Source of the DNA: Kordia zhangzhouensis
Lineage (GTDB): Bacteria; Bacteroidota; Bacteroidia; Flavobacteriales; Flavobacteriaceae
NCBI RefSeq assembly: GCF_001005305.1
Contig: NZ_LBMH01000008.1
Span: 89,516 to 153,515, forward strand
Reading direction: 5' to 3'
DNA length: 64,000 bases
The translations under genes were made by a program, and so were the position numbers. Shown piece by piece: positions 1 through 64,000 of the stretch. Under the pieces are notes generated by a model, which saw only the letters and a program-made list of their open reading frames with translations, was not told the DNA's origin and did no database searches. Position 1 is the first letter of the stretch. Each line of letters begins with the position of its first letter.

Positions 1-1214
1 CGAAGCTTTGGTTCTATATAGGTACTCTTAGGAGGCATGGTTAAGCCTTCATCGGCAATGCGTTTCATCTCATCAACTGTTACAGGAACTAACCCAAAAC
101 CTACTGCAAATTCGCCAGAATCGATTCGATTTTTCATTTCAATGACATTGTGTTTGTCATATCCATAATCAATTCTACTGTCATTGCGTAAATCGGTAAT
201 TCCTAAAATTGGTTTGAGAATGGTAATGTATAAAATGTGAGTGTCTAGTTCGCTGAGCGAATCTGTAAATTCGTAATTGGTTCTTCGTAAGTACAATGAA
301 TAAAACTCACCATCCAAATACATGCTAAAATGATGTTTTTTTGATGGTTTGTATAGTTCCAATCCACGATTTTCAATACGATAGTATTCATCAAGTTTTA
401 GTAAGAAATGATCTTTTGTTAATCCGTTTAAATCTTTTATCAAACGATTAAATTCGTGTATACGCAATTCAGATTCAGGAATTAGATAGCTCATAAATGA
501 GCGATAGGTATCTTTGGGTTTCACTTCATTGTTTTCATTAGAAGCATCCACGCTTAAAAGATAAGAAGAAGCTGACCGGTGATGTCCATCGGCAATATAA
601 ATAGCATCCATTTGAGAAAATTCCTTTTGAATAATGCATATATCTTCGTCATCTTCTACTAGCCATAAATAGTGTGTGTCTCTATATGTGGTTGTGAATT
701 CAAATTCGGCACGAGTTTCTGTGTATTTTTCTAGGATTGTTTGTATCGTTGAAGAGTCTGGATAGGTAAGTAATACTGGTTCGGCATTAAATCCTACCGT
801 TTTTAAGTAATCTTTAAAAATTTGCTCTCTATATTCAATAGTGTCCTCGTGTCGTTTGATAATATTGTTTTCATAATCTTCAGTACTCGCAGCAGCTACG
901 ATTCCCGTAAATATTTGCCCTTCACGATTTACCACTCTGTAGATATAAAAACAAGGTTTTTCGTCTTGTACAAAAATGCCATCTTCTTTAAACTCTAAGT
1001 ATCGATTACGAACCAGACTATAACGTTTTTGTCCTGATATATCTTCTTGATGGTATTTGTAACCTGGATTGACTATGTGTAAAAAAGAAAATGGATTGTA
1101 ATCCAAGCGTGCTTCTCTTTCTTCTTGTGTATAGCTTTGATAGGAACGAGAAGCTACAAGACTCACTTTGTCTCGCGTAGGACGAACTGCTTTGAAAGGA
1201 TTTATTTTTGCCAC
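1..1214 (-). CDS. DUF1015 family protein (3' end cut by window)
   Basis: The frame is open from a GTG at 1214 to the window edge, about 404 codons, so the C-terminus is missing. The N-terminus reads VAKINPFKAVRPTRDKV. Further on come the IADGHHR motif and, near the edge, MPPKSTYIEPKLR; all three are typical of the DUF1015 family, whose biochemical role is unknown to me. GTG is chosen because no ATG lies near the conserved N-terminus. The start overlaps the end of the upstream M23 lipoprotein gene by 13 bases, which suggests translational coupling. In related genomes this family often sits near serine biosynthesis genes (from memory); that part would lie outside the window. Confidence 0.85.
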   Translation of the reverse strand, partial: MAKINPFKAVRPTRDKVSLVASRSYQSYTQEEREARLDYNPFSFLHIVNPGYKYHQEDISGQKRYSLVRNRYLEFKEDGIFVQDEKPCFYIYRVVNREGQIFTGIVAAASTEDYENNIIKRHEDTIEYREQIFKDYLKTVGFNAEPVLLTYPDSSTIQTILEKYTETRAEFEFTTTYRDTHYLWLVEDDEDICIIQKEFSQMDAIYIADGHHRSASSYLLSVDASNENNEVKPKDTYRSFMSYLIPESELRIHEFNRLIKDLNGLTKDHFLLKLDEYYRIENRGLELYKPSKKHHFSMYLDGEFYSLYLRRTNYEFTDSLSELDTHILYITILKPILGITDLRNDSRIDYGYDKHNVIEMKNRIDSGEFAVGFGLVPVTVDEMKRIADEGLTMPPKSTYIEPKL

Positions 1215-1831
1215 GATTCGTTTCTGTTTGATTTGATAAATAAAGTAGGATCTATATATCCGTTTGTACTTTGGCTATATCCGCTACCAATATCCATAAA
1301 TATCTGATCTCGGATTTCTAAATGTAAATGAGCATAATACATACCATTAGCATTTCCAATAGTACCTATTTGATTACCCTTGCTAACAAAATTACCCTTT
1401 TTTACGGAGATAGTATCACAATGCGCATATAGAGATTCATAATAGTTTCCTTTGTATTGGTGAATGATACGTATTACTTTTCCCCAACCACCTCCAATAT
1501 CTTCTGCAAATTGTACATACCCGTTTCCAATAGCAAATATGGGATCGCCAAGATCTGTGTTTCCGCCACTAATTCCGTTCCAATCATCTCCTAAGTGATT
1601 GTTTTCCGTAAAGGATTGAGCATTGTAGTAATTTTTTGCATTTGGTTTACCCACAGGAAAGTCAAAACCAGTCGCTTTATAGGTTGCATTTTTTGTGAAT
1701 AGACTATCTAAAAATGAAAACTTTTCTTTTTTAGACTGAATCTCTTTTTGAGGAGATGGTTGCTTTTGAATTTTGGGAGTTTGTTGACAAGCAAAGAAAC
1801 AAAAACAACATATGTACACAAGTTGTCTCAA
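1202..1831 (-). CDS. M23 family metallopeptidase lipoprotein
   Basis: Predicted 209-residue peptidoglycan endopeptidase of the LytM/M23 type. A short lipoprotein signal ends in FFAC with Cys15 as the lipidated residue, so the protein should be membrane anchored. Zinc-site motifs are visible: HLGDD (HxxxD) in the first third and HLHLE (HxH) near the C-terminus, with GNANGMYYAH between them. The start is TTG at 1831, whose bases overlap the TGA stop of the preceding gene (TTGA). No ATG is available that would keep the signal peptide. It lies in a tight minus-strand operon. Which peptide bond it cuts cannot be told from sequence. Confidence 0.85.
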   Translation of the reverse strand: MRQLVYICCFCFFACQQTPKIQKQPSPQKEIQSKKEKFSFLDSLFTKNATYKATGFDFPVGKPNAKNYYNAQSFTENNHLGDDWNGISGGNTDLGDPIFAIGNGYVQFAEDIGGGWGKVIRIIHQYKGNYYESLYAHCDTISVKKGNFVSKGNQIGTIGNANGMYYAHLHLEIRDQIFMDIGSGYSQSTNGYIDPTLFIKSNRNESWQK

Positions 1832-2268
1832 CCTTTTATGAGCGATTTGAATTTGATAAAATCTGCTTCCGAATGAAAAATATCTTTAGATACATACACA
1901 TACTTGTTGATGGTAATGTATAAAAGCCAATAATGCTCAGCAACAATAACATTTCTCAATTGCCCGTATTTCCACTGTGAAGTATTTTCATCAATAGTTA
2001 TGAAAAAAGATTCTTCATCAAACCGTAATTGTGTTTTTTTTAAGAAAGGTTTTAAATTTTTAAATGAAAACCATAATAATACACTGAGTCCTACAATGAG
2101 TAATGCTAATACGCTGTATAGCGCAATAATTCTACCCATTTGCCAACCGAAGAGCAGAGTCCACATAAGTAAAAAGGGAAACAGTTGGATACTATTTCTT
2201 CCTAACTTATTGAAAACGATACTTCGGTATGTGGAATATTTTAATTGATACGGTTTAGTATCGATCAT
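1828..2268 (-). CDS. small membrane protein, YcxB-like
   Basis: A 146-residue protein with a basic N-terminal stretch, two hydrophobic helices (roughly residues 28-44 and 48-66) and a soluble C-terminal half with alternating beta-type residues (FDEESFFITIDENTSQWKY). This layout matches YcxB-like proteins, a family of unknown function; the match is by eye only. It starts at ATG 2268, directly after hbd, and overlaps the downstream M23 gene by four bases, so the three genes are probably cotranscribed. Confidence 0.6.
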   Translation of the reverse strand: MIDTKPYQLKYSTYRSIVFNKLGRNSIQLFPFLLMWTLLFGWQMGRIIALYSVLALLIVGLSVLLWFSFKNLKPFLKKTQLRFDEESFFITIDENTSQWKYGQLRNVIVAEHYWLLYITINKYVYVSKDIFHSEADFIKFKSLIKG

Positions 2269-2270
2269 GA

Positions 2271-3161
2271 TTAACTAAACATTTTAGCGACTTTTTCTGC
2301 TTTTCTACTTTCTGAATAATCGTAAAATCCTTCTCCAGATTTTACCCCAAGTTTTCCTGCCATTACCATATTTACAAGTAGAGGACAAGGAGCATATTTT
2401 GGATTTTTAAATCCTTCATACATTACATTCAAAATTGACAAACATACATCTAATCCAATAAAGTCAGCCAATTGTAAAGGTCCCATCGGGTGTGCCATTC
2501 CTAGTTTCATTACGGTATCAATTTCTTGAACACCAGCTACGCCATTGTATAGGGTTTCAATTGATTCGTTAATCATTGGCATAAGAATTCTATTGGCAAC
2601 AAATCCTGGGTAATCATTTACTTCCACAGGAACTTTATTCAATTGTTTTGAAAGTTCCATGATTGTGTTTGTTACTTCATCAGAAGTATTATACCCACGA
2701 ATAATCTCTACTAATTTCATAATAGGGACAGGATTCATAAAGTGCATACCAATTACCATTTCTGGACGAGAAGTTACAGCTGCAATTTGTGTTATTGAAA
2801 TAGATGATGTATTTGTTGCTAAGATTGTATCATCAGGACATAACTCGTCAAGATCTTTGAAAATTTTTAGTTTCAAATCTACATTTTCAGTGGCTGCTTC
2901 TACCACCAAGCCAGCATATTCAACACCTTCTCTAATATTGGTGTAAGTGGTAATATTAGTAAGCGTATTTTGTTTTTCTTCTTCAGAGATTTTCTCTTTT
3001 GCCACCATACGATCCAAATTTTTTGTAATCGTAGCGATACCTTTATCTAAAGAAGCTTGTGAAATATCAATTAATTGAACTTTAAAGCCAAATTGAGCAA
3101 ACGTATGAGCAATTCCATTTCCCATAGTTCCAGCTCCAATAACAGCTACATTTTTCATCAT
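2271..3161 (-). CDS. hbd: 3-hydroxybutyryl-CoA dehydrogenase
   Basis: A 296-residue NAD-dependent 3-hydroxyacyl-CoA dehydrogenase that interconverts acetoacetyl-CoA-type 3-ketoacyl-CoA and L-3-hydroxyacyl-CoA. The N-terminal Rossmann motif is GAGTMGNGIA. The catalytic region GMHFMNPVPIMKLVEII supplies the His/Glu pair, preceded by NTSSISITQIA. The C-terminal domain ends with the LGVKSGEGFYDY motif. Length matches single-domain members rather than the FadB/FadJ fusions. Two adjacent ATGs (3161 and 3158) are both possible starts. It lies 16 bases after an exported protein gene and two bases before a membrane protein gene, in a minus-strand operon. Confidence 0.92.
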   Translation of the reverse strand: MMKNVAVIGAGTMGNGIAHTFAQFGFKVQLIDISQASLDKGIATITKNLDRMVAKEKISEEEKQNTLTNITTYTNIREGVEYAGLVVEAATENVDLKLKIFKDLDELCPDDTILATNTSSISITQIAAVTSRPEMVIGMHFMNPVPIMKLVEIIRGYNTSDEVTNTIMELSKQLNKVPVEVNDYPGFVANRILMPMINESIETLYNGVAGVQEIDTVMKLGMAHPMGPLQLADFIGLDVCLSILNVMYEGFKNPKYAPCPLLVNMVMAGKLGVKSGEGFYDYSESRKAEKVAKMFS

Positions 3162-3177
3162 GTGTATAATTTTTTAT

Positions 3178-3867
3178 TTAGTTCTGTAATGTTAGTTTTT
3201 TTCCATGCCAAGGGCAATATTCCCAATTTCCATTCAATAATTCGTTATCTACAGGACATTGTTTTTCTTCAACCATGCTTGATAGAGGAAGACGAAAAAC
3301 GAATTGTGTTTCTGTATTGAATACTACGGTAAATTTGCCAGTTTGTGTTGGAGATGCAATTGTTTTTCCATCTTTACTCTTTTCATTAAATACATGAAAA
3401 CGAATTTGTTTTCCAAATTGCCCTAACGTATTTTCCATTGCTGGTTTTATTTGGTTCAACATAGAAATGTATTCACTTGGAAGCGTTTCTTGGTCAAGTT
3501 CATCGTAAATAGTTCCTTCGGCATCTTTTAATTGTAATTGCGTAGGTTTTTTACGCATACCACCATATATGTTCAATTCTGTATGTATTGTGCCTATTAA
3601 AATGTATCCTTTGAAAATATCTTCAATGTCATTTAAAAAATTTGCAGGGACTAGTTCAGAACCCTGCATTGCAAGTTTCCAATATTGATTTGGAATCCAC
3701 CAAACCATTTTAAAGTTGTCTCCTTCTTTTTTTATGACTTGCACATCTTTTATAAATGCAGAAATGTCTACTTCTTCAAGCTTTTTAATGTTTACTTCTT
3801 GTTGTGCAAACGCAAACGATATCGTAAAAAGCCCTACAAGTAAAGTGATGATTATATATTGTTTCAT
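3178..3867 (-). CDS. exported protein of unknown function
   Basis: A 229-residue protein with a clear signal peptide (MKQYIIITLLVGLFTISFAF, cleavage near AQQ). The ATG at 3867 is chosen over an upstream TTG because the signal peptide starts there. The body has no family I recognise; it contains WWIPNQYW and a long amphipathic middle. The C-terminus has CPVDNE and YCPWHGKKL, two CP motifs that look like half of a metal- or disulfide-bonded knuckle. It starts eight bases after the Gfo/Idh gene, so it is likely in the same operon. Confidence 0.65.
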   Translation of the reverse strand: MKQYIIITLLVGLFTISFAFAQQEVNIKKLEEVDISAFIKDVQVIKKEGDNFKMVWWIPNQYWKLAMQGSELVPANFLNDIEDIFKGYILIGTIHTELNIYGGMRKKPTQLQLKDAEGTIYDELDQETLPSEYISMLNQIKPAMENTLGQFGKQIRFHVFNEKSKDGKTIASPTQTGKFTVVFNTETQFVFRLPLSSMVEEKQCPVDNELLNGNWEYCPWHGKKLTLQN

Positions 3868-3874
3868 TAGGATT

Positions 3875-4840
3875 TTATTTTTTGAATTTTTCGATGATCT
3901 GAATAGCAATACGTAGCGCTTCAGTTCCTTCCTCTAGTGGAACAATAGGAGTTGTGTCATTATGAATTGCGTCGGCAAATGTTTCTAACTCATCGAGGAT
4001 TGCATTGTTTTCTGAAATGTCGGGATTTTCAAAGTAGATTTGCTTTTTTACACCTTCAGCATTCTGTAAGATAAGAGCAAATTCATCTGCTTTTTTAGGC
4101 GCATCTTTCATTTTAACAACTTCAACTTTCTTTTCTAAGAAATCTACAGCAATGTAAGCATCACGTTGAAAAAAACGGCTTTTACGCATGTTTTTCATTG
4201 AAATACGACTTGAAGTTAAATTGGCAACACAACCATTTTCAAATTCTAAACGAGCATTGGCGATATCTGGCGAATTGCTAATTACCGAAACGCCGCTTGC
4301 ATGAATATCTTTTACTTTTGAATTGACCACACTTAAAATGGCGTCAATATCATGAATCATTAAGTCTAATACTACAGGAACATCTGTTCCACGAGGATTA
4401 AACTCAGCCAAACGATGGGTTTCGATAAACATAGGTGAGTTAATTTTGTCTTTTACTGCTGTAAATGCAGGGTTGAAACGTTCAACATGACCTACTTGCC
4501 CTTTTACGTTATGCTTCTTGGCTAAGGCAATTAACTCTTCAGCTTCTTCTATTGTATTTGTAATAGGCTTTTCTATAAACACATGTTTGCCTTTTTCAAT
4601 AGCTTGTTTTGCACATTCATAATGTGAAAGTGTAGGAGTTACAATATCAATTACATCTACGGCATCAATCAAAGCGTCTATAGAATAATAATATGTATAG
4701 CCAAATTGTTTAGCTATTTTCTTTGCATATTCAGGATTTGCGTCATAAAAACCAATAAGTTCATATTTGGAAGACTGTTGTAATAATCGAAGATGAATTT
4801 TTCCTAAGTGACCTGCACCTAAAACTCCAGCTTTTAACAT
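3875..4840 (-). CDS. Gfo/Idh/MocA family oxidoreductase
   Basis: A 321-residue NAD(P)-dependent oxidoreductase. The N-terminal Rossmann motif is GVLGAGHLGKIH, followed by the family motif EKPITNT with its catalytic-type lysine, and a second domain with VLDLMIHDIDAI (conserved His/Asp region). ATG 4840 is preferred to the GTG at 4858 because the conserved fold begins right after it. The substrate is probably a sugar or cyclitol derivative but cannot be assigned. It appears to be the first gene of the minus-strand run, with pcm transcribed divergently. Confidence 0.88.
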   Translation of the reverse strand: MLKAGVLGAGHLGKIHLRLLQQSSKYELIGFYDANPEYAKKIAKQFGYTYYYSIDALIDAVDVIDIVTPTLSHYECAKQAIEKGKHVFIEKPITNTIEEAEELIALAKKHNVKGQVGHVERFNPAFTAVKDKINSPMFIETHRLAEFNPRGTDVPVVLDLMIHDIDAILSVVNSKVKDIHASGVSVISNSPDIANARLEFENGCVANLTSSRISMKNMRKSRFFQRDAYIAVDFLEKKVEVVKMKDAPKKADEFALILQNAEGVKKQIYFENPDISENNAILDELETFADAIHNDTTPIVPLEEGTEALRIAIQIIEKFKK

Positions 4841-5009
4841 AAAGAAAGTGTTTTCCACAAAAATAATTTATTTTTCTAAAATCTTTTGAGTAATCGAGAA
4901 CAATTCTGTAAATAACTTCGTCTTTACAATCAATATAGAGCGACTTTTGCAGATAAAATCCAAAAGCATTCGTTTTCAATATGTTGTATTTTCATGTAAA
5001 AAAAGTATT

Positions 5010-5037
5010 TTGAGATTGAAAAAAGCTGTTATTTTTG
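5010..5037 (+). promoter_or_regulatory. candidate Bacteroidota promoter for pcm
   Basis: TATTTTTG at 5030-5037 fits the TAnnTTTG -7 element. TTG at 5010-5012 could be the -33 element but is spaced 17 bases away, shorter than the usual 19. The predicted start of transcription falls only a few bases before the pcm ATG at 5045, which would give an almost leaderless mRNA. Confidence 0.4.
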
Positions 5038-5044
5038 TGGTAGG

Positions 5045-5686
5045 ATGAAAGATACGTTCAAACATAAAGGAATGCGAAACCAATTGGCACAAATAGTTGC
5101 TGATAAGGGAATTACAGATGAAAAAGTACTGAATGGAATTCGAAACATTCCGCGTCATTTGTTTATGGACTCGAGTTTTGAAGCACATGCATACCAAGAT
5201 AAAGCATTTCCTATTGGAGCTGATCAAACAATTTCTCAACCTTATACTGTGGCCTTTCAAACACAACTTCTTGAGGTAACTCCAGGAGCCAAAATTCTAG
5301 AAATTGGTACAGGTAGTGGCTATCAAACTGCTATGTTACTCGAATTAGGCGCAAAAGTATATAGCATTGAACGTCAAAAAGAGTTATTTAAAAAAACCAG
5401 TTTGTTTTTGCCCAAATTAGGATACAGAGCCAAAAAACTCATTTTTGGTGATGGCTATAAAGGATTACCAACCGAAGCACCTTTTGATGGTATTGTAGTT
5501 ACAGCTGGAGCTCCTTATGTTCCCAAAGCTTTATTAGCACAATTAAAAGTAGGAGGAAAGCTAGTTATTCCTGTAGGCAGAAAAGAACAAATCATGACTT
5601 TATTTGTAAGAACTTCTGAAAAAGAATTTTCTAAACAAGAATTTGGAGAATTCCGCTTTGTGCCAATGTTGGAAAATAAGAACTAA
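5045..5686 (+). CDS. pcm: protein-L-isoaspartate O-methyltransferase
   Basis: A 213-residue AdoMet-dependent methyltransferase that repairs isoaspartyl residues in damaged proteins. The family block IPRHLFMD is followed by AYQDKAFPIGADQTISQPY and the AdoMet-binding EIGTGSGYQTAML. The distal block FDGIVVTAGAP and GGKLVIPVG are also present. Length matches the bacterial enzyme. It is transcribed divergently from the Gfo/Idh operon. The 286 bases after it lead to the adenylation/oxoamine synthase gene; I see no gene or clear promoter there. Confidence 0.93.
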   Translation: MKDTFKHKGMRNQLAQIVADKGITDEKVLNGIRNIPRHLFMDSSFEAHAYQDKAFPIGADQTISQPYTVAFQTQLLEVTPGAKILEIGTGSGYQTAMLLELGAKVYSIERQKELFKKTSLFLPKLGYRAKKLIFGDGYKGLPTEAPFDGIVVTAGAPYVPKALLAQLKVGGKLVIPVGRKEQIMTLFVRTSEKEFSKQEFGEFRFVPMLENKN

Positions 5687-5972
5687 ATATTTTACAATAT
5701 CTTAAAAAATAAATTAATATTTTGATTTTGAGTAATTAAACTCTAGTTTTAAGAAACGTCAATTAAAAGAATAGCGAACACTTTCTGTGAATTAAAACTC
5801 AGTTAAAAAATAATCTATATCTTTTTAATTGAAAATTCTACTGTATTCATGCCTCGAAATTTTGTTAAAGTGACATGTTCACTATAAGAAAACTTAAAGA
5901 AAATAATTGAATTCCCTAATCCTTAAAGTTTGGAATGATACAACCATTTTGAAACTAATAAAAAGGACAATT

Positions 5973-8900
5973 ATGAATACATTCATCCAATTTCTGTATG
6001 TGTTACAGAATGATTCTAATCAGTGGGAACGCTTCAATGCTGGCTCTAACAAAACTGAAATTACTAAAAATCGTATAGCAATGCTTCAATCTGCAAAGAT
6101 TGAAGCGAAAACTGATATAGTTGCCATGTCTGCTAATGAACTTCGTTTATTTATATCGTCTTATTTGGACCAGACCTTAGGAAGTAAATTAGCAGAAACG
6201 TGTATTGGGTTAATCAAACGACAAATGCTCCAAAACCCAGATAGAGTTGCAATTATTGATGGAACTTCTGAAATTTATTATAAAGACTTACAGAGAAAAG
6301 TAGATGAGGTAGCTGGCGAATTGAAAAGCCGCGGTATTTCCAAAGGTTCTTTAATAGGCGTATGCATGAATCGTACTTGGCAATTAGTTGCTGCATTACT
6401 TGGTGTAATGCAATCAGGTTGTGCATATGTCCCGTTAGACCCAACTTATCCTAAAGAGCGAATAGACTATATGTTGGTAAATTCGCAAGCAGTAGCAGCC
6501 ATTGTTAGCAATCAAGAAACTGCTACTCTGTGTAATGAAATCCAAAAAATAATTCGAATAGGAGAAGTAGGGAGTTATGCAGATACTAAAGTATATGCTA
6601 AAGCAACTGATTTAGCATATGTTATTTATACTTCGGGTTCAACTGGAGCACCCAAAGGTGTAGCTGTTGAGCAACGAAACGTGGTAGCAATGAGGCAATC
6701 AATGAAAGAAACATTTAGTACAGAAGAATTAAATGGGCTCTTAGCTGCAGCTTCTGTGTGTTTTGATACATCTGTAATGGAAATACTAGGAACACTGTCT
6801 CTTGGCGGGACTATTATACTAGCTAAAAATGCACTCGACTTAACACAAATACCTGCAAAAGATAAAGTAAAAACTTGTGTAATGGTTCCATCATCAGTAC
6901 AAGCACTACTTTCAACAGAAGATTTTCCTAAAAATTTGACCTGTCTTGTTTTTGGAGGAGAAGCTTTGAAGCGTTCAGTAGTAGAATTGGCATTTCAGCA
7001 ACAATCAATCAAAAAAATATTTAATGCATATGGGCCAACGGAAGATACAGTATATTCAACAATTGCAGAGATCTCTCGTGAAACAAAAGTTGTTACCATA
7101 GGAACTTCTGTGCCTGATTCACGCAGCTATATTTTAGATGAAGAATTGAATGTTGTACCTATTGGAGAAGCAGGTGAATTACACTTAGCAGGTAGTAAAC
7201 TTGCACGTGGCTATTTATATGATGAAATAAAAACAAAAGAACGATTCATTACTATTAAAAATCATCCACAAATTAGAGATAAACGTTTATATAAAACAGG
7301 AGATTTATGCCGTAGATTGGAAAATGGTGAAATTGAATTTTTAGGACGTGTAGATCAACAAGTAAAAATAAGAGGATATAGGATAGAACTGGGAGAAATA
7401 GAATCGACTCTTGAATCAATGGATGGAATTCAAGCTGCTGCTGCAATAGCTATTGAAGGAGGTTTGGGACAAAAAATGCTTGCAGTGCATATTGTTAAGA
7501 ATGATAAAACAGTTTCTGATGAAGAAATTAAAGATTTTTTAGGGAAACGATTGCCAAAATATATGGTGCCACAACGAATTTACCATCGTGATGAATTGCC
7601 TTTATTACCTAACGATAAATTAGATAGAAAAAAGCTAGCTACAATAAGTAAAGAACAATATGCAGTAGAAGAGCAGGAAGGAACTTCTGTAATTGATGAA
7701 ACAACGATTTCAAATCAAAAACACTCTATCTTAACAACTATTCAAAAAGAAGTAGCAGCGATTTTAAACCTACAAGAGCCTAGCAAAATAGTTGTAAATC
7801 AATCTTTTGATGGACTTGGGCTAGATTCATTAACAATTCTAGAATTTAGTAATAGACTCTCTAAGATGTTAGGAAAAAAGATTTCGGCTAGAACTATTTT
7901 AGAAAATGCTACTCCAGAATTGTTAGCCAATCAATTATCAGGAGAACTATCAACCTCCAATATAAAAGCTGCGCGTCCCTCATCATCAAATACATTATCG
8001 GTATTTCAGTCACACATCCAATCAAGTCATCCAACATTTCAAGCGGCAAAAGTAGCCACATGGAATGTAACTGATAAAAGTAAATTGGTTCAAGAAGTAA
8101 TGAAAATGGTAAATGATGACCGAAGAAATCCATACAGTAAAATATTGAAAACAGGCAGTGCAACCAAAGGTATTGTTGGAGACGCTTATAATGACGATGT
8201 ACAAGATGCTATCATTTGGACTACCAATTTGTATTTAGGATTAAATCGTGATTCTCAAGTAATGAAAGAAGCTTCCAAAGCTCTACAAGCCTTTGGAACT
8301 GGAATGGGAACTTCTGCAGCGGCTTCAGGAATGACTGATCATCATTTGGAATTTGAAAAAGAATTTGCTGCGTTGGTAGGAAAACCTAGCGCTTGTCTTT
8401 TTCCTACAGGCTACACTGCCAATGTAGGAGCAGTTGCAGGACTTTTAGGGGCAAATGACGTAGTGATAATTGATCAATTGTGCCATGCCTCTATTGTTGA
8501 TGGAGCACGTTTGTGCGGGGCAACAGTACGAACTTTTAAACATAATAGTGCAGAAAATCTTGAAGCTGTTTTACAATCGGAAGTATCTCCATACAAAAGT
8601 ATATTGGTAGTTTTGGAAGGAGTGTATAGTATGGGAGAAGGTGCTGCTCCGGTAGCAACTATTGTACAAACTGCAAAAAAATATGGAGCTTTGGTATTGG
8701 TTGATGAAGCACATTCATTTGGGTTTTATGGAAAAAATGGAGCAGGGATATGTGCAGCGCAAGGAGTAACCGAAGAAGTAGATTTTATAATGACAACATT
8801 GAGTAAAGCTTTGGGAAGTTTAGGTGGAGTTGTAGCTGCTAGTCAAGAGCATGTAAATTTTTTAAAGTCATCATCAAGAGCTTATATTTTTCAAGCTTCT

Positions 8901-9695
8901 ATAAGTCCAGCAGACATGGCAGCGGCATTGACAGCTTTGCGACGTATTCGTACAGATCAAGGACTTCGAGACCGTCTTTGGGAAACCACTCGTTACATGC
9001 GTAAGCAGTTTGAAAAAGCAGGTTATGATTTGGGAACAGGAGATGGACCAATTGTTACTCCACATTTTAGTGATAAGGATAAATTGTATGCTATTGTACA
9101 AGGTATGTATAAACGAGGAGTTCAAACCTCGGCAGTAACGTATCCAATTGTGGAAAATGGGAAAGGAAGATTGCGTTTCATATGTTCTGCGGCTCACACA
9201 AAAGAAGATGTGGATACAACTCTAAAAGCTCTTCAAGAAGCAGAAAAAGAAGTGGATATGCTACTAAGAGAAAAGAAAAATAATGTAGAAAATAGAAAAC
9301 CATTGCGAAAAGATTTAATGACTTGGAGCGATTCTTTTATTTCACAGATTACAAAAAGACTTGCAAGTAGTATGTTGCCCGTTCCAGATTTTAAAATCAA
9401 AATAGCAACTTCAAAAGAAGCAACACCAATTATTATCCAGATAGAAAAAAATGCAATTCGTATTGCTGAGAATGATTTTGCAGACTTATCTTATTGTTCT
9501 TTAATATTTAAGGATCAGCGGGCAGTAACAGCGCTGTGTACACATAACACACAGGCATTGCTAGATAGTATTTGTGATAATACTTGCGAATTGGCAGGTC
9601 AAACTGAACCTTTTGTTTGGCTTTTTGCTAGGTTGATAGAACAGCAAATATCTATTCAAGAAAACAATTTGCAAAAAGAATTAGTAGGCTTATAA
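5973..9695 (+). CDS. adenylation / carrier / alpha-oxoamine synthase fusion
   Basis: A 1240-residue multidomain enzyme. An NRPS adenylation domain covers about residues 70-560: A3 [11 protein letters not shown] near 219, A5 NAYGPTED near 350, A8 [11 protein letters not shown] near 465, and an A10-like [10 protein letters not shown] near 545 with the catalytic lysine. A carrier domain follows, LGLDSL with phosphopantetheine Ser619. A PLP-dependent alpha-oxoamine synthase covers about 735-1110, with VDEAHSFG and TTLSKALGS (Lys945). The last 130 residues are unrecognised. No condensation, thioesterase or reductase domain is present. Inference: an aminoacyl-carrier thioester is condensed with decarboxylation onto an amino acid, giving an aminoketone. 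ATG 5973, behind an AAAAGGA ribosome site, is preferred to 5907. Confidence 0.85.
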
Positions 9696-9704
9696 AGAAT
9701 GAAT

Positions 9705-9735
9705 CAGCCGGGCAATTTTTACAGAGGCTCGGCTG
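9705..9735. terminator. hairpin between convergent genes
   Basis: CAGCCGGGC and GCTCGGCTG form a roughly 8-bp stem around a 13-base loop, between the ends of the fusion gene and smpB. There is only a short T tract, so this is a plausible but imperfect shared terminator. Confidence 0.45.
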
Positions 9736-9745
9736 TGTTTAACAG

Positions 9746-10204
9746 TTAACGAAAACTTTTTTTAACACGATCTAAATCTCGTTTGTTATCTCGATCTTTA
9801 ATCGTTTCACGTTTGTCATGCATTTTCTTTCCTTTTGCCAAAGCAATAGATAATTTTGCCAGTCCTTTTTCATTGATGAATAAACGTAAAGGAACAATCG
9901 TTAAGCCACTATTCTTAACATTTTTGTGTAAACTTCGAAGCTCTTTTTTATTTAACAATAATTTGCGAGTACTACGAGGTTTATGATTGTAATGTGTTCC
10001 GTACATATATTCTTCAATGTACATGTTGACCACAAAAAGTTCTCCGCGTTCGTTGAATTCACAGAAACTTTCAGCAATAGAAGCTTTGCTCATACGAATA
10101 GATTTAATCTCAGTTCCCGTAAGAACAATTCCTGCAGTATACGTTTCTAAAATTTCGTATTGAAAACGCGCTTTTTTGTTTTGTATGTTTATATTTTTTT
10201 GCAT
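9746..10204 (-). CDS. smpB: SsrA-binding protein SmpB
   Basis: A 152-residue partner of tmRNA in rescue of stalled ribosomes. It shows the family blocks [37 protein letters not shown] and a basic C-terminal tail ([19 protein letters not shown]) that follows tmRNA into the mRNA channel. Length is normal. Convergent with the upstream biosynthetic gene and divergent from OmpW. The tmRNA gene itself is not in the window. Confidence 0.95.
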
Positions 10205-10329
10205 GAATTGCCAAAGGTACTAACATTTTTTGAAATGACAACGCAGTGTTTATACTCGCATTACGAAATAGAAATAATATAATTTAGTATGCTATGATTT
10301 ACGTCATTTTTCTAGGAAAAAGTCAGCCA

Positions 10330-10337
10330 TATATTTG
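10330..10337 (+). promoter_or_regulatory. -7 element of the OmpW gene
   Basis: TATATTTG matches the Bacteroidota TAnnTTTG consensus and lies 25 bases before the ATG at 10363. No convincing TTG -33 element is seen at the expected spacing. Confidence 0.45.
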
Positions 10338-10362
10338 CCTCAGAATTATTAAATATAGACTT

Positions 10363-11013
10363 ATGAAAAAAGCAATTTTAGGTGTTTTTTTAATGTTAGG
10401 TGTCTTTCAGCTAACAGCACAAGAAGATGTACAACAACAGCAAACGGATAGTAAAAAGTGGCAAGTAAGAGCTCGTTTTATTTCAGTAATTCCAAGTGAA
10501 AGTGCTTCTATTGAAGCAATTGGAGGCGATGTTTCTATTTCGACAGCATACGTTCCGGAGTTGGATTTTACTTATTTTTTCTCAAAAAACTGGGCAGCAG
10601 AGTTAATTTTAGCAACTACGAATCATGATGTAGAAGCTGTGAATACAGCTGCTGGTACTATAAATCTTGGAGATGTTTGGTTATTACCACCAACACTTAC
10701 ATTTCAATATCATTATCCGATAGGTAATTTTAAACCATATGTTGGTGCAGGAGTAAACTATACAATTTTTTATGGTGAAGATGAAGGACCTGTGGCAGAT
10801 GATGTGAGTTATGATAACAGTTTTGGGGTAGCTTTTCAAACAGGATTTGATTATGCTTTGAACGATACTTGGTTTTTGAACTTAGACGTTAAAAAAATAT
10901 TCCTTCAAACGGACGCAACTGTTAATGCAACTAGTGCGTTAGGTGCAACTGTAGGAGCTGATGTAGATATCAATCCATGGATTATTGGTGTAGGTTTTGG
11001 AATGAAGTTCTAA
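10363..11013 (+). CDS. OmpW family outer membrane protein
   Basis: A 216-residue protein with signal peptide (MKKAILGVFLMLGVFQLTAQ) and an eight-strand barrel pattern typical of OmpW: LDFTYFFSKNWAAELILATT, LLPPTLTFQYHYP, FKPYVGAGVNYTIFY and a C-terminal IIGVGFGMKF ending in aromatic Phe. OmpW proteins are small outer-membrane channels for hydrophobic or small polar molecules. ATG 10363 is chosen because the signal peptide begins there. A strong bidirectional terminator follows. Confidence 0.9.
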   Translation: MKKAILGVFLMLGVFQLTAQEDVQQQQTDSKKWQVRARFISVIPSESASIEAIGGDVSISTAYVPELDFTYFFSKNWAAELILATTNHDVEAVNTAAGTINLGDVWLLPPTLTFQYHYPIGNFKPYVGAGVNYTIFYGEDEGPVADDVSYDNSFGVAFQTGFDYALNDTWFLNLDVKKIFLQTDATVNATSALGATVGADVDINPWIIGVGFGMKF

Positions 11014-11033
11014 CACAAATTAATTGGTATAAA

Positions 11034-11064
11034 AAAAAGGATACTTAGTCTAAGTATCCTTTTT
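11034..11064. terminator. bidirectional Rho-independent terminator
   Basis: A perfect 14-bp stem (arms 11034-11047 and 11051-11064) with loop GTC has A and T runs on opposite sides, so it can stop both the OmpW gene and the convergent phosphatase gene. Confidence 0.9.
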
Positions 11065-11081
11065 CTTTTGCATGTATTTTT

Positions 11082-11603
11082 CTAATTAATCGTTAACAAT
11101 TGAACCGTTTTCACCTTTCCAGTGATTGTAACAATATATAGGTTTCCATTATTGTTATCTGCAATAGATTCGAATGTTTCGTTTTGTAATAATCGATTGG
11201 TTATAGCAGGAGTAGTATTGCTGTGACCAACAATAAGAACTGTTTTTCCTTTTGTTTCTTTTAAAAACTTATCAAGCTTCAAATTAAAAGGATCGTATAG
11301 TTCTATTTCTAGCTCATTTGCTTCAGCAGTAGGTTGTGCCGTTTGTAGCGTGCGTTGGTAATTGGTAGAGTAAACAGCATCAAATTTAACATTTTTAAAA
11401 ACTTCTGCCCAATACACAGCTCTGTTATTTCCTTGTTTTGTCAATTCAGGATCTTTATTTTGTTGATCGCTTCTATCTTTCTCTGCATGACGAATTAAGT
11501 AATAGGTTGAGGTAACGGCTTTTTTCTTTTTTTCTTTCACTTCTTGCGAAAAGCAATGAAAAGTAAAGAGTAAACTGAAAATTAATACAACGGTTTTCTT
11601 CAT
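11082..11603 (-). CDS. exported histidine phosphatase (SixA/PGAM-like)
   Basis: A 173-residue protein with a signal peptide (ending near CFSQE) and the histidine phosphatase fold: the catalytic RHAEK motif, YSTNYQRTLQTA, and GHSN with the second catalytic histidine. The substrate is unknown; the exported location argues against glycolytic mutase activity. It is 19 bases downstream of deoD on the same strand, so it may be read from the deoC-deoD transcript. Confidence 0.85.
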   Translation of the reverse strand: MKKTVVLIFSLLFTFHCFSQEVKEKKKKAVTSTYYLIRHAEKDRSDQQNKDPELTKQGNNRAVYWAEVFKNVKFDAVYSTNYQRTLQTAQPTAEANELEIELYDPFNLKLDKFLKETKGKTVLIVGHSNTTPAITNRLLQNETFESIADNNNGNLYIVTITGKVKTVQLLTIN

Positions 11604-11622
11604 CTGTAAATTTGTTTTTATG

Positions 11623-12321
11623 TTAGATGATGGCTAGTGCAATATCAATCATTTCTTTGAAAGTTTCGGCTCTTTCATCAGAAGTGGTTGTTTCATGCGT
11701 CACCAAACTATCAGAAATAGTCAATAAAGATAATGCTTTTACATTAAATCGTGCAGCTAATGTATATAAAGCAGCACTTTCCATTTCTACACAAAGCACT
11801 CCATATTTTGCCCATTTTTTATAATATTCAGGATTTTCTTGATAAAAAACATCACTAGTAAGAATGTTTCCTGCTTTAAAAGGAATATTTTTTTGAGTGG
11901 CAGCTTGCACAGCAGCTAAGAATAATTCTGAATCTGCGGTAGGAGCAAAATTTTCTCCATTAAAAGGGGAATCTGTAAAATTACTATTAGAAGAAGCAGC
12001 CATAGCAATGACAATATCGCGAATTTTCACCTCTTTTTGATATGAGCCAGCGCTTCCTACGCGAATTAATTTTTTAACATCATATTCGTTGATTAACTCG
12101 TGAGCATAAATACCAATGGAAGGTGCACCCATTCCAGTTCCTTGTACAGAAACAGGTTTCCCGTTAAAAGTTCCGGTGTAACCAAACATGCCGCGAACAT
12201 CATTGTATAATATAGGATCTTTTAAAAAGGTTTCAGCAATCCATTTGGCACGCATAGGATCACCAGGTAATAATACGGTTGGAGCAATTTCTCCTTTTTT
12301 GGCATTGATATGTATACTCAT
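11623..12321 (-). CDS. deoD: purine-nucleoside phosphorylase, DeoD type
   Basis: A 232-residue phosphorolytic enzyme splitting purine (deoxy)ribonucleosides into base and (deoxy)ribose-1-phosphate. Motifs: LLPGDPMRAKWIAE at the N-terminus, the phosphate-binding RVGSAGSY, the substrate-binding VEMESAALY and the catalytic-region TISDS. It starts three bases after deoC, so the two form a deoxynucleoside salvage operon. Confidence 0.95.
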   Translation of the reverse strand: MSIHINAKKGEIAPTVLLPGDPMRAKWIAETFLKDPILYNDVRGMFGYTGTFNGKPVSVQGTGMGAPSIGIYAHELINEYDVKKLIRVGSAGSYQKEVKIRDIVIAMAASSNSNFTDSPFNGENFAPTADSELFLAAVQAATQKNIPFKAGNILTSDVFYQENPEYYKKWAKYGVLCVEMESAALYTLAARFNVKALSLLTISDSLVTHETTTSDERAETFKEMIDIALAII

Positions 12322-12324
12322 AGT

Positions 12325-12990
12325 TTAGTAATTTTCTGTTGAAGAGGTTCCATTAACAATAGCGATTCCACTTGAAGTTCCTAATCTGGAAACACCAGCG
12401 TCAATATATTTTTTAGCAGTTTCAGCATCACGAATACCACCAGAAGCTTTCAGTTGTGCTTTTCCTTTTACAGCATTTTTCATCAGTTCAATATCTTGTA
12501 GAGTAGCGCCACCAGTTCCAAAACCAGTTGAGGTTTTTACAAAGTCAGCGCCTGCCGCAACTGCCAATTGACAAGCTTTTTCTTTTTCTTGTACTGTCAA
12601 ATAACAGGTTTCAATAATCACTTTAAGAATACTTTCTTGCGCTGCAAATTTCAGCCGATGAATCTCTTTTTTTACAGCGATTTCTTGTCCAGATTTTAAC
12701 CAACCAATATTGAGTACCATATCAAATTCACTAGCACCATCAAGCTTGGCACGTTCTAATTCGGCAACTTTAGCTTCGGTACTCATCGCTCCTAAAGGAA
12801 ATCCAATAACACTACACACAGCTACAGAAGTGTTAGGGAAAAGATATTCTTTAGCCAATTTTACATAGCAACTATTTACGCATACAGAGTGAAAATTGTA
12901 CGTTACAGCTTCGTCACAGAGTTTTTTGATATCTGAAATAGTTGCGGTAGCTTTTAAAAGTGTATGATCTATATATTGATTGATTTGCAT
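12325..12990 (-). CDS. deoC: deoxyribose-phosphate aldolase
   Basis: A 221-residue class I aldolase cleaving 2-deoxyribose-5-phosphate to glyceraldehyde-3-phosphate and acetaldehyde. It has NQYIDHTLLKATAT at the N-terminus, the Schiff-base lysine in FVKTSTGFG, and KASGGIRD supplying the second lysine. It is the first gene of the salvage operon with deoD. Acetaldehyde from this reaction could be a substrate for the aldehyde dehydrogenase at 50.6-52.1 kb, but nothing in sequence links them. Confidence 0.95.
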   Translation of the reverse strand: MQINQYIDHTLLKATATISDIKKLCDEAVTYNFHSVCVNSCYVKLAKEYLFPNTSVAVCSVIGFPLGAMSTEAKVAELERAKLDGASEFDMVLNIGWLKSGQEIAVKKEIHRLKFAAQESILKVIIETCYLTVQEKEKACQLAVAAGADFVKTSTGFGTGGATLQDIELMKNAVKGKAQLKASGGIRDAETAKKYIDAGVSRLGTSSGIAIVNGTSSTENY

Positions 12991-13048
12991 TACAATGTGT
13001 TTTAGCTGTAAAGATACAGAAAAAGCATTCTAACAAACCTGATACTTA

Positions 13049-13537
13049 TCAAGAAACCGTAGTCAAGCGTAATTTTTTTACACGCTCATCAAAACTATTT
13101 TCAGAAACGGGAAGAGCTACATTTTTAAACAAGTTCAAGAATTCAGAGTTATGTTCGTGTGCTTTTCCTTTTATAATGTTAAAGTGAATAAAAGAACTCC
13201 ACATTACTGATTTTAAGATAGATTTGTCTTCATTCCACATGCGAATTTCTACTTGTAGTTGCTTTTTGTCATATTTTAATAATTGCGAATCGATGGTAAC
13301 TGTTTCCATAACAAGAGCTGGTCGTAAGTAAGCAATTTGGTGCGCTCCAACAACCCAAGTAGTTCCAGTTTTTTTAGCATTGTCAAAAATATTGAGTCCG
13401 TAGTGTTCAATAAGTTGGTCCTCACGAGCATTGATAAGGTAGTCTAAATACTTGCTATTGTTTAAATGATTTAAAGGATCGCAATCTTGAAATCGAATTT
13501 TGGTTTTACTTTCTAAAATTTTTGGTAATGTATTCAT
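13049..13537 (-). CDS. acyl-CoA thioesterase (hotdog fold, 4HBT type)
   Basis: A 162-residue single-hotdog protein. RFQDCDPLNHLNNSKYLDY near the N-terminus is the catalytic-loop motif of 4-hydroxybenzoyl-CoA-type thioesterases. The acyl substrate is unknown. It starts 16 bases downstream of a palindromic operator that is repeated in front of the adjacent tetR gene, so the TetR protein very likely controls it. A link to fatty acyl-CoA sensing is an inference. Confidence 0.8.
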   Translation of the reverse strand: MNTLPKILESKTKIRFQDCDPLNHLNNSKYLDYLINAREDQLIEHYGLNIFDNAKKTGTTWVVGAHQIAYLRPALVMETVTIDSQLLKYDKKQLQVEIRMWNEDKSILKSVMWSSFIHFNIIKGKAHEHNSEFLNLFKNVALPVSENSFDERVKKLRLTTVS

Positions 13538-13552
13538 AGTCTCTTGTTTTTT

Positions 13553-13566
13553 ATACCGATTGGTAT
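13553..13566. promoter_or_regulatory. TetR operator copy 1
   Basis: ATACCGATTGGTAT, an inverted repeat (ATACC/GGTAT), lies 16 bases before the thioesterase ATG. It is the exact reverse complement of the site at 14204-14217 in front of tetR. Confidence 0.8.
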
Positions 13567-13585
13567 TTTTTATTGTAAAAAAATG

Positions 13586-14182
13586 TTAGGCTCGTAATTC
13601 TGTATTAATCATTTTATCTATTTGATTCATTGTATCTTGAATATAAAAGTCATCGTCCATTGTGTATGCCATAAAAATGGCTCCTTGTATCATAGTATCA
13701 ATACGCTTAGCTGTATACATGGCATTTATTTCGGTAGAAATTTCTCCAATTTCAATTCCTTCTTCAATAATACTAGCTAATTGGTCTTGTATTCGTTGTA
13801 TAATGATTCGTACTTTTTCAAGTAATAAACTATTTTGATGATTGGCATCAACACCTATATTCAAAATAGGACAACCTCCCATTTTGTTGGTGTAGCGATA
13901 GTAATTGCGATAAAAATCAGAGATGAGTAATAATTTTTCAATAGGTGAATCGCTTTGATTCATGTGTTGCACCAATTCTTTCATTAGGCGTTTTACCATA
14001 AACTTAAAGGATGCAATAGCAAGTTCTTCTTTGTTTTTAAAGTTGCCGTAAATCGCTCCTTTAGTTAATCCAGTAGCTTGCGTTAGGTCTGAAATACTCG
14101 TTGCTGCGTACCCATTTTTATTAAAAATTGGAGCAACCGTTTCTACAATATAGGCAGCCGTTTTTTCTGCTTTAGTTTTCAT
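13586..14182 (-). CDS. TetR family transcriptional regulator
   Basis: A 198-residue repressor. The N-terminal helix-turn-helix reads AATSISDLTQATGLTKGAIY with GNFKNKEELAIASF, a standard TetR DNA-binding block. The C-terminal domain (about 50-198) would bind a ligand and contains PILNIGVDANH. ATG 14182 is preferred over the GTG at 14185. An operator lies 21 bases upstream (autoregulation) and a second precedes the downstream thioesterase gene. Ligand unknown; an acyl-CoA is an inference from the neighbour. Confidence 0.9.
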   Translation of the reverse strand: MKTKAEKTAAYIVETVAPIFNKNGYAATSISDLTQATGLTKGAIYGNFKNKEELAIASFKFMVKRLMKELVQHMNQSDSPIEKLLLISDFYRNYYRYTNKMGGCPILNIGVDANHQNSLLLEKVRIIIQRIQDQLASIIEEGIEIGEISTEINAMYTAKRIDTMIQGAIFMAYTMDDDFYIQDTMNQIDKMINTELRA

Positions 14183-14203
14183 CACTTCAAATATATAAAA
14201 AAT

Positions 14204-14217
14204 ATACCAATCGGTAT
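14204..14217. promoter_or_regulatory. TetR operator copy 2
   Basis: ATACCAATCGGTAT just upstream of tetR is the exact reverse complement of the site at 13553-13566. The pair marks this as the binding sequence of the encoded repressor. Confidence 0.8.
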
Positions 14218-14321
14218 AAAAAAATGCAAGTATAGTAAAAACGTAGTGTAAGTATTGTTTTTAAGTACTGTTAAATAGTTGGTATTTAGTACATTTAATT
14301 CATGTATACACAAAAATAACT

Positions 14322-14528
14322 ATGAAAAAAAGAAATTTTCCAGCAACATTATACTTGCATAAAAATGTAATTGCTAGTTTGGATTGTCATGTATTAGTTG
14401 GAGGAATTGTATATCCAAATGAAAATCCAACAACTGTTGATAATTCTCTTGGAAAGAAAAGTACTTGTCCTGTAGAAACATGTACATGTACTGATGCTTT
14501 TACAAATTGCGAACCTATACGTATATAA
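14322..14528 (+). CDS. RiPP precursor peptide, class I lanthipeptide-like, isolated
   Basis: A 68-residue peptide with a leader of the Bacteroidota class I type: MKKRNFPATLYLHKNVIASL, then DCHVLVGG, a Gly-Gly cleavage site at about residues 27-28. The core of about 40 residues carries four cysteines in STCPVETCTCTDAFTNC and several Thr/Ser for possible thioether formation. No lanthipeptide dehydratase, cyclase or exporter gene is nearby. It is monocistronic and followed by two terminators. Related leaders occur in the four-gene cluster at 20.6-21.5 kb. Confidence 0.75.
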   Translation: MKKRNFPATLYLHKNVIASLDCHVLVGGIVYPNENPTTVDNSLGKKSTCPVETCTCTDAFTNCEPIRI

Positions 14529-14537
14529 AAACCATAC

Positions 14538-14576
14538 AAAGAGGAAAGATAGTACAGAAAAACGATTTCCTCTTTT
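14538..14576 (+). terminator. terminator after isolated RiPP precursor
   Basis: A 10-bp perfect stem AAAGAGGAAA / TTTCCTCTTT, with an 18-base loop, ends in a T-rich tract ten bases after the precursor stop codon. Confidence 0.7.
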
Positions 14577-14626
14577 CTAACAATTGTTAGTAGTCGAATT
14601 ATAAATTTTGAGTTAGTTAAGGGAAG

Positions 14627-14665
14627 GATAGAAATACATGTTCGCATGTGTTTCTATCTTTTTTT
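14627..14665 (+). terminator. second, stronger terminator with TTCG loop
   Basis: Arms 14627-14640 and 14645-14658 form a 14-bp stem with one G-T pair, closed by a TTCG tetraloop and followed by eight T residues. It is a textbook intrinsic terminator 50 bases beyond the previous one. Confidence 0.9.
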
Positions 14666-14730
14666 CTGATACGAGTTTTTTTGTATCATGTGTGATGTAA
14701 AGTTTTGTAAAGTAAAAGGTTGAGGCATTT

Positions 14731-15822
14731 TTATTGTAGTGCGACACTATACAATTTCATAGTTTGTAATTTTCCTTTTAGTTCATGTGTGCCTAAAGGA
14801 GAAACCAAAAATTCTACGTTTAAATTGAGTTTTTCTATTAAATCTTCTGAGATTAAAATATCCACATTTAAGCTGTTGCATAGCGCTTGAATACGAGCGG
14901 CAGCATTGAGTACATCTCCTGTAAATATGATTTCTTTTTTAAGAGTTCCAATTTCACCAGTTGTAACAGTTCCAACATGGAATCCAGCTTTAAATTTTGG
15001 AAAAACATTGAATTCTTCTTGAAACGTTTCTTGATTATCAAATAAATCTTGTTTCATCTTAAAAAAACAACGCACACAATTATTATTCTTTATTCCGTTG
15101 TTGAGTTTCCAAGAAACAACCATTTCATCTCCAACGTATTGGTAAATTTCTCCAGAAGAATCAATTACGGCGTCAGATAGTATGCGATAGTATTCTTTTA
15201 GTAGCTTAAAATAAGTTGCATCTCCTAATTGTTCAGCGATTGTAGTGGATGATTTCATGTCTAAAAACATAAAAATACGTTGTTCTTGTTTAGGTTTGTG
15301 ATATTTACCTGTTATGAAATTTACTAAAATTCCATGTCCTATATTTTCGCTTATTTCTGCATAAAAAAGAGAAAAACCTAACGAAACAAACATTTGAAAA
15401 CCTGTACTGAGAAAAGTAACGCTTTGTAAGTAGTCTGAAAATTTTTTCCAAACAAGATTGTCCAATATAGTTGTATTGAGTTCAATACTTGCCGCTAGCG
15501 GAAACATAATAACGATTATGAGGAATAGAAAGATAGAGTAGATGACTAGCTTTCCTATAATTTTTTTTAGAAAGCTACTTTTACTAAATAATCGATTCAA
15601 AAAAAGTAGCTCAATGACTCCTATCAATATGCCTACAAAAGTCACAGCTATAGTAGCAAATATAAAGACTTGCCAATCGATTTCAATGACTCCTTTAGGG
15701 CGATAATCATAATCTTTGGTGGCAGCAAATTCTACTAATAGGAAAATCATTCCAAAGAGCAACCATATCACACCAAATGGGAGAATTTGAACAATATTTC
15801 TTTTTTGTTTTTGTGAAAGCAT
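14731..15822 (-). CDS. membrane class III adenylate/guanylate cyclase
   Basis: A 363-residue protein with four or more hydrophobic helices in the first 155 residues (for example LPFGVIWLLFGMIFLLVE and VFIFATIAVTFVGILIGV) and a C-terminal class III cyclase domain. Metal-binding aspartates are in FLDMKSST and YVGDEMV; the distal region has FTGDVLNAAARIQALC. Product (cAMP or cGMP) cannot be read with confidence. The start is ATG 15822. A set of inverted AGTTC repeats at 15973-15997 lies upstream and may regulate it. Confidence 0.85.
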   Translation of the reverse strand: MLSQKQKRNIVQILPFGVIWLLFGMIFLLVEFAATKDYDYRPKGVIEIDWQVFIFATIAVTFVGILIGVIELLFLNRLFSKSSFLKKIIGKLVIYSIFLFLIIVIMFPLAASIELNTTILDNLVWKKFSDYLQSVTFLSTGFQMFVSLGFSLFYAEISENIGHGILVNFITGKYHKPKQEQRIFMFLDMKSSTTIAEQLGDATYFKLLKEYYRILSDAVIDSSGEIYQYVGDEMVVSWKLNNGIKNNNCVRCFFKMKQDLFDNQETFQEEFNVFPKFKAGFHVGTVTTGEIGTLKKEIIFTGDVLNAAARIQALCNSLNVDILISEDLIEKLNLNVEFLVSPLGTHELKGKLQTMKLYSVALQ

Positions 15823-15972
15823 TTATTGTACGATGGATGATTTTTTAAAGCTAGAAGAAACCAAGATAAAATCAAAGTTTTGTTTGAACTGTTTACTTCA
15901 ATAATTCTCAAAACTTTAACTTTTGGTTGTAAAATAAAGCTTTTCAGAATCCGTTTGTATAATGAATCTTGT

Positions 15973-15997
15973 AGTTCAAGAACTATATATATAGTTC
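15973..15997. promoter_or_regulatory. overlapping inverted AGTTC repeats
   Basis: AGTTC-AA-GAACT is immediately followed by a perfect 18-base palindrome, GAACTATATATATAGTTC (15980-15997), sharing the central GAACT. It lies about 150 bases upstream of the cyclase gene and looks like a multi-half-site operator or an AT-rich cruciform. Confidence 0.4.
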
Positions 15998-16015
15998 CTG
16001 TCTTTGTTAGTAAAC

Positions 16016-16047
16016 AACAAGAGCAGCTTACAAAAGCTGCTCTTGTT
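16016..16047 (-). terminator. clpB terminator
   Basis: AACAAGAGCAGCTT and AAGCTGCTCTTGTT form a perfect 14-bp stem around ACAA, 20 bases past the clpB stop on the minus strand. Confidence 0.85.
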
Positions 16048-16066
16048 TATTAAATGAAGTATTCAT

Positions 16067-18667
16067 TTAGTTTTCGATTAAATCTGTTTGATTTCTAAAA
16101 ACGAGTTCATCGTTAAATTCATCAAGTAAAATAATACTATCTACAGTAACTTTTCCACCGAGAATTTCTTTAGAAAGTTCATTTAACACTTTTCGTTGTA
16201 TTACACGTTTTACTGGTCGCGCTCCAAATTGCGGATCGTATCCTTGTTGAGCTAAGTATGAAACCGCTTCTTCTGTGGCATCTAATGTAATTTGTTGTTT
16301 AGCTAACATTTTAATCACATTTTTCAACTGCAATCGTACAATTTCTTTGATGTTTTCTTGCGAAAGCGGCGTAAACATTACAATGTCATCAATACGGTTT
16401 AAAAATTCAGGTCGAACCGTTTGTTTTAACAATCCTAATACTTCTACTTTGGCAGCTTCTGTAGCACTATACAAGTCTTGCATTGCTTTAAATTTCTCTT
16501 CAATTATATGACTTCCCATATTTGAAGTCATAATGATGATAGTATTTTTAAAGTCTGCCACGCGTCCTTTATTGTCAGTCAAACGTCCTTCGTCTAATAC
16601 TTGCAATAATATATTGAAGGTATCTGGATGCGCTTTTTCAATTTCGTCTAATAATATTACAGAGTATGGTTTGCGTCGCACTGCTTCCGTAAGTTGTCCT
16701 CCTTCATCATATCCTACATATCCAGGAGGTGCGCCCACCAATCGACTAACTGAATGAGATTCTTGATATTCGCTCATATCAATTCGAGTCATTGCGTTTT
16801 CATCATCAAACAAATAGGAGGCAAGTGCTTTTGCTAATTCTGTCTTTCCGACACCAGTTGTTCCTAAGAATAAGAAAGATCCTATGGGACGATTTGCATC
16901 TTGTAATCCCGCACGACTTCTACGAACGGCATCAGAAACTGCTGTAATAGCTTCTTCTTGTCCAACTACACGTTTGTGCAATTCTTTTTCAAGTTGAAGC
17001 AATTTTTCTCGTTCACTCTGTAGCATTTTAGTCACTGGAATACCTGTCCACTTTGCTACAACTTCTGCAACATCTTCATTTGTTACTTCTTCCTTGATTA
17101 ATGCATTTTCTTCTTGTGCATCGAGCTCTTTTTGTAAAGCATCAAGTTTGGCTTGTGTTTCTTTGATTTTTCCATAGCGTAATTCTGCAACCTTTCCATA
17201 ATTTCCTTCACGTTCAGCTCGTTCAGCTTCAGCTTTATAATTTTCGATAGCTTCTTTGGTAGCTTGTACATTGTCAACGATATCTTTTTCAGATTGCCAC
17301 TTTGCAAAAATCTCATTTCGCTCTTCTTTCAAGTTTGCCAACTCAAGATTCAAAGCTTTTAATTTAGCTTCATCGTTTTCACGTTTAATAGCTTCAATTT
17401 CAATTTCCAATTGCATGATACGTCTGTCAAGTACATCTAAATCTTCAGGTTTAGAGTTAATTTCCATGCGTAATTTAGACGCAGCTTCATCAATAAGATC
17501 AATAGCTTTGTCTGGTAAAAATCGATTTGTAATATATCGCTGTGACAACTCTACTGCGGCAATGATGGCTTCGTCTTTGATACGAACTTTATGGTGTGTT
17601 TCATATTTTTCTTTGATTCCTCTCAAAATAGAAATTGCACTTTCTGTATCGGGTTCGTTGACCATGATTTTTTGAAAACGACGTTCCAATGCTTTGTCTT
17701 GTTCAAAATATTTTTGATATTCGTTTAAGGTCGTTGCTCCAATGGCTCTAAGCTCACCACGAGCTAAGGCAGGTTTTAAGATGTTTGCAGCATCCATAGC
17801 TCCTTGTCCGCCACCTGCACCTACTAACGTGTGAATTTCATCAATAAACAGCACAATGTCACCATCTGCGGAAGTAACTTCTTTAATGACTGCTTTTAAA
17901 CGCTCTTCAAATTCTCCTTTAAATTTTGCACCGGCTATCAATGCTCCCATATCTAAAGAATAAATTTGCTTATCCTTTAAGTTTTCAGGTACATCTCCCT
18001 GAATAATTCGGTGTGCCATTCCTTCTGCAATCGCCGTTTTACCAACACCAGGTTCTCCAACTAAGATTGGATTGTTTTTGGTTCTACGAGAGAGAATTTG
18101 TAAAACTCTCCGAATTTCTTCATCGCGACCAATCACTGGATCTAGTTTACCATCATTTGCTAATTGGTTTAAGTTTTTTGCATATTTATTTAAAGAATTA
18201 TAAGTGTCTTCTGCTGTAGCAGAAGTCACACGCTCTCCTTTACGTAACTCTTGAATCGCAGTTTTTAGCTCTTTTTCTGTAACTCCTTGATCTTTTAATA
18301 TTTGTGATATTTTACTATTGGATTTAAAAATTGCTAAAATTAAATGCGAGGTAGATACAAATTCATCATTCATTTCTTTGGCAATGATGTTGGCATCCGT
18401 GAGTGTTTTTCCTGCATTTTGTGACAACATGATATTGCCACCACTCACTTTTGGAAAGCTTTGTAAAGTACTTTCTAAAATTTGCGTTAATAAGGTTACA
18501 TTTACGTTCAACTTTTTTAAAAGGAACGGTAGTACATTATCATCAACTTCCATGATCGCTTTGAATAAGTGTTCATTTTCTATTTGTTGATGACCATATG
18601 TTTGTGTCAATTGCTGTGCTTGTTGTACAGCTTCTTGTGATTTTATGGTATAATTATTAAAATTCAT
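16067..18667 (-). CDS. clpB: ATP-dependent chaperone ClpB
   Basis: An 866-residue Hsp100 disaggregase that works with DnaK to resolubilise aggregates. It has the N-terminal Clp repeats, first AAA domain with GEPGVGKT and [13 protein letters not shown], a coiled-coil middle domain (about 405-530) with the charged [17 protein letters not shown] stretch, and a second AAA domain with [19 protein letters not shown] and the sensor-2 motif GARPVKR. The middle domain separates it from ClpA/ClpC. Possible heat-shock promoter motifs lie upstream around 18730-18772. Divergent from ytxJ. Confidence 0.97.
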
Positions 18668-18827
18668 AGCGTATAGTTATCTGATTTTTTTGATAATTTT
18701 ACAATTCTTATTCCAATTGAGAATACAAGACAAAATGGCGGTTAACTTACCTGTTTTTAAGACATTTTGACATTTGTGCAAGTTTGTAAGTTTACGGTCG
18801 ACATATATTATAAAGTTATAGATACTT

Positions 18828-19223
18828 ATGGGAATATTCAATAAAATATTTGGTACTAGTAATACTTCAGAAACGCCTATGCCTTCTAATATACAATGGT
18901 TGCCACTGACAGATATTTCGCAATTGGAAACTATTGTGGAAGCGTCTAAAACCTTGCCTATCGCAATTTTTAAGCACAGCACGCGATGTGGGATTAGTAG
19001 GATGGTAATTAAACAGTTTGAACAATCTTTTCCTTTAGAAAAGCATCAAATGAGAGTGTATTATTTGGATTTGTTAAATTATCGGTCTATTTCTGATGAA
19101 GTAGCAGCTCGTTTTCAGGTATGGCATGAAAGCCCTCAATTAATCGTTATAAAGAATGGGGAAACTGTAGCACATGCTTCGCATAGTCAGATTAATACAG
19201 TAAATTTAGAACAATTTTTATAA
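18828..19223 (+). CDS. ytxJ: bacillithiol system protein YtxJ
   Basis: A 131-residue monothiol thioredoxin-fold protein. IFKHSTRCGISRMV carries the single active-site cysteine typical of YtxJ, with the cis-proline region ESPQLIVIKNGE further on. YtxJ is associated with bacillithiol, the low-molecular-weight thiol used by many Bacteroidota, and probably removes it from protein disulfides; the enzymatic role is from family knowledge. It is a single gene divergent from clpB, suggesting a stress-response setting. Confidence 0.88.
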   Translation: MGIFNKIFGTSNTSETPMPSNIQWLPLTDISQLETIVEASKTLPIAIFKHSTRCGISRMVIKQFEQSFPLEKHQMRVYYLDLLNYRSISDEVAARFQVWHESPQLIVIKNGETVAHASHSQINTVNLEQFL

Positions 19224-19338
19224 TCATTTTTTGTGTAGTTTCATAAGAATTAAGAGTTTTTTAAGAAAGATTTTACGTTCTTGTTTGTATCTTGAAGGAT
19301 ATCAATCAATCAAAAATCGTTGTTAAAAACCACTGCCA

Positions 19339-20451
19339 ATGGAAACTACCATGAATGTATGGATTATGCTGTTTTTTGCATTTGCCATACAAGCTTTTGT
19401 GTTAGGAATTTTATTTTTCTTGAAGCGCAAAGGAGATCGTATCGCCAATAGTATTTTTGGTGTTTTCTTACTATTATTTGCCTACAATCAATTGTTTAAT
19501 TGTGCGTATTGGTCAAGTTATCAAAGCTCTTTTAGTGAACATTTATCATTTACTAATTTCATTCCGTGGGTTTCGTATGGACCGCTTCTGTATGTGTATA
19601 TCAAGCGGGTATTAAACAAATCACCTTTTACTTGGCGTGACTTGCAACACGCAATACCAATTGTATGGATTTTTTGGATTTTTGGGACTTTTTATTTTTT
19701 ACCACACAGTAAAAAAGTAGAGATAGCTCATGAAAATATGTATGAATTGTATGTGAATTGGTGGCCAATTCCAAGAGGATATATGATTTATGCAGTAACT
19801 TTATTGATGTTCATATATGTTTTTAAAATTTACTTTTTATATAAAAGTGAAAAACAAAAAGTTACTGAGCCACAACGTGTTTGGATTAAATCATTATGGC
19901 TTTGTTTTACAGGTTATGCAAGCGTATTTTTTATCTATTTTTTATTGATTTACATGCGCTTAATGACCATTTCGAATGATTATATGATCGGGTATGCAAT
20001 GGTATTTTTTATAGGAATTGTTTCCTACTTTAGTTTTATGCAACAAAGCATATTTTCTGGAAAAACACTCATTCCTTTCGTAAAATATCAAAATAATGGA
20101 CTGTCAGACTCTATTGCCCTAGAAATGAAAGATAAGTTGGTATCTTTAATGGAATCAGATAAATTGTATCTAGATAGTTCGCTTACGCTAGATATTTTGT
20201 CAGCACATTTAAACTTATCTCGACACCATACTTCTCAATTAATTAACGAACATTTTAGCGTAAATTTCTTTGAATTTGTCAATAATTATCGGATTGATGA
20301 AGCTATTAAGATGTTAGAAGATGAATCTAGCACATTAAATATTAATCAAATTATTTATGCTACTGGATTCAATAATCGTACTTCTTTTTACAACGCATTC
20401 AAGAAAAAAACTGGAATCTCTCCAAAAACTTACCGTAATAAACTAGCCTAA
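19339..20451 (+). CDS. membrane-bound AraC family regulator
   Basis: A 370-residue protein whose first 240 residues hold about seven hydrophobic helices (MNVWIMLFFAFAIQAFVLGI, NSIFGVFLLLFAYN, MIYAVTLLMFIYVFKIYFLY and others), followed by an AraC DNA-binding domain. The latter has LTLDILSAHLNLSRHHTSQL (first helix-turn-helix) and INQIIYATGFNNRTSFYNAF (second). This 7TM-AraC layout is common in Flavobacteriia. It sits just upstream of four RiPP precursor genes in the same direction, so control of that cluster is a reasonable inference. A second start at ATG 19351 is possible. Confidence 0.85.
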   Translation: METTMNVWIMLFFAFAIQAFVLGILFFLKRKGDRIANSIFGVFLLLFAYNQLFNCAYWSSYQSSFSEHLSFTNFIPWVSYGPLLYVYIKRVLNKSPFTWRDLQHAIPIVWIFWIFGTFYFLPHSKKVEIAHENMYELYVNWWPIPRGYMIYAVTLLMFIYVFKIYFLYKSEKQKVTEPQRVWIKSLWLCFTGYASVFFIYFLLIYMRLMTISNDYMIGYAMVFFIGIVSYFSFMQQSIFSGKTLIPFVKYQNNGLSDSIALEMKDKLVSLMESDKLYLDSSLTLDILSAHLNLSRHHTSQLINEHFSVNFFEFVNNYRIDEAIKMLEDESSTLNINQIIYATGFNNRTSFYNAFKKKTGISPKTYRNKLA

Positions 20452-20560
20452 ATCATTTTCTGAGTGTTATAATAATTTGTAAACCTTTATCGGTTGGTAT
20501 CTTTTTGTGCTCTTTTCTGACTTCCTTTATAAAAGAAATAAACGGCCATTTATTCAAAAA

Positions 20561-20591
20561 AGTGGAAGCTGAAAAACTGATAGAGTAGGCA
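20561..20591 (+). promoter_or_regulatory. repeated leader element, copy A
   Basis: A 31-base segment beginning AGTGGAAGCTGAAAAACT and ending GAGTAGGCA, 26 bases before the first precursor ATG. Copy B at 20821-20850 matches it apart from a short variable loop and one T/C change. GCT-GAAAA-ACT...AGT-A-GGC can fold as a two-part hairpin, and the T/C change keeps the outer pairing. Confidence 0.65.
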
Positions 20592-20617
20592 ATTACTAAA
20601 ATTAAAATTATTACATC

Positions 20618-20809
20618 ATGAAGAAACAAGCAGTCAATTTTAAACTTGGATTAAACAAATTCGTTGTCTCTAATCTAAATACAGAACAACTTAAAGGAGG
20701 TACAATAGGTATTGAATCTGTTGATCGACTTCATTGTGAAACAGAAGATTGTACACAAGGTTGTGTAACTGTATTATATACCAATTGTAATCACTGTACA
20801 ACGTGTTAA
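20618..20809 (+). CDS. RiPP precursor peptide 1
   Basis: A 63-residue precursor: leader MKKQAVNFKLGLNKFVVSNL followed by NTEQLKGG, cleaved after Gly-Gly, then a 35-residue core with six cysteines (LHC, EDC, QGC, TNC, NHC, TTC) and many Thr/Ser. The leader resembles the Bacteroidota class I lanthipeptide leader (LxLNKxxVxxLN...GG). Whether thioether rings or disulfides form is unknown, because no modification gene is in the window. First of four consecutive precursors; preceded by leader element A. Confidence 0.8.
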   Translation: MKKQAVNFKLGLNKFVVSNLNTEQLKGGTIGIESVDRLHCETEDCTQGCVTVLYTNCNHCTTC

Positions 20810-20820
20810 TCCTTTTTTAA

Positions 20821-20850
20821 AGTGGAAGCCGAAAAACTCACGAGTAGGCA
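20821..20850 (+). promoter_or_regulatory. repeated leader element, copy B
   Basis: The 30-base partner of copy A, AGTGGAAGCCGAAAAACT...GAGTAGGCA, lying 19 bases before the second precursor ATG. It begins 11 bases after the first precursor's stop, so it may act as a leader or as a processing/attenuation element between genes. Confidence 0.65.
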
Positions 20851-20869
20851 TCATAAAAATGTAAATAAA

Positions 20870-21028
20870 ATGAAAAAACAAACAAAAAAGATAGCATTCA
20901 AAAAAACAACAGTCACAGAGTTAAACAGAGTAGCACAAACACAAATAAAAGGAGGTGCGACTTTTACATTCTTAAACTGTCTTTCACGAGGTGATTGTAC
21001 CGCTGGGACTGGAGTTTTATGTTATTAA
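20870..21028 (+). CDS. RiPP precursor peptide 2
   Basis: A 52-residue precursor. The leader MKKQTKKIAFKKTTVTELNR is followed by VAQTQIKGG, and the core ATFTFLNCLSRGDCTAGTGV-LCY has three cysteines with Thr and Ser close by. ATG 20870 is chosen over a GTG at 20822, because the intervening sequence is the repeated leader element and not peptide. The longer open frame would be an artefact. Confidence 0.8.
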   Translation: MKKQTKKIAFKKTTVTELNRVAQTQIKGGATFTFLNCLSRGDCTAGTGVLCY

Positions 21029-21051
21029 GTATAAATTTTAAAAAAAATATC

Positions 21052-21246
21052 ATGAAGAAAAAAGATATCAAAAGATCGTTAAAAATCAATAAATCTAGTG
21101 TTGCAAGTTTATCAGATAAGAAAATTGATATGATTAAAGGTGGATCGGCGGTACCACATTTATGTCCCACTTTTATTCCAATTCTTTGTTTGGTAACTGA
21201 CCGTTCGTGTACGTTTACAGAAACATATCGTACATGTCCGGTGTAA
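21052..21246 (+). CDS. RiPP precursor peptide 3
   Basis: A 64-residue precursor: leader MKKKDIKRSLKINKSSVASL then SDKKIDMIKGG, and a core of 33 residues with four cysteines (HLC, ILC, RSC, RTC) and a Thr-rich TFTETYRT segment. The LKINKSSVASL block is the closest of the four to the standard class I leader. ATG 21052 starts the leader; an in-frame ATG at 20995 overlaps the previous gene and is rejected. Confidence 0.82.
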   Translation: MKKKDIKRSLKINKSSVASLSDKKIDMIKGGSAVPHLCPTFIPILCLVTDRSCTFTETYRTCPV

Positions 21247-21290
21247 AAGTATGAATGAATTTTTTTTATTAATCATTAAAATCCAATAAC

Positions 21291-21470
21291 ATGAAAAAAC
21301 AACAAGTAAAATCTTCTTTAAAGATTAAAAAAGCGACAATTGCAGAGTTGAACGAGGTGCAAACGAACTCGGTAAAAGGAGGATCTACCATTTCGACCTC
21401 TGTATTGGCAGCGTTGTGTGCAACTATCAATCCGTTAGATTGTACCATGAGTGCTTATTGTGCGTACTAA
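21291..21470 (+). CDS. RiPP precursor peptide 4 (59 residues)
   Basis: Short precursor. Leader MKKQQVKSSLKIKKATIAEL then NEVQTNSVKGG, followed by a 28-residue core rich in Ser/Thr with three cysteines (STISTSVLAALC, LDC, YC). LKIKKATIAELN matches the class I lanthipeptide leader pattern well. Codon structure is intact from ATG 21291 to TAA 21468-21470. It ends the precursor run and is followed by a strong terminator, so genes 1-4 probably form one transcript with possible internal starts. Confidence 0.82.
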   Translation: MKKQQVKSSLKIKKATIAELNEVQTNSVKGGSTISTSVLAALCATINPLDCTMSAYCAY

Positions 21471-21505
21471 CGTACTGTATTTTAATTAATTTAATTACTA
21501 GTGAG

Positions 21506-21537
21506 CAACTCCAAACCTGTGTTTGGAGTTGTTTTTT
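21506..21537 (+). terminator. terminator of the RiPP precursor cluster
   Basis: CAACTCCAAAC and GTTTGGAGTTG form a perfect 11-bp stem around CTGT, followed by six T residues. Confidence 0.92.
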
Positions 21538-21599
21538 GTGATTTATCGCCATAAACGAAAGATTTCTGTTAAATTGCGGACTCTTATAACATACAATTC

Positions 21600-22349
21600 A
21601 TGTGTGATTTGATAATTTATGTCATCTTAGGGCTTGTAGTTGGTTATATTGGTGGTTTTGCTGGTATTGGTGGCGGTCCTTTTTTAGTTTCTTTTTTAGT
21701 CTTGTATTGCGGAATGTCACAATTAGCGGCTCAAGGAAATGTATTAACCATGATGTTAGGTCCTATGAGCCTTTTGGGAGTTTTGTCTTTATACGAGTAT
21801 GTGAAAAAACAATGGATATCTATTTGTATAGGAGTTCTTTTTTATTGTATCTGTTCTTATTTCGGAGCTGTATTTGCTTTTTATATTGGCGAAACAGATT
21901 TAAAGTATTATTTCGCGATATTATTAATTTTAATAGCAATACTTCAGTTTAGATCCTACTTTCGTAAAAATACAATCGCTGCTAGTAAAGAATATATTTC
22001 ATTCTATTGGATTGCAGTATTAGCATCAATTACAGGAATTTTGGGCGGAATGTTTGGGATAGGAGCAGGTGTGTTAATGATTCCTATTTTGATAGGAGTT
22101 TTTAAATTAAAAAAAGAATATGCACGAGCAATGAGCTTAGCCATATTAATTCCTCCTGTAAGTTATGGAGCTTTTATTAAATACAATTTTGAAAACCCTG
22201 TCAATTGGCAATTGGTTGGCGTTTTATTTGGCACCTACTTTATTGCTAATTTTTTTGGAGCAAAAATGGGGAGTAAAATATCTGGAACTACATTCACGTT
22301 GATTTACGGATTCATCTTACTAGCAATTGCTATCATTTATTTGGTTTAA
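21600..22349 (+). CDS. TSUP/TauE-SafE family permease
   Basis: A 249-residue membrane protein with about eight hydrophobic helices in two similar halves. The repeated glycine motifs GGFAGIGGGPFLVSF and GGMFGIGAGVLMIPIL mark the TSUP family, whose members move sulfite, sulfonates or other organic anions. The substrate here is unknown. It follows the RiPP terminator, so it is probably independent of the precursor genes; a role as peptide exporter would not fit the family. Confidence 0.85.
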   Translation: MCDLIIYVILGLVVGYIGGFAGIGGGPFLVSFLVLYCGMSQLAAQGNVLTMMLGPMSLLGVLSLYEYVKKQWISICIGVLFYCICSYFGAVFAFYIGETDLKYYFAILLILIAILQFRSYFRKNTIAASKEYISFYWIAVLASITGILGGMFGIGAGVLMIPILIGVFKLKKEYARAMSLAILIPPVSYGAFIKYNFENPVNWQLVGVLFGTYFIANFFGAKMGSKISGTTFTLIYGFILLAIAIIYLV

Positions 22350-22399
22350 ATGGAAAGATTATAGATGAGAATATAAATGTTTGTATAAAAAACAACAAA

Positions 22400-22424
22400 G
22401 CACCAACAATATTTGTTGATGCTC
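22400..22424. terminator. weak hairpin between convergent genes
   Basis: AGCACCAACA and TGTTGATGCT can form a stem with a mismatch around ATATT, between the permease and the convergent fahA gene. Confidence 0.4.
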
Positions 22425-22447
22425 TGTAAATATAGTATACCTAAAAG

Positions 22448-23737
22448 TTATTTCTTTTTCGATTGAAATACCGGGAGTAATTTAGTAGAAACTTCTCCAA
22501 AACCAATACGTACATGCTCATTTTTACAATAACCACGCATCGTAACGGTATCTCCATCGTTGATAAAAGTTCGTTCTGAACCATCATTTAATTTCACAGG
22601 ATTTTTTCCAGCCCATGATAATTCTAACATTGAGCCATATGAATCTGGTGTTTTACCAGATAAGGTTCCACTTCCCATCATGTCACCAGAATTTACGGGA
22701 CAACCATTTACAGTATGATGTGTTAACTGTTGTGCCATATTCCAGTACATATATTTAAAATTAGAACGAGAAACGATAGTTTCAGTGCCATTTTCTGGTG
22801 TAATACCAACTTCTAAGTTGATATCAAAACTTTTCTTTCCTGTATATTGTAAGTATGGTAATTGAGGCTTCAAAGGTTTAGGTGTTTCCACTCTAAAAGG
22901 ATCCAAGGCATCTAAAGTCACAATCCATGGGGAAATAGAAGAAGCAAAGCTTTTTCCTAAAAATGGACCAAGAGGTACATATTCCCACTTTTGAATATCA
23001 CGTGCACTCCAATCATTAAATAATACGACACCAAAAATGTAATCTTCAGCTTCTTCAATTGGAATTGGTTCTCCTAAATGATTGGCGTCAGTAGTAATAA
23101 AAGCCATTTCTAATTCAAAATCGACACGTTTTGAAGGACCAAAAACAGGTGTGTCTGTTCCTGCAGGCAATGTTTGTCCTTGCGGACGATGAATTGGAAT
23201 TCCAGAAGGAATGATTGAAGAACTTCTTCCGTGGTATCCCACAGGGATGTGTAACCAATTAGGCATTAGTGCGTTGTCTTCTCCACGAAACATCTTTCCT
23301 ACATTAGTTGCATGTTCAATACTTGAATAGAAATCAGTATAATCTCCAATTTGTACTGGCAATTGCATTTCAATTTCATCAAGTGTAAAAATGACGGTAT
23401 TTTTATGCTCTTCGTTATCACGTAAACTTGGATTATCAGCATCAAAAATATTTCCAATACGATTTCGTACCAAGCGCCATGTTTTCTTTCCATCAGAAAT
23501 AAAATCATTCAAACTATCTTGAAGAAAAATATCATCTGTTAAAGGGATTCCTTCAAAATAACCTAATTGGTGTAACGCTCCAAGATCAATTGCGTAATCG
23601 CCAATTCGAGTTCCTATAGTAATTACATCATCTCTAGTAAGGAAAACTCCAAAAGGTATATTTTGAATGGGAAAGTCACTATCGGGAGAAACTTCGAGCC
23701 ATGTTTTTCGGTTGGGATTATTGGTTGTATTTGGCAT
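22448..23737 (-). CDS. fahA: fumarylacetoacetase
   Basis: A 429-residue hydrolase completing tyrosine catabolism (fumarylacetoacetate to fumarate and acetoacetate). It has the N-terminal SH3-like domain and the catalytic domain with IGDYTDFYSSIEHATNVGKM, PVGYHGRSSSI, the metal-binding DFELEMAFIT, and FNDWSARDIQKWEYVPLGPF, all diagnostic. Length fits. It is a single gene divergent from glyA; other tyrosine-degradation genes are not in the window. Confidence 0.96.
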   Translation of the reverse strand: MPNTTNNPNRKTWLEVSPDSDFPIQNIPFGVFLTRDDVITIGTRIGDYAIDLGALHQLGYFEGIPLTDDIFLQDSLNDFISDGKKTWRLVRNRIGNIFDADNPSLRDNEEHKNTVIFTLDEIEMQLPVQIGDYTDFYSSIEHATNVGKMFRGEDNALMPNWLHIPVGYHGRSSSIIPSGIPIHRPQGQTLPAGTDTPVFGPSKRVDFELEMAFITTDANHLGEPIPIEEAEDYIFGVVLFNDWSARDIQKWEYVPLGPFLGKSFASSISPWIVTLDALDPFRVETPKPLKPQLPYLQYTGKKSFDINLEVGITPENGTETIVSRSNFKYMYWNMAQQLTHHTVNGCPVNSGDMMGSGTLSGKTPDSYGSMLELSWAGKNPVKLNDGSERTFINDGDTVTMRGYCKNEHVRIGFGEVSTKLLPVFQSKKK

Positions 23738-23859
23738 AGCTGTTTTGAATATTTAGGTTTTGAAAAAAAATGTTATTTCTTTCCAAATATATGAGTTTTC
23801 TATATGAGTTATGGAATCTAAATCATATTTTTGGATTTTATTAACATAGAGTCAAAAGA

Positions 23860-25134
23860 ATGCAACGCGACGAACAAATTTTTGAATTAATTCAAGCTGA
23901 AAAAGAAAGACAACTCGAAGGATTAGAATTAATCGCTTCAGAGAATTTTGTAAGTGATCAGGTCATGGAGGCCGTAGGTTCTGTACTAACTAATAAATAT
24001 GCAGAAGGGTATCCAGGAAAACGCTATTATGGCGGTTGTGAAGTAGTAGATGAGGTAGAAACTATAGCTATTGAACGTGCCAAAGCTTTATTTGGCGCTG
24101 AATGGGTTAATGTACAACCTCACAGTGGAAGTCAGGCGAATACAGCTGTTTTTGCAGCATGTTTAAAACCTGGAGATAAAATTCTAGGATTTGACTTGTC
24201 GCATGGAGGACATTTAACGCATGGATCACCAGTCAATTTTTCAGGGAAATTGTACAATCCTGTTTTTTACGGAGTAGAAGAAGAAACAGGTGTATTAAAC
24301 TATGATAAAATTCAAGAAATTGCAACCAAAGAGCAACCAAAAATGATTATTGCGGGTGCTTCTGCGTATTCAAGAGATATAGATTTTAAGCGCTTTCGCG
24401 AGATTGCAGACAGTGTCAATGCCTTGTTATTAGCTGATATTTCGCATCCTTCGGGTTTAATAGCTAAAGGAATTTTAAATGACCCACTTCCTTATTGCCA
24501 TATTGTAACAACAACTACTCACAAAACACTTCGTGGACCTCGTGGAGGAATGATTATGATGGGTAAAGATTTTGACAATCCATTTGGGATTAAACTAAAA
24601 AACGGAAGTCTTCGTAAAATGTCTTCTTTGTTAGATGGAGCTGTTTTTCCAGGAAATCAAGGAGGTCCTTTAGAACATGTAATTGCTGGAAAAGCTATTG
24701 CTTTTGGAGAAGCATTGACAGATGAGTATATGCATTACATTTTGCAAGTTCAAAAAAATGCAAAAGCTATGGCAAATGCCTTTATAGCTAAAGGATATCA
24801 TATCATTTCTGGAGGAACTGATAATCATATGATGTTGATTGATCTTCGGAATAAAAATATTACAGGAAAAGACGCAGAAAAAGCATTAGGAAAAGCTGAT
24901 ATTACTGTAAATAAGAACATGGTTCCTTTTGATGATAAAAGTCCGTTTGTAACTTCTGGAATTCGCGTAGGTACTGCTGCAGTAACCACAAGAGGTTTAA
25001 AAGAGGACGATATGGAGTTGATTGTTGCATATATAGACGAAGCAATAACCAACTATGAAAACGAAGAAATTTTAGAAAACATAGCATTTAAAGTAAATGT
25101 AATGATGGCTGATAGACCATTATTTGTATCATAA
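23860..25134 (+). CDS. glyA: serine hydroxymethyltransferase
   Basis: A 424-residue PLP enzyme interconverting serine and glycine with tetrahydrofolate. Motifs: [35 protein letters not shown], and [16 protein letters not shown] with the PLP lysine. TATTTTTG at 23826-23833 fits a -7 element and lies 26 bases before the ATG, although no clear -33 element is seen. Downstream lies a decayed reading frame, with no terminator obvious. Confidence 0.97.
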
Positions 25135-25202
25135 CAATCACATTACGAGCGTACTCATATTCTTTTTAACATGAATTTGTTTATATTCTAGATGTGACAA
25201 AT

Positions 25203-25800
25203 ATGAAAAAATATACGATTACGCTCGTTTTTCTTCTTTACGCTTCTTTCTTTCATGCTCAAATTTTATTTGAGGAATAAAGTAAAACCAAACGGAACAT
25301 CTAGTAATAAAGCTGGTATTGAAGCTAGATGATAGCTACTAGTAGCGGATAAAATATGTACAGGCATGTCTTTTGCGGAGAAGCATTTTTAGGTCAAAAT
25401 ACGGCAACAGAATTTTTTGGACTAGGCACGCTAACTACAATTAATCAATTACAAGTAATGTGGGCAAGTGATACCATCCATAGACACGTTTGCTAATGTA
25501 ACGTCAAATCAACTGTTGACAGTCACAGAAGCTAGCACATTGAGTGTTGCAGAAAAAATTACAAAACAATTCCGCTTATCCGAATCCTACTTCTAACCAT
25601 CTATAATATTTCTACACAATACGAGCAATCATATTCTATAGCAATTTTTGATAGTGTTGGTAAAGAATTGTTTTCAAAAACGTATCAAAATAGACAAACA
25701 CACGTAGATGTTTCTGCCGCTTTCAAGCGGCATATACTTTTTATAGATTTCTTCTGCGGAAGCGAAAACAGTGCAGAAAATAATAATTCATTAAAATTTT
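25203..25800 (+). pseudogene. decayed T9SS-secreted protein with ASPIC/UnbV-like region
   Basis: Remnants in three frames. The 5' end is an intact signal peptide (MKKYTITLVFLLYASFFHAQ) with a stop at 25278. From about 25374, CGEAFLGQNTATEFFGLG and TTINQLQVMWASD resemble the end of an ASPIC/UnbV domain. At 25577, in another frame, YPNPTSNHL is the hallmark of a type IX secretion sorting domain, followed after one more frameshift by YSIAIFDSVGKELFSKTYQ and THVDVS. The parent gene would have been far longer, so there has been internal deletion as well as frameshifts. No expressed product is expected. Confidence 0.75.
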
Positions 25801-26230
25801 AGAAAAGATGTAAAATTGCAAGAATTAGTAGCGCTATCCCCACAATTACTTTAAAAGGCATTAATTTTTTAGAAATTTTCACCAAAGTTTCTCCAACGGC
25901 AGGAATTTGACTTAATACATGTGTTAATAGTAACAATCCACCAGCAATTGCCGCAATGGTATATAAAAGATGAGAAAATCCTAGTAAATACCATATACCA
26001 AGGCCAAGAGAAATACCTCCAATTACGGTGGTAAAAGGCATTAGTTTTTTGGCAATATTGTTAAAGAAGTCACTTTCACCATCAAGTTTGTCTAACGCAG
26101 TAACGCCTAGTAAAATTCCAGCTAAGATGTTTGCAATGTCAAATAAAAGTCCCATACTATTTTTCAGTTTAGAGTGTAAATATTGTTTATATTCATTATT
26201 TACTTCTAAAGATACACAAAAAAATGGCAT
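25799..26230 (-). CDS. small membrane protein with internal repeat
   Basis: A 143-residue protein (or 118 if ATG 26155 is used, which I slightly prefer because the first membrane helix begins there). Four hydrophobic helices are arranged as two similar halves, each containing KKLMPF followed by a Gly/Ile-rich helix (TVIGGISLGLGIWYLL; KVIVGIALLILAILHLF). I do not recognise the family. It is a single gene bordered by the decayed gene and a lipoprotein gene. Confidence 0.65.
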   Translation of the reverse strand: MPFFCVSLEVNNEYKQYLHSKLKNSMGLLFDIANILAGILLGVTALDKLDGESDFFNNIAKKLMPFTTVIGGISLGLGIWYLLGFSHLLYTIAAIAGGLLLLTHVLSQIPAVGETLVKISKKLMPFKVIVGIALLILAILHLF

Positions 26231-26301
26231 CCTAATATAGCATATGTACTTTAAGCTTCTTTTCGTTATATGGTTATGTTTTAAGGACGAAAATTAGATA
26301 A

Positions 26302-27867
26302 TTAATCGTCATTAAAAGTAGTGTGATTGTATGCGCCAACATCTGAAGGATTTGTTCTAGGATTTCCTAAAAGATCACTTTGAACCGCTGGAATACTGGA
26401 GGTGTTTCCTCTTTCAATAGCAGCAGAGTTTTCTCCTATAATGAATTCGTTTTTTGCAGTGTCTTTGAAGTCGATTGTATTTGAGTTGATAACCAATTCA
26501 ATTTCATCAAAGAGAGTAGTATTTGAAAAATTGTATAATTCATCATTGGTAAATCGACCATTGAAATCATTAAACTTGATTAAAGAGTTGGTAAAGTTGT
26601 AGTTTAACGCAACACTTGAATCGTTTTCAGTTTTTTGTAAAAAGAGTTCAACAGCATTACTTCCATCAATAATACAATTTGAAAAATCAGCACGTTCCAA
26701 ATCAGCAGTAAAAGTAGTGCCATCTACTTCCAAGAAATTGTCAATTAAAACTGTAGGAGTGACTCTAAAACTATTACTCCAATAATTGGCAAAGGTACAG
26801 TGTCTAAAGGTGTACTCGCCTCCTAAATTTAAATATAAAGATGCTTGTCCAGCACTACCAATTACAGAATTGTTAGCTTCAATATGTCCTGTTCGTGCTA
26901 GCAAACCAATCGTAGCACTGTTATATATTTTAGAATTATTAAGTGTTAATGTAGGATTGGTAGTTCCATCACTATTTTCTGTTAAAAGACCTACAGAAGC
27001 ATTTTTAATTGTAGCATAATTGATGTGATTATTTGTGCTTCCATCCGTAAGCCAAATAGTTCCCCATTGTCCAGGAATGTTTGCAAAAGAGGGCTCCAAA
27101 CGATCGCCTTCAAAAATTACTTCATTTTCCATGTTTTCAGTAGAGCTTAGCAAACCATTGACTTGCAAAGAGCCCATGTTTCCTACAATAATTCCTGAAT
27201 TTGCATGAAAATGTACGCGAGCTCCTGCTTCTATATTGAGTACTTTATTTTCGCCTACGGCAGCATAACCATACACTACATATGGTTTTTCATTTGTCCA
27301 TGTAAGTTCACTATCTTCCAAAAAGAAACCTTCAATGCGTGTTTCATTGCCTTCGTCATCTACATTTAAGAGTAAAGTTTCTACTGTTCCATCATCAAAT
27401 TGTTGCGGATATAGAAATACAGCATCCTGTACCAATGTAACTAGTTCAACTTTTTGTTGATTGCTTCCTGTGTCAAATTCAATTGCATCGGTATATAAAA
27501 ATTGATTTCCGCCAGAAAAATCATTAATGTCAATAGTGGTTTCTATAAAAATGTACATGCTGTCATTAGCAAGTAATTCAATGTCTTCAAACACTTTTCC
27601 TGCAATTCCATCAACATTTAAACGATATTTAGAGGCAGAGCCTTCTCCCAATTGTATTGAAGGAATATTGATATCGTCATCACTTCGGTTATATACTTTT
27701 AAATTGTAGGTACTTGAGCCAATATTGGTAAAAACCGTATCAAGAAAAACGGTGTCTTTTGAAAATTGTAATTGTCCCGAACTTGGCACTGTGACAAAAT
27801 CTTTTCGGCAGGAACTCCAAAGAATCGTGATTGCAAGAATCAGAAACGTATATAAAAACTTTTTCAT
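26302..27867 (-). CDS. lipoprotein with predicted beta-helix repeats
   Basis: A 521-residue lipoprotein (lipobox WSSC, Cys20). An N-terminal Ig-like region (about 30-160) is followed by NVDDEGNETRIEGFF and a long stretch of Asn/Gly-rich short strands, such as INYATIKNASVGLL, LTLNNSKIYNSATIGLLART and ADFSNCIIDGS, typical of right-handed parallel beta-helices. The C-terminus has LLGNPRTNPSDVGAYNH, a motif common at the end of such proteins. Probably surface or periplasmic; no catalytic residues can be assigned. Confidence 0.7.
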   Translation of the reverse strand: MKKFLYTFLILAITILWSSCRKDFVTVPSSGQLQFSKDTVFLDTVFTNIGSSTYNLKVYNRSDDDINIPSIQLGEGSASKYRLNVDGIAGKVFEDIELLANDSMYIFIETTIDINDFSGGNQFLYTDAIEFDTGSNQQKVELVTLVQDAVFLYPQQFDDGTVETLLLNVDDEGNETRIEGFFLEDSELTWTNEKPYVVYGYAAVGENKVLNIEAGARVHFHANSGIIVGNMGSLQVNGLLSSTENMENEVIFEGDRLEPSFANIPGQWGTIWLTDGSTNNHINYATIKNASVGLLTENSDGTTNPTLTLNNSKIYNSATIGLLARTGHIEANNSVIGSAGQASLYLNLGGEYTFRHCTFANYWSNSFRVTPTVLIDNFLEVDGTTFTADLERADFSNCIIDGSNAVELFLQKTENDSSVALNYNFTNSLIKFNDFNGRFTNDELYNFSNTTLFDEIELVINSNTIDFKDTAKNEFIIGENSAAIERGNTSSIPAVQSDLLGNPRTNPSDVGAYNHTTFNDD

Positions 27868-27952
27868 TGTATATTTTTAGTTGGTCTATAGCAGCGTATG
27901 ATATAGTTAGCTGTAAAAATATAACTTTTTGAAGTTCTAATTATTGTTTCTG

Positions 27953-28804
27953 TTATGAATTTTTCTTCGCCTTGCGTTTTGCTTCCCTCTCTGCTTTTCT
28001 TGCAGCACGTTTAGCTTTTCGTTGCGCACGCTTTTCTAACCTTTCTTTTCGAGTTAATTTCTCAAAATCTAAATCAGATGCATCGATAATAGTTGCAGCT
28101 CCCAATTTAGAAGTTTCAGTTCGCACACTGTATCCCACAACGACAATGGTTTCTAATTCTTCACCTATTTTCATTGAAAAATTTTGTACTGTATGTGTGT
28201 TTTCTATTGTTCGTGTAATAGTTTCATAACCTAAGTATTTTACAACTAGTGCATCACCAGGTATGATTTTAATAGTATATTCACCATCAAAATCAGAGGT
28301 TGTTCCCTTGATGGTTCCTTTAACTAAAATGGTAGCACCTGGTAGTGGTATTCCTGTATCATCGGTTACAATTCCTTTTACCGTAATACTATCATTTTTA
28401 GTTTGTAGAGTAGCTTTTGCTTTGCGCTGTAGTGAGCCAATGTCTAATTTTTTATATTGAAGAGTGTCAGTTTGTACTGTTTTTTCAGCCTTTTCAACGC
28501 TTGATTGTTTTTCTTGTGAAAATAAAGAGAGAGGAAATAGGAGTGAGGCTACGTATGACAACCAATGATTTCGTTTTTTTCGATCAGCAATCAATTCTCT
28601 ATTGAGTTGTGATTCGTCAAATCGTCCGCATAGATTTCCTTTTGTAGAAAAATAGCGAATCAATTCTTCGTCACTTTTTGATGTAAAATCAACAACTTCT
28701 TTCGTGCACACTTTACAAAATTTACCTTTTTCAGTAGGTAACATTTGGTTCCAATCTTCGTGACACGGTTCAGGAATTTGTATACTTAGTTTTGATTTTT
28801 TCAT
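27953..28804 (-). CDS. membrane protein with carboxypeptidase-like regulatory domain
   Basis: A 283-residue protein. N-terminal soluble part with cysteines in PCHEDWNQM and GKFCKVCTKEVVDF, a membrane helix (WLSYVASLLFPLSLF, about 93-107), then a CarboxypepD_reg-like domain (VKGIVTDDTGIPLPGATILV, about 152-215) and VVVGYSVRTETSKLGA, which resembles the start of a TonB plug. The last 30 residues are a Lys/Arg/Ala-rich tail. ATG 28804 is used; the upstream GTG at 28849 gives an implausible hydrophobic start. Role unknown; proteins of this build occur near SusC-like systems. Confidence 0.72.
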   Translation of the reverse strand: MKKSKLSIQIPEPCHEDWNQMLPTEKGKFCKVCTKEVVDFTSKSDEELIRYFSTKGNLCGRFDESQLNRELIADRKKRNHWLSYVASLLFPLSLFSQEKQSSVEKAEKTVQTDTLQYKKLDIGSLQRKAKATLQTKNDSITVKGIVTDDTGIPLPGATILVKGTIKGTTSDFDGEYTIKIIPGDALVVKYLGYETITRTIENTHTVQNFSMKIGEELETIVVVGYSVRTETSKLGAATIIDASDLDFEKLTRKERLEKRAQRKAKRAARKAEREAKRKAKKNS

Positions 28805-28950
28805 TGCTTTATTTTTGTTATTGTTCAAATAAAGCAGAAAAAAACGCACTAAAAAATCAATAATGAGTTAACTCTCTTTTTCATTGAGGGAATAAAAAAA
28901 CGCCTTCATTAAGGAAGAAAGAGTTTTTATAATCTGAATATGTGATATGC

Positions 28951-30015
28951 TTATTTTTCTATAATTTTCACCTCAAAAAGTTTGTCCCAGTATTTTCCAG
29001 TAACAAAAAATGTCTGTGTTTTTGGGTTATAAGCAATTCCGTTGAAAACATCAATTTGAGGATGATTGGTCACTTTTTCTTTTAAACCTCTAAAATCAAT
29101 TATGCCTTCCAAGGCTCCATTTTCAGGATTAATAATCATCACACTAGGGTTTTGATAGCTATTGGCATATATTTTTCCATTAACATACTCCAATTCATTC
29201 GCTTTTACATATGTACGTTTGTTATCGCAAACTTGGATAGCGTATTGCTCTTTTAAGGTTTCAGGGGCTAAAATCCAAATTTTTTCTGTACCATCACTTT
29301 TATAAAGTTTTTCTCCATCGTTACACAATCCCCAACCTTCTTCACTTTCTTGATAGGTAAATGTTTCTAAGCGCTCTAAATTATCAGGATTAAAAACAAA
29401 ACCAGTGTTGGCTTGCCATGTTAACATATACAATCGGTTGTTTAAAACTGTAATTCCTTCACCAAAGAATTTTCTGTCTAATTCAATTTTTTGATATACT
29501 TTTCCTGTTTTATAATCTACTTTCCGTAAAGAAGATTGTCCACGTTGACCTGTACTTTCAAATAGAGTATCTCTAAAAAATTCCAATCCTTGCGTATAAG
29601 CATTTTGATCATGAGGAAACGTATTGACAATTGTATAAGTATAGATTGTAGGTTTGGTATTTGATAAAATGGTAACGTTTTTCTCTGCTGTTGCTGTTTT
29701 TCCATCATTATATGTAATGGAAGCTTTTATAACTTGTTTACCTAATAGACTGTTTTCAGGCACTGATGTTTCTAAAGTTAGCAGATTTGAACTTGAATTT
29801 GTTAATGTTTGTTCATTTAATGTATAAGTAACTGCCGAAACTTTGACGTTTTCATGAGTAGATAGTGTGGCTTTTACTGCGTCATTAAGCTGAAATTTAT
29901 CTGTATTATCTGTAAATTTTAAAGAAAATGTAGGGGTAGTTGATTTTTTTTTATCCTCACAGGAAAAAATACTCAAACTTAAAAATGTGATTATGAATAG
30001 CTTATATAATTTCAT
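28951..30015 (-). CDS. glutaminyl-peptide cyclotransferase lipoprotein
   Basis: A 354-residue protein with lipobox IFSC (Cys19). An N-terminal Ig-like region (about 25-118) precedes a five-bladed beta-propeller of the plant/bacterial glutamine cyclotransferase type: FPHDQNAYTQGLEFF, STGQRGQSSLRKVDY, FGEGITVLNNRLYMLTW and GIAYNPKTQTFFVTGKYWDK. These enzymes convert N-terminal Gln to pyroglutamate on exported proteins. It is the last gene before the SRP RNA, transcribed divergently from it. Confidence 0.85.
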   Translation of the reverse strand: MKLYKLFIITFLSLSIFSCEDKKKSTTPTFSLKFTDNTDKFQLNDAVKATLSTHENVKVSAVTYTLNEQTLTNSSSNLLTLETSVPENSLLGKQVIKASITYNDGKTATAEKNVTILSNTKPTIYTYTIVNTFPHDQNAYTQGLEFFRDTLFESTGQRGQSSLRKVDYKTGKVYQKIELDRKFFGEGITVLNNRLYMLTWQANTGFVFNPDNLERLETFTYQESEEGWGLCNDGEKLYKSDGTEKIWILAPETLKEQYAIQVCDNKRTYVKANELEYVNGKIYANSYQNPSVMIINPENGALEGIIDFRGLKEKVTNHPQIDVFNGIAYNPKTQTFFVTGKYWDKLFEVKIIEK

Positions 30016-30068
30016 TTCTTTTCTTAATTTCTGGCAAGTTAATTCATAAAAATCAGTTTAAAAAATCA

Positions 30069-30098
30069 TTGTGAAAATGTAAAAACATTTTATCTTTG
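30069..30098 (+). promoter_or_regulatory. SRP RNA promoter
   Basis: TTG at 30069-30071, exactly 19 bases, then TATCTTTG at 30091-30098: a full match to the Bacteroidota TTG-N19-TAnnTTTG promoter. It ends five bases before the RNA gene. Confidence 0.85.
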
Positions 30099-30102
30099 CA
30101 TC

Positions 30103-30196
30103 GGCAAGTCCTACACAACCAGCTCCTGTTTAATCCTCCAGGGCGGGAACGCAGCAAAGGTATACGGTCGTAGCGGTGTGATGTAGGTAGCTTGCC
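30103..30196 (+). ncRNA. ffs: signal recognition particle RNA, small bacterial type
   Basis: A 94-base RNA. The ends GGCAAG...CTTGCC pair; the next pair is CCTACA with TGTAGG. The apical part has CCAGGGCGGGAACGCAGCA, carrying the GGAA-type loop and AGCA bulge bound by Ffh. Seven T residues follow at 30197-30203 and act as the terminator. It guides cotranslational targeting to the membrane. The boundaries follow the terminal helix and could shift by a base or two. Confidence 0.93.
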
Positions 30197-30280
30197 TTTT
30201 TTTATTCCTATAATTCAGGGCAGACTTTCTTCTTTTTTTAGCATATTTGTATCCTAATTTATATTTTAAACATACACAGA

Positions 30281-31087
30281 ATGTCAAAAGTAATATTGAT
30301 TACCGGTGGCTCTTCCGGAATAGGAAAATCTATTGGAATTTTATTGGCTCAAAAAGGATATAAAGTATATGGTACTAGTAGAAATCCTGAAAAAGTTACC
30401 AACTTCACTGCGTTTCCTTTACTTGCGCTTGATGTTCGAAATACAGATACAATCCAAAAAGCAATAGCTATTGTTATAAAAAAAGAAGGACGACTAGATG
30501 TATTAATCAATAATGCTGGTGTTGGCATTACAGGACCAATTGAAGAAACTCCTGATGAAGAAATTCATAAAGCTTTTCAAACAAACTTATACGGCCCCAT
30601 TGCGGTAATGAAAGCAGTACTTCCTCATATGCGTACTCAGAAGAATGGATTGATTATTAACGTAACTTCTATTGCAGGCTATATGGGATTGCCATATAGA
30701 GGAATTTACTCAGCAACAAAAGGAGCTTTGGAATTAATTACAGAAGCAATACGTATGGAGGTTAAAATGTTTGGTATAGAAGTGACAAACGTAGCACCTG
30801 GTGATTTTGCTACCAATATTGCTGCAGGACGATATCATACACCAGTATTTGAAAATTCACCGTACAAAGAAGTTTATGGAAATATGCTTACCGAAATGGA
30901 TGCACATGTAGACGAAGGTTCAGATCCTACAATGATGGCAGAAGCTGTATTACGTATTATAGAAACTTCAAAACCTAAAATACACTATAAAGTTGGTGCG
31001 TTTATGCAGAAATTTTCAATTGTATTGAAACGAATCCTACCAGACAAAATGTATGAAAAGTTGTTAATGAATCATTATAAATTATAA
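30281..31087 (+). CDS. short-chain dehydrogenase/reductase
   Basis: A 268-residue classical SDR. The NAD(P) motif is TGGSSGIGKSIG, followed by NNAGVG, the catalytic Ser in VTSIAGYMG, and YSATKGALE with the Tyr-x-x-x-Lys pair. The Arg in SRNPEKV suggests NADPH preference. Substrate unknown. First gene of a plus-strand run: the next gene starts three bases after its stop. Confidence 0.9.
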   Translation: MSKVILITGGSSGIGKSIGILLAQKGYKVYGTSRNPEKVTNFTAFPLLALDVRNTDTIQKAIAIVIKKEGRLDVLINNAGVGITGPIEETPDEEIHKAFQTNLYGPIAVMKAVLPHMRTQKNGLIINVTSIAGYMGLPYRGIYSATKGALELITEAIRMEVKMFGIEVTNVAPGDFATNIAAGRYHTPVFENSPYKEVYGNMLTEMDAHVDEGSDPTMMAEAVLRIIETSKPKIHYKVGAFMQKFSIVLKRILPDKMYEKLLMNHYKL

Positions 31088-31090
31088 ATC

Positions 31091-32137
31091 TTGAATACTA
31101 GAGGTTTTGTAGTTTGGTGCTTATGCTTGTTTTGTTTGCAAATTTCTTGTAACAAAAAAACGGCTTCCGTAAAACCACAGCACATAGAAGATGGATTGAA
31201 ATCTTCTGAGGCACCATTCTCATTATCGTTAGAAACGGCTACTTTTTTTAGGGACATTGCCTATGCTAATGTTTCAGAAAGGAATACGTATGATTTTTTT
31301 AAGCCCAATCAAGAAGCGCCTTCTTCATTAGTTATTATGATTCATGGAGGTGGATTTGTAGCAGGAGATAAAAATAATTATTATGATTCCTATAAGTACA
31401 GGCAATTAATTAATTATTTATTAGAACAAAATATCGCTGTAGCAACTATCAATTATCGATTTATTGACCCTTTAGCTTATAGTGGAATTCTATATAGTTT
31501 GGAAGATGTTAAATTAGTATTGCAACATTTACGATATTTTTCAAACGTATTCCACTTTGATACCGAAAACGTGCTTCTATATGGAGGTTCTGCCGGTGGA
31601 GCCGCCGCAATGTGGATAGGTTTTCAGGAAGATATGGCCGATAAAACAAGTAATGATCCAATAAAAAAAGAATCTACACGAGTTCAAGGTATTGTAGCGC
31701 TTAACGTGCAAGCCAATTATGATATTGTAAAATGGCATACGACTGTTTTTTCAGATTTTAAAAAAGCAGAATTCGATGCAACATCGATACAACAAATAGT
31801 AAAAAAACACCGACTGTTAGCTACCTACGGAATAGAAAAAATAGAGGAACTGGACGCACCAAAAACTCAAGCGTACATTCAAAAAACAAATATGTTAGAA
31901 ATGTTGTCTGCAAATGCTCCCGAATTTTATTTACAAACTGAAGATTTTGAAAATGAAATTCCTACCACTTTAAGTGAGTTGTATCACCATCCGCAACATG
32001 TAAACACTATTTATAAAAAGGCAGAAAATGTTGGCGCAAAAGGAATCTATAATTGTCCGGCAATACATTTGAATCCTATAAATGATGAAAGTATAGAAGA
32101 ATTTATCATACGAAAAATTGGAAGACAAGTTAAATAA
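31091..32137 (+). CDS. alpha/beta hydrolase lipoprotein (esterase-like)
   Basis: A 348-residue hydrolase with a lipoprotein signal (lipobox LQISC, Cys20). The start is TTG 31091, chosen because it is the only start that retains the signal peptide. Oxyanion-hole motif IHGGGFVAGD and nucleophile elbow GGSAGG mark a carboxylesterase/BD-FAE-type alpha/beta hydrolase; a late IHLNP may carry the catalytic histidine. It follows the SDR gene by three bases and is probably cotranscribed. Confidence 0.82.
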   Translation: MNTRGFVVWCLCLFCLQISCNKKTASVKPQHIEDGLKSSEAPFSLSLETATFFRDIAYANVSERNTYDFFKPNQEAPSSLVIMIHGGGFVAGDKNNYYDSYKYRQLINYLLEQNIAVATINYRFIDPLAYSGILYSLEDVKLVLQHLRYFSNVFHFDTENVLLYGGSAGGAAAMWIGFQEDMADKTSNDPIKKESTRVQGIVALNVQANYDIVKWHTTVFSDFKKAEFDATSIQQIVKKHRLLATYGIEKIEELDAPKTQAYIQKTNMLEMLSANAPEFYLQTEDFENEIPTTLSELYHHPQHVNTIYKKAENVGAKGIYNCPAIHLNPINDESIEEFIIRKIGRQVK

Positions 32138-32148
32138 ATACAAATGAT

Positions 32149-32718
32149 ATGAATAGAATGCTTAAAACCATTATTTGTCTAGGAATGTACTTTATAGTAA
32201 ATGCACATTCACAAGCACAAAGTACAATTGATATACCTGCGGGCTATACTACCCAAATAGGGAATATGGTAAGTATGTTAGAAGATTTAAAAAGTAGAAT
32301 CACGGCAAGTGTAAAGAATCTTTCTGTGAATGAAATAGATTTTTTATTGGATAAAGAAGCAAATAGAATAGGAGCTATGATTATGCATTTAGCAGCAACA
32401 GAAAAATACTATCAAATATACACTTTCGAAAAAAGAACTTTTACAGCAGAAGAAAAAGAAAAATGGATGACAGCCATAAACTTAGGAGATGCAGCTAGAG
32501 AAAAATATGTGGACAAACCGATAACATACTATTTAGATATTTGGGATGAGGTACGCGCAGAAACATTGATGAAACTAAAAGAAAAAAATGACGATTGGTT
32601 CAAACAATTAGATTATCAAAAAGTGATAAGTAATCAATACGCTTGGTACCATGTAATGGAACATCAAGCAAATCATATGGGACAAATCCGTTTGATTCTT
32701 AAAAGAGCTCAAAACTAA
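32149..32718 (+). CDS. exported DinB-like protein
   Basis: A 189-residue protein with a signal peptide (cleavage near SQAQS) and a four-helix DinB/YfiT-type domain. Candidate metal ligands are His in MIMHLAATEKY and the pair in HVMEHQANHMGQIRL near the C-terminus. An exported DinB-fold protein is less common than the cytosolic type. The family includes thiol-dependent transferases, but the activity here is unknown. Third gene of the operon. Confidence 0.78.
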   Translation: MNRMLKTIICLGMYFIVNAHSQAQSTIDIPAGYTTQIGNMVSMLEDLKSRITASVKNLSVNEIDFLLDKEANRIGAMIMHLAATEKYYQIYTFEKRTFTAEEKEKWMTAINLGDAAREKYVDKPITYYLDIWDEVRAETLMKLKEKNDDWFKQLDYQKVISNQYAWYHVMEHQANHMGQIRLILKRAQN

Positions 32719-32731
32719 AAGAATAAATAAT

Positions 32732-33118
32732 ATGCGTATTTACCTTGTGTTATTTCTTTTTTGTAATGTATCTCTTCTTACAGCTCAAACAGCAATAAAT
32801 AAAAGCATTATCGGAACTTGGGAGCTAGAACATGTTAATGTTGAAACTATTATTACCCAAAAAGATACTACAGCACTAAAAGAAGAACCTTTTTTAAAAA
32901 AAGATATTATTTTATCATTTGGAGACAATCATCAATTAGAAATGCGTGTAGGCGAATTTTCTTTATTTGCTGATTATATGCTTCAGGAGAAGCAACTTAC
33001 TTTAGGAAAATTTACATTTACAATCACAAGGATAAATAGTGATCAAATGATTTTAGTATATATTGATACTGCTTATAAAAGAACTTATTTTTATCATCGG
33101 AGTCTACAAAAAGAATAA
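32732..33118 (+). CDS. small exported protein, lipocalin-like
   Basis: A 128-residue protein with a signal peptide ending at LLTAQ. The mature part begins with IIGTWELEHV, a start typical of small lipocalin-like or META-like beta-barrels, and has alternating strands through LTLGKFTFTITRINSDQMILVYI. No function can be assigned. Last gene of the run starting at 30281, 13 bases after the DinB-like gene. About 450 bases of non-coding DNA follow, holding one terminator and a candidate structured leader. Confidence 0.6.
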   Translation: MRIYLVLFLFCNVSLLTAQTAINKSIIGTWELEHVNVETIITQKDTTALKEEPFLKKDIILSFGDNHQLEMRVGEFSLFADYMLQEKQLTLGKFTFTITRINSDQMILVYIDTAYKRTYFYHRSLQKE

Positions 33119-33326
33119 CAATTGCCCTTTATTTTTGACGATAAATTCTTACTCATTACAGATTGACCAATTGTACAAGTTCTAAATACATCTATACATT
33201 TTTTGAATATACTTTGGTAAGTTTTCGCGTAATTTGATAGTATAATTTAATTGTGTTTATTAGCAGTGACATACTATTGCTTTATACTACTTAATGCAGT
33301 AGTTATACTTTGAAATTTGTATTGTG

Positions 33327-33350
33327 AAAGCCTGCTCAATTGCAGGCTTT
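33327..33350 (+). terminator. terminator downstream of the SDR operon
   Basis: AAAGCCTGC and GCAGGCTTT form a perfect 9-bp stem around TCAATT. It lies about 210 bases beyond the last stop codon, so either the 3' untranslated part is long or a small RNA ends here. Confidence 0.65.
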
Positions 33351-33439
33351 TGTACTGTAAATTGTTAATAACTCGCCAACTATTCTATTCTCAAAAGATT
33401 CCATTGCTTGTTTTAATATTGTAATTTTACACCCGATTT

Positions 33440-33526
33440 GCGTTCAGGATAGAAGCAGCATCCTTTTAGGGTATGGAGCGAAGCTTAACTACAATAAAAG
33501 ATAGAGCGAATAGCCTGTAAAAACGC
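33440..33526 (+). ncRNA. candidate structured leader of transaldolase gene
   Basis: GCGTTCAGG at 33440-33448 can pair with CCTG-taaa-AACGC at 33514-33526, closing an 87-base domain 40 bases before the tal ATG. Inside are a GGAT/ATCC hairpin (AGAAGCAGC loop) and two similar segments, TGGAGCGAAG and TAGAGCGAAT. I do not recognise a known riboswitch. It could be a regulatory leader or a separate small RNA. Confidence 0.4.
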
Positions 33527-33566
33527 CCAAAAACAAACACAACGTACATAATAAACAAAAAAACAC

Positions 33567-34220
33567 ATGAAATTTTTTATTGACACGGCTAATTTAGATC
33601 AGATTCGTGAAGCACAAGCACTAGGAATTTTAGATGGTGTAACGACCAATCCTTCGTTAATGGCAAAGGAAGGAATTACAGGAAAAGAAAATATCTTGAA
33701 TCATTACAAAGCAATCTGTGAAATTGTTGATGGAGATGTTTCTGCAGAAGTAATTGCGACAGATTTTGAAGGTATGGTTAAAGAAGGAGAAGAATTAGCT
33801 GCGTTGCATTCGCAAATTGTTGTGAAATTACCAATGATTGCTGATGGAGTAAAAGCGTGTAAATATTTTTCAGACAAAGGAATCAAAACAAACGTAACGT
33901 TAGTATTTTCTGCAGGACAAGCATTATTGGCAGCGAAAGCAGGAGCTACATATGTTTCTCCATTTATAGGTCGTTTGGACGATATCTCTACAGATGGATT
34001 GAATTTGATTGCTGAAATTAGAATGATTTATGATAACTACGGATTTTCAACAGAAATCTTAGCTGCTTCTGTACGTCATACGATGCATGTGATTGATTGT
34101 GCGAAAATTGGAGCTGATGTAATGACAGGCCCATTAAAATCGATTGTAGGATTATTAAACCATCCTTTAACAGATATCGGTTTGGAGAAATTCTTAGCAG
34201 ATTATAACAAAGGAAATTAA
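33567..34220 (+). CDS. tal: transaldolase (FSA/TalC type)
   Basis: A 217-residue short transaldolase of the pentose phosphate pathway, or fructose-6-phosphate aldolase. It has [40 protein letters not shown] with the Schiff-base lysine, and [12 protein letters not shown]. Sequence alone does not separate transaldolase from F6P aldolase activity in this subfamily. The gene is monocistronic with its own strong terminator and a possible structured leader. Confidence 0.92.
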
Positions 34221-34245
34221 ATTCTTTACAAGAATAGTAAAAAAT

Positions 34246-34282
34246 AAAAAAAGCGTCTTTTTCTACAAAAGACGCTTTTTTT
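34246..34282. terminator. bidirectional terminator after tal
   Basis: A perfect 16-bp stem (34246-34261 with 34267-34282) with loop TCTAC and flanking A and T runs serves tal and the convergent lipoprotein gene. Confidence 0.92.
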
Positions 34283-34304
34283 ATTAGAATTTATAACGAT
34301 AACT

Positions 34305-35723
34305 TTATTTTAATTGATCTTTTAGGTTTGTATCATAAATATCAGCAAAACCATTGATAAAATTTCCGTTTTGGTCTGTTATAATGAGTTTGTTAATGCT
34401 AATCAATGCATAATCTCGCAACACTTGATCCTTATTGCCTACACGATATTGTTTACTTTCAGGAAAATTGAGGTCTTTTACTGCTTTTCTCCAATGTTTA
34501 TGCTCAGTATCCAAACTTATCCCTATAATATTCAAATTAGGAAATTCCTCAGCGAGAACTTTTATTTTTTCAGTAATCAATCGTTTATGTCGTAGCTGCT
34601 TGGATGTCCAAAAGTAAAAAATAGTTTTTCCTCGTTTGGAATTCAATTGATTAACTGGTACACGAGCATGTTGATCGTTATACACATATATTTGACTCGA
34701 AAAACTGTTTCCAAACTGCAAACTTTTGATTCCGTTATGCAAATCGGTAATTTCTTCTTTTGACTCCTTATCTGTAGCTGCTTTTTGATACAGATTAAAA
34801 AACTCATTATTTTTTACAATATCGTCGGTATTATCTCTGTAGTATGAATATGCTGTATAACGCAATAGCTCATTTCGAAGAAAAGGATAAGAAACCAAGC
34901 TGTCAATTAAAGCTAGTTTGTTTTTATTATAAATTAATGAAGTATTTATTTTTTTATCACTTTTCCACGATTTTTTCAAGCATTCACTATACGAAGAATT
35001 ATTAATGAACTGCATCACGTAACGAGTATAAGGAATATAGTAACTCATTGTAGAATCGTTCATGTTTACCTCATCTTTATAATCAAAAAAAGAATCGGCA
35101 ATAGTAAGCGTTGAATCTTTCTTTTTTCGCTCGTAGAACATATTTTGATATGTTTCTCGATATCTAAAATTACAATACTTAATTACTTTATCGGTAAAAT
35201 CTTTAAAATCTTGAGAAACATTAGGATTATCTTTTAAAAATTTAGTTTGCTTACTTAACTTAATATGTTGAAGCGAATCAATTTTTGCCAAAAAAGCGTC
35301 ACTATCTAATCTTGTAAATTGATAAACAGGTCGCTCATGATTTTCATTCAATAAAAATAATTCAACATAAAAATTATTCTTTTCGGCTCCTTTACCCGTA
35401 AAGAACAATGATTCATCAAAAGCATAAGTATTAAGACGTAACAATAAACTGTCACCTTTTTCAAGATTGATGTATTGATGCTCTCTATTGTGATAAAATT
35501 TATACAAACCGTTTTTATGGTTTTTGAGCTTCGTTAAAAAACGGTTATTTTCGTCAAGTTTTAAAGAATCTATCAATTCTCCTTGATGATATAATAAAAC
35601 ATATTCATCTGCAGGATTGATAATTTCTCCACCAAAATAGGCAAAAGTATCTGCACTTTTCTCAGCAACATCATCACAACCAACACAAAATATAAAAAGT
35701 ACTAATAGCGTAAAATATTTCAT
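34305..35723 (-). CDS. thioredoxin-like lipoprotein lacking CxxC
   Basis: A 472-residue lipoprotein (lipobox CVGC, Cys16). The layout is that of TlpA/DUF4369-type proteins: an N-terminal beta domain, a long helical middle (about 110-340), and a C-terminal thioredoxin fold with GKTIFYFWTSKQLRHKRL, FPNLNIIGISLD and INKLIITDQNGNFI. Where TlpA proteins have WCxxC there is WTSKQLRH, so the redox cysteines are absent and disulfide exchange is unlikely. A binding or structural role is an inference. Confidence 0.8.
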   Translation of the reverse strand: MKYFTLLVLFIFCVGCDDVAEKSADTFAYFGGEIINPADEYVLLYHQGELIDSLKLDENNRFLTKLKNHKNGLYKFYHNREHQYINLEKGDSLLLRLNTYAFDESLFFTGKGAEKNNFYVELFLLNENHERPVYQFTRLDSDAFLAKIDSLQHIKLSKQTKFLKDNPNVSQDFKDFTDKVIKYCNFRYRETYQNMFYERKKKDSTLTIADSFFDYKDEVNMNDSTMSYYIPYTRYVMQFINNSSYSECLKKSWKSDKKINTSLIYNKNKLALIDSLVSYPFLRNELLRYTAYSYYRDNTDDIVKNNEFFNLYQKAATDKESKEEITDLHNGIKSLQFGNSFSSQIYVYNDQHARVPVNQLNSKRGKTIFYFWTSKQLRHKRLITEKIKVLAEEFPNLNIIGISLDTEHKHWRKAVKDLNFPESKQYRVGNKDQVLRDYALISINKLIITDQNGNFINGFADIYDTNLKDQLK

Positions 35724-35836
35724 AGTGTTTCAATCACCTCTAATCGAGTTTTAACAAAACTAAAAATCACAGACGCAATACGCTGTTAATAGGCTGTTAA
35801 AAATATTTGTTAAAACGTTAAGATATAGCTTTGTAA

Positions 35837-37546
<1,710 letters not shown>

Positions 37547-37551
37547 CAAAT

Positions 37552-37584
37552 AAAAAAATCCCTTGAAATTCAAGGGATTTTTTT
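37552..37584. terminator. terminator after ABC-F gene
   Basis: A 16-bp perfect inverted repeat, AAAAAAATCCCTTGAA / TTCAAGGGATTTTTTT, separated by a single base; the innermost pairs would open to make the loop. T and A runs flank it, so it may work in both directions. Confidence 0.9.
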
Positions 37585-37636
37585 ATCTAGAATGATATTA
37601 TAATACGATTATTAAAATAAGAGAAGGACTTATCAA

Positions 37637-37789
37637 TTACGGGAGTCTACATATACCATTGTAACATACATACGGATAATCGCACGGTCTACGATGATTA
37701 CAAAAACGAGGCGCTCCGCCAATAATGTTACGTTGTCCTTTTTTAGGAATATAATTGAATCCTTCTAATTGAGATAATTTGTCTAACAT
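37637..37789 (-). CDS. 50-residue GG-leader cysteine-rich peptide
   Basis: Intact ORF from ATG 37789 to TAA 37637. The N-terminal MLDKLSQLEGFNYIPKKGQR is followed by NIIGG, a double-glycine site, and a 25-residue Arg/Tyr/Cys-rich tail, APRFCNHRRPCDYPYVCYNG then ICRLP, with four cysteines spaced 6, 5 and 4 residues apart. It looks like a secreted bacteriocin-like or RiPP peptide, exported by a GG-peptidase transporter encoded elsewhere. The leader differs from that of the peptides at 20.6 kb. An inverted repeat at 37842-37856 lies upstream. Confidence 0.72.
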   Translation of the reverse strand: MLDKLSQLEGFNYIPKKGQRNIIGGAPRFCNHRRPCDYPYVCYNGICRLP

Positions 37790-37841
37790 TCTTTACTTTT
37801 TTTCATGGAGTTTAAATGTACGAAAAAAAAGTGCACTTCTT

Positions 37842-37856
37842 TACGGTTTTCCCGTA
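37842..37856. promoter_or_regulatory. inverted repeat upstream of the GG peptide gene
   Basis: TACGGTTTTCCCGTA has 5-bp arms TACGG/CCGTA and lies about 53 bases before the peptide ATG. The downstream T run on the plus strand means a plus-strand terminator is an alternative reading. Confidence 0.4.
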
Positions 37857-37920
37857 GAGTTTTTTTTAGATAAATTTACTCATCTACCGAATTGATTTTT
37901 ATACATTAAAACAGATTTTA

Positions 37921-37960
37921 CAGAAAAAGGCTTCTCACAAATGTAAAAAGCCTTTTTCTG
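37921..37960 (-). terminator. pheT terminator
   Basis: CAGAAAAAGGCTT and AAGCCTTTTTCTG form a perfect 13-bp stem with a 14-base loop, about 58 bases past the pheT stop codon on the minus strand. Confidence 0.8.
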
Positions 37961-38017
37961 TTTGGATAAAGATGGATTAATTTTCACAGAGAAAAACTTT
38001 GCCATCTCATCTATAAA

Positions 38018-40450
38018 TTAACGCAATTCTGCGCCTAATTGTTTTTCAAAACTTTGTTGCAACTTGTTCATGATTTTATCAATCTGATTATCAGTTAGCG
38101 TTTTATGTTCGTCTTGCAGCGTGAAGCTTACGGCATAACTTTTCTTTCCTTCTGGAAGATTTTTACCTTGATACACATCAAATAGACTTACTTCTTTTAA
38201 TAAATTACGCTCACTTTGCTTGGCGATCTGATGAATTTCTGCAAACGATGTATTTTCATCAATTAGTAATGCAAAATCTCTTCGTACTTGCGGAAATTTA
38301 GGGATTTCTTTAAACTTTATTTTTCTATTCTTAACAACATCAATCACTTGATCCCAATTGAAATCAGCATAAATAACTTCTTGCTTAATGTCAAAAGCTT
38401 TTAAGACTTTACGCTTTACAATTCCGAATTCTACCAGTTTTGTTTTTCCTAAACTTAATGTCAACCCTTCTGAAAATAAATCATTTTTTACAGGAGAAGA
38501 TTTTAAGGCATTAAGTCCTAAACGATCAAACAGAGCAGTAATAATTCCTTTTATATAGAAGAAATCGGTAGGGACAGGCTTACTTTCTCTCCATGTTTCA
38601 GCATTGGTATTTCCTGTAACCAATAGGGATAAATGTTTTTGTTCTTCACGAGTATCTTCACTGTATTGATGATACGTTTTTCCAAACTCAAAAAACTTAA
38701 GATCACTTTGTTTTCGGTTGATATTATGTGAAATCGCTTCTAATCCTGAAAATAGCAATGATTGACGCATTACAGAAAGGTCATTGCTCAACGGATTTAA
38801 CATTGTTACATTATGTGCTGTCTTTAATTGTTCAGAAAGCGCCGTATAAGAAGCAGTTGTTAAAGAATTTGACAAAATCTCATAAAACCCTTGCGAAATC
38901 AATTGTGTGGCTACAACATCTTGTAATTTGTAATCTTCATAACGAGAAGTATTTGATATTGAAGTATGCCATTTTTCATCAAATTTGATGTTGTTATAAC
39001 CATACACACGCAAAATTTCCTCAATTACATCGGCTTCTCTTTGGACGTCCACACGGTATGCAGGAATGATTAGTCCTAAGCCGCCATCTGTTACAGAATT
39101 AATTTTTATTTCTAAAGAAGATAAAATATTTTTGATAGTATCTCTAGGTAATTCTTCACCAATTAATTTGGTGATATTTTCGAAAGAAACACGCACTTCA
39201 AAATCCTCAATTTTTGTTGGATAACTATCTGTAATATCACTAGTAATTTCGCCACCAGCTAGTTCTTGGATAAGGAGCGCAGCTCTTTTCAATGCATACT
39301 CGGTAGAATTTGGATCAATTCCACGCTCAAAACGGAATGAAGCATCTGTATTGAGCCCGTGACGTTTTGCCGTTTTACGAACCGACACAGGATTAAAATA
39401 AGCACTTTCTAAAAATACATTGGTTGTATGCTCTGTAACTCCAGAATTAATTCCTCCAAAAACTCCTGCAATACATAGAGGTTTGTCCACGTCACAAATC
39501 ATTAAATCGTCTTCGTGTAATTCACGTTCTACTTCATCAAGTGTTGTAAATTTTGTGCCAGACTCTAACGTTTTGACTATAATTTTGTTTCCAGAAATGA
39601 AATTTGCATCAAAAGCGTGTAGCGGTTGTCCAAGTTCATGCAAAACATAATTTGTAACATCTACAACATTATTCTTAGGAGTCAATCCTATAGCTTTTAA
39701 TCGATGTTGCAACCACTCAGGAGAAGGTTTTACTTGAATTCCAGAAATAGTAACACCACAATAGCGAGGCGCTAAAGTTTTATCTTCAACATCTACATCA
39801 ATTTTGAGTGTTCTATTATCAACTCTAAAACTGCTGGTAGAAGGCGTAATCAATTCAAGTTTTACGTCTTTTTGTAAAAGTCCAGCTTTTAAATCTCTCG
39901 CAACTCCATAATGACTCATTGCGTCGGCACGATTTGGTGTCAGACCAATTTCAAAAACGGTATCATTTTCAATAGCAAATACTTCACTAGCCGCAGTTCC
40001 TGGAACTAAATCTTCGTTAAGAATCATAATTCCATCATGACTTTCTCCTAAGCCTAATTCGTCTTCAGCGCAAATCATTCCATTGGAAACTTCTCCACGA
40101 ATTTTACCTTTTTTGATTTTAAAACCATTTCCATCTGCATCATATAAAGTAGTTCCCACAGTCGCAACAGGTACTTTTTGACCGGCAGCCACATTTGGAG
40201 CACCACAAACAATTTGAACAGGTTCACCATCACCAAGATCTACAGTAGTTACTTTAAGGCGGTCAGCGTTAGGATGTTGCACACATGTTAATACGTGTCC
40301 TACCACAATTCCTTTTAATCCTCCTTTTACAGATTCGTATGTTTCAATTCCTTCAACTTCTAATCCAAGATCGGTTAAAAGTTCTCCAGTTTTTTCAGCG
40401 TCCCAATCAAGTTGAATAAATTGCTTTACCCAATTGTATGATATTTTCAT
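38018..40450 (-). CDS. pheT: phenylalanine-tRNA ligase beta subunit
   Basis: An 810-residue subunit of the heterotetrameric PheRS. It has the N-terminal tRNA-binding EMAP-like domain (GIVVGHVLTCVQHPNADRLK), the B3/4 editing domain, the B5 domain with FRFERGIDPN preceding, a catalytic-like core, and a C-terminal ferredoxin-fold anticodon-binding domain (FPQVRRDFALLIDENTSF; SFTLQDEHKTLTD). ATG 40450 begins the conserved MKISYNWVKQF; the longer upstream frame is rejected. pheS is not adjacent. Confidence 0.96.
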   Translation of the reverse strand: MKISYNWVKQFIQLDWDAEKTGELLTDLGLEVEGIETYESVKGGLKGIVVGHVLTCVQHPNADRLKVTTVDLGDGEPVQIVCGAPNVAAGQKVPVATVGTTLYDADGNGFKIKKGKIRGEVSNGMICAEDELGLGESHDGIMILNEDLVPGTAASEVFAIENDTVFEIGLTPNRADAMSHYGVARDLKAGLLQKDVKLELITPSTSSFRVDNRTLKIDVDVEDKTLAPRYCGVTISGIQVKPSPEWLQHRLKAIGLTPKNNVVDVTNYVLHELGQPLHAFDANFISGNKIIVKTLESGTKFTTLDEVERELHEDDLMICDVDKPLCIAGVFGGINSGVTEHTTNVFLESAYFNPVSVRKTAKRHGLNTDASFRFERGIDPNSTEYALKRAALLIQELAGGEITSDITDSYPTKIEDFEVRVSFENITKLIGEELPRDTIKNILSSLEIKINSVTDGGLGLIIPAYRVDVQREADVIEEILRVYGYNNIKFDEKWHTSISNTSRYEDYKLQDVVATQLISQGFYEILSNSLTTASYTALSEQLKTAHNVTMLNPLSNDLSVMRQSLLFSGLEAISHNINRKQSDLKFFEFGKTYHQYSEDTREEQKHLSLLVTGNTNAETWRESKPVPTDFFYIKGIITALFDRLGLNALKSSPVKNDLFSEGLTLSLGKTKLVEFGIVKRKVLKAFDIKQEVIYADFNWDQVIDVVKNRKIKFKEIPKFPQVRRDFALLIDENTSFAEIHQIAKQSERNLLKEVSLFDVYQGKNLPEGKKSYAVSFTLQDEHKTLTDNQIDKIMNKLQQSFEKQLGAELR

Positions 40451-40682
40451 TAGTATTAGTATTGAATAGTCCGCAAAGATAAGATAATACACAAAGTTGA
40501 CAAACTTGAAGTCGTCAAAGATGGATTAAATTCTGTATTAGAATTTGCAAGTAGTGAAAGTAACAGGAACTACATGAATTTTTGTCTTCATTTAAAATAT
40601 AAAAGCAACGATAATAGAAATAAATGAGAGAGAAATAAGTGTAAAATGGTAATCTTAATTGTTTTTAATAGTTAAGAAAAGA

Positions 40683-41054
40683 TTAGGCTTTTGATGAGCG
40701 TAGAATTTTATCCATTTTTCTTCCTTTAGCAAGTTCATCAACTAGCTTATCTAAATAACGAGTTTTTCGAGTTAATTCATTATCAATCTCCTCGATACGA
40801 TATCCGCAAATAACACCTTTAATCATTGTCGCATTTGGATGAATTGATGCTTTTTCAAAAAATGTTTCAAACGTAACTTGCTCATCAATTAATTTTTGAA
40901 TATCAGTGTCTGAAAAACCTGTAAGCCAATTAATTACTTTGTGGAGTTCATCTTTTGTTCTGCCTTTTTTTTCCACTTTAGTAACATAATGAGGATATAC
41001 AGATGAAAATTTCATCTTGGCAATACGTTCGTTGTGTTCTGGAGTTACTTTCAT
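40683..41054 (-). CDS. DUF2200 family protein
   Basis: A 123-residue protein. NERIAKMKFSSVYPHYVTKV, the KGRTKDELHKVINWLTGF block and MIKGVICGYRIEEIDNELTR are characteristic of DUF2200, a widely distributed family of unknown function. Charged and cytosolic, without signal peptide. It is a single gene, divergent from the TlpA-type lipoprotein gene. Confidence 0.85.
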   Translation of the reverse strand: MKVTPEHNERIAKMKFSSVYPHYVTKVEKKGRTKDELHKVINWLTGFSDTDIQKLIDEQVTFETFFEKASIHPNATMIKGVICGYRIEEIDNELTRKTRYLDKLVDELAKGRKMDKILRSSKA

Positions 41055-41149
41055 GAGACATAAGGTTTATATAAACTAAAAAATTTGCTCTGTAACCAAA
41101 TATACTAGAAAAATTGTAATTTGACATAGAATTGAACGAACTACGTAGT

Positions 41150-42370
41150 ATGAGAAAACTATCCTTACTTTTGTTGATGATTTTTCTAATTTCCTGTGGA
41201 AAGAAAGAAAAGAAATCATCTGTTTTTTACTTAAAAAAAGGTTCGTGGCGTGTTGTTTTGAAAGTTCAAGACGGAAAAGGACTTCCTTTTCTATTTTCAA
41301 CTACCAATACTGGAATTGAAATACACAATGCAGAAGAACGTATTCCTGTTACAGATATTACGATTATAAACGATTCTATTACAATCAAAATGGATGTATA
41401 TGAAGGAGTGTTAAAAGGTGTTTTTACCAATGAGCATACTTTTTCAGGCGAATTTGTCAAAGCTTCATTAAATCGGCAGGTGCCTTTTGTAGCAACACAT
41501 GGAGAAGAAATACGATTTGTAAAAGATGATAAAAAAACTATAACCAATGTTGCGGGGAATTGGGAAACTGTTTTTAGTCCAAATTCAGAAACTGATCGCT
41601 ACATCGCCAAAGGTGTTTTTGAACAAAAAGGAAAACAAGTTACAGGAACATTTCGAACTACTACGGGAGATTATCGTTATTTGGAAGGCATCTCAGAAGG
41701 AAATCAACTAAAGCTGTCTACATTTGATGGAGCACATGCTTTTCTTTTTACGGCTACGGTTACAGATAGCACAATGACTGGAATGTTTTACTCAGGAAAT
41801 CATTGGAAAGAACCTTTTATTGCAAAACGTAATGAAAGCTATGAATTACCCAATGCAGAAGAACTCACGTATATTAAAGAAGGATTTGATACGTTTGACT
41901 TTACTTTTCCGGATGCAAATGGAAATATGATGTCCCTTTCAGATAAAAACATGCAAGGAAAGGTTCGGGTTGTTCAAATTATGGGAACATGGTGTCCAAA
42001 TTGTTTGGACGAATCAACCTATTATGCTGAATATTCTAAAAAAAATCCAGAAGTACACTTTATAGCATTGGCGTTTGAATATGCAAAGACAAAAGAAAAA
42101 GCGTTTCAAAATATTGAACGCTTACAACAGAAACTACATAGTACTTATCCTATCCTTTTAGCCCAATATGGAACATCTGATAAAAAGAAAGCGCAAGAAA
42201 AACTACCTATGTTAAACCATGTATTGTCTTACCCAACAACAATTTTTATCGATAAAAAAGGAAAAGTACGACGTATTCATACAGGTTTTAATGGTCCGGC
42301 TACGGGTCATAAATATTTAGAGTTCAAAAAAGATTTTGAAGATTTCCTATTAATGCTTCAAAAAGAATAA
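41150..42370 (+). CDS. TlpA-type thioredoxin lipoprotein
   Basis: A 406-residue lipoprotein (lipobox LISC, Cys16). The N-terminal two-thirds are beta-rich and lipocalin-like (GVFEQKGKQVTGTFRTTTGD). The C-terminal thioredoxin domain carries IMGTWCPNCLDES with an intact CxxC, HFIALAFEYAK, and the cis-Pro LSYPTTIFIDKKG. Probably a periplasmic thiol-disulfide oxidoreductase. ATG 41150 is preferred over a TTG at 41132. A terminator lies about 210 bases downstream. Confidence 0.87.
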   Translation: MRKLSLLLLMIFLISCGKKEKKSSVFYLKKGSWRVVLKVQDGKGLPFLFSTTNTGIEIHNAEERIPVTDITIINDSITIKMDVYEGVLKGVFTNEHTFSGEFVKASLNRQVPFVATHGEEIRFVKDDKKTITNVAGNWETVFSPNSETDRYIAKGVFEQKGKQVTGTFRTTTGDYRYLEGISEGNQLKLSTFDGAHAFLFTATVTDSTMTGMFYSGNHWKEPFIAKRNESYELPNAEELTYIKEGFDTFDFTFPDANGNMMSLSDKNMQGKVRVVQIMGTWCPNCLDESTYYAEYSKKNPEVHFIALAFEYAKTKEKAFQNIERLQQKLHSTYPILLAQYGTSDKKKAQEKLPMLNHVLSYPTTIFIDKKGKVRRIHTGFNGPATGHKYLEFKKDFEDFLLMLQKE

Positions 42371-42577
42371 TAATTACGGTTTAAGTCATTGCTTAGTAGG
42401 GGATAAACGTAAAAATGTTTTTAAAACGTTAAGGAAACAATTTGTTAACATAAAATTAGGAACTCAGTCTGTCAAACTAAAGTATTTTTAGCGTGTAGAA
42501 TATGAAACCATGTTAAAAATATTTTTACATATTGAGACATTAAGTTCAAAAAGAATATCTAGGGCCCATAGATACGC
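42371..42577. other. non-coding spacer
   Basis: The 338-base gap between the TlpA and endonuclease genes has no open frame worth calling. It is A/T-rich and contains only the terminator at 42578-42616 near its end. A long 3' untranslated region or a small RNA ending at that terminator are both possible. Confidence 0.4.
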
Positions 42578-42616
42578 ACGTCTTACTTCCCAATAGGAAC
42601 TAAGACGTTTTTTTTT
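42578..42616 (+). terminator. intrinsic terminator with long stem
   Basis: ACGTCTTA-CTTCC and GGAAC-TAAGACGT form a stem of about 12 bp around CAATA, followed by nine T residues. Confidence 0.88.
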
Positions 42617-42708
42617 GACATTATTTCAACTAATCTAACCGTTTCAAAAAGTAATTGTGTTTTCAAACTGTGTTTCATCAATAATAACCATAACCAAAAA
42701 TACAGTAC

Positions 42709-44811
42709 ATGAGAAAACTTTTACTTTGGCTATTTTTAGCCGTTAGCCTCACAACGTATGCACAAATTCCTGCGTACTACAATGATGTAAATTTATCGCA
42801 ATCGGGTAGTGATCTTAAAGACGAACTAGCAACAAAGATTATTTCTACTCACACCACGTTTTTATCATACACACCTGGTGTTTGGAATGCTTTACAACAA
42901 TCGGATGTAGATCCTAATAATAGTGCGAATGTATTATTAATCTACGGACATTCTGATACAGATGGAAATGTAAAAACAGATCGAACTCGAGATAAATTCC
43001 AAAACGGAGGAAGTGTGGGCGATTGGAATAGAGAGCATGTATTCGCTAAATCATTAGCAAACCCAGATTTAGGAACTTCAGGGCCTGGTGCTGATGCTCA
43101 CAATTTGCGCCCGTGTGATTTTCAACAAAATTCAACAAGAAACAATCGTAAGTTTGGAACAGGAGCAGGTGCTGCGGCTTTTATCAATTCTAATGGTGAT
43201 TGGTATCCTGGAGATGAGTGGAAAGGTGATGTTGCTCGAATAATTATGTTTATGTATTTACGATATGGAAACCAGTGTTTGCCTGTTAATGTAGGTACTG
43301 GAACTTCCATGAGTATTGATACAAATATGATTGATTTGTTTTTACAATGGAATGTAGACGATCCTGTCTCTAACTTTGAATCTAACAGAAATGAAGTTTT
43401 GGCAGGAATTCAAGGAAATCGCAATCCTTTTATAGATAATCCAGCATTTGCAACTCAAATTTGGGGAGGTCCGCAAGCAGAGGACAAGTTTGGCAACGGT
43501 GGTGGAGACCCTGGTGATGGTGGAGGAAATCCTGGAAACGGAAGTACTGATGAATTATTCTTTTCAGAATATATAGAAGGTTCTTCGTATAACAAAGCTT
43601 TAGAAATTGCGAATTTTACAGGAACAACTGTTGATTTATCAGCATACTCTATAAAAAAACAAACCAACGGAGCCGGAAGTTGGTCATCGCCATACGCACT
43701 ATCTGGAAATTTAAGTAATGGAAATGTATTTGTTATTGCAAATAGTAGTGCAAATGCAACTATTTTAAGTAAAGCAGATGTTGCTACAGGAAGTACAATT
43801 GTAACCTTTAACGGAAATGATGCAGTAGGTCTGTTCAAAAACAATGTATTGATTGATATTATTGGTACTTTTAATGGAGGAAGTTCAAATTTTGCTGCCA
43901 ATGTTACGTTGGTACGTAAAGCGGAAATTACAAGTCCGAATGCTACTTATACAGTTGCTGAATGGGACGAATATGGTTCTGATACGACTTCTTTCCTTGG
44001 AGCACATACAACCAATGGTGGTGGCTCAGGAACAGTTGGCGGTTCAGTTGTATTACATGAAGGTTTCTTTGAAACTGGAATGGACGGCTGGGTTGATGGC
44101 GGTGGCGATTGTTTCCGTTATTCAGGAAGTCGTTCTTACGAAGGAAACTATTCTATTCGTATTCGTGACAATTCTGGAACAGCTTCATCAATGACATTGA
44201 ATGATGTGGATGTGTCTCCATATGATACTGTTGAAGTTGAGTTCCATTTTTATGCCTATAGTATGGAAACAGGTGAAGATTTCTGGTTACGTTACTATAA
44301 TGGAGCTAGCTGGCAAACAGTACGAGCATATGTAAGTGGTACAGATTTTCAGAATAATAACTTCTATAGCTCAAAAGTAGTTTTAAATAAATCAAATTAC
44401 ACTTTTGCTACGAATGCTAAGTTTAGATTCCAAGCAGATGCTTCTGCCAATGCAGACGAAATATACATTGATCAAGTAACGATTACAGGGGTTACTAATG
44501 CTTCTGCTAGAATGAATACGGAACCAGTAAAATCAGATACATTATTACTTTCTGCTACAGCAGAAGAGGATGAATTAATGATTGAAGAAGAATTTACTAT
44601 TTATCCAAATCCAGTATCAAATCAATTAGAAGTAAAAATATTTACAGAACATACTGCTTCTTATCAAATTCATTCCTTATTGGGACAAGTTGTAAAAGTA
44701 GGAACGTTGCAAAATAGAGTAATTGACGTGCATAATCTAAAAGCAGGTATTTACATTTTACAAATTAATGATGGAGATGAGATTTTAACGAAAAAGTTCA
44801 TTAAAAAATAG
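42709..44811 (+). CDS. secreted endonuclease I with lamin-tail and T9SS sorting domains
   Basis: A 700-residue secreted nuclease. Signal peptide ending at TYAQ; endonuclease I domain (about 25-255) with the beta-beta-alpha metal catalytic block DWNREHVFAKS and GADAHNLRP; a Gly/Asp-rich linker near 260; a lamin-tail domain (about 278-445) starting ELFFSEYIEGSSYNKALEIAN; a carbohydrate-binding-like beta domain; and a C-terminal type IX secretion sorting domain with FTIYPNPVSNQLEV and KKFIKK. Likely degrades extracellular DNA for nutrient gain. Single gene with its own terminator. Confidence 0.93.
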   Translation: MRKLLLWLFLAVSLTTYAQIPAYYNDVNLSQSGSDLKDELATKIISTHTTFLSYTPGVWNALQQSDVDPNNSANVLLIYGHSDTDGNVKTDRTRDKFQNGGSVGDWNREHVFAKSLANPDLGTSGPGADAHNLRPCDFQQNSTRNNRKFGTGAGAAAFINSNGDWYPGDEWKGDVARIIMFMYLRYGNQCLPVNVGTGTSMSIDTNMIDLFLQWNVDDPVSNFESNRNEVLAGIQGNRNPFIDNPAFATQIWGGPQAEDKFGNGGGDPGDGGGNPGNGSTDELFFSEYIEGSSYNKALEIANFTGTTVDLSAYSIKKQTNGAGSWSSPYALSGNLSNGNVFVIANSSANATILSKADVATGSTIVTFNGNDAVGLFKNNVLIDIIGTFNGGSSNFAANVTLVRKAEITSPNATYTVAEWDEYGSDTTSFLGAHTTNGGGSGTVGGSVVLHEGFFETGMDGWVDGGGDCFRYSGSRSYEGNYSIRIRDNSGTASSMTLNDVDVSPYDTVEVEFHFYAYSMETGEDFWLRYYNGASWQTVRAYVSGTDFQNNNFYSSKVVLNKSNYTFATNAKFRFQADASANADEIYIDQVTITGVTNASARMNTEPVKSDTLLLSATAEEDELMIEEEFTIYPNPVSNQLEVKIFTEHTASYQIHSLLGQVVKVGTLQNRVIDVHNLKAGIYILQINDGDEILTKKFIKK

Positions 44812-44832
44812 TCATCAAACAGTTAGAGATAT

Positions 44833-44864
44833 AAGGCCTTTCTATTATGGAAAGGCTTTTTTTA
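44833..44864 (+). terminator. terminator of the endonuclease gene
   Basis: AAGGCCTTTC and GAAAGGCTT pair over nine positions with one bulged G around TATTATG, followed by a T run. Confidence 0.8.
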
Positions 44865-45020
44865 TGATATAATGATATTTTATTTCAATAAAAACACGTA
44901 ACAATATAGGTGATATGTTAATTAACACATACTTAAGGAAGATTAACAAAGCTATAACAACCAAGTGTACGCTTAAAATATAACTTGTTTTAGTAAACTA
45001 ACTAATACTTTTTTCACCTT

Positions 45021-46130
45021 ATGAAAACAAACTTTACGCAAGTTGCTATCACGACGCTTTTTGTGTTTTTCTTGGCACAAGTCTCTGTATTGGCACAAAT
45101 TAATACACCACGAGGAAGCCAAAAAGCTACGATTTCACAAACAGTAGGAATTTCTACAATCACAGTTAACTATTCTAGACCTAGCGTTCGAGAACGTGAA
45201 GTTTGGGGAAAATTAGTTCCTTATGGGATGAATAATTTTGGTTTTGGAACAGCCAAAGAATCTCCTTGGCGTGCGGGAGCAGATGAAAATACAACCATTA
45301 CATTTACTCATGATGCTATGGTAGAAGGGAAACCTATTAAAGCGGGAACATATGGTTTGCATTTGATTGTTAAAGAAAATAATGAGGCCACTTTAGTATT
45401 GTCAAATAATAGTACTGCTTGGGGAAGTTATTTTTATGATCCGTCTGAAGATGCTTTACGAGTAGATATTGCAACTACAACAATTCCTCACAAAGAATTG
45501 CTTACTTTTGACTTTTTAAAAGTTACTCCAACTTCTGCCACGTTGGCTTTACAATGGGAAAAGAAAGAGTTTCCTTTTTCTATTTCTTTTGATGTAACCA
45601 ATATTGTCTTAAATACTATTCGTAAAGATATGCAAGGTCAATCAGGGTTCAATCGTCAAACTTGGGAACAAGCGGCTTCTTATGCATTGAATAATGGAGG
45701 TGATTTGAATGAAGCTCTTTCGTGGATTAACAATGCTATTTCTGGACAATTTTACAGTAAAAAAACATTCAACAACACGCAAATCAAGTCTACAATTTTG
45801 ATGAAATTGGGTAAAAAAGAGGAAGCATTGAAAGCCATGGATGAAGTATTGCCTATGGCAACTGTACTAGAAATTCATCAGTATGGTCGACAATTGATTG
45901 CTTTAGGAATGACCGATAAAGCTTTAGAAGTTTTTCAATACAATGCAAAAAAGCACAAAGATACATGGCCTGTGCATTACGGATTAGCAAGAGCGTATTC
46001 TGCTAAAGGAAATCACAAATTGGCCGTAAAACACTTAAAGAAGGCATTAGCAAATGCTCCAAATCCTCGAAGCAAAGCAAATGTACAAGCAAATTTGGAC
46101 AAAGCGAGTAGAGGAGAAAACATCAATTAA
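45021..46130 (+). CDS. DUF2911 exported protein with C-terminal TPR
   Basis: A 369-residue exported protein (signal peptide ending near VLAQ). DUF2911 spans about 30-190: VNYSRPSVREREVWGKLVP, WRAGADENTTITF and GTYGLHLIVKE are its usual blocks. The remaining C-terminal part has TPR-like helices (KKEEALKAMDEVLPMATV; GLARAYSAKGNHKLAVKHLK). Function unknown; likely periplasmic protein-protein contacts. Single gene with a strong terminator after it. Confidence 0.87.
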   Translation: MKTNFTQVAITTLFVFFLAQVSVLAQINTPRGSQKATISQTVGISTITVNYSRPSVREREVWGKLVPYGMNNFGFGTAKESPWRAGADENTTITFTHDAMVEGKPIKAGTYGLHLIVKENNEATLVLSNNSTAWGSYFYDPSEDALRVDIATTTIPHKELLTFDFLKVTPTSATLALQWEKKEFPFSISFDVTNIVLNTIRKDMQGQSGFNRQTWEQAASYALNNGGDLNEALSWINNAISGQFYSKKTFNNTQIKSTILMKLGKKEEALKAMDEVLPMATVLEIHQYGRQLIALGMTDKALEVFQYNAKKHKDTWPVHYGLARAYSAKGNHKLAVKHLKKALANAPNPRSKANVQANLDKASRGENIN

Positions 46131-46190
46131 ATATGATTCTTAAAAAATTGCTATATGAATGAGAACTCCAAACGTCATTCATCACCTTTT

Positions 46191-46224
46191 AAAAAGCATC
46201 TATTGTTATAATAGATGCTTTTTT
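46191..46224. terminator. terminator after DUF2911 gene
   Basis: AAAAAGCATCTATT and AATAGATGCTTTTT form a perfect 14-bp stem around GTTAT, lying between convergent genes. Confidence 0.9.
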
Positions 46225-46286
46225 ATATAATCTGTTTACAGCACAGATTCATTTGTTGATAGTATTTTTATGTCGATAACAGATAA

Positions 46287-46658
46287 TTAAACATGTTGAT
46301 CAAGTAGTATTACATTACCGTCGGGATCAGTAATTACTAGACTAGCAGGACCTTCTGTTGATTCGTCAGCTTCACGGGCAAATTGAAAGTTTTTGCTTTT
46401 TAGTTCTTTTTGAATGTCTCTGATATCAGTAAATGATTCCAAAGGTTGTGCTTCTTGTGTCCAACCAGGATTGAAAGTAAGCAAATTGCCTTCAAACATA
46501 CCTTGAAACAAACCAATCACTATTTGGTCATTTTTCATGATTAACCAATTTTGTTCAATATCTCCATGAAAAACAGAAAAGCCAAGATCTTCATAAAAAG
46601 CTTTGGAGGCATGAATATCTTTTACGGAAAGACTTACTGAAAAAGCACCTAGTTTCAT
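46287..46658 (-). CDS. VOC family protein
   Basis: A 123-residue single vicinal-oxygen-chelate domain pair. It begins KLGAFSVSLSVKDIHASKAFYEDLGFSVFHG and ends LVITDPDGNVILLDQHV, both typical of glyoxalase/bleomycin-resistance-like proteins. The usual metal-ligand positions are hard to assign by eye and substrate is unknown. A single gene, convergent with the DUF2911 gene. Confidence 0.85.
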   Translation of the reverse strand: MKLGAFSVSLSVKDIHASKAFYEDLGFSVFHGDIEQNWLIMKNDQIVIGLFQGMFEGNLLTFNPGWTQEAQPLESFTDIRDIQKELKSKNFQFAREADESTEGPASLVITDPDGNVILLDQHV

Positions 46659-46839
46659 AATAATTTGTTGTTGTATTAGTTTATGGATGATTTAAAAGTA
46701 CAATTTTTTATTGAATACTTTCTCAGTGAATTTACGAGAAGTTCATGCCAATTATAGAGCATTTGATAAAGTTGAATCGAGAAAGAAGAATAAAGGAGTT
46801 TGTTAAGTTATCAGTAGTATTTAATTTATGACAATCAAC

Positions 46840-48945
46840 TTAACTTATATAATTCCAAATATTTTTGTGCTTGACTAATTGTGCGTAGGTATATCGTACT
46901 GCTTTGTGTTCAGGTAAAGCTAGAGAAGAATCTGATTTTAATATTTTTTGTGCGTAATACCGAGCTGTTTTTAAAATATCATTGTCTTTTACAATATCTG
47001 CAATTTTTAAATTCAACACACCGCTTTGTTGTGTTCCCATGATATTACCTGGACCGCGAAGTTTTAAATCAACTTCTGCAATTTCAAAACCATCACTTGT
47101 TTGAACCATGGTCTCCAAACGGGTTTTTCCATCAGAACTTAGCTTATGACTCGTCATTAAGATACAATAACTTTGTTCGGCTCCACGTCCTACACGACCA
47201 CGTAATTGGTGTAATTGTGATAATCCGAAACGTTCTGCACTTTCAATAATCATTACAGAGGCATTCGGAACATTTACGCCAACTTCTATCACGGTAGTTG
47301 CTACCATGATATGTGTTTCTCCTTTGATAAAACGATTCATTTCAAAATCTTTATCTGCGGGCTTCATTTTTCCGTGTACAATAGATATTTGATATTCGGG
47401 CATTGGAAACTCACGCGCAATACTTTCGTAGCCATCCATTAAATCTTTATAATCTAATTGTTCCGATTCCTGAATAAGTGGATATACAACATATACTTGT
47501 CTGCCTTTGGCAATTTCATCTCGTAAAAACTTAAAGACTTTCAATCGATTGCTATCATAACGATGCACTGTTTTTACGGCTTTCCTGCCTGGAGGTAATT
47601 CATCAATCACAGAAACATCTAAGTCACCGTACAAACTCATAGCAAGCGTACGTGGAATGGGCGTTGCAGTCATCACTAAAATGTGTGGAGGAACTGTGTT
47701 TTTTCGCCAAAGTTTGGCACGTTGTGCTACTCCAAAACGATGCTGTTCGTCAATAATTGCTAAACCAAGATTTTGAAATTGCACTTTATCTTCTAAAATC
47801 GCATGTGTGCCTATTAAAATGTGTAATGAACCCTCTTGTAACATCTCATGTATGACACGTCGTTCTTTCGTTTTTGTAGAACCTGTGAGTAATTTTATAT
47901 TCAATCCTAACGGCGCTACCAATTCCATGATTCCATTGTAATGTTGAATAGCGAGAATTTCAGTTGGAGCCATGATGCATGCTTGAAAATCATTATCAAT
48001 AGCTAGTAACATTGACATTAACGCAACAATTGTTTTTCCCGAACCAACATCGCCTTGCAACAACCGATTCATTTGCGCATTGCTGCCAAGATCATTCCGA
48101 ATTTCTTTTATTACTCGCTTTTGCGCATTGGTCAGTTCGAATGGTAAGTGATTTGTATAAAAGTCATTAAATTTTTCGCCTACTTGATCAAACGGAAATC
48201 CTTTAATTTTACTTTTATGGATGAGGTTTTTGATAATTAGTTGAACTTGAATGTAAAATAGTTCTTCAAATTTTAAGCGATATTGAGCTTTTGCTAATAA
48301 TTCTTGACTTTTAGGAAAATGAATATTAAATAGAGCTTTACTTTTAGAGATTAATTTGAGTTCGTCTAAAATAGTAGGAGGTAAGGTTTCATAAAATTGT
48401 GTGCGAACTTCTACAAATAATTGTTGCATTAATTTGTTGATGACACGATTGGTAATTCCTTTATTGGTCAATTTTTCTGTTGAAGGATATACTGGTTGCA
48501 TGGCCGTTCGCAAACTCTGCTCGTGTTCTTTTAGCAACTCCATTTCAGGATGTGGCATAGAAAACACTCCGTTAAACCAATTGGTTTTACCAAAAATCAC
48601 ATACGGAGTATTCAACTTTAAACTTTCTTTAATCCACTTATGACCTCGAAACCAAACTAATTCCATTTCTCCTGTTCCATCTGTAAAAGTAGCGACAAGT
48701 CGTTTTCCTCGTTTTTGTTGCACCATTTTTAGATGCACTATTTTACCAATTACTTGTACTTCAGAGGAATTTCGTTGTAATTCGTTGATTTTGAAGTAAC
48801 GAGTTTTGTCAATATATCTATTTGGAAAGAGATTGATAAAATCTTGATAGGTATGAATGCCCAACTCTTGGCGTAATAGGTCGGCACGATTGGGACCTAC
48901 GCCTTTTAAATAATCTATAGGAGTTTGTAATACATTCGAGTTCAT
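46840..48945 (-). CDS. recG: ATP-dependent DNA helicase RecG
   Basis: A 701-residue helicase that remodels stalled forks and Holliday junctions. It has the N-terminal wedge/OB domain (GKIVHLKMVQQKRGKRLVATF), Walker A GDVGSGKTIVAL, Walker B DEQHRFG, MTATPIPRTLAMSLYGD and the C-terminal helicase motifs IEVGVNVPNA and QLHQLRGRVGRG. ATG 48945 is used instead of the TTG at 48948. Length is normal for the family. Confidence 0.96.
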   Translation of the reverse strand: MNSNVLQTPIDYLKGVGPNRADLLRQELGIHTYQDFINLFPNRYIDKTRYFKINELQRNSSEVQVIGKIVHLKMVQQKRGKRLVATFTDGTGEMELVWFRGHKWIKESLKLNTPYVIFGKTNWFNGVFSMPHPEMELLKEHEQSLRTAMQPVYPSTEKLTNKGITNRVINKLMQQLFVEVRTQFYETLPPTILDELKLISKSKALFNIHFPKSQELLAKAQYRLKFEELFYIQVQLIIKNLIHKSKIKGFPFDQVGEKFNDFYTNHLPFELTNAQKRVIKEIRNDLGSNAQMNRLLQGDVGSGKTIVALMSMLLAIDNDFQACIMAPTEILAIQHYNGIMELVAPLGLNIKLLTGSTKTKERRVIHEMLQEGSLHILIGTHAILEDKVQFQNLGLAIIDEQHRFGVAQRAKLWRKNTVPPHILVMTATPIPRTLAMSLYGDLDVSVIDELPPGRKAVKTVHRYDSNRLKVFKFLRDEIAKGRQVYVVYPLIQESEQLDYKDLMDGYESIAREFPMPEYQISIVHGKMKPADKDFEMNRFIKGETHIMVATTVIEVGVNVPNASVMIIESAERFGLSQLHQLRGRVGRGAEQSYCILMTSHKLSSDGKTRLETMVQTSDGFEIAEVDLKLRGPGNIMGTQQSGVLNLKIADIVKDNDILKTARYYAQKILKSDSSLALPEHKAVRYTYAQLVKHKNIWNYIS

Positions 48946-48987
48946 CAACTCAAAAGTAAGTTAAAGTGAATTGTGAAACAAACCATA

Positions 48988-50076
48988 TTATTGTTCAGAA
49001 GGAAGCTTGACCTTATTTAAAGTAAAATTCATATTCGAAATATCGCCAGTAGCTTCATGGATACGTGAGTTGGTAAAATATAAATATCCATCATATATGC
49101 TAAAAGTATCTGCCCATTTAATTGCATCGCCAGCTACTAATGTTTGAATAGAACCATCAGGTTGACGATATTGTATTTTGTGGTGTTCAAGGTCGGCAAA
49201 ATATAGATTTCCCTTATTGTCAAAAATCATTCCGTCAGGAGCCGCAGTTTTAGTTTCTAGAACTACATATTGTTCTATATTATTTTCACTTTCGTGGAGA
49301 TGTCTAGTTTCAATTGAATACAAGTTGTATCCTGTTAATGCATGATAGTATAACTTACGACTATTTAATGCAATTCCGTCTGAATGTATTGTATTTACCC
49401 ATTTTTTACCATCAATATTTAAATAAGAAACTTCTGCCGTTGTTGAAACATGTTCGTTTAAAACTCTTTTAGAGGTGCCTGTTTCCATGTGAATTACAAC
49501 TATACCAGGATGACCAGAATCTGTACAATATATACTATTATGTTTTTTATCAATTCTTACATCATTAATATACGAATCTGGATAGTATGTATTTTTTTCT
49601 AGAATATATGTTTTGATAAGCTCATCCGTTTCTAAATTGAACACAAAAATGCGAGGAGCGTCAAGAACTCCTTCAAATAAAGGATTTCGAGTATCTAATA
49701 CATACAGATAATTATCAAAAGATACGACAGATTGTACATTGATAAACTTTTCTTGGGGTAATGTTTCTCCCATTTTCCAAGAATTCCATTCAAGATTCGG
49801 ATAGCTGTTCGTAAGATTATTCTCTTTGAGTTCAACCACTGAGCTGGCTATATTTTTGCGCCATCTAGGAAAGTTTACAAAAATACGTCCCATACTAGAT
49901 ACTGTTACTCCTGTAACTTGCTCTCCTTTAAAACTAGCTACTTCAATAACTTTGTTGGGAACATTTTGTTGATTAGTAGTTTCCTTTTTTTCAGATGTTT
50001 GAGAGGTTGTTTTTGTATTGTTTTTGCAGGCTAAAGTAAGTACAAAAAGGCACAGTATATATAAACTTTGTTTCAT
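48988..50076 (-). CDS. lipoprotein of the major royal jelly/Yellow family
   Basis: A 362-residue lipoprotein (lipobox TLAC, Cys17) with a six-bladed propeller pattern. GVTVSSMGRIFVNFPRW, SYINDVRIDKKHNSIYCTDSG and DGMIFDNKGNLYFADLEHH are typical of MRJP/Yellow-like bacterial proteins, related to SMP-30-type lactonases. Substrate unknown; a sugar-lactone or similar role is inference. It starts 80 bases downstream of the DUF779 gene on the same strand. Confidence 0.82.
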   Translation of the reverse strand: MKQSLYILCLFVLTLACKNNTKTTSQTSEKKETTNQQNVPNKVIEVASFKGEQVTGVTVSSMGRIFVNFPRWRKNIASSVVELKENNLTNSYPNLEWNSWKMGETLPQEKFINVQSVVSFDNYLYVLDTRNPLFEGVLDAPRIFVFNLETDELIKTYILEKNTYYPDSYINDVRIDKKHNSIYCTDSGHPGIVVIHMETGTSKRVLNEHVSTTAEVSYLNIDGKKWVNTIHSDGIALNSRKLYYHALTGYNLYSIETRHLHESENNIEQYVVLETKTAAPDGMIFDNKGNLYFADLEHHKIQYRQPDGSIQTLVAGDAIKWADTFSIYDGYLYFTNSRIHEATGDISNMNFTLNKVKLPSEQ

Positions 50077-50156
50077 ATTGTTTTGTAATGTATAAAAGTA
50101 GTAGTTGTAACAAGACTGTAATCATTACAAAAATAGAAGAATAAACTAATACCCGC

Positions 50157-50516
50157 TTAAGCAGAAGGATTCAATAAAGCATTTTCTTCTTCTGTTAACA
50201 AGCGTGAGTGAATGATAAAGCGTACACCAAGTGGAATTTCTAAAGAAAAACTTGCGCCACGTCCTTGGGTTATGTCTACCGTTAAATGAGTGTGCTTCCA
50301 ATATTCAAATTGATCTTGGTTCATATAGAAAGGAACGTCTGCAATTTCTCCCAAAAAAATATCACTTTCGTCCAAATACATATCATCTTTTTCAAAAATC
50401 ATTGGAGCAGAGCCATCACAACAACCTCCGCTTTGATGAAAGATTAAATCGCCATGTTTTGCTTGTAATTGTTTTACAATTTCTGTGGCTTTCTCAGTAA
50501 TAGCAATTCTTTCCAT
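50157..50516 (-). CDS. DUF779 family protein
   Basis: A 119-residue protein with HQSGGCCDGSAPM near the N-terminus and WKHTHLTVDITQGRGASFSLE in the C-terminal half, both family hallmarks. DUF779 genes commonly accompany aldehyde dehydrogenases and the same holds here, with the dehydrogenase 123 bases upstream. The conserved vicinal cysteines suggest metal or thiol chemistry, but the role is unknown. Confidence 0.87.
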   Translation of the reverse strand: MERIAITEKATEIVKQLQAKHGDLIFHQSGGCCDGSAPMIFEKDDMYLDESDIFLGEIADVPFYMNQDQFEYWKHTHLTVDITQGRGASFSLEIPLGVRFIIHSRLLTEEENALLNPSA

Positions 50517-50585
50517 ACGTTTTTTATTTGTAATAGTACGACTTCTATTAAAGTAGATTACTTATAAGATATATAATTCAGTTAC

Positions 50586-50619
50586 AAAAGACTGAAGCAT
50601 TTGCGTACTTCAGTCTTTT
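50586..50619 (-). terminator. terminator after aldehyde dehydrogenase gene
   Basis: AAAAGACTGAAG and CTTCAGTCTTTT form a perfect 12-bp stem with a 10-base loop between the dehydrogenase and DUF779 genes. Confidence 0.8.
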
Positions 50620-50639
50620 AAAATGGTTTGAGAGGAATC

Positions 50640-52136
50640 TTAAAAAAATCCTAGCTTATTTTTATCATAAGAAATAAGCATATTTTTAGTTTGTCGGTAG
50701 TGACTCATCATCATTTTATGGGTTTCTCGTCCAAATCCAGATTTTTTATACCCTCCAAAAGGTGCGTGTGCAGGATAAGCATGATAGCAATTTACCCAAA
50801 CTCTACCTGCTTTAATAGCTCTTGGTATTTGGTATAATTGATGCGCATCACGTGTCCAAACTCCGGCACCAAGACCGTATAGTGTATCATTAGCAATTTC
50901 TAAAGCTTCAGCTTCATCTTTAAATTTGGTTACACATACCACAGGTCCGAAAATTTCTTCTTGGAATACACGCATTTTGTTATGACCTTCTAAAATAGTT
51001 GGTTGAATGTAAAATCCTTTGGCAAAATCTCCTTCTTTGTTCGCATCTCCACCACACAATACTTTAGCTCCTTCTTCTTTTCCAATTTTAATGTATGATT
51101 GAATTTTTTCATATTGATCATTTGACGCTTGCGCACCTACCATACAACTCATATCATAAGGACTTGTTTGTACAATTGCTTTGGTACGTGCTACAACACG
51201 TTCTATAAATTGGTCATAAATATCTTCTTGTACCAAGATACGAGATGGGCATGTACATACTTCTCCTTGATTGAAAGCGAAGAGTACTGCTCCTTCAATG
51301 GCTTTGTCTAAAAAGGCATCATCTGCATCCATAACACTATTAAAGAAAATGTTTGGTGATTTACCACCGAGCTCCATTGTTACAGGATTCAAATTTTTAG
51401 AGGCATACTGCATAATTAATTGTCCTGTAGTTGTTTCTCCTGTAAAAGCTACTTTATCTACCTTTGAACTTGAAGCAAGAGGTTTTCCCGCTTCGGGACC
51501 AAAACCATGTACAATATTAATAACTCCTGGAGGAAACACATCAGCAATTTTTTCCATTAGTAATGTAGCTGATGAAGGTGTTTGTTCGGCAGGTTTTAGT
51601 ACAACACAGTTTCCTGTTGCTAATGCAGGAGGCAATTTCCATGAAAGCATTAATAGAGGAAAGTTCCATGGAATGATTTGACCAACAACACCTAGCGGCT
51701 CTTTAATATTCATGGATAATGTATTTGCGTCTAATTCGGTAGCAGTACCTTCTTCCGAACGAATACAAGAAGCAAAATAACGCCAATGATCAATAGAAAG
51801 AGGAATATCCGCATTCATTGTTTCACGAATTGGTTTTCCATTATCACAAGTTTCTACTAAGGCAAACTCTTCTAGATTTGCTTCTATAATGTCGGCTACT
51901 TTATTTAGTAAGGTTGCACGTTCGGTTGCAGAAGTATTTCCCCAAGCTTCTTTGGCTGCATTGGCAGCATCTAAAGCTAGTTCGATATCTTCTTTTTGTG
52001 ATCTTGGATATTTTGCGATCAAACTATTGTCAATGGGAGAGGTATTATCGAAATATTCGCCACCTATTGGTGCCACAAACTTTCCATTAATAAAGTTGTC
52101 ATACTTCTCTTTGAATATGGGTTTTGAATAACTCAT
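50640..52136 (-). CDS. NAD-dependent aldehyde dehydrogenase
   Basis: A 498-residue aldehyde dehydrogenase. [13 protein letters not shown] holds the general-base glutamate, [16 protein letters not shown] the catalytic cysteine, and [18 protein letters not shown] the NAD-binding region. It is closest in feel to AldB/ExaC-type acetaldehyde or short-chain aldehyde dehydrogenases. It is divergent from an AraC regulator gene, with phased direct repeats between them, and is followed by DUF779. The arrangement indicates aldehyde- or alcohol-inducible detoxification; the inducer is unknown. Confidence 0.93.
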
Positions 52137-52202
52137 CTTTTTGTGCTTTTAGTTTTAATTGGGTTAATTTTTTGAATAATTCTTAATTTTTATAAAGGTA
52201 GT

Positions 52203-52271
52203 TTGACATATTCTCATTAAATTGAACATATATATTATACTTTTGAACATATCTATCATATTGAAAATCAT
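52203..52271. promoter_or_regulatory. phased direct repeats, AraC operator array
   Basis: TTGACATAT (52203), TTGAACATAT (52222), TTGAACATAT (52243) and a weaker TTGAAAATCAT (52261) are spaced 19, 21 and 18 bases apart, close to two helical turns. They fill the gap between the divergent dehydrogenase and araC-type genes. Confidence 0.65.
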
Positions 52272-52296
52272 GTGTTAATTTTTTGTATTATTGAAT

Positions 52297-53217
52297 ATGG
52301 AATCGTTATTAAGCAAGCACAAAAACAATCGAAAACTCACCACGTTGGTAGAAAATAGAACTACTTATAGTGCTGAGTATGCTGAGCTTAATATTTATGA
52401 AACCTATGCATTTGCAGAAAAAGTTTCACTAACGTTTGATTTTCCTATTATAGCGAGTATGCTTACAGGAAAAAAAGTAATGCATTTGGAAGGATTTGAA
52501 GCGTTTGACTTTTATCCAGGCGAATCGGTAGTAATGCCAACCAATAAAGAAATGGTCATTGATTTTCCATTGGCTAGCGAAGCACAACCTACACAGTGTT
52601 TAGCTTTGGGGATTGATGCTACTAAAATTGATGAGGTAGTAGGGAAGTTTAATCAACAAGTAGCTATTGAGAATGAGAACAATAACTGGGACTTAGACAC
52701 AAATGCATCACATCTTATCAATAATACGGCAGTGAATCAGCTCGTAGAGCGTTTAACCTATACATTTACCAACGATACTAAGTCAAAAGATGTACTGCTT
52801 GATTTGATGATACAAGAGTTAATTATTCGTTTGTTACAAACGAAGGCAAAATCACTTATTATTAGTAATCCTGATCAAATATTTAATGATACGCGCATTG
52901 GTTCTGTAATAAAATATATTAAGGAACATCTTACAGATAGAGACATTAATGTAGAATCATTAGCAAAGAAAGCCTATATGAGTACGTCTCATTTTCACAA
53001 ACAATTCAAAAATACATTAGGTGTTTCTCCTATTGATTATATCAATTCAGAACGCATTAAGTTTTCTAAAAAACTCATCAAAGCTTCGAATGATGTGCGC
53101 ATTTCAGAAATTGCGTATAAATCTGGCTTTAATAACACCAGTTATTTTAACCGACAGTTTAAAAAACACGAAATGATTACTCCAACTCAGTTTGTAAAGT
53201 CTGTAATGGAAAAGTAA
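52297..53217 (+). CDS. AraC family transcriptional regulator
   Basis: A 306-residue cytosolic regulator. The N-terminal half (about 10-190) resembles the AraC_N ligand/dimerisation domain. The C-terminal AraC DNA-binding domain has INVESLAKKAYMSTSHFHKQF and VRISEIAYKSGFNNTSYFNR as its two helix-turn-helix motifs. ATG 52297 is preferred over TTG 52291. It is divergent from the aldehyde dehydrogenase gene, which it probably activates through the repeats at 52203-52271. Confidence 0.9.
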   Translation: MESLLSKHKNNRKLTTLVENRTTYSAEYAELNIYETYAFAEKVSLTFDFPIIASMLTGKKVMHLEGFEAFDFYPGESVVMPTNKEMVIDFPLASEAQPTQCLALGIDATKIDEVVGKFNQQVAIENENNNWDLDTNASHLINNTAVNQLVERLTYTFTNDTKSKDVLLDLMIQELIIRLLQTKAKSLIISNPDQIFNDTRIGSVIKYIKEHLTDRDINVESLAKKAYMSTSHFHKQFKNTLGVSPIDYINSERIKFSKKLIKASNDVRISEIAYKSGFNNTSYFNRQFKKHEMITPTQFVKSVMEK

Positions 53218-53252
53218 TCGTTGTTTTTGAAAGTATACCTTTTGAGATATTA

Positions 53253-54290
53253 CTATTTTCTGTTTTTTCTAATGATTTTTACTATGCGGCTGTAGGCTAT
53301 TTCAAATAAACTCCATTCGTATCCGTCAAAATTAGTTGTATTGGTAAATTGCACAACAACGGTATCAATATCTTTGTGATATTTTGCAATACTTTGATAA
53401 CCAGGAATTAATCCTGTGTGTTCAAATTTATAGAGAGAAGCGTATAATGCTCGTTCATTGTGTTGAAAAAGTGTGCCATCATTCAGCGCTCTAATAAATG
53501 CCCCTACATCAGCCGCAGTAGCAATCATTGAGCCGTAATCTGTCGTTTTAATATCTTCCTTAACACCTACATAGTAACCACTCATCACATCATTAAGCAC
53601 TACTTCATGAATTGATTTAAACGTATTTTCCAAGCCTAAAGGTTGTAGTATTTGCTCTTGAATGTACTGAAACTCACTATAACCAACGGTTTTTTCAACT
53701 AACATTGAAAGTAGCAAATAGTTTGTGTTTGAGTATTCAAAAGAAGTATCTGGCGCAAAGTTGGCAGGCAATCCAGCGATTCTTTCCAAAGTTTCTGTCT
53801 TATTTTTTGGCGGATTTGTCCAAAAGTTAGGAGTATTCGTAAAGCTAGGAATTCCACTGCGATGCTGAACTAACATACGCAAAGTGATTTGATGAGCATT
53901 TTCTATTTTTCCAATCAATTCAGGAAAGTATGTTGCTATTGTACCCTCTTTCGATAATGTGCCATGCGCTATCAATTTAGTAATGGCAACTGCAGTATAG
54001 AGTTTACCAATGCTAGCAATTTTGAATAAAGCATTTGGATCTGCTGGAATTTTTAGCTCCCTGTTTTTCCAACCAGCAGCGTATAGTTGTGGTGTTTTTC
54101 CTTTTTCCTCTATATATACAATGGTTCCTTCAAAACCATAATCAAGTGTAATATTTACTTGTTCTTGTACAGTATTAGGCAATGGCGTAATCCATGCTTT
54201 TACAATGGGCAATGGCACAAAGTATAAAGAAACGAGCGTTCCTATTAAAAGGAATATTCTGATGATGTTTTTATTTATGGTTGTTTTCAT
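53253..54290 (-). CDS. membrane-anchored serine hydrolase (class C beta-lactamase fold), copy 1
   Basis: A 345-residue protein with an N-terminal membrane anchor (IIRIFLLIGTLVSLYFVPL) and a beta-lactamase/DD-peptidase fold. The nucleophile is in KIASIGKLYTAVA (SxxK) and the second motif is YSNTNY (YxN); HTGLIPGYQS may stand for the third (HxG). Similar proteins act as esterases, peptidases or amidases; true beta-lactamase activity is doubtful. A close paralogue is at 59033-60067. Confidence 0.87.
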   Translation of the reverse strand: MKTTINKNIIRIFLLIGTLVSLYFVPLPIVKAWITPLPNTVQEQVNITLDYGFEGTIVYIEEKGKTPQLYAAGWKNRELKIPADPNALFKIASIGKLYTAVAITKLIAHGTLSKEGTIATYFPELIGKIENAHQITLRMLVQHRSGIPSFTNTPNFWTNPPKNKTETLERIAGLPANFAPDTSFEYSNTNYLLLSMLVEKTVGYSEFQYIQEQILQPLGLENTFKSIHEVVLNDVMSGYYVGVKEDIKTTDYGSMIATAADVGAFIRALNDGTLFQHNERALYASLYKFEHTGLIPGYQSIAKYHKDIDTVVVQFTNTTNFDGYEWSLFEIAYSRIVKIIRKNRK

Positions 54291-54485
54291 TAAAATGTAA
54301 AAATAGGGTAGTTTAGCTTACAGCTTTATATAATTTTAGCCACGTATCTATATACATGTTTTTTCTCTTTTTGAGTCAATTTAAAAGTACCGAAAACCAT
54401 GAGTCTTAATAAAAATAGCTCTCTATAAGAGTTCATTGCTATAGTTGCTTACGTAAAAACGAATAGGATACCCTCAGTCATAAGT

Positions 54486-55208
54486 TTATTCTTCCGTATG
54501 CGTCATATGGTTTTCCATAAACCAGCTTCCGTTTTGTAAGCGCCATTGGGTAAGATAATTTCCTGTAAATGTTTCATTGTTAGTGCCTTCCCACGTACCT
54601 CTTTCTATGGCAATAGAATCGGAAACCACAACAAAGTTAGGACGATCAGTGACCATTCGGAAACCTATGTCATACACACTTTGATAATAATCTACAATGT
54701 CAGATCTTCCATGTATAGGAGCTTCTCCAGCAGGTAAAAATGTAGCCTCTTTTGTAAATAGAATACCGAGCGAATCCATTTGTCCAGAGTTAAAGTACTT
54801 GATAAACAGAGAACTTGCTTTGGTAATGTCGGAACGTTGTACATTGGAATCGTCAAACGTTCGTTGTCGCGTTGCTATCACAATAAACATAAGTGCGATA
54901 GAAAGTAGCGGGAAAAAGAAAATCAACAATTTTTTCATAGGATTTGTTTTAAAGTTCAACAGCTCCCGAAAACTAAATTCAGATGATTTTGAAGCTACTT
55001 TTTCTTCTTGTACTACTGCATCAAAATCTATTTCCAACGCCTCAAAGATAAGTTTAATCGTAGATGTACGCGGTGTGACTTCGCCTGCTTCAATTCGCTG
55101 AAGTGTTCGTACATTTAGGTTGCATTTTTCTACCAATTCTTCTTGTGTAAGACCTTTTGCTTTTCTGAATTCTGCAATCTTTTTTCCGAGTGTTGGTTGT
55201 TGAATCAT
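54486..55208 (-). CDS. XRE helix-turn-helix, membrane helix and SnoaL-like fusion
   Basis: A 240-residue protein. An XRE-type helix-turn-helix (about 8-62) has KKIAEFRKAKGLTQEELVEK and LNVRTLQRIEAGEVTPRTST. A membrane helix follows (LLIFFFPLLSIALMFIVIA, about 94-112), then a SnoaL/DUF4440-like domain (about 128-240; ASSLFIKYFNSGQMDSLGIL, FTKEATFLPAGE, WRLQNGSWFMENH). A DNA-binding domain inside and an NTF2-like fold outside the membrane suggest a one-component sensor, by inference. I see no target operator. Confidence 0.8.
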   Translation of the reverse strand: MIQQPTLGKKIAEFRKAKGLTQEELVEKCNLNVRTLQRIEAGEVTPRTSTIKLIFEALEIDFDAVVQEEKVASKSSEFSFRELLNFKTNPMKKLLIFFFPLLSIALMFIVIATRQRTFDDSNVQRSDITKASSLFIKYFNSGQMDSLGILFTKEATFLPAGEAPIHGRSDIVDYYQSVYDIGFRMVTDRPNFVVVSDSIAIERGTWEGTNNETFTGNYLTQWRLQNGSWFMENHMTHTEE

Positions 55209-55595
55209 CGTTTTTGAAAACTTTGTGCAATGTTATGGGTTCACTTTAAAACTGGCCACGAATTTACGATACTTTTTACCCGACATTTCCCCGTATTTTA
55301 CACGGCAAGTATTGCTATTACTGTGATTAAGAAAATGCTTTCAAGCATGAAATATAGGCAAAAATGCATTAAAAATTTCAGTTTGAAAGGTTTTAATGGA
55401 ATATATGTTTTTCAAAAACTCAAAGATTCTTTTGTATATAAGAGAGTACTTCATCTGTAAAAGACAATTTTTTAATGAAAAGACATGTAAACAAATAGCG
55501 ACTTCCTAATAGATGAGAAAGTCGCTAGTTGCTGATAGCTAATACTAGCTTTATGGTAGTACTGAAAATATTGATATATACTTTTTATACAAATC
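55209..55595. other. non-coding spacer with one hairpin
   Basis: The 387 bases between the XRE fusion gene start and the nitroreductase stop hold no convincing gene. The only structure seen is a hairpin at 55497-55526. A 76-codon open frame here has no recognisable protein features. Confidence 0.5.
55497..55526 (-). terminator. hairpin, possible nitroreductase terminator
   Basis: AGCGACTT and AAGTCGCT make a perfect 8-bp stem with a 14-base loop, 70 bases past the nitroreductase stop. The T tract is weak. Confidence 0.4.
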
Positions 55596-56273
55596 TTAGA
55601 TTTCAGTAAAAATTTCTTCTTTGGGTAACCTTGACTTAGGCAAGTTGGCATTAAAATCACTTTCTGAACGGTATCCTAAACCAACCATTACAACTGCGGT
55701 ATATCCTTTTTCACGAAGTCCAAACTCTTCGTCCAACGCTTTCATATCAATTCCTTCCATAGGTACAGCATCAATGCCTAATGTAGCAACACCAAGTAAA
55801 AAATTACCAATATTTAAGTACACTTGCTTCTCCAACCAATGTTTGGTGTCTTTTAAATCGTATCTGTGAATATTGGTAAATATTTTTTTAGCTCCTAAGT
55901 TTTGCTGTTTAAATTCTTCTTTGGCAAATCGTCCATCTTTATCTTCTATATTCGTTACATGTTCTAAAAAATCATCACTGATTTCTGTTTTTGCACAAAA
56001 TAGAACAACATGTGAAGCTTTTAACACTTTAGCTTCGTTAAAGCTAAAAAAGCCTTCTGTTCCTTTAGCCAAACGTTTTTTACCTTCTTCAGTGTTAGCT
56101 ATGATAAAGTGCCAAGGTTGCGAATTAATAGAAGATGGGCTCATTCGTAACAATGCTTTGATAGCAGCTTCTTTTTCAGGAGCTATTTTTTTGCTTGAAT
56201 CAAATTCTTTTGTGGTATATCGCCAGTTTAGGATTTCTTGGATGTTCATCTGAGTATTTGTTTTAGTGTTCAT
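55596..56273 (-). CDS. NAD(P)H-dependent nitroreductase family protein
   Basis: A 225-residue FMN-dependent oxidoreductase of the NfsB/NTR family. The N-terminal block NWRYTTKEFDSSKKI with LRMSPSSINSQPWHFIIAN binds FMN, and GIDAVPMEGIDMKALDEEFGL is the standard NfsB-like block. A quinone, nitro compound or other electrophile is the likely substrate. The divergent HxlR regulator is the usual partner for such genes and is probably its redox- or electrophile-sensing repressor. An alternative start at the second ATG removes eight residues. Confidence 0.9.
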   Translation of the reverse strand: MNTKTNTQMNIQEILNWRYTTKEFDSSKKIAPEKEAAIKALLRMSPSSINSQPWHFIIANTEEGKKRLAKGTEGFFSFNEAKVLKASHVVLFCAKTEISDDFLEHVTNIEDKDGRFAKEEFKQQNLGAKKIFTNIHRYDLKDTKHWLEKQVYLNIGNFLLGVATLGIDAVPMEGIDMKALDEEFGLREKGYTAVVMVGLGYRSESDFNANLPKSRLPKEEIFTEI

Positions 56274-56289
56274 ATTTCTTTTTTATTTA

Positions 56290-56337
56290 AACTATATATT
56301 TTATAGTTGCAAAACTAAGTATAGTAATTTACCTTTG
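56290..56337. promoter_or_regulatory. HxlR operator and promoter region
   Basis: Inverted repeat AACTATA-TATTT-TATAGTT at 56290-56308, a weaker ACTA-AGTA-TAGT at 56314-56325, and a promoter for the HxlR gene: TTG 56307-56309, 20 bases, TACCTTTG 56330-56337. The repeats overlap the -33 element, so repression is plausible. Confidence 0.6.
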
Positions 56338-56368
56338 CAATAACGGTATAAAATGATAGTATAGAATT

Positions 56369-56725
56369 ATGGAACAAACAGCACTTAAAATGTTAAGATA
56401 TAAAGGCAAAGAATATCCTTGTTGCACAAGTTTAACTATGGGTATTATTGGAGGAAAATGGAAGACAGTAATTTTGTATCATTTGTTGCATGAAACTCTT
56501 CGATACAATGAGTTGCGAAAACTCATGCCCAATGTAACTGAACGCACTTTAAGTTTACAATTGAAAGCCTTGGAAGATGATGGTTTAGTTATACGAAAAG
56601 TATATACCTCTAAGCCACCATTAAAAGTAGAATATTCTTTAACAGATTTTGGCAAAACTTTAACTCCGCTAATTCAGTCTATTGCAGATTGGGGCGATTT
56701 TGTAGTAAAACAAGCTGCACAATAG
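56369..56725 (+). CDS. HxlR family transcriptional regulator
   Basis: A 118-residue winged-helix regulator. GGKWKTVILYHLLHETLRYNELRKL, NVTERTLSLQLKALEDDGLV and VEYSLTDFGKTLTPLI follow the HxlR/MarR-like pattern. CC at residues 18-19 (YPCCTS) lies where redox-sensing members carry their cysteine. It is divergent from the nitroreductase gene, with inverted repeats between them. Confidence 0.92.
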   Translation: MEQTALKMLRYKGKEYPCCTSLTMGIIGGKWKTVILYHLLHETLRYNELRKLMPNVTERTLSLQLKALEDDGLVIRKVYTSKPPLKVEYSLTDFGKTLTPLIQSIADWGDFVVKQAAQ

Positions 56726-56729
56726 AATA

Positions 56730-58181
56730 CTATTCATTTTCTAATTGCTCAATAGCTTGTAGAATGTTATGTTTGTCTGCATCCAAATTATTGACAATAC
56801 TTCGAAAAAAAGCTTGTCGGTCTTTTAAATAATTCAATTCGTAAGTAACAGGAATGCCTTTATTTTCATAAGAATTTCCATGAGTATCCATATACACTTC
56901 GTTTGATAAAGCCACTATCCAACCATTAGGAAGTTTCTTTTCTAATGAAGTAGATGTAGCGCCAGATGTTGCCGAACCGATTCGTTTTACAGTTGGCATT
57001 GCCATGGTAGCAATAGAGAATGCTTCGGCGGCACTTCCAGTTTGTGGGGAAGTGAGTACATACAAAGGTTTTGTATATGCATTCTTGGTTCCTTTTATGT
57101 AGATAGGTAATGTAGCTGTATGCTTTCTTCCGTATTTTAATTGTTGTGTTGCTACGAGCAGTTCTTTTTCAGGAATAAATCTGCTCAAAATTTCAAAAGA
57201 AACTGCATCTTGTCCGCCACCATTAAAACGAATATCTATTACCATAGATTGCATTTGGGAGAGATCGGTCATTACCATATCCATAATTTTAGCAACTTCC
57301 GAGACTTCTTCATTAATGTACTGTCCGTCATACATCTTATGAAAAGTTTCAACAAAAGCATCTACATATCCTACAGCATCTATTCGTTGTTGAGGGACTT
57401 CAAGATTGGCAAAAAGCCACATGGTTTTTACTTGAATATACCCGATGCTGTCATTCATTTTTCCCCATTGTATCAAAGGAAATCGTAATCGGTAGTCTCT
57501 CGTTAGGTCTTCTTGTAAATGATGATTAGCAACCATTCCGGCTACTTGAATATCTCCATATTCTGACAATTTTTCTGTAGAATCCTCTATTTTTTCTTTT
57601 TCTGTTGAGGAGGCTTCTAACGCTTCATATAGAGAGTCTGAAGCTTCAAGAAAAGCGTGATTATCACCTAATAATTCCAAAGTTTCCTCTATAACTTGAT
57701 AGAACTCGAGTTCGGTGGATTGACTCGTTAATTTGCTTTTTTGACTTATATATAAACTGTCCCAATCGATTTGATTTAATTCAAAAAAAGCATAGTGTTC
57801 TTTTATATTTTCGGCAAAAACCTCAAAATTGTATAATGGATCTGTATTTTTTAATTCGGAAACTGTTGGTTTGCAATGAGTTGGTAATGTTTTTTTTTTA
57901 GAGAACTTATACGTGATAACTCCTTTAAGAAGTGAAAGAGTATCATTTTTAATAGACAAAGCAGGAAGCATTTCTTTAAGCAGTCCTTTCCTTCTAGGGA
58001 TGCATGAAATGGAAGTAATGTCATATAATTGATATGTTGTGCTATCGCTAATTTCCATAATCCATCCTGAACCAATTGATTCCCAAATTCCATTAATAGA
58101 TTCTTTTTCTTTGGTTGTAGTGGTTTGACAAGAAAATAGAATAAAACTGCACACAATAAATGTAAAGAAGTGCTTTGGCAT
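56730..58181 (-). CDS. S41 family peptidase lipoprotein
   Basis: A 483-residue lipoprotein (lipobox LFSC, Cys18). The N-terminal part (20-110) is beta-rich. The C-terminal half is an S41/tail-specific protease domain: SMVIDIRFNGGGQDAVSFE, YVLTSPQTGSAAEAFSIA with the catalytic serine, and RIGSATSGATSTSLEKKLPNGW. No PDZ domain is obvious, unlike CtpA. Likely surface or periplasmic processing or degradation; substrate unknown. It ends four bases from the convergent HxlR stop. Confidence 0.87.
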   Translation of the reverse strand: MPKHFFTFIVCSFILFSCQTTTTKEKESINGIWESIGSGWIMEISDSTTYQLYDITSISCIPRRKGLLKEMLPALSIKNDTLSLLKGVITYKFSKKKTLPTHCKPTVSELKNTDPLYNFEVFAENIKEHYAFFELNQIDWDSLYISQKSKLTSQSTELEFYQVIEETLELLGDNHAFLEASDSLYEALEASSTEKEKIEDSTEKLSEYGDIQVAGMVANHHLQEDLTRDYRLRFPLIQWGKMNDSIGYIQVKTMWLFANLEVPQQRIDAVGYVDAFVETFHKMYDGQYINEEVSEVAKIMDMVMTDLSQMQSMVIDIRFNGGGQDAVSFEILSRFIPEKELLVATQQLKYGRKHTATLPIYIKGTKNAYTKPLYVLTSPQTGSAAEAFSIATMAMPTVKRIGSATSGATSTSLEKKLPNGWIVALSNEVYMDTHGNSYENKGIPVTYELNYLKDRQAFFRSIVNNLDADKHNILQAIEQLENE

Positions 58182-58257
58182 AATGATGTGTTTATACCAA
58201 TGAGAACGCTTTTATTGAATTGTTACAGTTTTAATTGAAAGAGGATTGTTAAAAAAA

Positions 58258-58710
58258 TTACTCAAACACAATAGGGAGTTGCGTATTATCAATTTTAACA
58301 ATGTAAAAAGGCTGTGTCATAATCATAGAGACATTGCCACTAGGAGCTATATTCGTAACAGTTACTACAATACGATTAGTAGTAGCTGTAAGTTGAATAT
58401 CTAAATGGTAACCACCGCTAGTTCTTACTTCATCAAAAACAGCAATTACTCTATGCGTAGAAAAATCAATATCGGTTTCTGTGAAAGTATTTGAAGTGGT
58501 ATTGACAGCATTCATTTGAGCAATTAAATTTGTCCAAGTGGTAACATCTGAAATAATCATGTGCTTTTTACGAATGCCTTCTTCACCGTTTCCATGTAAA
58601 TTTCCTTTGGCAATCAGCGTAGACTCAATAGTAGTCACTTTTGTGTTGTTTTTTTGAGAACTACAGCTTATTAAAAATAGTAAAGCCAATAGTATGTAGA
58701 AATTTTTCAT
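58258..58710 (-). CDS. PrcB-like lipoprotein
   Basis: A 150-residue lipoprotein (lipobox LISC, Cys16). The C-terminal half follows the PrcB_C pattern: VIAVFDEVRTSGGYHLDIQL, then VTVTNIAPSGNVSMIMTQPF and YIVKI. PrcB in Treponema is part of a protease complex; the role here is unknown, though it sits next to a lipoprotein S41 protease gene with 76 bases between them on the same strand. Confidence 0.68.
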   Translation of the reverse strand: MKNFYILLALLFLISCSSQKNNTKVTTIESTLIAKGNLHGNGEEGIRKKHMIISDVTTWTNLIAQMNAVNTTSNTFTETDIDFSTHRVIAVFDEVRTSGGYHLDIQLTATTNRIVVTVTNIAPSGNVSMIMTQPFYIVKIDNTQLPIVFE

Positions 58711-58728
58711 AGATGTTTTACGGTTTAG

Positions 58729-59019
58729 TTAGTGTTTTGAAAGTTTGTCATTTCCTTTTTTATAATCGGCGAGTCTTTTTACGAGTGTATCAGTAAATGA
58801 GGTTTCTCTTTCTACTAAGATTTTTATTGGTTTGAATTTTGCCAAATTCTCCAATTTAGATTGTCTTTTCTCAGAATCTAAATCGTCAATAACGATTGCA
58901 GAGTAGTCAGACGTATTTGTAAAATGGAATGTTCCCAATATGTTTATTTTAGGTAGTAGCGATTGATTATTATTTTTAGTTTTATTAGTAACGCAGCGGG
59001 TTTTTCTAGGGAATGTATT
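58729..59019 (-). pseudogene. DUF5694 remnant, 5' part only
   Basis: An open frame from 59019 to the TAA at 58729 without an ATG. It encodes PKINILGTFHFTNTSDY, VIDDLDSEKRQSKLENLAKF and KPIKILVERE, the N-terminal signature of DUF5694 proteins (which run well over 200 residues). The frame stops after about 97 codons, and the rest of the domain is missing. It is squeezed between the PrcB-like and serine hydrolase genes, so deletion of both ends is likely. A TTG at 58938 could still allow a 69-residue product. Confidence 0.6.
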
Positions 59020-59032
59020 TTAGCTGAGAAAT

Positions 59033-60067
59033 TTATATTTTTTGTCTTTTCAGTATTTTAACAATTCTACTGTTTATAATCTCAGATAAGTTCCAATAAT
59101 ACAACTTAGGGTCAGTAGTGCTATAAAAGGCAACAACAACGGCGTCAAGATCTTTATCATAATTGGCAAAACTTTGGTATCCAGGAACCCAACCAGCATG
59201 TTCATATTCATAAATAGACGTATATATTTCTTGTTCTTCTGGTTCAAACAAAGATCCATCATTCAATGCTCTCAAAAAAGTACCTACATCTTCCGCCGTA
59301 GCATGCATGCCATAATCATTTGTTTTTAAGTCAGAAGAATATCCTACATGATAGCCACTCATTACATCATCAATATTCACTTCACTTAGTGAACTAAAAG
59401 TATTCTTAAGATGTAGCGGGTTTAAAATTTTTTCTTGAATAAATTGAAAATTGTCATATCCTAAAACATTATCCATAATCTTGTTGATTAAAAGATAGTT
59501 TGTATTGCAATATTCATAATCTTTACCGGGTTCAAAATGGGCAGGCATATCTAAAATCAAAGCAAGACTTTCTTCGTAGGTTGTTGTTGGAGCCGCCCAA
59601 AAATCGGGAGCATCTGTAAAATTAGGTAAGCCACTTTTATGCTGAATCATGAATCGCAAAGTAATTTTATCAGCATTTTCAATTCTTCCCACAAGTTCGG
59701 GTAAATAATCAGCAATGGTTTTATCTAAAGAAAGTTGTTCATTATGTACCAATTTTGTTACCGCCACTGCATCATATAGCTTACTAATGCTAGCAATCTT
59801 AAATAACGCATGCGGATTGGCAGGCGTTTTAGATTCTCGATGATGCCAACCAGAAGCTACATATTGAGGAGGCTTTCCCGTTTGATTGATATATACAATC
59901 ATTCCTTCAAAACCATGATTTATGGCCTCATTTAACTGTTCTTGAACTGTATTGGGTAGGGGAAGTATCCACGCTTTTACTAATAACCAAGGAACAAAAA
60001 ATAAGGAAGCTATCGAGGCAACTATAAACGTTATCTTCAGAAATTTTTTCGTTTGTTTCTTTCTCAT
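59033..60067 (-). CDS. membrane-anchored serine hydrolase, copy 2
   Basis: A 344-residue protein with the same build as the one at 53253-54290: N-terminal membrane anchor (FIVASIASLFFVPWLLVKAW), SxxK in KIASISKLYDAVA, YxN in YCNTNY, and HAGWVPGYQSFANYDKDLDA at the C-terminus. The two proteins align without large gaps and share most motifs, so they are paralogues from a duplication followed by insertion of other genes. Substrate unknown. Confidence 0.88.
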   Translation of the reverse strand: MRKKQTKKFLKITFIVASIASLFFVPWLLVKAWILPLPNTVQEQLNEAINHGFEGMIVYINQTGKPPQYVASGWHHRESKTPANPHALFKIASISKLYDAVAVTKLVHNEQLSLDKTIADYLPELVGRIENADKITLRFMIQHKSGLPNFTDAPDFWAAPTTTYEESLALILDMPAHFEPGKDYEYCNTNYLLINKIMDNVLGYDNFQFIQEKILNPLHLKNTFSSLSEVNIDDVMSGYHVGYSSDLKTNDYGMHATAEDVGTFLRALNDGSLFEPEEQEIYTSIYEYEHAGWVPGYQSFANYDKDLDAVVVAFYSTTDPKLYYWNLSEIINSRIVKILKRQKI

Positions 60068-60302
60068 TATTTAGTAGTGCTTGAATTGCTCTTGTAAATA
60101 TAGACAAATTAAAAACGTGCCAACACTGATAAATAATTTGGTAGCTTCAGAAACTAATAAATTTTCACAGATGTGATAAAATAGGTTGTCCCAGAGAGTT
60201 ATTCTAACTTTTACTATTTTTTAAAATTGAGTGATTCTGACTGTTAGCAAACTATGTTGGTTGATTTGTAGATGCTGTTTTGCAACATTTTTACATTCTA
60301 AA

Positions 60303-60755
60303 TTATTTATTTCGTTCTAATATTTTTTCTTTATCAGTTGAGTGAATTTCAAAAAATATAATTCCACTATCAACGATTTTAACTTCAAAATTGCGTTTAA
60401 TTTCATATCTATTATCCAAATCATTCGACAAGTACACAAATCCTAAAAATAGAATTCCAAATCCAATCCAAAACATAGTAGAAATGAGTTTAGGAATGTT
60501 AATCTTCCAAAATCGGTTAACGATTAAAGTTATCATTAGCCAAAAGACAAAATAGATCAGAAAATTGATTGTCATTTCAGTCAAAAAATATTGTGTCGAA
60601 AGTGAAGTGTGAAAACCTCTGCATTTATAAATTAGAGGGAATCCATAAAGGAATTCGTAAGTTTCGTTATTAATAATTCCATAACTCCATTTTGTAATGA
60701 TTCCGAATGAAATTAAAGTCAGAGGTAAAGTCATTCGAAATATTAAATTTTTCAT
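60303..60755 (-). CDS. four-helix membrane protein of unknown function
   Basis: A 150-residue protein with a first helix near the N-terminus (LPLTLISFGIITKW), further helices at about 55-80 and 89-111 (STMFWIGFGILFLGFVYLS) and a soluble C-terminal tail (RNFEVKIVDSGIIFFEIHS). I recognise no family. It is isolated: about 235 non-coding bases separate it from the serine hydrolase gene and about 115 from the YdeI-like gene. Confidence 0.55.
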   Translation of the reverse strand: MKNLIFRMTLPLTLISFGIITKWSYGIINNETYEFLYGFPLIYKCRGFHTSLSTQYFLTEMTINFLIYFVFWLMITLIVNRFWKINIPKLISTMFWIGFGILFLGFVYLSNDLDNRYEIKRNFEVKIVDSGIIFFEIHSTDKEKILERNK

Positions 60756-60870
60756 CTATTAAAGTTTGAGAGGAATAAGTATAGGTCTGTAATAGGAGTA
60801 AAGGTACTGATTTTTCAAATTATGTCTAGGGATATCTATTCCTTATACAACACATTGGCAATACCATTTT

Positions 60871-61449
60871 TTATCGTTCATTCATTCCTTTTCCGTTAAA
60901 GATTTTTGGTTTTGCCTTTTCAATTCTTGAAGTTCTTGTTTTGGACTGTTTGGCTTGTGAAAAGTATAGCAAATACCCTCTTTGTCGTCCAGGTGTCAAA
61001 TTGTAAAATGCAGTTTTAAATTCTAAGTCATTTTTAAATATGTGTTCGAGTTCTTCGGGCATTTCATATTCCGAAGTTTTTTTCATGTTAACTTCCAACC
61101 CTGCCTTTTCTACTTCTATTGCTTCAAAAATATAAGCTTTGATAACTGCTTTTAAATCATTGATTTGTTTCTTGTCTGTAAACCGTAATTGCCGAGCCGA
61201 TTGTACGTTTTCGGTCTGTTGTACCAAAATATTTTCGGTATCTTTTACTAAGGCACCTTTGTGAAAAAGTAAAGCACAATATTCCTTAAATCCGTGAATC
61301 AGAACTATATTTTTACCTTGAAAAGTATAGCAAGGGTGCATCCATTTAAAATCTTCGGTAAGCCCACATTCCAAGCAAATTTCTCTCAATAGGACAGTTT
61401 CCTCTTTCCAACTCTTACTGTTATCTATATAGTTGTCAACTTTTTCCAT
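60871..61449 (-). CDS. YdeI/OmpD-associated family protein
   Basis: A 192-residue protein with a DUF1801-like domain (about 14-110; LTEDFKWMHPCYTFQGKNI, HKGALVKDTENI) and the YdeI C-terminal block (EYEMPEELEHIFKNDLEFK, FYNLTPGRQRGYLLYFSQAK, KTRTSRIEKAKPKIFNGKG). A fold related to antibiotic-type or iron-binding proteins has been suggested for this family; function unknown. ATG 61449 is preferred; ATG 61500 would add 17 poorly conserved residues. Confidence 0.87.
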   Translation of the reverse strand: MEKVDNYIDNSKSWKEETVLLREICLECGLTEDFKWMHPCYTFQGKNIVLIHGFKEYCALLFHKGALVKDTENILVQQTENVQSARQLRFTDKKQINDLKAVIKAYIFEAIEVEKAGLEVNMKKTSEYEMPEELEHIFKNDLEFKTAFYNLTPGRQRGYLLYFSQAKQSKTRTSRIEKAKPKIFNGKGMNER

Positions 61450-61533
61450 GTGTAGCCTTGTTTTTGTAGTGCTTTTATTTATACGGTTCACACCATTCAT
61501 TCAATCTATTATACACTTTGCCGTATGCAGTCT

Positions 61534-61743
61534 TTATTTTTTGTTGATTTTGCAAGTTTTAATTCCAAATGGAGCATAAAGTGGACAAAAACTAATCACA
61601 CTTGTTAAAACGAAAACTCCCGCTAAAACCAATAAAACAATACCTAATGTACCTGGGATTGTTCCTGTAAAATAAAGAATACCAACTATTGCAGCGATTA
61701 TAACTCTTATAATTCTGTCTGCTGAACCCATATTTTTTGTCAT
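61534..61743 (-). CDS. DUF2892 membrane protein
   Basis: A 69-residue protein with MTKNMGSADRIIRVIIAAIV and two hydrophobic helices (GILYFTGTIPGTLGIVLLVL; VFVLTSVISFCPLYAPFGI), ending in CKINKK. The N-terminal start and the C-P-L-Y-x-P-x-G-I motif are typical of YgaP-like DUF2892 proteins, often linked to thiol or sulfide stress. It lies 75 bases downstream of the Crp/Fnr gene on the same strand. Confidence 0.87.
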   Translation of the reverse strand: MTKNMGSADRIIRVIIAAIVGILYFTGTIPGTLGIVLLVLAGVFVLTSVISFCPLYAPFGIKTCKINKK

Positions 61744-61818
61744 AATTGAAAATTTTAAATAATTAAAAGATTACCTTACAAAGGTACATAGTTGTTTATA
61801 GCTATGCAGTGACTACAG

Positions 61819-62445
61819 TCACCACTCGTTAATAATTTTTAGGTTACCTGATTTTTGTTCAACTTTTCCATCTGTTTCAAGCTTTTTTAAAACTCTAGTA
61901 ATCACTTCACGAGCAGTTCCTAATTCATTTGCTATTTGAGAATGGCTCATTTTAACAGAATTGTTATGACTTAATTCAGTTTTCTTTTTTAAATGGTCGT
62001 ATAATCTTTTATCCATTTTGTCCAATAACAAGCTACCTATTGTATCTAAAAGCTCCGAATATCTCAAATTAAACTGATTGTAAAATAGTTCGTTAAAGTC
62101 TGGGTATTCTTTTAACCAAGCAGGTAACAAATGAACGGGTAATAAAAGGACTGTTGAATTTTCTTCTGTTTTGGCAAATACTTTACTAGGTGTATTTTTT
62201 AACGCAGCATAAAAAGTCATCACGCAGCTTTGATCTGGTTCAATATAGTAGAGTAGTAATTCTTTGTCATTAAATCTAGAATATACTTTTATGAGTCCAT
62301 TAATAACAATCGGTAAAACTTTGACGTACTGTTGTTCTCTTAAAATTTCTGTTCCTTTTGAAAACTCCTTAACGGTTGATGCACTACATATTTTTTCTAC
62401 TAAATCAGTTTTTAAGAAAGACAATATTTTTTTGTCAAAATTCAT
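61819..62445 (-). CDS. Crp/Fnr family transcriptional regulator
   Basis: A 208-residue regulator with an N-terminal cyclic-nucleotide-binding-like jelly roll (about 15-120) and a winged helix (about 150-208) with KMSHSQIANELGTAREVITR and VLKKLETDGKVEQKSG. The effector-domain residues contacting cAMP in E. coli Crp are not evident, so a different ligand or none is likely. DUF2892 is immediately downstream and may be its target. Confidence 0.9.
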   Translation of the reverse strand: MNFDKKILSFLKTDLVEKICSASTVKEFSKGTEILREQQYVKVLPIVINGLIKVYSRFNDKELLLYYIEPDQSCVMTFYAALKNTPSKVFAKTEENSTVLLLPVHLLPAWLKEYPDFNELFYNQFNLRYSELLDTIGSLLLDKMDKRLYDHLKKKTELSHNNSVKMSHSQIANELGTAREVITRVLKKLETDGKVEQKSGNLKIINEW

Positions 62446-62510
62446 TTTGCATCATTTTAATAGGTTGCACATAACGTATTTGTATATCTTATTCTATACA
62501 AAGTAAGAAA

Positions 62511-62606
62511 ATGTATCAAGAAAAAGTTTTCAACAATTTCCAGTTAAGTGATTGTATTCCTAAAGAGAACTTTTATCGTCGTTTGTTGGCAGTTTTAATC
62601 TATTAA
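62511..62606 (+). mobile_element. transposase N-terminal fragment (IS1182-like)
   Basis: ATG 62511 opens a 31-codon frame encoding MYQEKVFNNFQLSDCIPKEN and FYRRLLAVL, which resembles the N-terminus of Bacteroidota IS1182-type transposases. The frame stops at 62604-62606 and no more of the element is found, so this is a scrap of a deleted insertion sequence. Confidence 0.55.
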
Positions 62607-62663
62607 TTTACAGTAAAATGTTCTTTAAAAAGGCAATTCTCGTTTTTATAAAATCATAGGTTT

Positions 62664-62689
62664 GCGCAACGGTTATCATTGTTACCTGC
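62664..62689 (-). repeat. short cassette border element 1
   Basis: GCGCAACGGTTATCATTGTTACCTGC: an AAC-GG half at the left and a CATTGTT half at the right, like the ends of the longer element at 63171-63306 but with the centre missing. The GTTACCTGC at 62681-62689 is complementary to GCAGGTAAC at 63171-63179. Confidence 0.55.
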
Positions 62690-62797
62690 TGGCTTTTTTT
62701 AATTTATGTTCGTCATATTCGAACTTGTGGGATTTTCCACTTTGTTCAGGATTCCAGCCTAAATTTTTAGCTTGTCTTATTATTGTCCTTGATTTTT

Positions 62798-63157
62798 TTA
62801 GTCAATGTGATCTTCAAACCATTTATTTCCGCAGTGTCTGCATTGTCTTGCTTTAGGTGTTCTCGCTAACTTTTGACAATTCGGACAATTGTTTAGAAAG
62901 ATTTCTTCTCTATGTTCCTTTAATATTCGGCTCGCTGTGTTTATAAAAAATTCTGTTTCTCCATTTTTGATTAATTCAAGAGCTTCTTTATCAGTCGTTA
63001 TCCAACCTTTACGTTTATAAATTTTATATCGAGATGAGCTTTCAGGTTCTCCATTAAGTTTAAATAACGAATTTATATGACGATAAGCGATATTTTCCTT
63101 TACGTTGAAATATTTATGGTAGTGATTTGAAATATATCTTGCTGTTTCTATCTTCAT
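62798..63157 (-). CDS. zinc-ribbon protein in cassette-like unit A, probably frameshifted
   Basis: A 119-residue protein of unknown family. The C-terminal CPNCQKLARTPKARQCRHCG is a zinc ribbon with two CxxC knuckles. The frame stops at a TAA next to a run of seven A residues. Continuing in the -1 frame gives LKKSRTIIRQAKNLGWNPEQ and SGKSHKFEYDEHKLKKASR, ending in a TAA inside the border arm at 62682-62684. This looks like a one-base deletion in an original gene of about 158 codons. The start lies 13 bases inside the other border arm. Confidence 0.6.
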   Translation of the reverse strand: MKIETARYISNHYHKYFNVKENIAYRHINSLFKLNGEPESSSRYKIYKRKGWITTDKEALELIKNGETEFFINTASRILKEHREEIFLNNCPNCQKLARTPKARQCRHCGNKWFEDHID

Positions 63158-63170
63158 CGGTTTTTAGCTT

Positions 63171-63306
63171 GCAGGTAACGGTCTAGTGTATGATTTCGTT
63201 GCGTGTTTAAGCACTAAAGTTAGCAAATAAATCACAGATAGAAAGTCCGCGAGGACTTTCGTAAGTAGGCGAGAACAAGCAATTACTTATAGCCATTGTT
63301 AGCAGC
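63171..63306 (-). repeat. cassette-separating hairpin element 2
   Basis: A 136-base element between two genes. Left end GCAGGTAACGG, right end GCCATTGTTAGCAGC; the inner parts (TAAC-GG and CC-ATT-GTTA) pair with a three-base bulge. The centre has a perfect 8-bp hairpin with a GCGA (GNRA) loop, GAAAGTCC-GCGA-GGACTTTC (63241-63260). I recall similar sequences scattered through Flavobacteriia genomes; this must be verified. Compare integron attC sites: hairpin, AAC...GTT ends. Confidence 0.6.
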
Positions 63307-63319
63307 TGGTTTTTTTTAT

Positions 63320-63889
63320 TTATATATAGAAATATTTCCACAACCAAATTCCAGAGTAATTGGTTATGCACATATCTTTTATTTTAAAGGTAATTATTTT
63401 GTCATTAGGTTTTGGTTTAATATTTTCTCCATTCATTAATTGTTTGAATAGATATGATTTTTCTTTAAACCACTTTTCTTTTTGATTTGTTGAAACTGCG
63501 TATACTTTTAAGTAATTTTTATTTTCGGTCAATTCAGTCACAATGTCGTCAAGAATTGAATCATCTTGAAATTCAGAATCAGATTCTTTATCAATCCAAC
63601 CATTATCTTTTAAAACTTGAATTCCGTTATTAAGGTTAGGTTTATCTTTTAATTCTATTTCAAAATTTATATCAATCAATCCATATTTTGCTATAGTTCC
63701 TTTTATGCTATTACTTTCATTTGATTTCACTTGTACATTAAGGCTTTCTTCCACAAGAAGCTTTATTTCTTCTGCAATTTCTTCTCCACTTTTGGATATA
63801 TTAATTGGGATTTCAATTCCGACGTAATCAGTTAATGAATTATATGCTAATTCTCTATTTATTGTTCTTAATGTGCTTATACTATTCAC
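63320..63889 (-). CDS. unknown protein in cassette-like unit B
   Basis: A 189-residue protein with no family I recognise. The first part (DYVGIEIPINISKSGEEIAE) looks like a small alpha/beta domain; the rest is acidic and strand-rich, ending ITNYSGIWLWKYFYI. No signal peptide or membrane helix. The start is GTG 63889, because an in-frame TAA lies four codons upstream and no ATG is near. The coding region fits tightly between border arms at 63298-63306 and 63906-63914. Confidence 0.65.
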   Translation of the reverse strand: MNSISTLRTINRELAYNSLTDYVGIEIPINISKSGEEIAEEIKLLVEESLNVQVKSNESNSIKGTIAKYGLIDINFEIELKDKPNLNNGIQVLKDNGWIDKESDSEFQDDSILDDIVTELTENKNYLKVYAVSTNQKEKWFKEKSYLFKQLMNGENIKPKPNDKIITFKIKDMCITNYSGIWLWKYFYI

Positions 63890-63905
63890 GGTCGTTTCTT
63901 AACTT

Positions 63906-64000
63906 GCTGCTAACATACGTATAACAGGAATTCCTCTTTGTATACCAAATTTGGTATATAACAGGAACTCTGTCTATAGTAACTTCTTGTTATTTTGTAT
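63906..64000 (-). repeat. cassette border element 3 (cut by window)
   Basis: It begins with GCTGCTAAC, complementary to GTTAGCAGC at 63298-63306. Beyond are two ATAACAGGA repeats (63921 and 63957) flanking a perfect 18-base palindrome, TATACCAAATTTGGTATA (63941-63958). Its sequence differs from element 2 apart from the border. The other end lies outside the window. Confidence 0.5.

Follow-up and report, generated by a model that had tools for sequence, protein, structure and literature searches.

Two single-gene units near the end of a 64,000-nt stretch of the Kordia zhangzhouensis genome (the window) are very probably cassettes of an integron-like system, likely moved by a non-IntI tyrosine recombinase related to XerA and IntI. 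With somewhat less assurance, we also consider it likely that this is a second kind of integron in Bacteroidota, with a recombinase that lacks the IntI insertion, its own attI/attC grammar, arrays of superintegron size, and a presence in most genomes of one family; in the genus of the window, promoter-plus-attI pads would be dispersed over the genome, with one integrase possibly serving many arrays.

The window array

The initial annotation had described units A and B as an integron-cassette-like array, each unit being bounded by its own complementary arms. These arms are present and are perfect 9-base complements in both units: GTTACCTGC (62681-62689) and GCAGGTAAC (63171-63179) in unit A, and GTTAGCAGC (63298-63306) and GCTGCTAAC (63906-63914) in unit B. 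Genes A and B do point the same way; since both lie on the minus strand, each unit, in gene orientation, starts with GTT plus arm at its high-coordinate end. The feature list below uses gene orientation, in which the arm strings are GTTAGCAGC at 63906-63914, GCTGCTAAC at 63298-63306, GTTACCTGC at 63171-63179, and GCAGGTAAC at 62681-62689; the array then runs from the window end through unit B, a 124-nt site, and unit A.

63915..64000, minus strand: 3' part of a promoter-plus-attI-like "landing pad," truncated by the contig end; its core, ..CCTGTTATACGTAT/GTTAG, adjoins unit B
63180..63914, minus strand: cassette B (unit B plus its attC body), the first cassette after the pad, starting GTTAGCAGC
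63906..63914, minus strand: R' arm of cassette B, GTTAGCAGC
63320..63889, minus strand: gene B, 189 aa, GTG start; an 88% identical protein is found in L052
63298..63306, minus strand: R'' arm of cassette B, GCTGCTAAC
63177..63300, minus strand: attC-like site of cassette B, AAC..GTT, 124 nt
63288..63294, 63241..63260, and 63186..63192, minus strand: parts of that site, namely L'' (GGCTATA), hairpin GAAAGTCC..GGACTTTC, and L' (CATACAC)
62681..63179, minus strand: cassette A (unit A), with arms GTTACCTGC (63171-63179) and GCAGGTAAC (62681-62689)
62798..63157, minus strand: gene A, 119 aa, Cys-rich C terminus
62489..62680, no strand assigned: insertion sequence (IS) remnant within the attC-like site of cassette A (limits by eye)
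62466..62488, minus strand: probable right half of the cassette A attC plus the start arm of a third cassette, GATATAC..CGTTATGTGCA (by eye)

The window ends (64000) where its contig ends. A pad query matches G000:C42:153418-153484:- (window 63903-63969; E = 1.8e-16), and nearly the same pad sequence also lies behind a recombinase remnant on contig C10. Gene B matched no Pfam family at E ≤ 0.01, and gene A gave a weak match to the double-zinc-ribbon family (17.2 bits; cutoff, 27.3). The L'' and L' boxes of the cassette B site pair poorly, because its left half is of one site type and its right half of another; the same cassette in L052 (genome G157) carries the matching left half, GTGTATAATTC. 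By this comparison, the cassette B attC is a chimera of two site types.

The IS remnant in the cassette A site keeps its transposase start (plus strand, ATG at 62511), while the internal part is gone; an intact copy in L240 codes for a 521-aa DDE transposase with an N terminus similar to that of the remnant. The terminal GGTAACCGTTGCACAACCC-type end of this IS recurs beside R'' arms within the genus; because it repeatedly lies directly behind them, attC sites of this family are possible targets for it. A Crp/Fnr gene (61819-62445) starts behind the attC-like right half GATATAC..CGTTATGTGCA and, from this placement, is probably the third cassette of the array; a search of the window for a matching R'' arm found none.

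In all, the window has one clear site (63177-63300) and one interrupted site, and its visible part, up to the contig end at 64000, carries no recombinase, as had been reported at first. An Rfam search of 58000-64000 gave no match. Perfect GTT+6/6+AAC pairs spaced 200 to 1,500 nt apart number 13 in the window, compared with an average of 17.0 across 100 sequences drawn from a first-order Markov model, of which 86 hold at least as many; the last 4 kb of the window has 2 such pairs (1.03 expected). Since arm pairs are not in excess, the window alone is insufficient, and the claim depends on the genome-wide and cross-genome tests.

Anatomy and distribution of the attC-like site

When used as a query, interval 63160-63325 found ten places in its own genome at E ≤ 1e-6; these include the interval itself and are spread over eight contigs. 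The copies share an anatomy: NNNNNNYAAC, 3 nt, L'' (GGCTATA, GTGTATA, GTATAAC, and others), a variable middle that frequently contains a GAAAATCC..GGATTTTC hairpin, L', approximately 6 nt, and GTTRNNNNNN. RNAalifold, run on a small alignment, recovered the central hairpin only, and we then specified the R/L pairing manually; with this pairing, 85.5% of cells in eight sites are paired, compared with 28 to 36% when the pairing is slid. In the same eight sites 12 cells are changed on both sides versus 5.7 in shuffled sites, a covariation count that comes from only 8 sequences and from a structure drawn from those same sequences. A complementary L''/L' word of ≥6 nt occurs in 86% of 251 distinct sites versus 28% when the partner is of another type. 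As a single strand, the window site folds only mildly better than its shuffles (z = −1.9). Positions 11 and 12 of the R' side are AT or AG in 412 of 426 arms; only 34 of these 426 fit GTTRRRY, consistent with the original remark that the sites depart from this classical consensus.

An early attC finder based on box pairing was too noisy. The counts that follow come from R1, a covariance model describing the site that separates units A and B. R1 found 16 sites in the K. zhangzhouensis genome at E ≤ 1, and 169 of 199 sampled genomes of the family have at least one site at E ≤ 0.01. On stretches of five foreign genomes plus the genome of the window (383 kb), it gave 298 matches at E ≤ 0.1. The arrays are each one-stranded (two weak off-strand rows were excluded from the counts) and can be large: 94 sites over 76 kb in G113, 86 over 75 kb in G068, 42 in G159, 39 in G014, and 13 in G087.

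Arms match within cassettes

We compared the R' arm at the start of each cassette with the R'' arm at its end, taken from neighboring sites. Five or more complementary bases beyond GTT were found in 238 of 263 cassettes from the array stretches and in 52 of 61 from independent named loci, compared with 3.0% and 3.7% in the shuffled control, while arms that face each other across one site, and so belong to neighboring cassettes, matched in 4.2% of 286 and 7.6% of 92 cases. What had been proposed from two units, namely, that the match is kept within a unit and not between neighbors, holds in these tests. The complementary run reaches a maximum of GTT+7, i.e., up to 10 bp. The prediction that arms match across the enclosed gene held for most cassettes in other genera and for part of those in the genome of the window: among nine cassettes there, the run is GTT+7 in five and GTT+3 in one, and three have no match beyond GTT; units A and B retain GTT+6. 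With a full arm in only five of the nine, the arrays of this genome appear partly decayed.

A tyrosine recombinase heads the arrays

A search for tyrosine recombinases near such arrays had been recommended, and they were found at array heads. A 394-aa tyrosine recombinase (Pfam PF00589 plus a SAM-like domain) heads the G068 and G113 arrays and is read in the array direction; in G068, its gene adjoins an apparent DNA primase gene (by eye; L085 1-2553). The recombinases range from 385 to 428 aa, and in an alignment of 23 relatives the catalytic residues R, K, H, R, H, and Y never vary, and about 95 additional residues are seen at the N-terminal side. By eye, the N-terminal domain of the 428-aa form from the genus of the window (L256-L259) looks doubled compared with that of the 394-aa form.

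At E ≤ 1e-60, the recombinase is found in 86 of the 199 family genomes. Sites occur in 80 of these 86 (6 have none) and also in 89 of the 113 genomes without a recombinase match, so that site and enzyme are not tightly coupled; the sites in the latter genomes would have to be relics or be served by more distant enzymes. Our scan of named genomes examined the best 80 of at least 589 confirmed recombinase relatives. Among these 80 are proteins from Lutibacter, Polaribacter, Gillisia, Algibacter, Winogradskyella, Bizionia, Zunongwangia, and others, with more distant relatives in Cyclobacterium, Algoriphagus, Membranihabitans, and Bacteroidales bins. At the loci of the same 80, R1 gave 100 matches at E ≤ 0.01 in 28 loci, all downstream of the recombinase gene and on its strand, and none in the 691 kb upstream. 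With group I defined by ≥42% identity and group II being distant, R1 matched 24 of 34 group I loci and 2 of 17 group II loci, for which it was not built, among those of the best 80 with ≥800 nt downstream; arm pairs in L200 (Cyclobacterium plantarum) suggest that an array may be present there too. In tblastn searches with the integrase, all matches in phage records were <60% identical, one of them covering ≥80% of the query; among the matches listed for plasmid records, Chryseobacterium, Persicobacter, Rufibacter, and other Bacteroidota came first.

The recombinase differs from both IntI and the Xer proteins of the genus. The catalytic Lys and His are separated by 63 aligned residues in groups I and III, 63 to 64 in group II, 68 to 71 in the Xer proteins, and 105 in 18 of 18 IntI proteins; residues ∼212 to 247 of IntI 2a3v are without a partner in the alignment. 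By alignment, this recombinase lacks the ∼42-residue IntI insertion. The accessible text of PMC8138268 describes that insertion as essential for integron function, yet not fully conserved in an "integron-like" subgroup. The IntI model TIGR02249 scored the recombinases at 213 and 209 bits, in two pieces (cutoff, 265). A canonical IntI was sought in the family and not found: none of the 199 genomes was above cutoff in a scan in which no control genome matched either, although the same model was above cutoff in 105 of 395 genomes of the phylum, which serve as its positive control. The XerA-type model NF040815 was barely exceeded (220.6 and 223.2; cutoff, 220).

By sequence, the closest solved structures are XerA (5hxy), an archaeal protein (4a8e), and then IntI (2a3v); the structure that AlphaFold predicts for the integrase, with a mean pLDDT of 80.8, a pTM of 0.53, and weak C-terminal parts, gave XerA, archaeal Xer, and IntI as the first Foldseek matches. 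In a 67-protein tree, single branches set apart IntI (100/100), Xer (100/99), group I (100/99), and the 428-aa form (100/100). Groups I to III come together with moderate support (93/79), and the tree has long branches. A non-IntI tyrosine recombinase at array heads accords with the early suspicion of a divergent or new system.

An attI-like site and dispersed putative landing pads

Behind the recombinase stop lies a conserved site, approximately TATATTTNNNNNNATATAACNAGTTR. Its motif ATATAACNAGTTR, or a close form, follows 26 of 30 integrases, at 18 to 36 nt from the start of the stop codon in 23 loci and at 105 to 199 nt in 3; by eye, the remaining four loci have one-letter variants. In L108 and L112 the stop lies 105 to 163 nt before attI, yet the TTTATCCGGAA stretch is still in the DNA, hinting that this stretch, which elsewhere codes for the recombinase C terminus, may be part of the attI-like site. 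From attI and the letters downstream of it, G193 corresponds to an Aurantibacter aestuarii locus and G007 to a Salinimicrobium catena locus; both are Flavobacteriaceae. In G113 the first cassette starts at the attI GTT, and its far arm R'', AAACCCAAC, matches over 9 bases. In G068 two genes precede the matching far arm, and between these genes lies a site-like stretch whose arms do not fit.

Among 11 genomes of the genus of the window, the 428-aa relative is intact in four, and one has a group I copy. In K. zhangzhouensis itself, the closest relative of these integrases found beside an attI is a 66-aa remnant with three stops nearby. An attI ending ..ATACRTACGTTR stands behind the four intact 428-aa genes and behind the remnant; elsewhere, elements of about 150 nt have the same kind of attI end and no recombinase in the 230 nt upstream. 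A conserved promoter-like box of consensus TTG-N17-23-TAnnTTTR, which may correspond to the cassette promoter Pc of integrons, precedes this end; it is found in 29 of 30 pads versus 5% of random stretches, the pads having been picked by likeness to a box-bearing pad. Ten of the 11 genomes yield 4 to 13 pad matches each, some partial; in G205 there are none. Among 21 pads whose core is intact, 13 are followed by a cassette with a far arm that matches over ≥9 nt within 1.5 kb (1.3% for comparison), and for the other 8 a far arm of that length was not found within that distance. We infer that these elements may be integrase-less landing pads.

Footprints of probable cassette movement

Among 357 cassettes, 98 pairs (64 cassettes) were ≥95% identical in register; 78 of the 98 come from a single genome, G113, where some may reflect duplicated array segments. 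In 84 of the 98 pairs, homology stops no more than 7 nt from the predicted junction; it starts within −4 to +2 in 29, and both ends fit in 26. In 69% of the pairs it continues upstream into the preceding, similar site; in 5 it reaches, or nearly reaches, the end of the 150-nt flank past the junction. No pair between genomes was ≥95% identical: the best, G068 versus G159, links two genera at 93.8% over 840 bp.

Unit B recurs in another genus (G157, L052) with 88% DNA identity (669/762). Homology starts exactly at GTTAGCAGC, upstream of which there is a pad here and an attC there, and the alignment stops 22 nt beyond the next GTT; the genes that follow differ. Homology junctions that lie mostly at the arms, together with the arm rule and the head recombinase, favor the reading of the units as integron-like cassettes. 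Twenty assemblies break ≤260 nt from the recombinase stop; 10 of them end at GTT(N), compared with 3.2% expected, and 8 of those 10 end at an attI core by eye. The breaks look like the result of coexisting or repeated first cassettes; they could also come from a first cassette that is repeated elsewhere.

Alternative explanations and proposed mechanism

The possibility to which we give most room, though we think it improbable, is that the cassettes are real but are moved by another recombinase, such as XerC/XerD, the head gene being a mere neighbor. Many genomes do have sites and no detected head recombinase, as such a reading would have it. It does not readily account for the fixed position and strand of all 100 R1 matches at the best 80 of at least 589 loci, nor for an attI-like core right behind the head gene in 26 of 30 cases, and the head-gene clade is apart from the Xer proteins of the genus (100/99). 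An ordinary integron, in which the arrays are CALINs filled by a classical IntI located elsewhere or formerly present, seems to us very improbable. The anatomy of the sites is attC-like, and in the available part of PMC9892861, IntI1 recombined one of two tested attC sites of phage P12002L, which R1 matches, with attI1; against this stand the lack of IntI above cutoff in the 199 family genomes, the array heads that bear another recombinase with its own attI-like site, and the rarity of GTTRRRY.

Hardly credible, in our view, is the notion of immobile or passively spread repeats, such as terminator hairpins, or elements of the MITE type whose terminal inverted repeats surround single genes. The elements are short, AT-rich, and hairpin bearing, and the window alone has no excess of arm pairs. 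However, the arms vary between units and match within them, unlike fixed terminal inverted repeats; the units point in one direction across tens of kilobases; and the homology of recurring units mostly stops at the arms. A fixed-end transposon or MITE was rejected because the arms differ from unit to unit.

Under the preferred reading of an integron-like system with its own recombinase, the enzyme would join attC to attI, or to another attC, at the GTT core; attC would take part as a single strand folded on itself, as it does in classical integrons; and each cassette would bring its own R' arm to its new place. In the genus of the window, pads without an integrase may start satellite arrays that are served in trans. 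The window would contain one such array: pad, cassette B, chimeric attC, cassette A, IS-broken attC, and probably a Crp/Fnr cassette. With the integrase present only as a 66-aa remnant in this genome, the array is probably frozen in this strain.

Relation to known systems

Chromosomal integrons and superintegrons with IntI, such as those of Vibrio, are one-directional arrays of small genes, in which a cassette is a gene plus its attC and an attI lies at the head. The system described here shares with them R' and R'' arms that match within a cassette, R and L boxes, a GTT core, one-directional arrays of small genes, an attI-like site at the head, and integrase-less clusters. It differs in that its integrase is without the IntI insertion (63 to 64 residues versus 105) and has about 95 additional N-terminal residues, reads in the same direction as the array with the attI-like site after its stop (in the loci seen), and is found with arms of up to 10 bp that mostly do not fit GTTRRRY. 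Like CALINs, the window array has sites and cassettes and no integrase on its visible part; unlike them, several clusters in this genus start with a conserved promoter-plus-attI pad. As for XerA-type proteins (NF040815; PDB 5hxy), they are the closest solved relatives of these recombinases, which differ in lying at cassette arrays, in their N-terminal addition, and in grouping away from both IntI and the Xer proteins of the genus in the tree. Overlap with the "integron-like" subgroup of PMC8138268, which likewise does not fully conserve the insertion in the text available, is possible.

Polaribacter phage P12002L infects hosts of this family, and the portion of PMC9892861 at hand reports that IntI1 used one of its two tested attC sites in E. 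coli; that portion names no host integrase, attI, or array of the present kind. In this phage (L315), R1 gave twelve moderate to weak matches at E ≤ 1 (best E, 2.1e-8), several of them around methyltransferase genes, which may include the published attC sites; they suggest that lytic phages of the same hosts may carry such cassettes. BLAST of one site against phage records gave no match, although R1 matches P12002L. According to the accessible parts of the reports, Bacteroidota are among the phyla with integrons (PMC8618304, PMC9668308), and Bacteroidetes proper have one complete integron, in Salinibacter (PMC9024848). A literature search of titles and abstract openings, with preprints and most subscription papers outside its scope, found no non-IntI integron and no Flavobacteriaceae cassette superarrays, and the portions of the integron literature examined do not mention integrase-less promoter-plus-attI pads.

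If the proposed system is real, integron gene collecting can rest on an enzyme without the IntI insertion, and these recombinases would offer a natural comparison for the recognition of folded attC. The family would also hold a big reservoir of small cassette genes that searches tuned to IntI and GTTRRRY have likely missed, and the pads would represent an unusual layout: one enzyme with many expression platforms.
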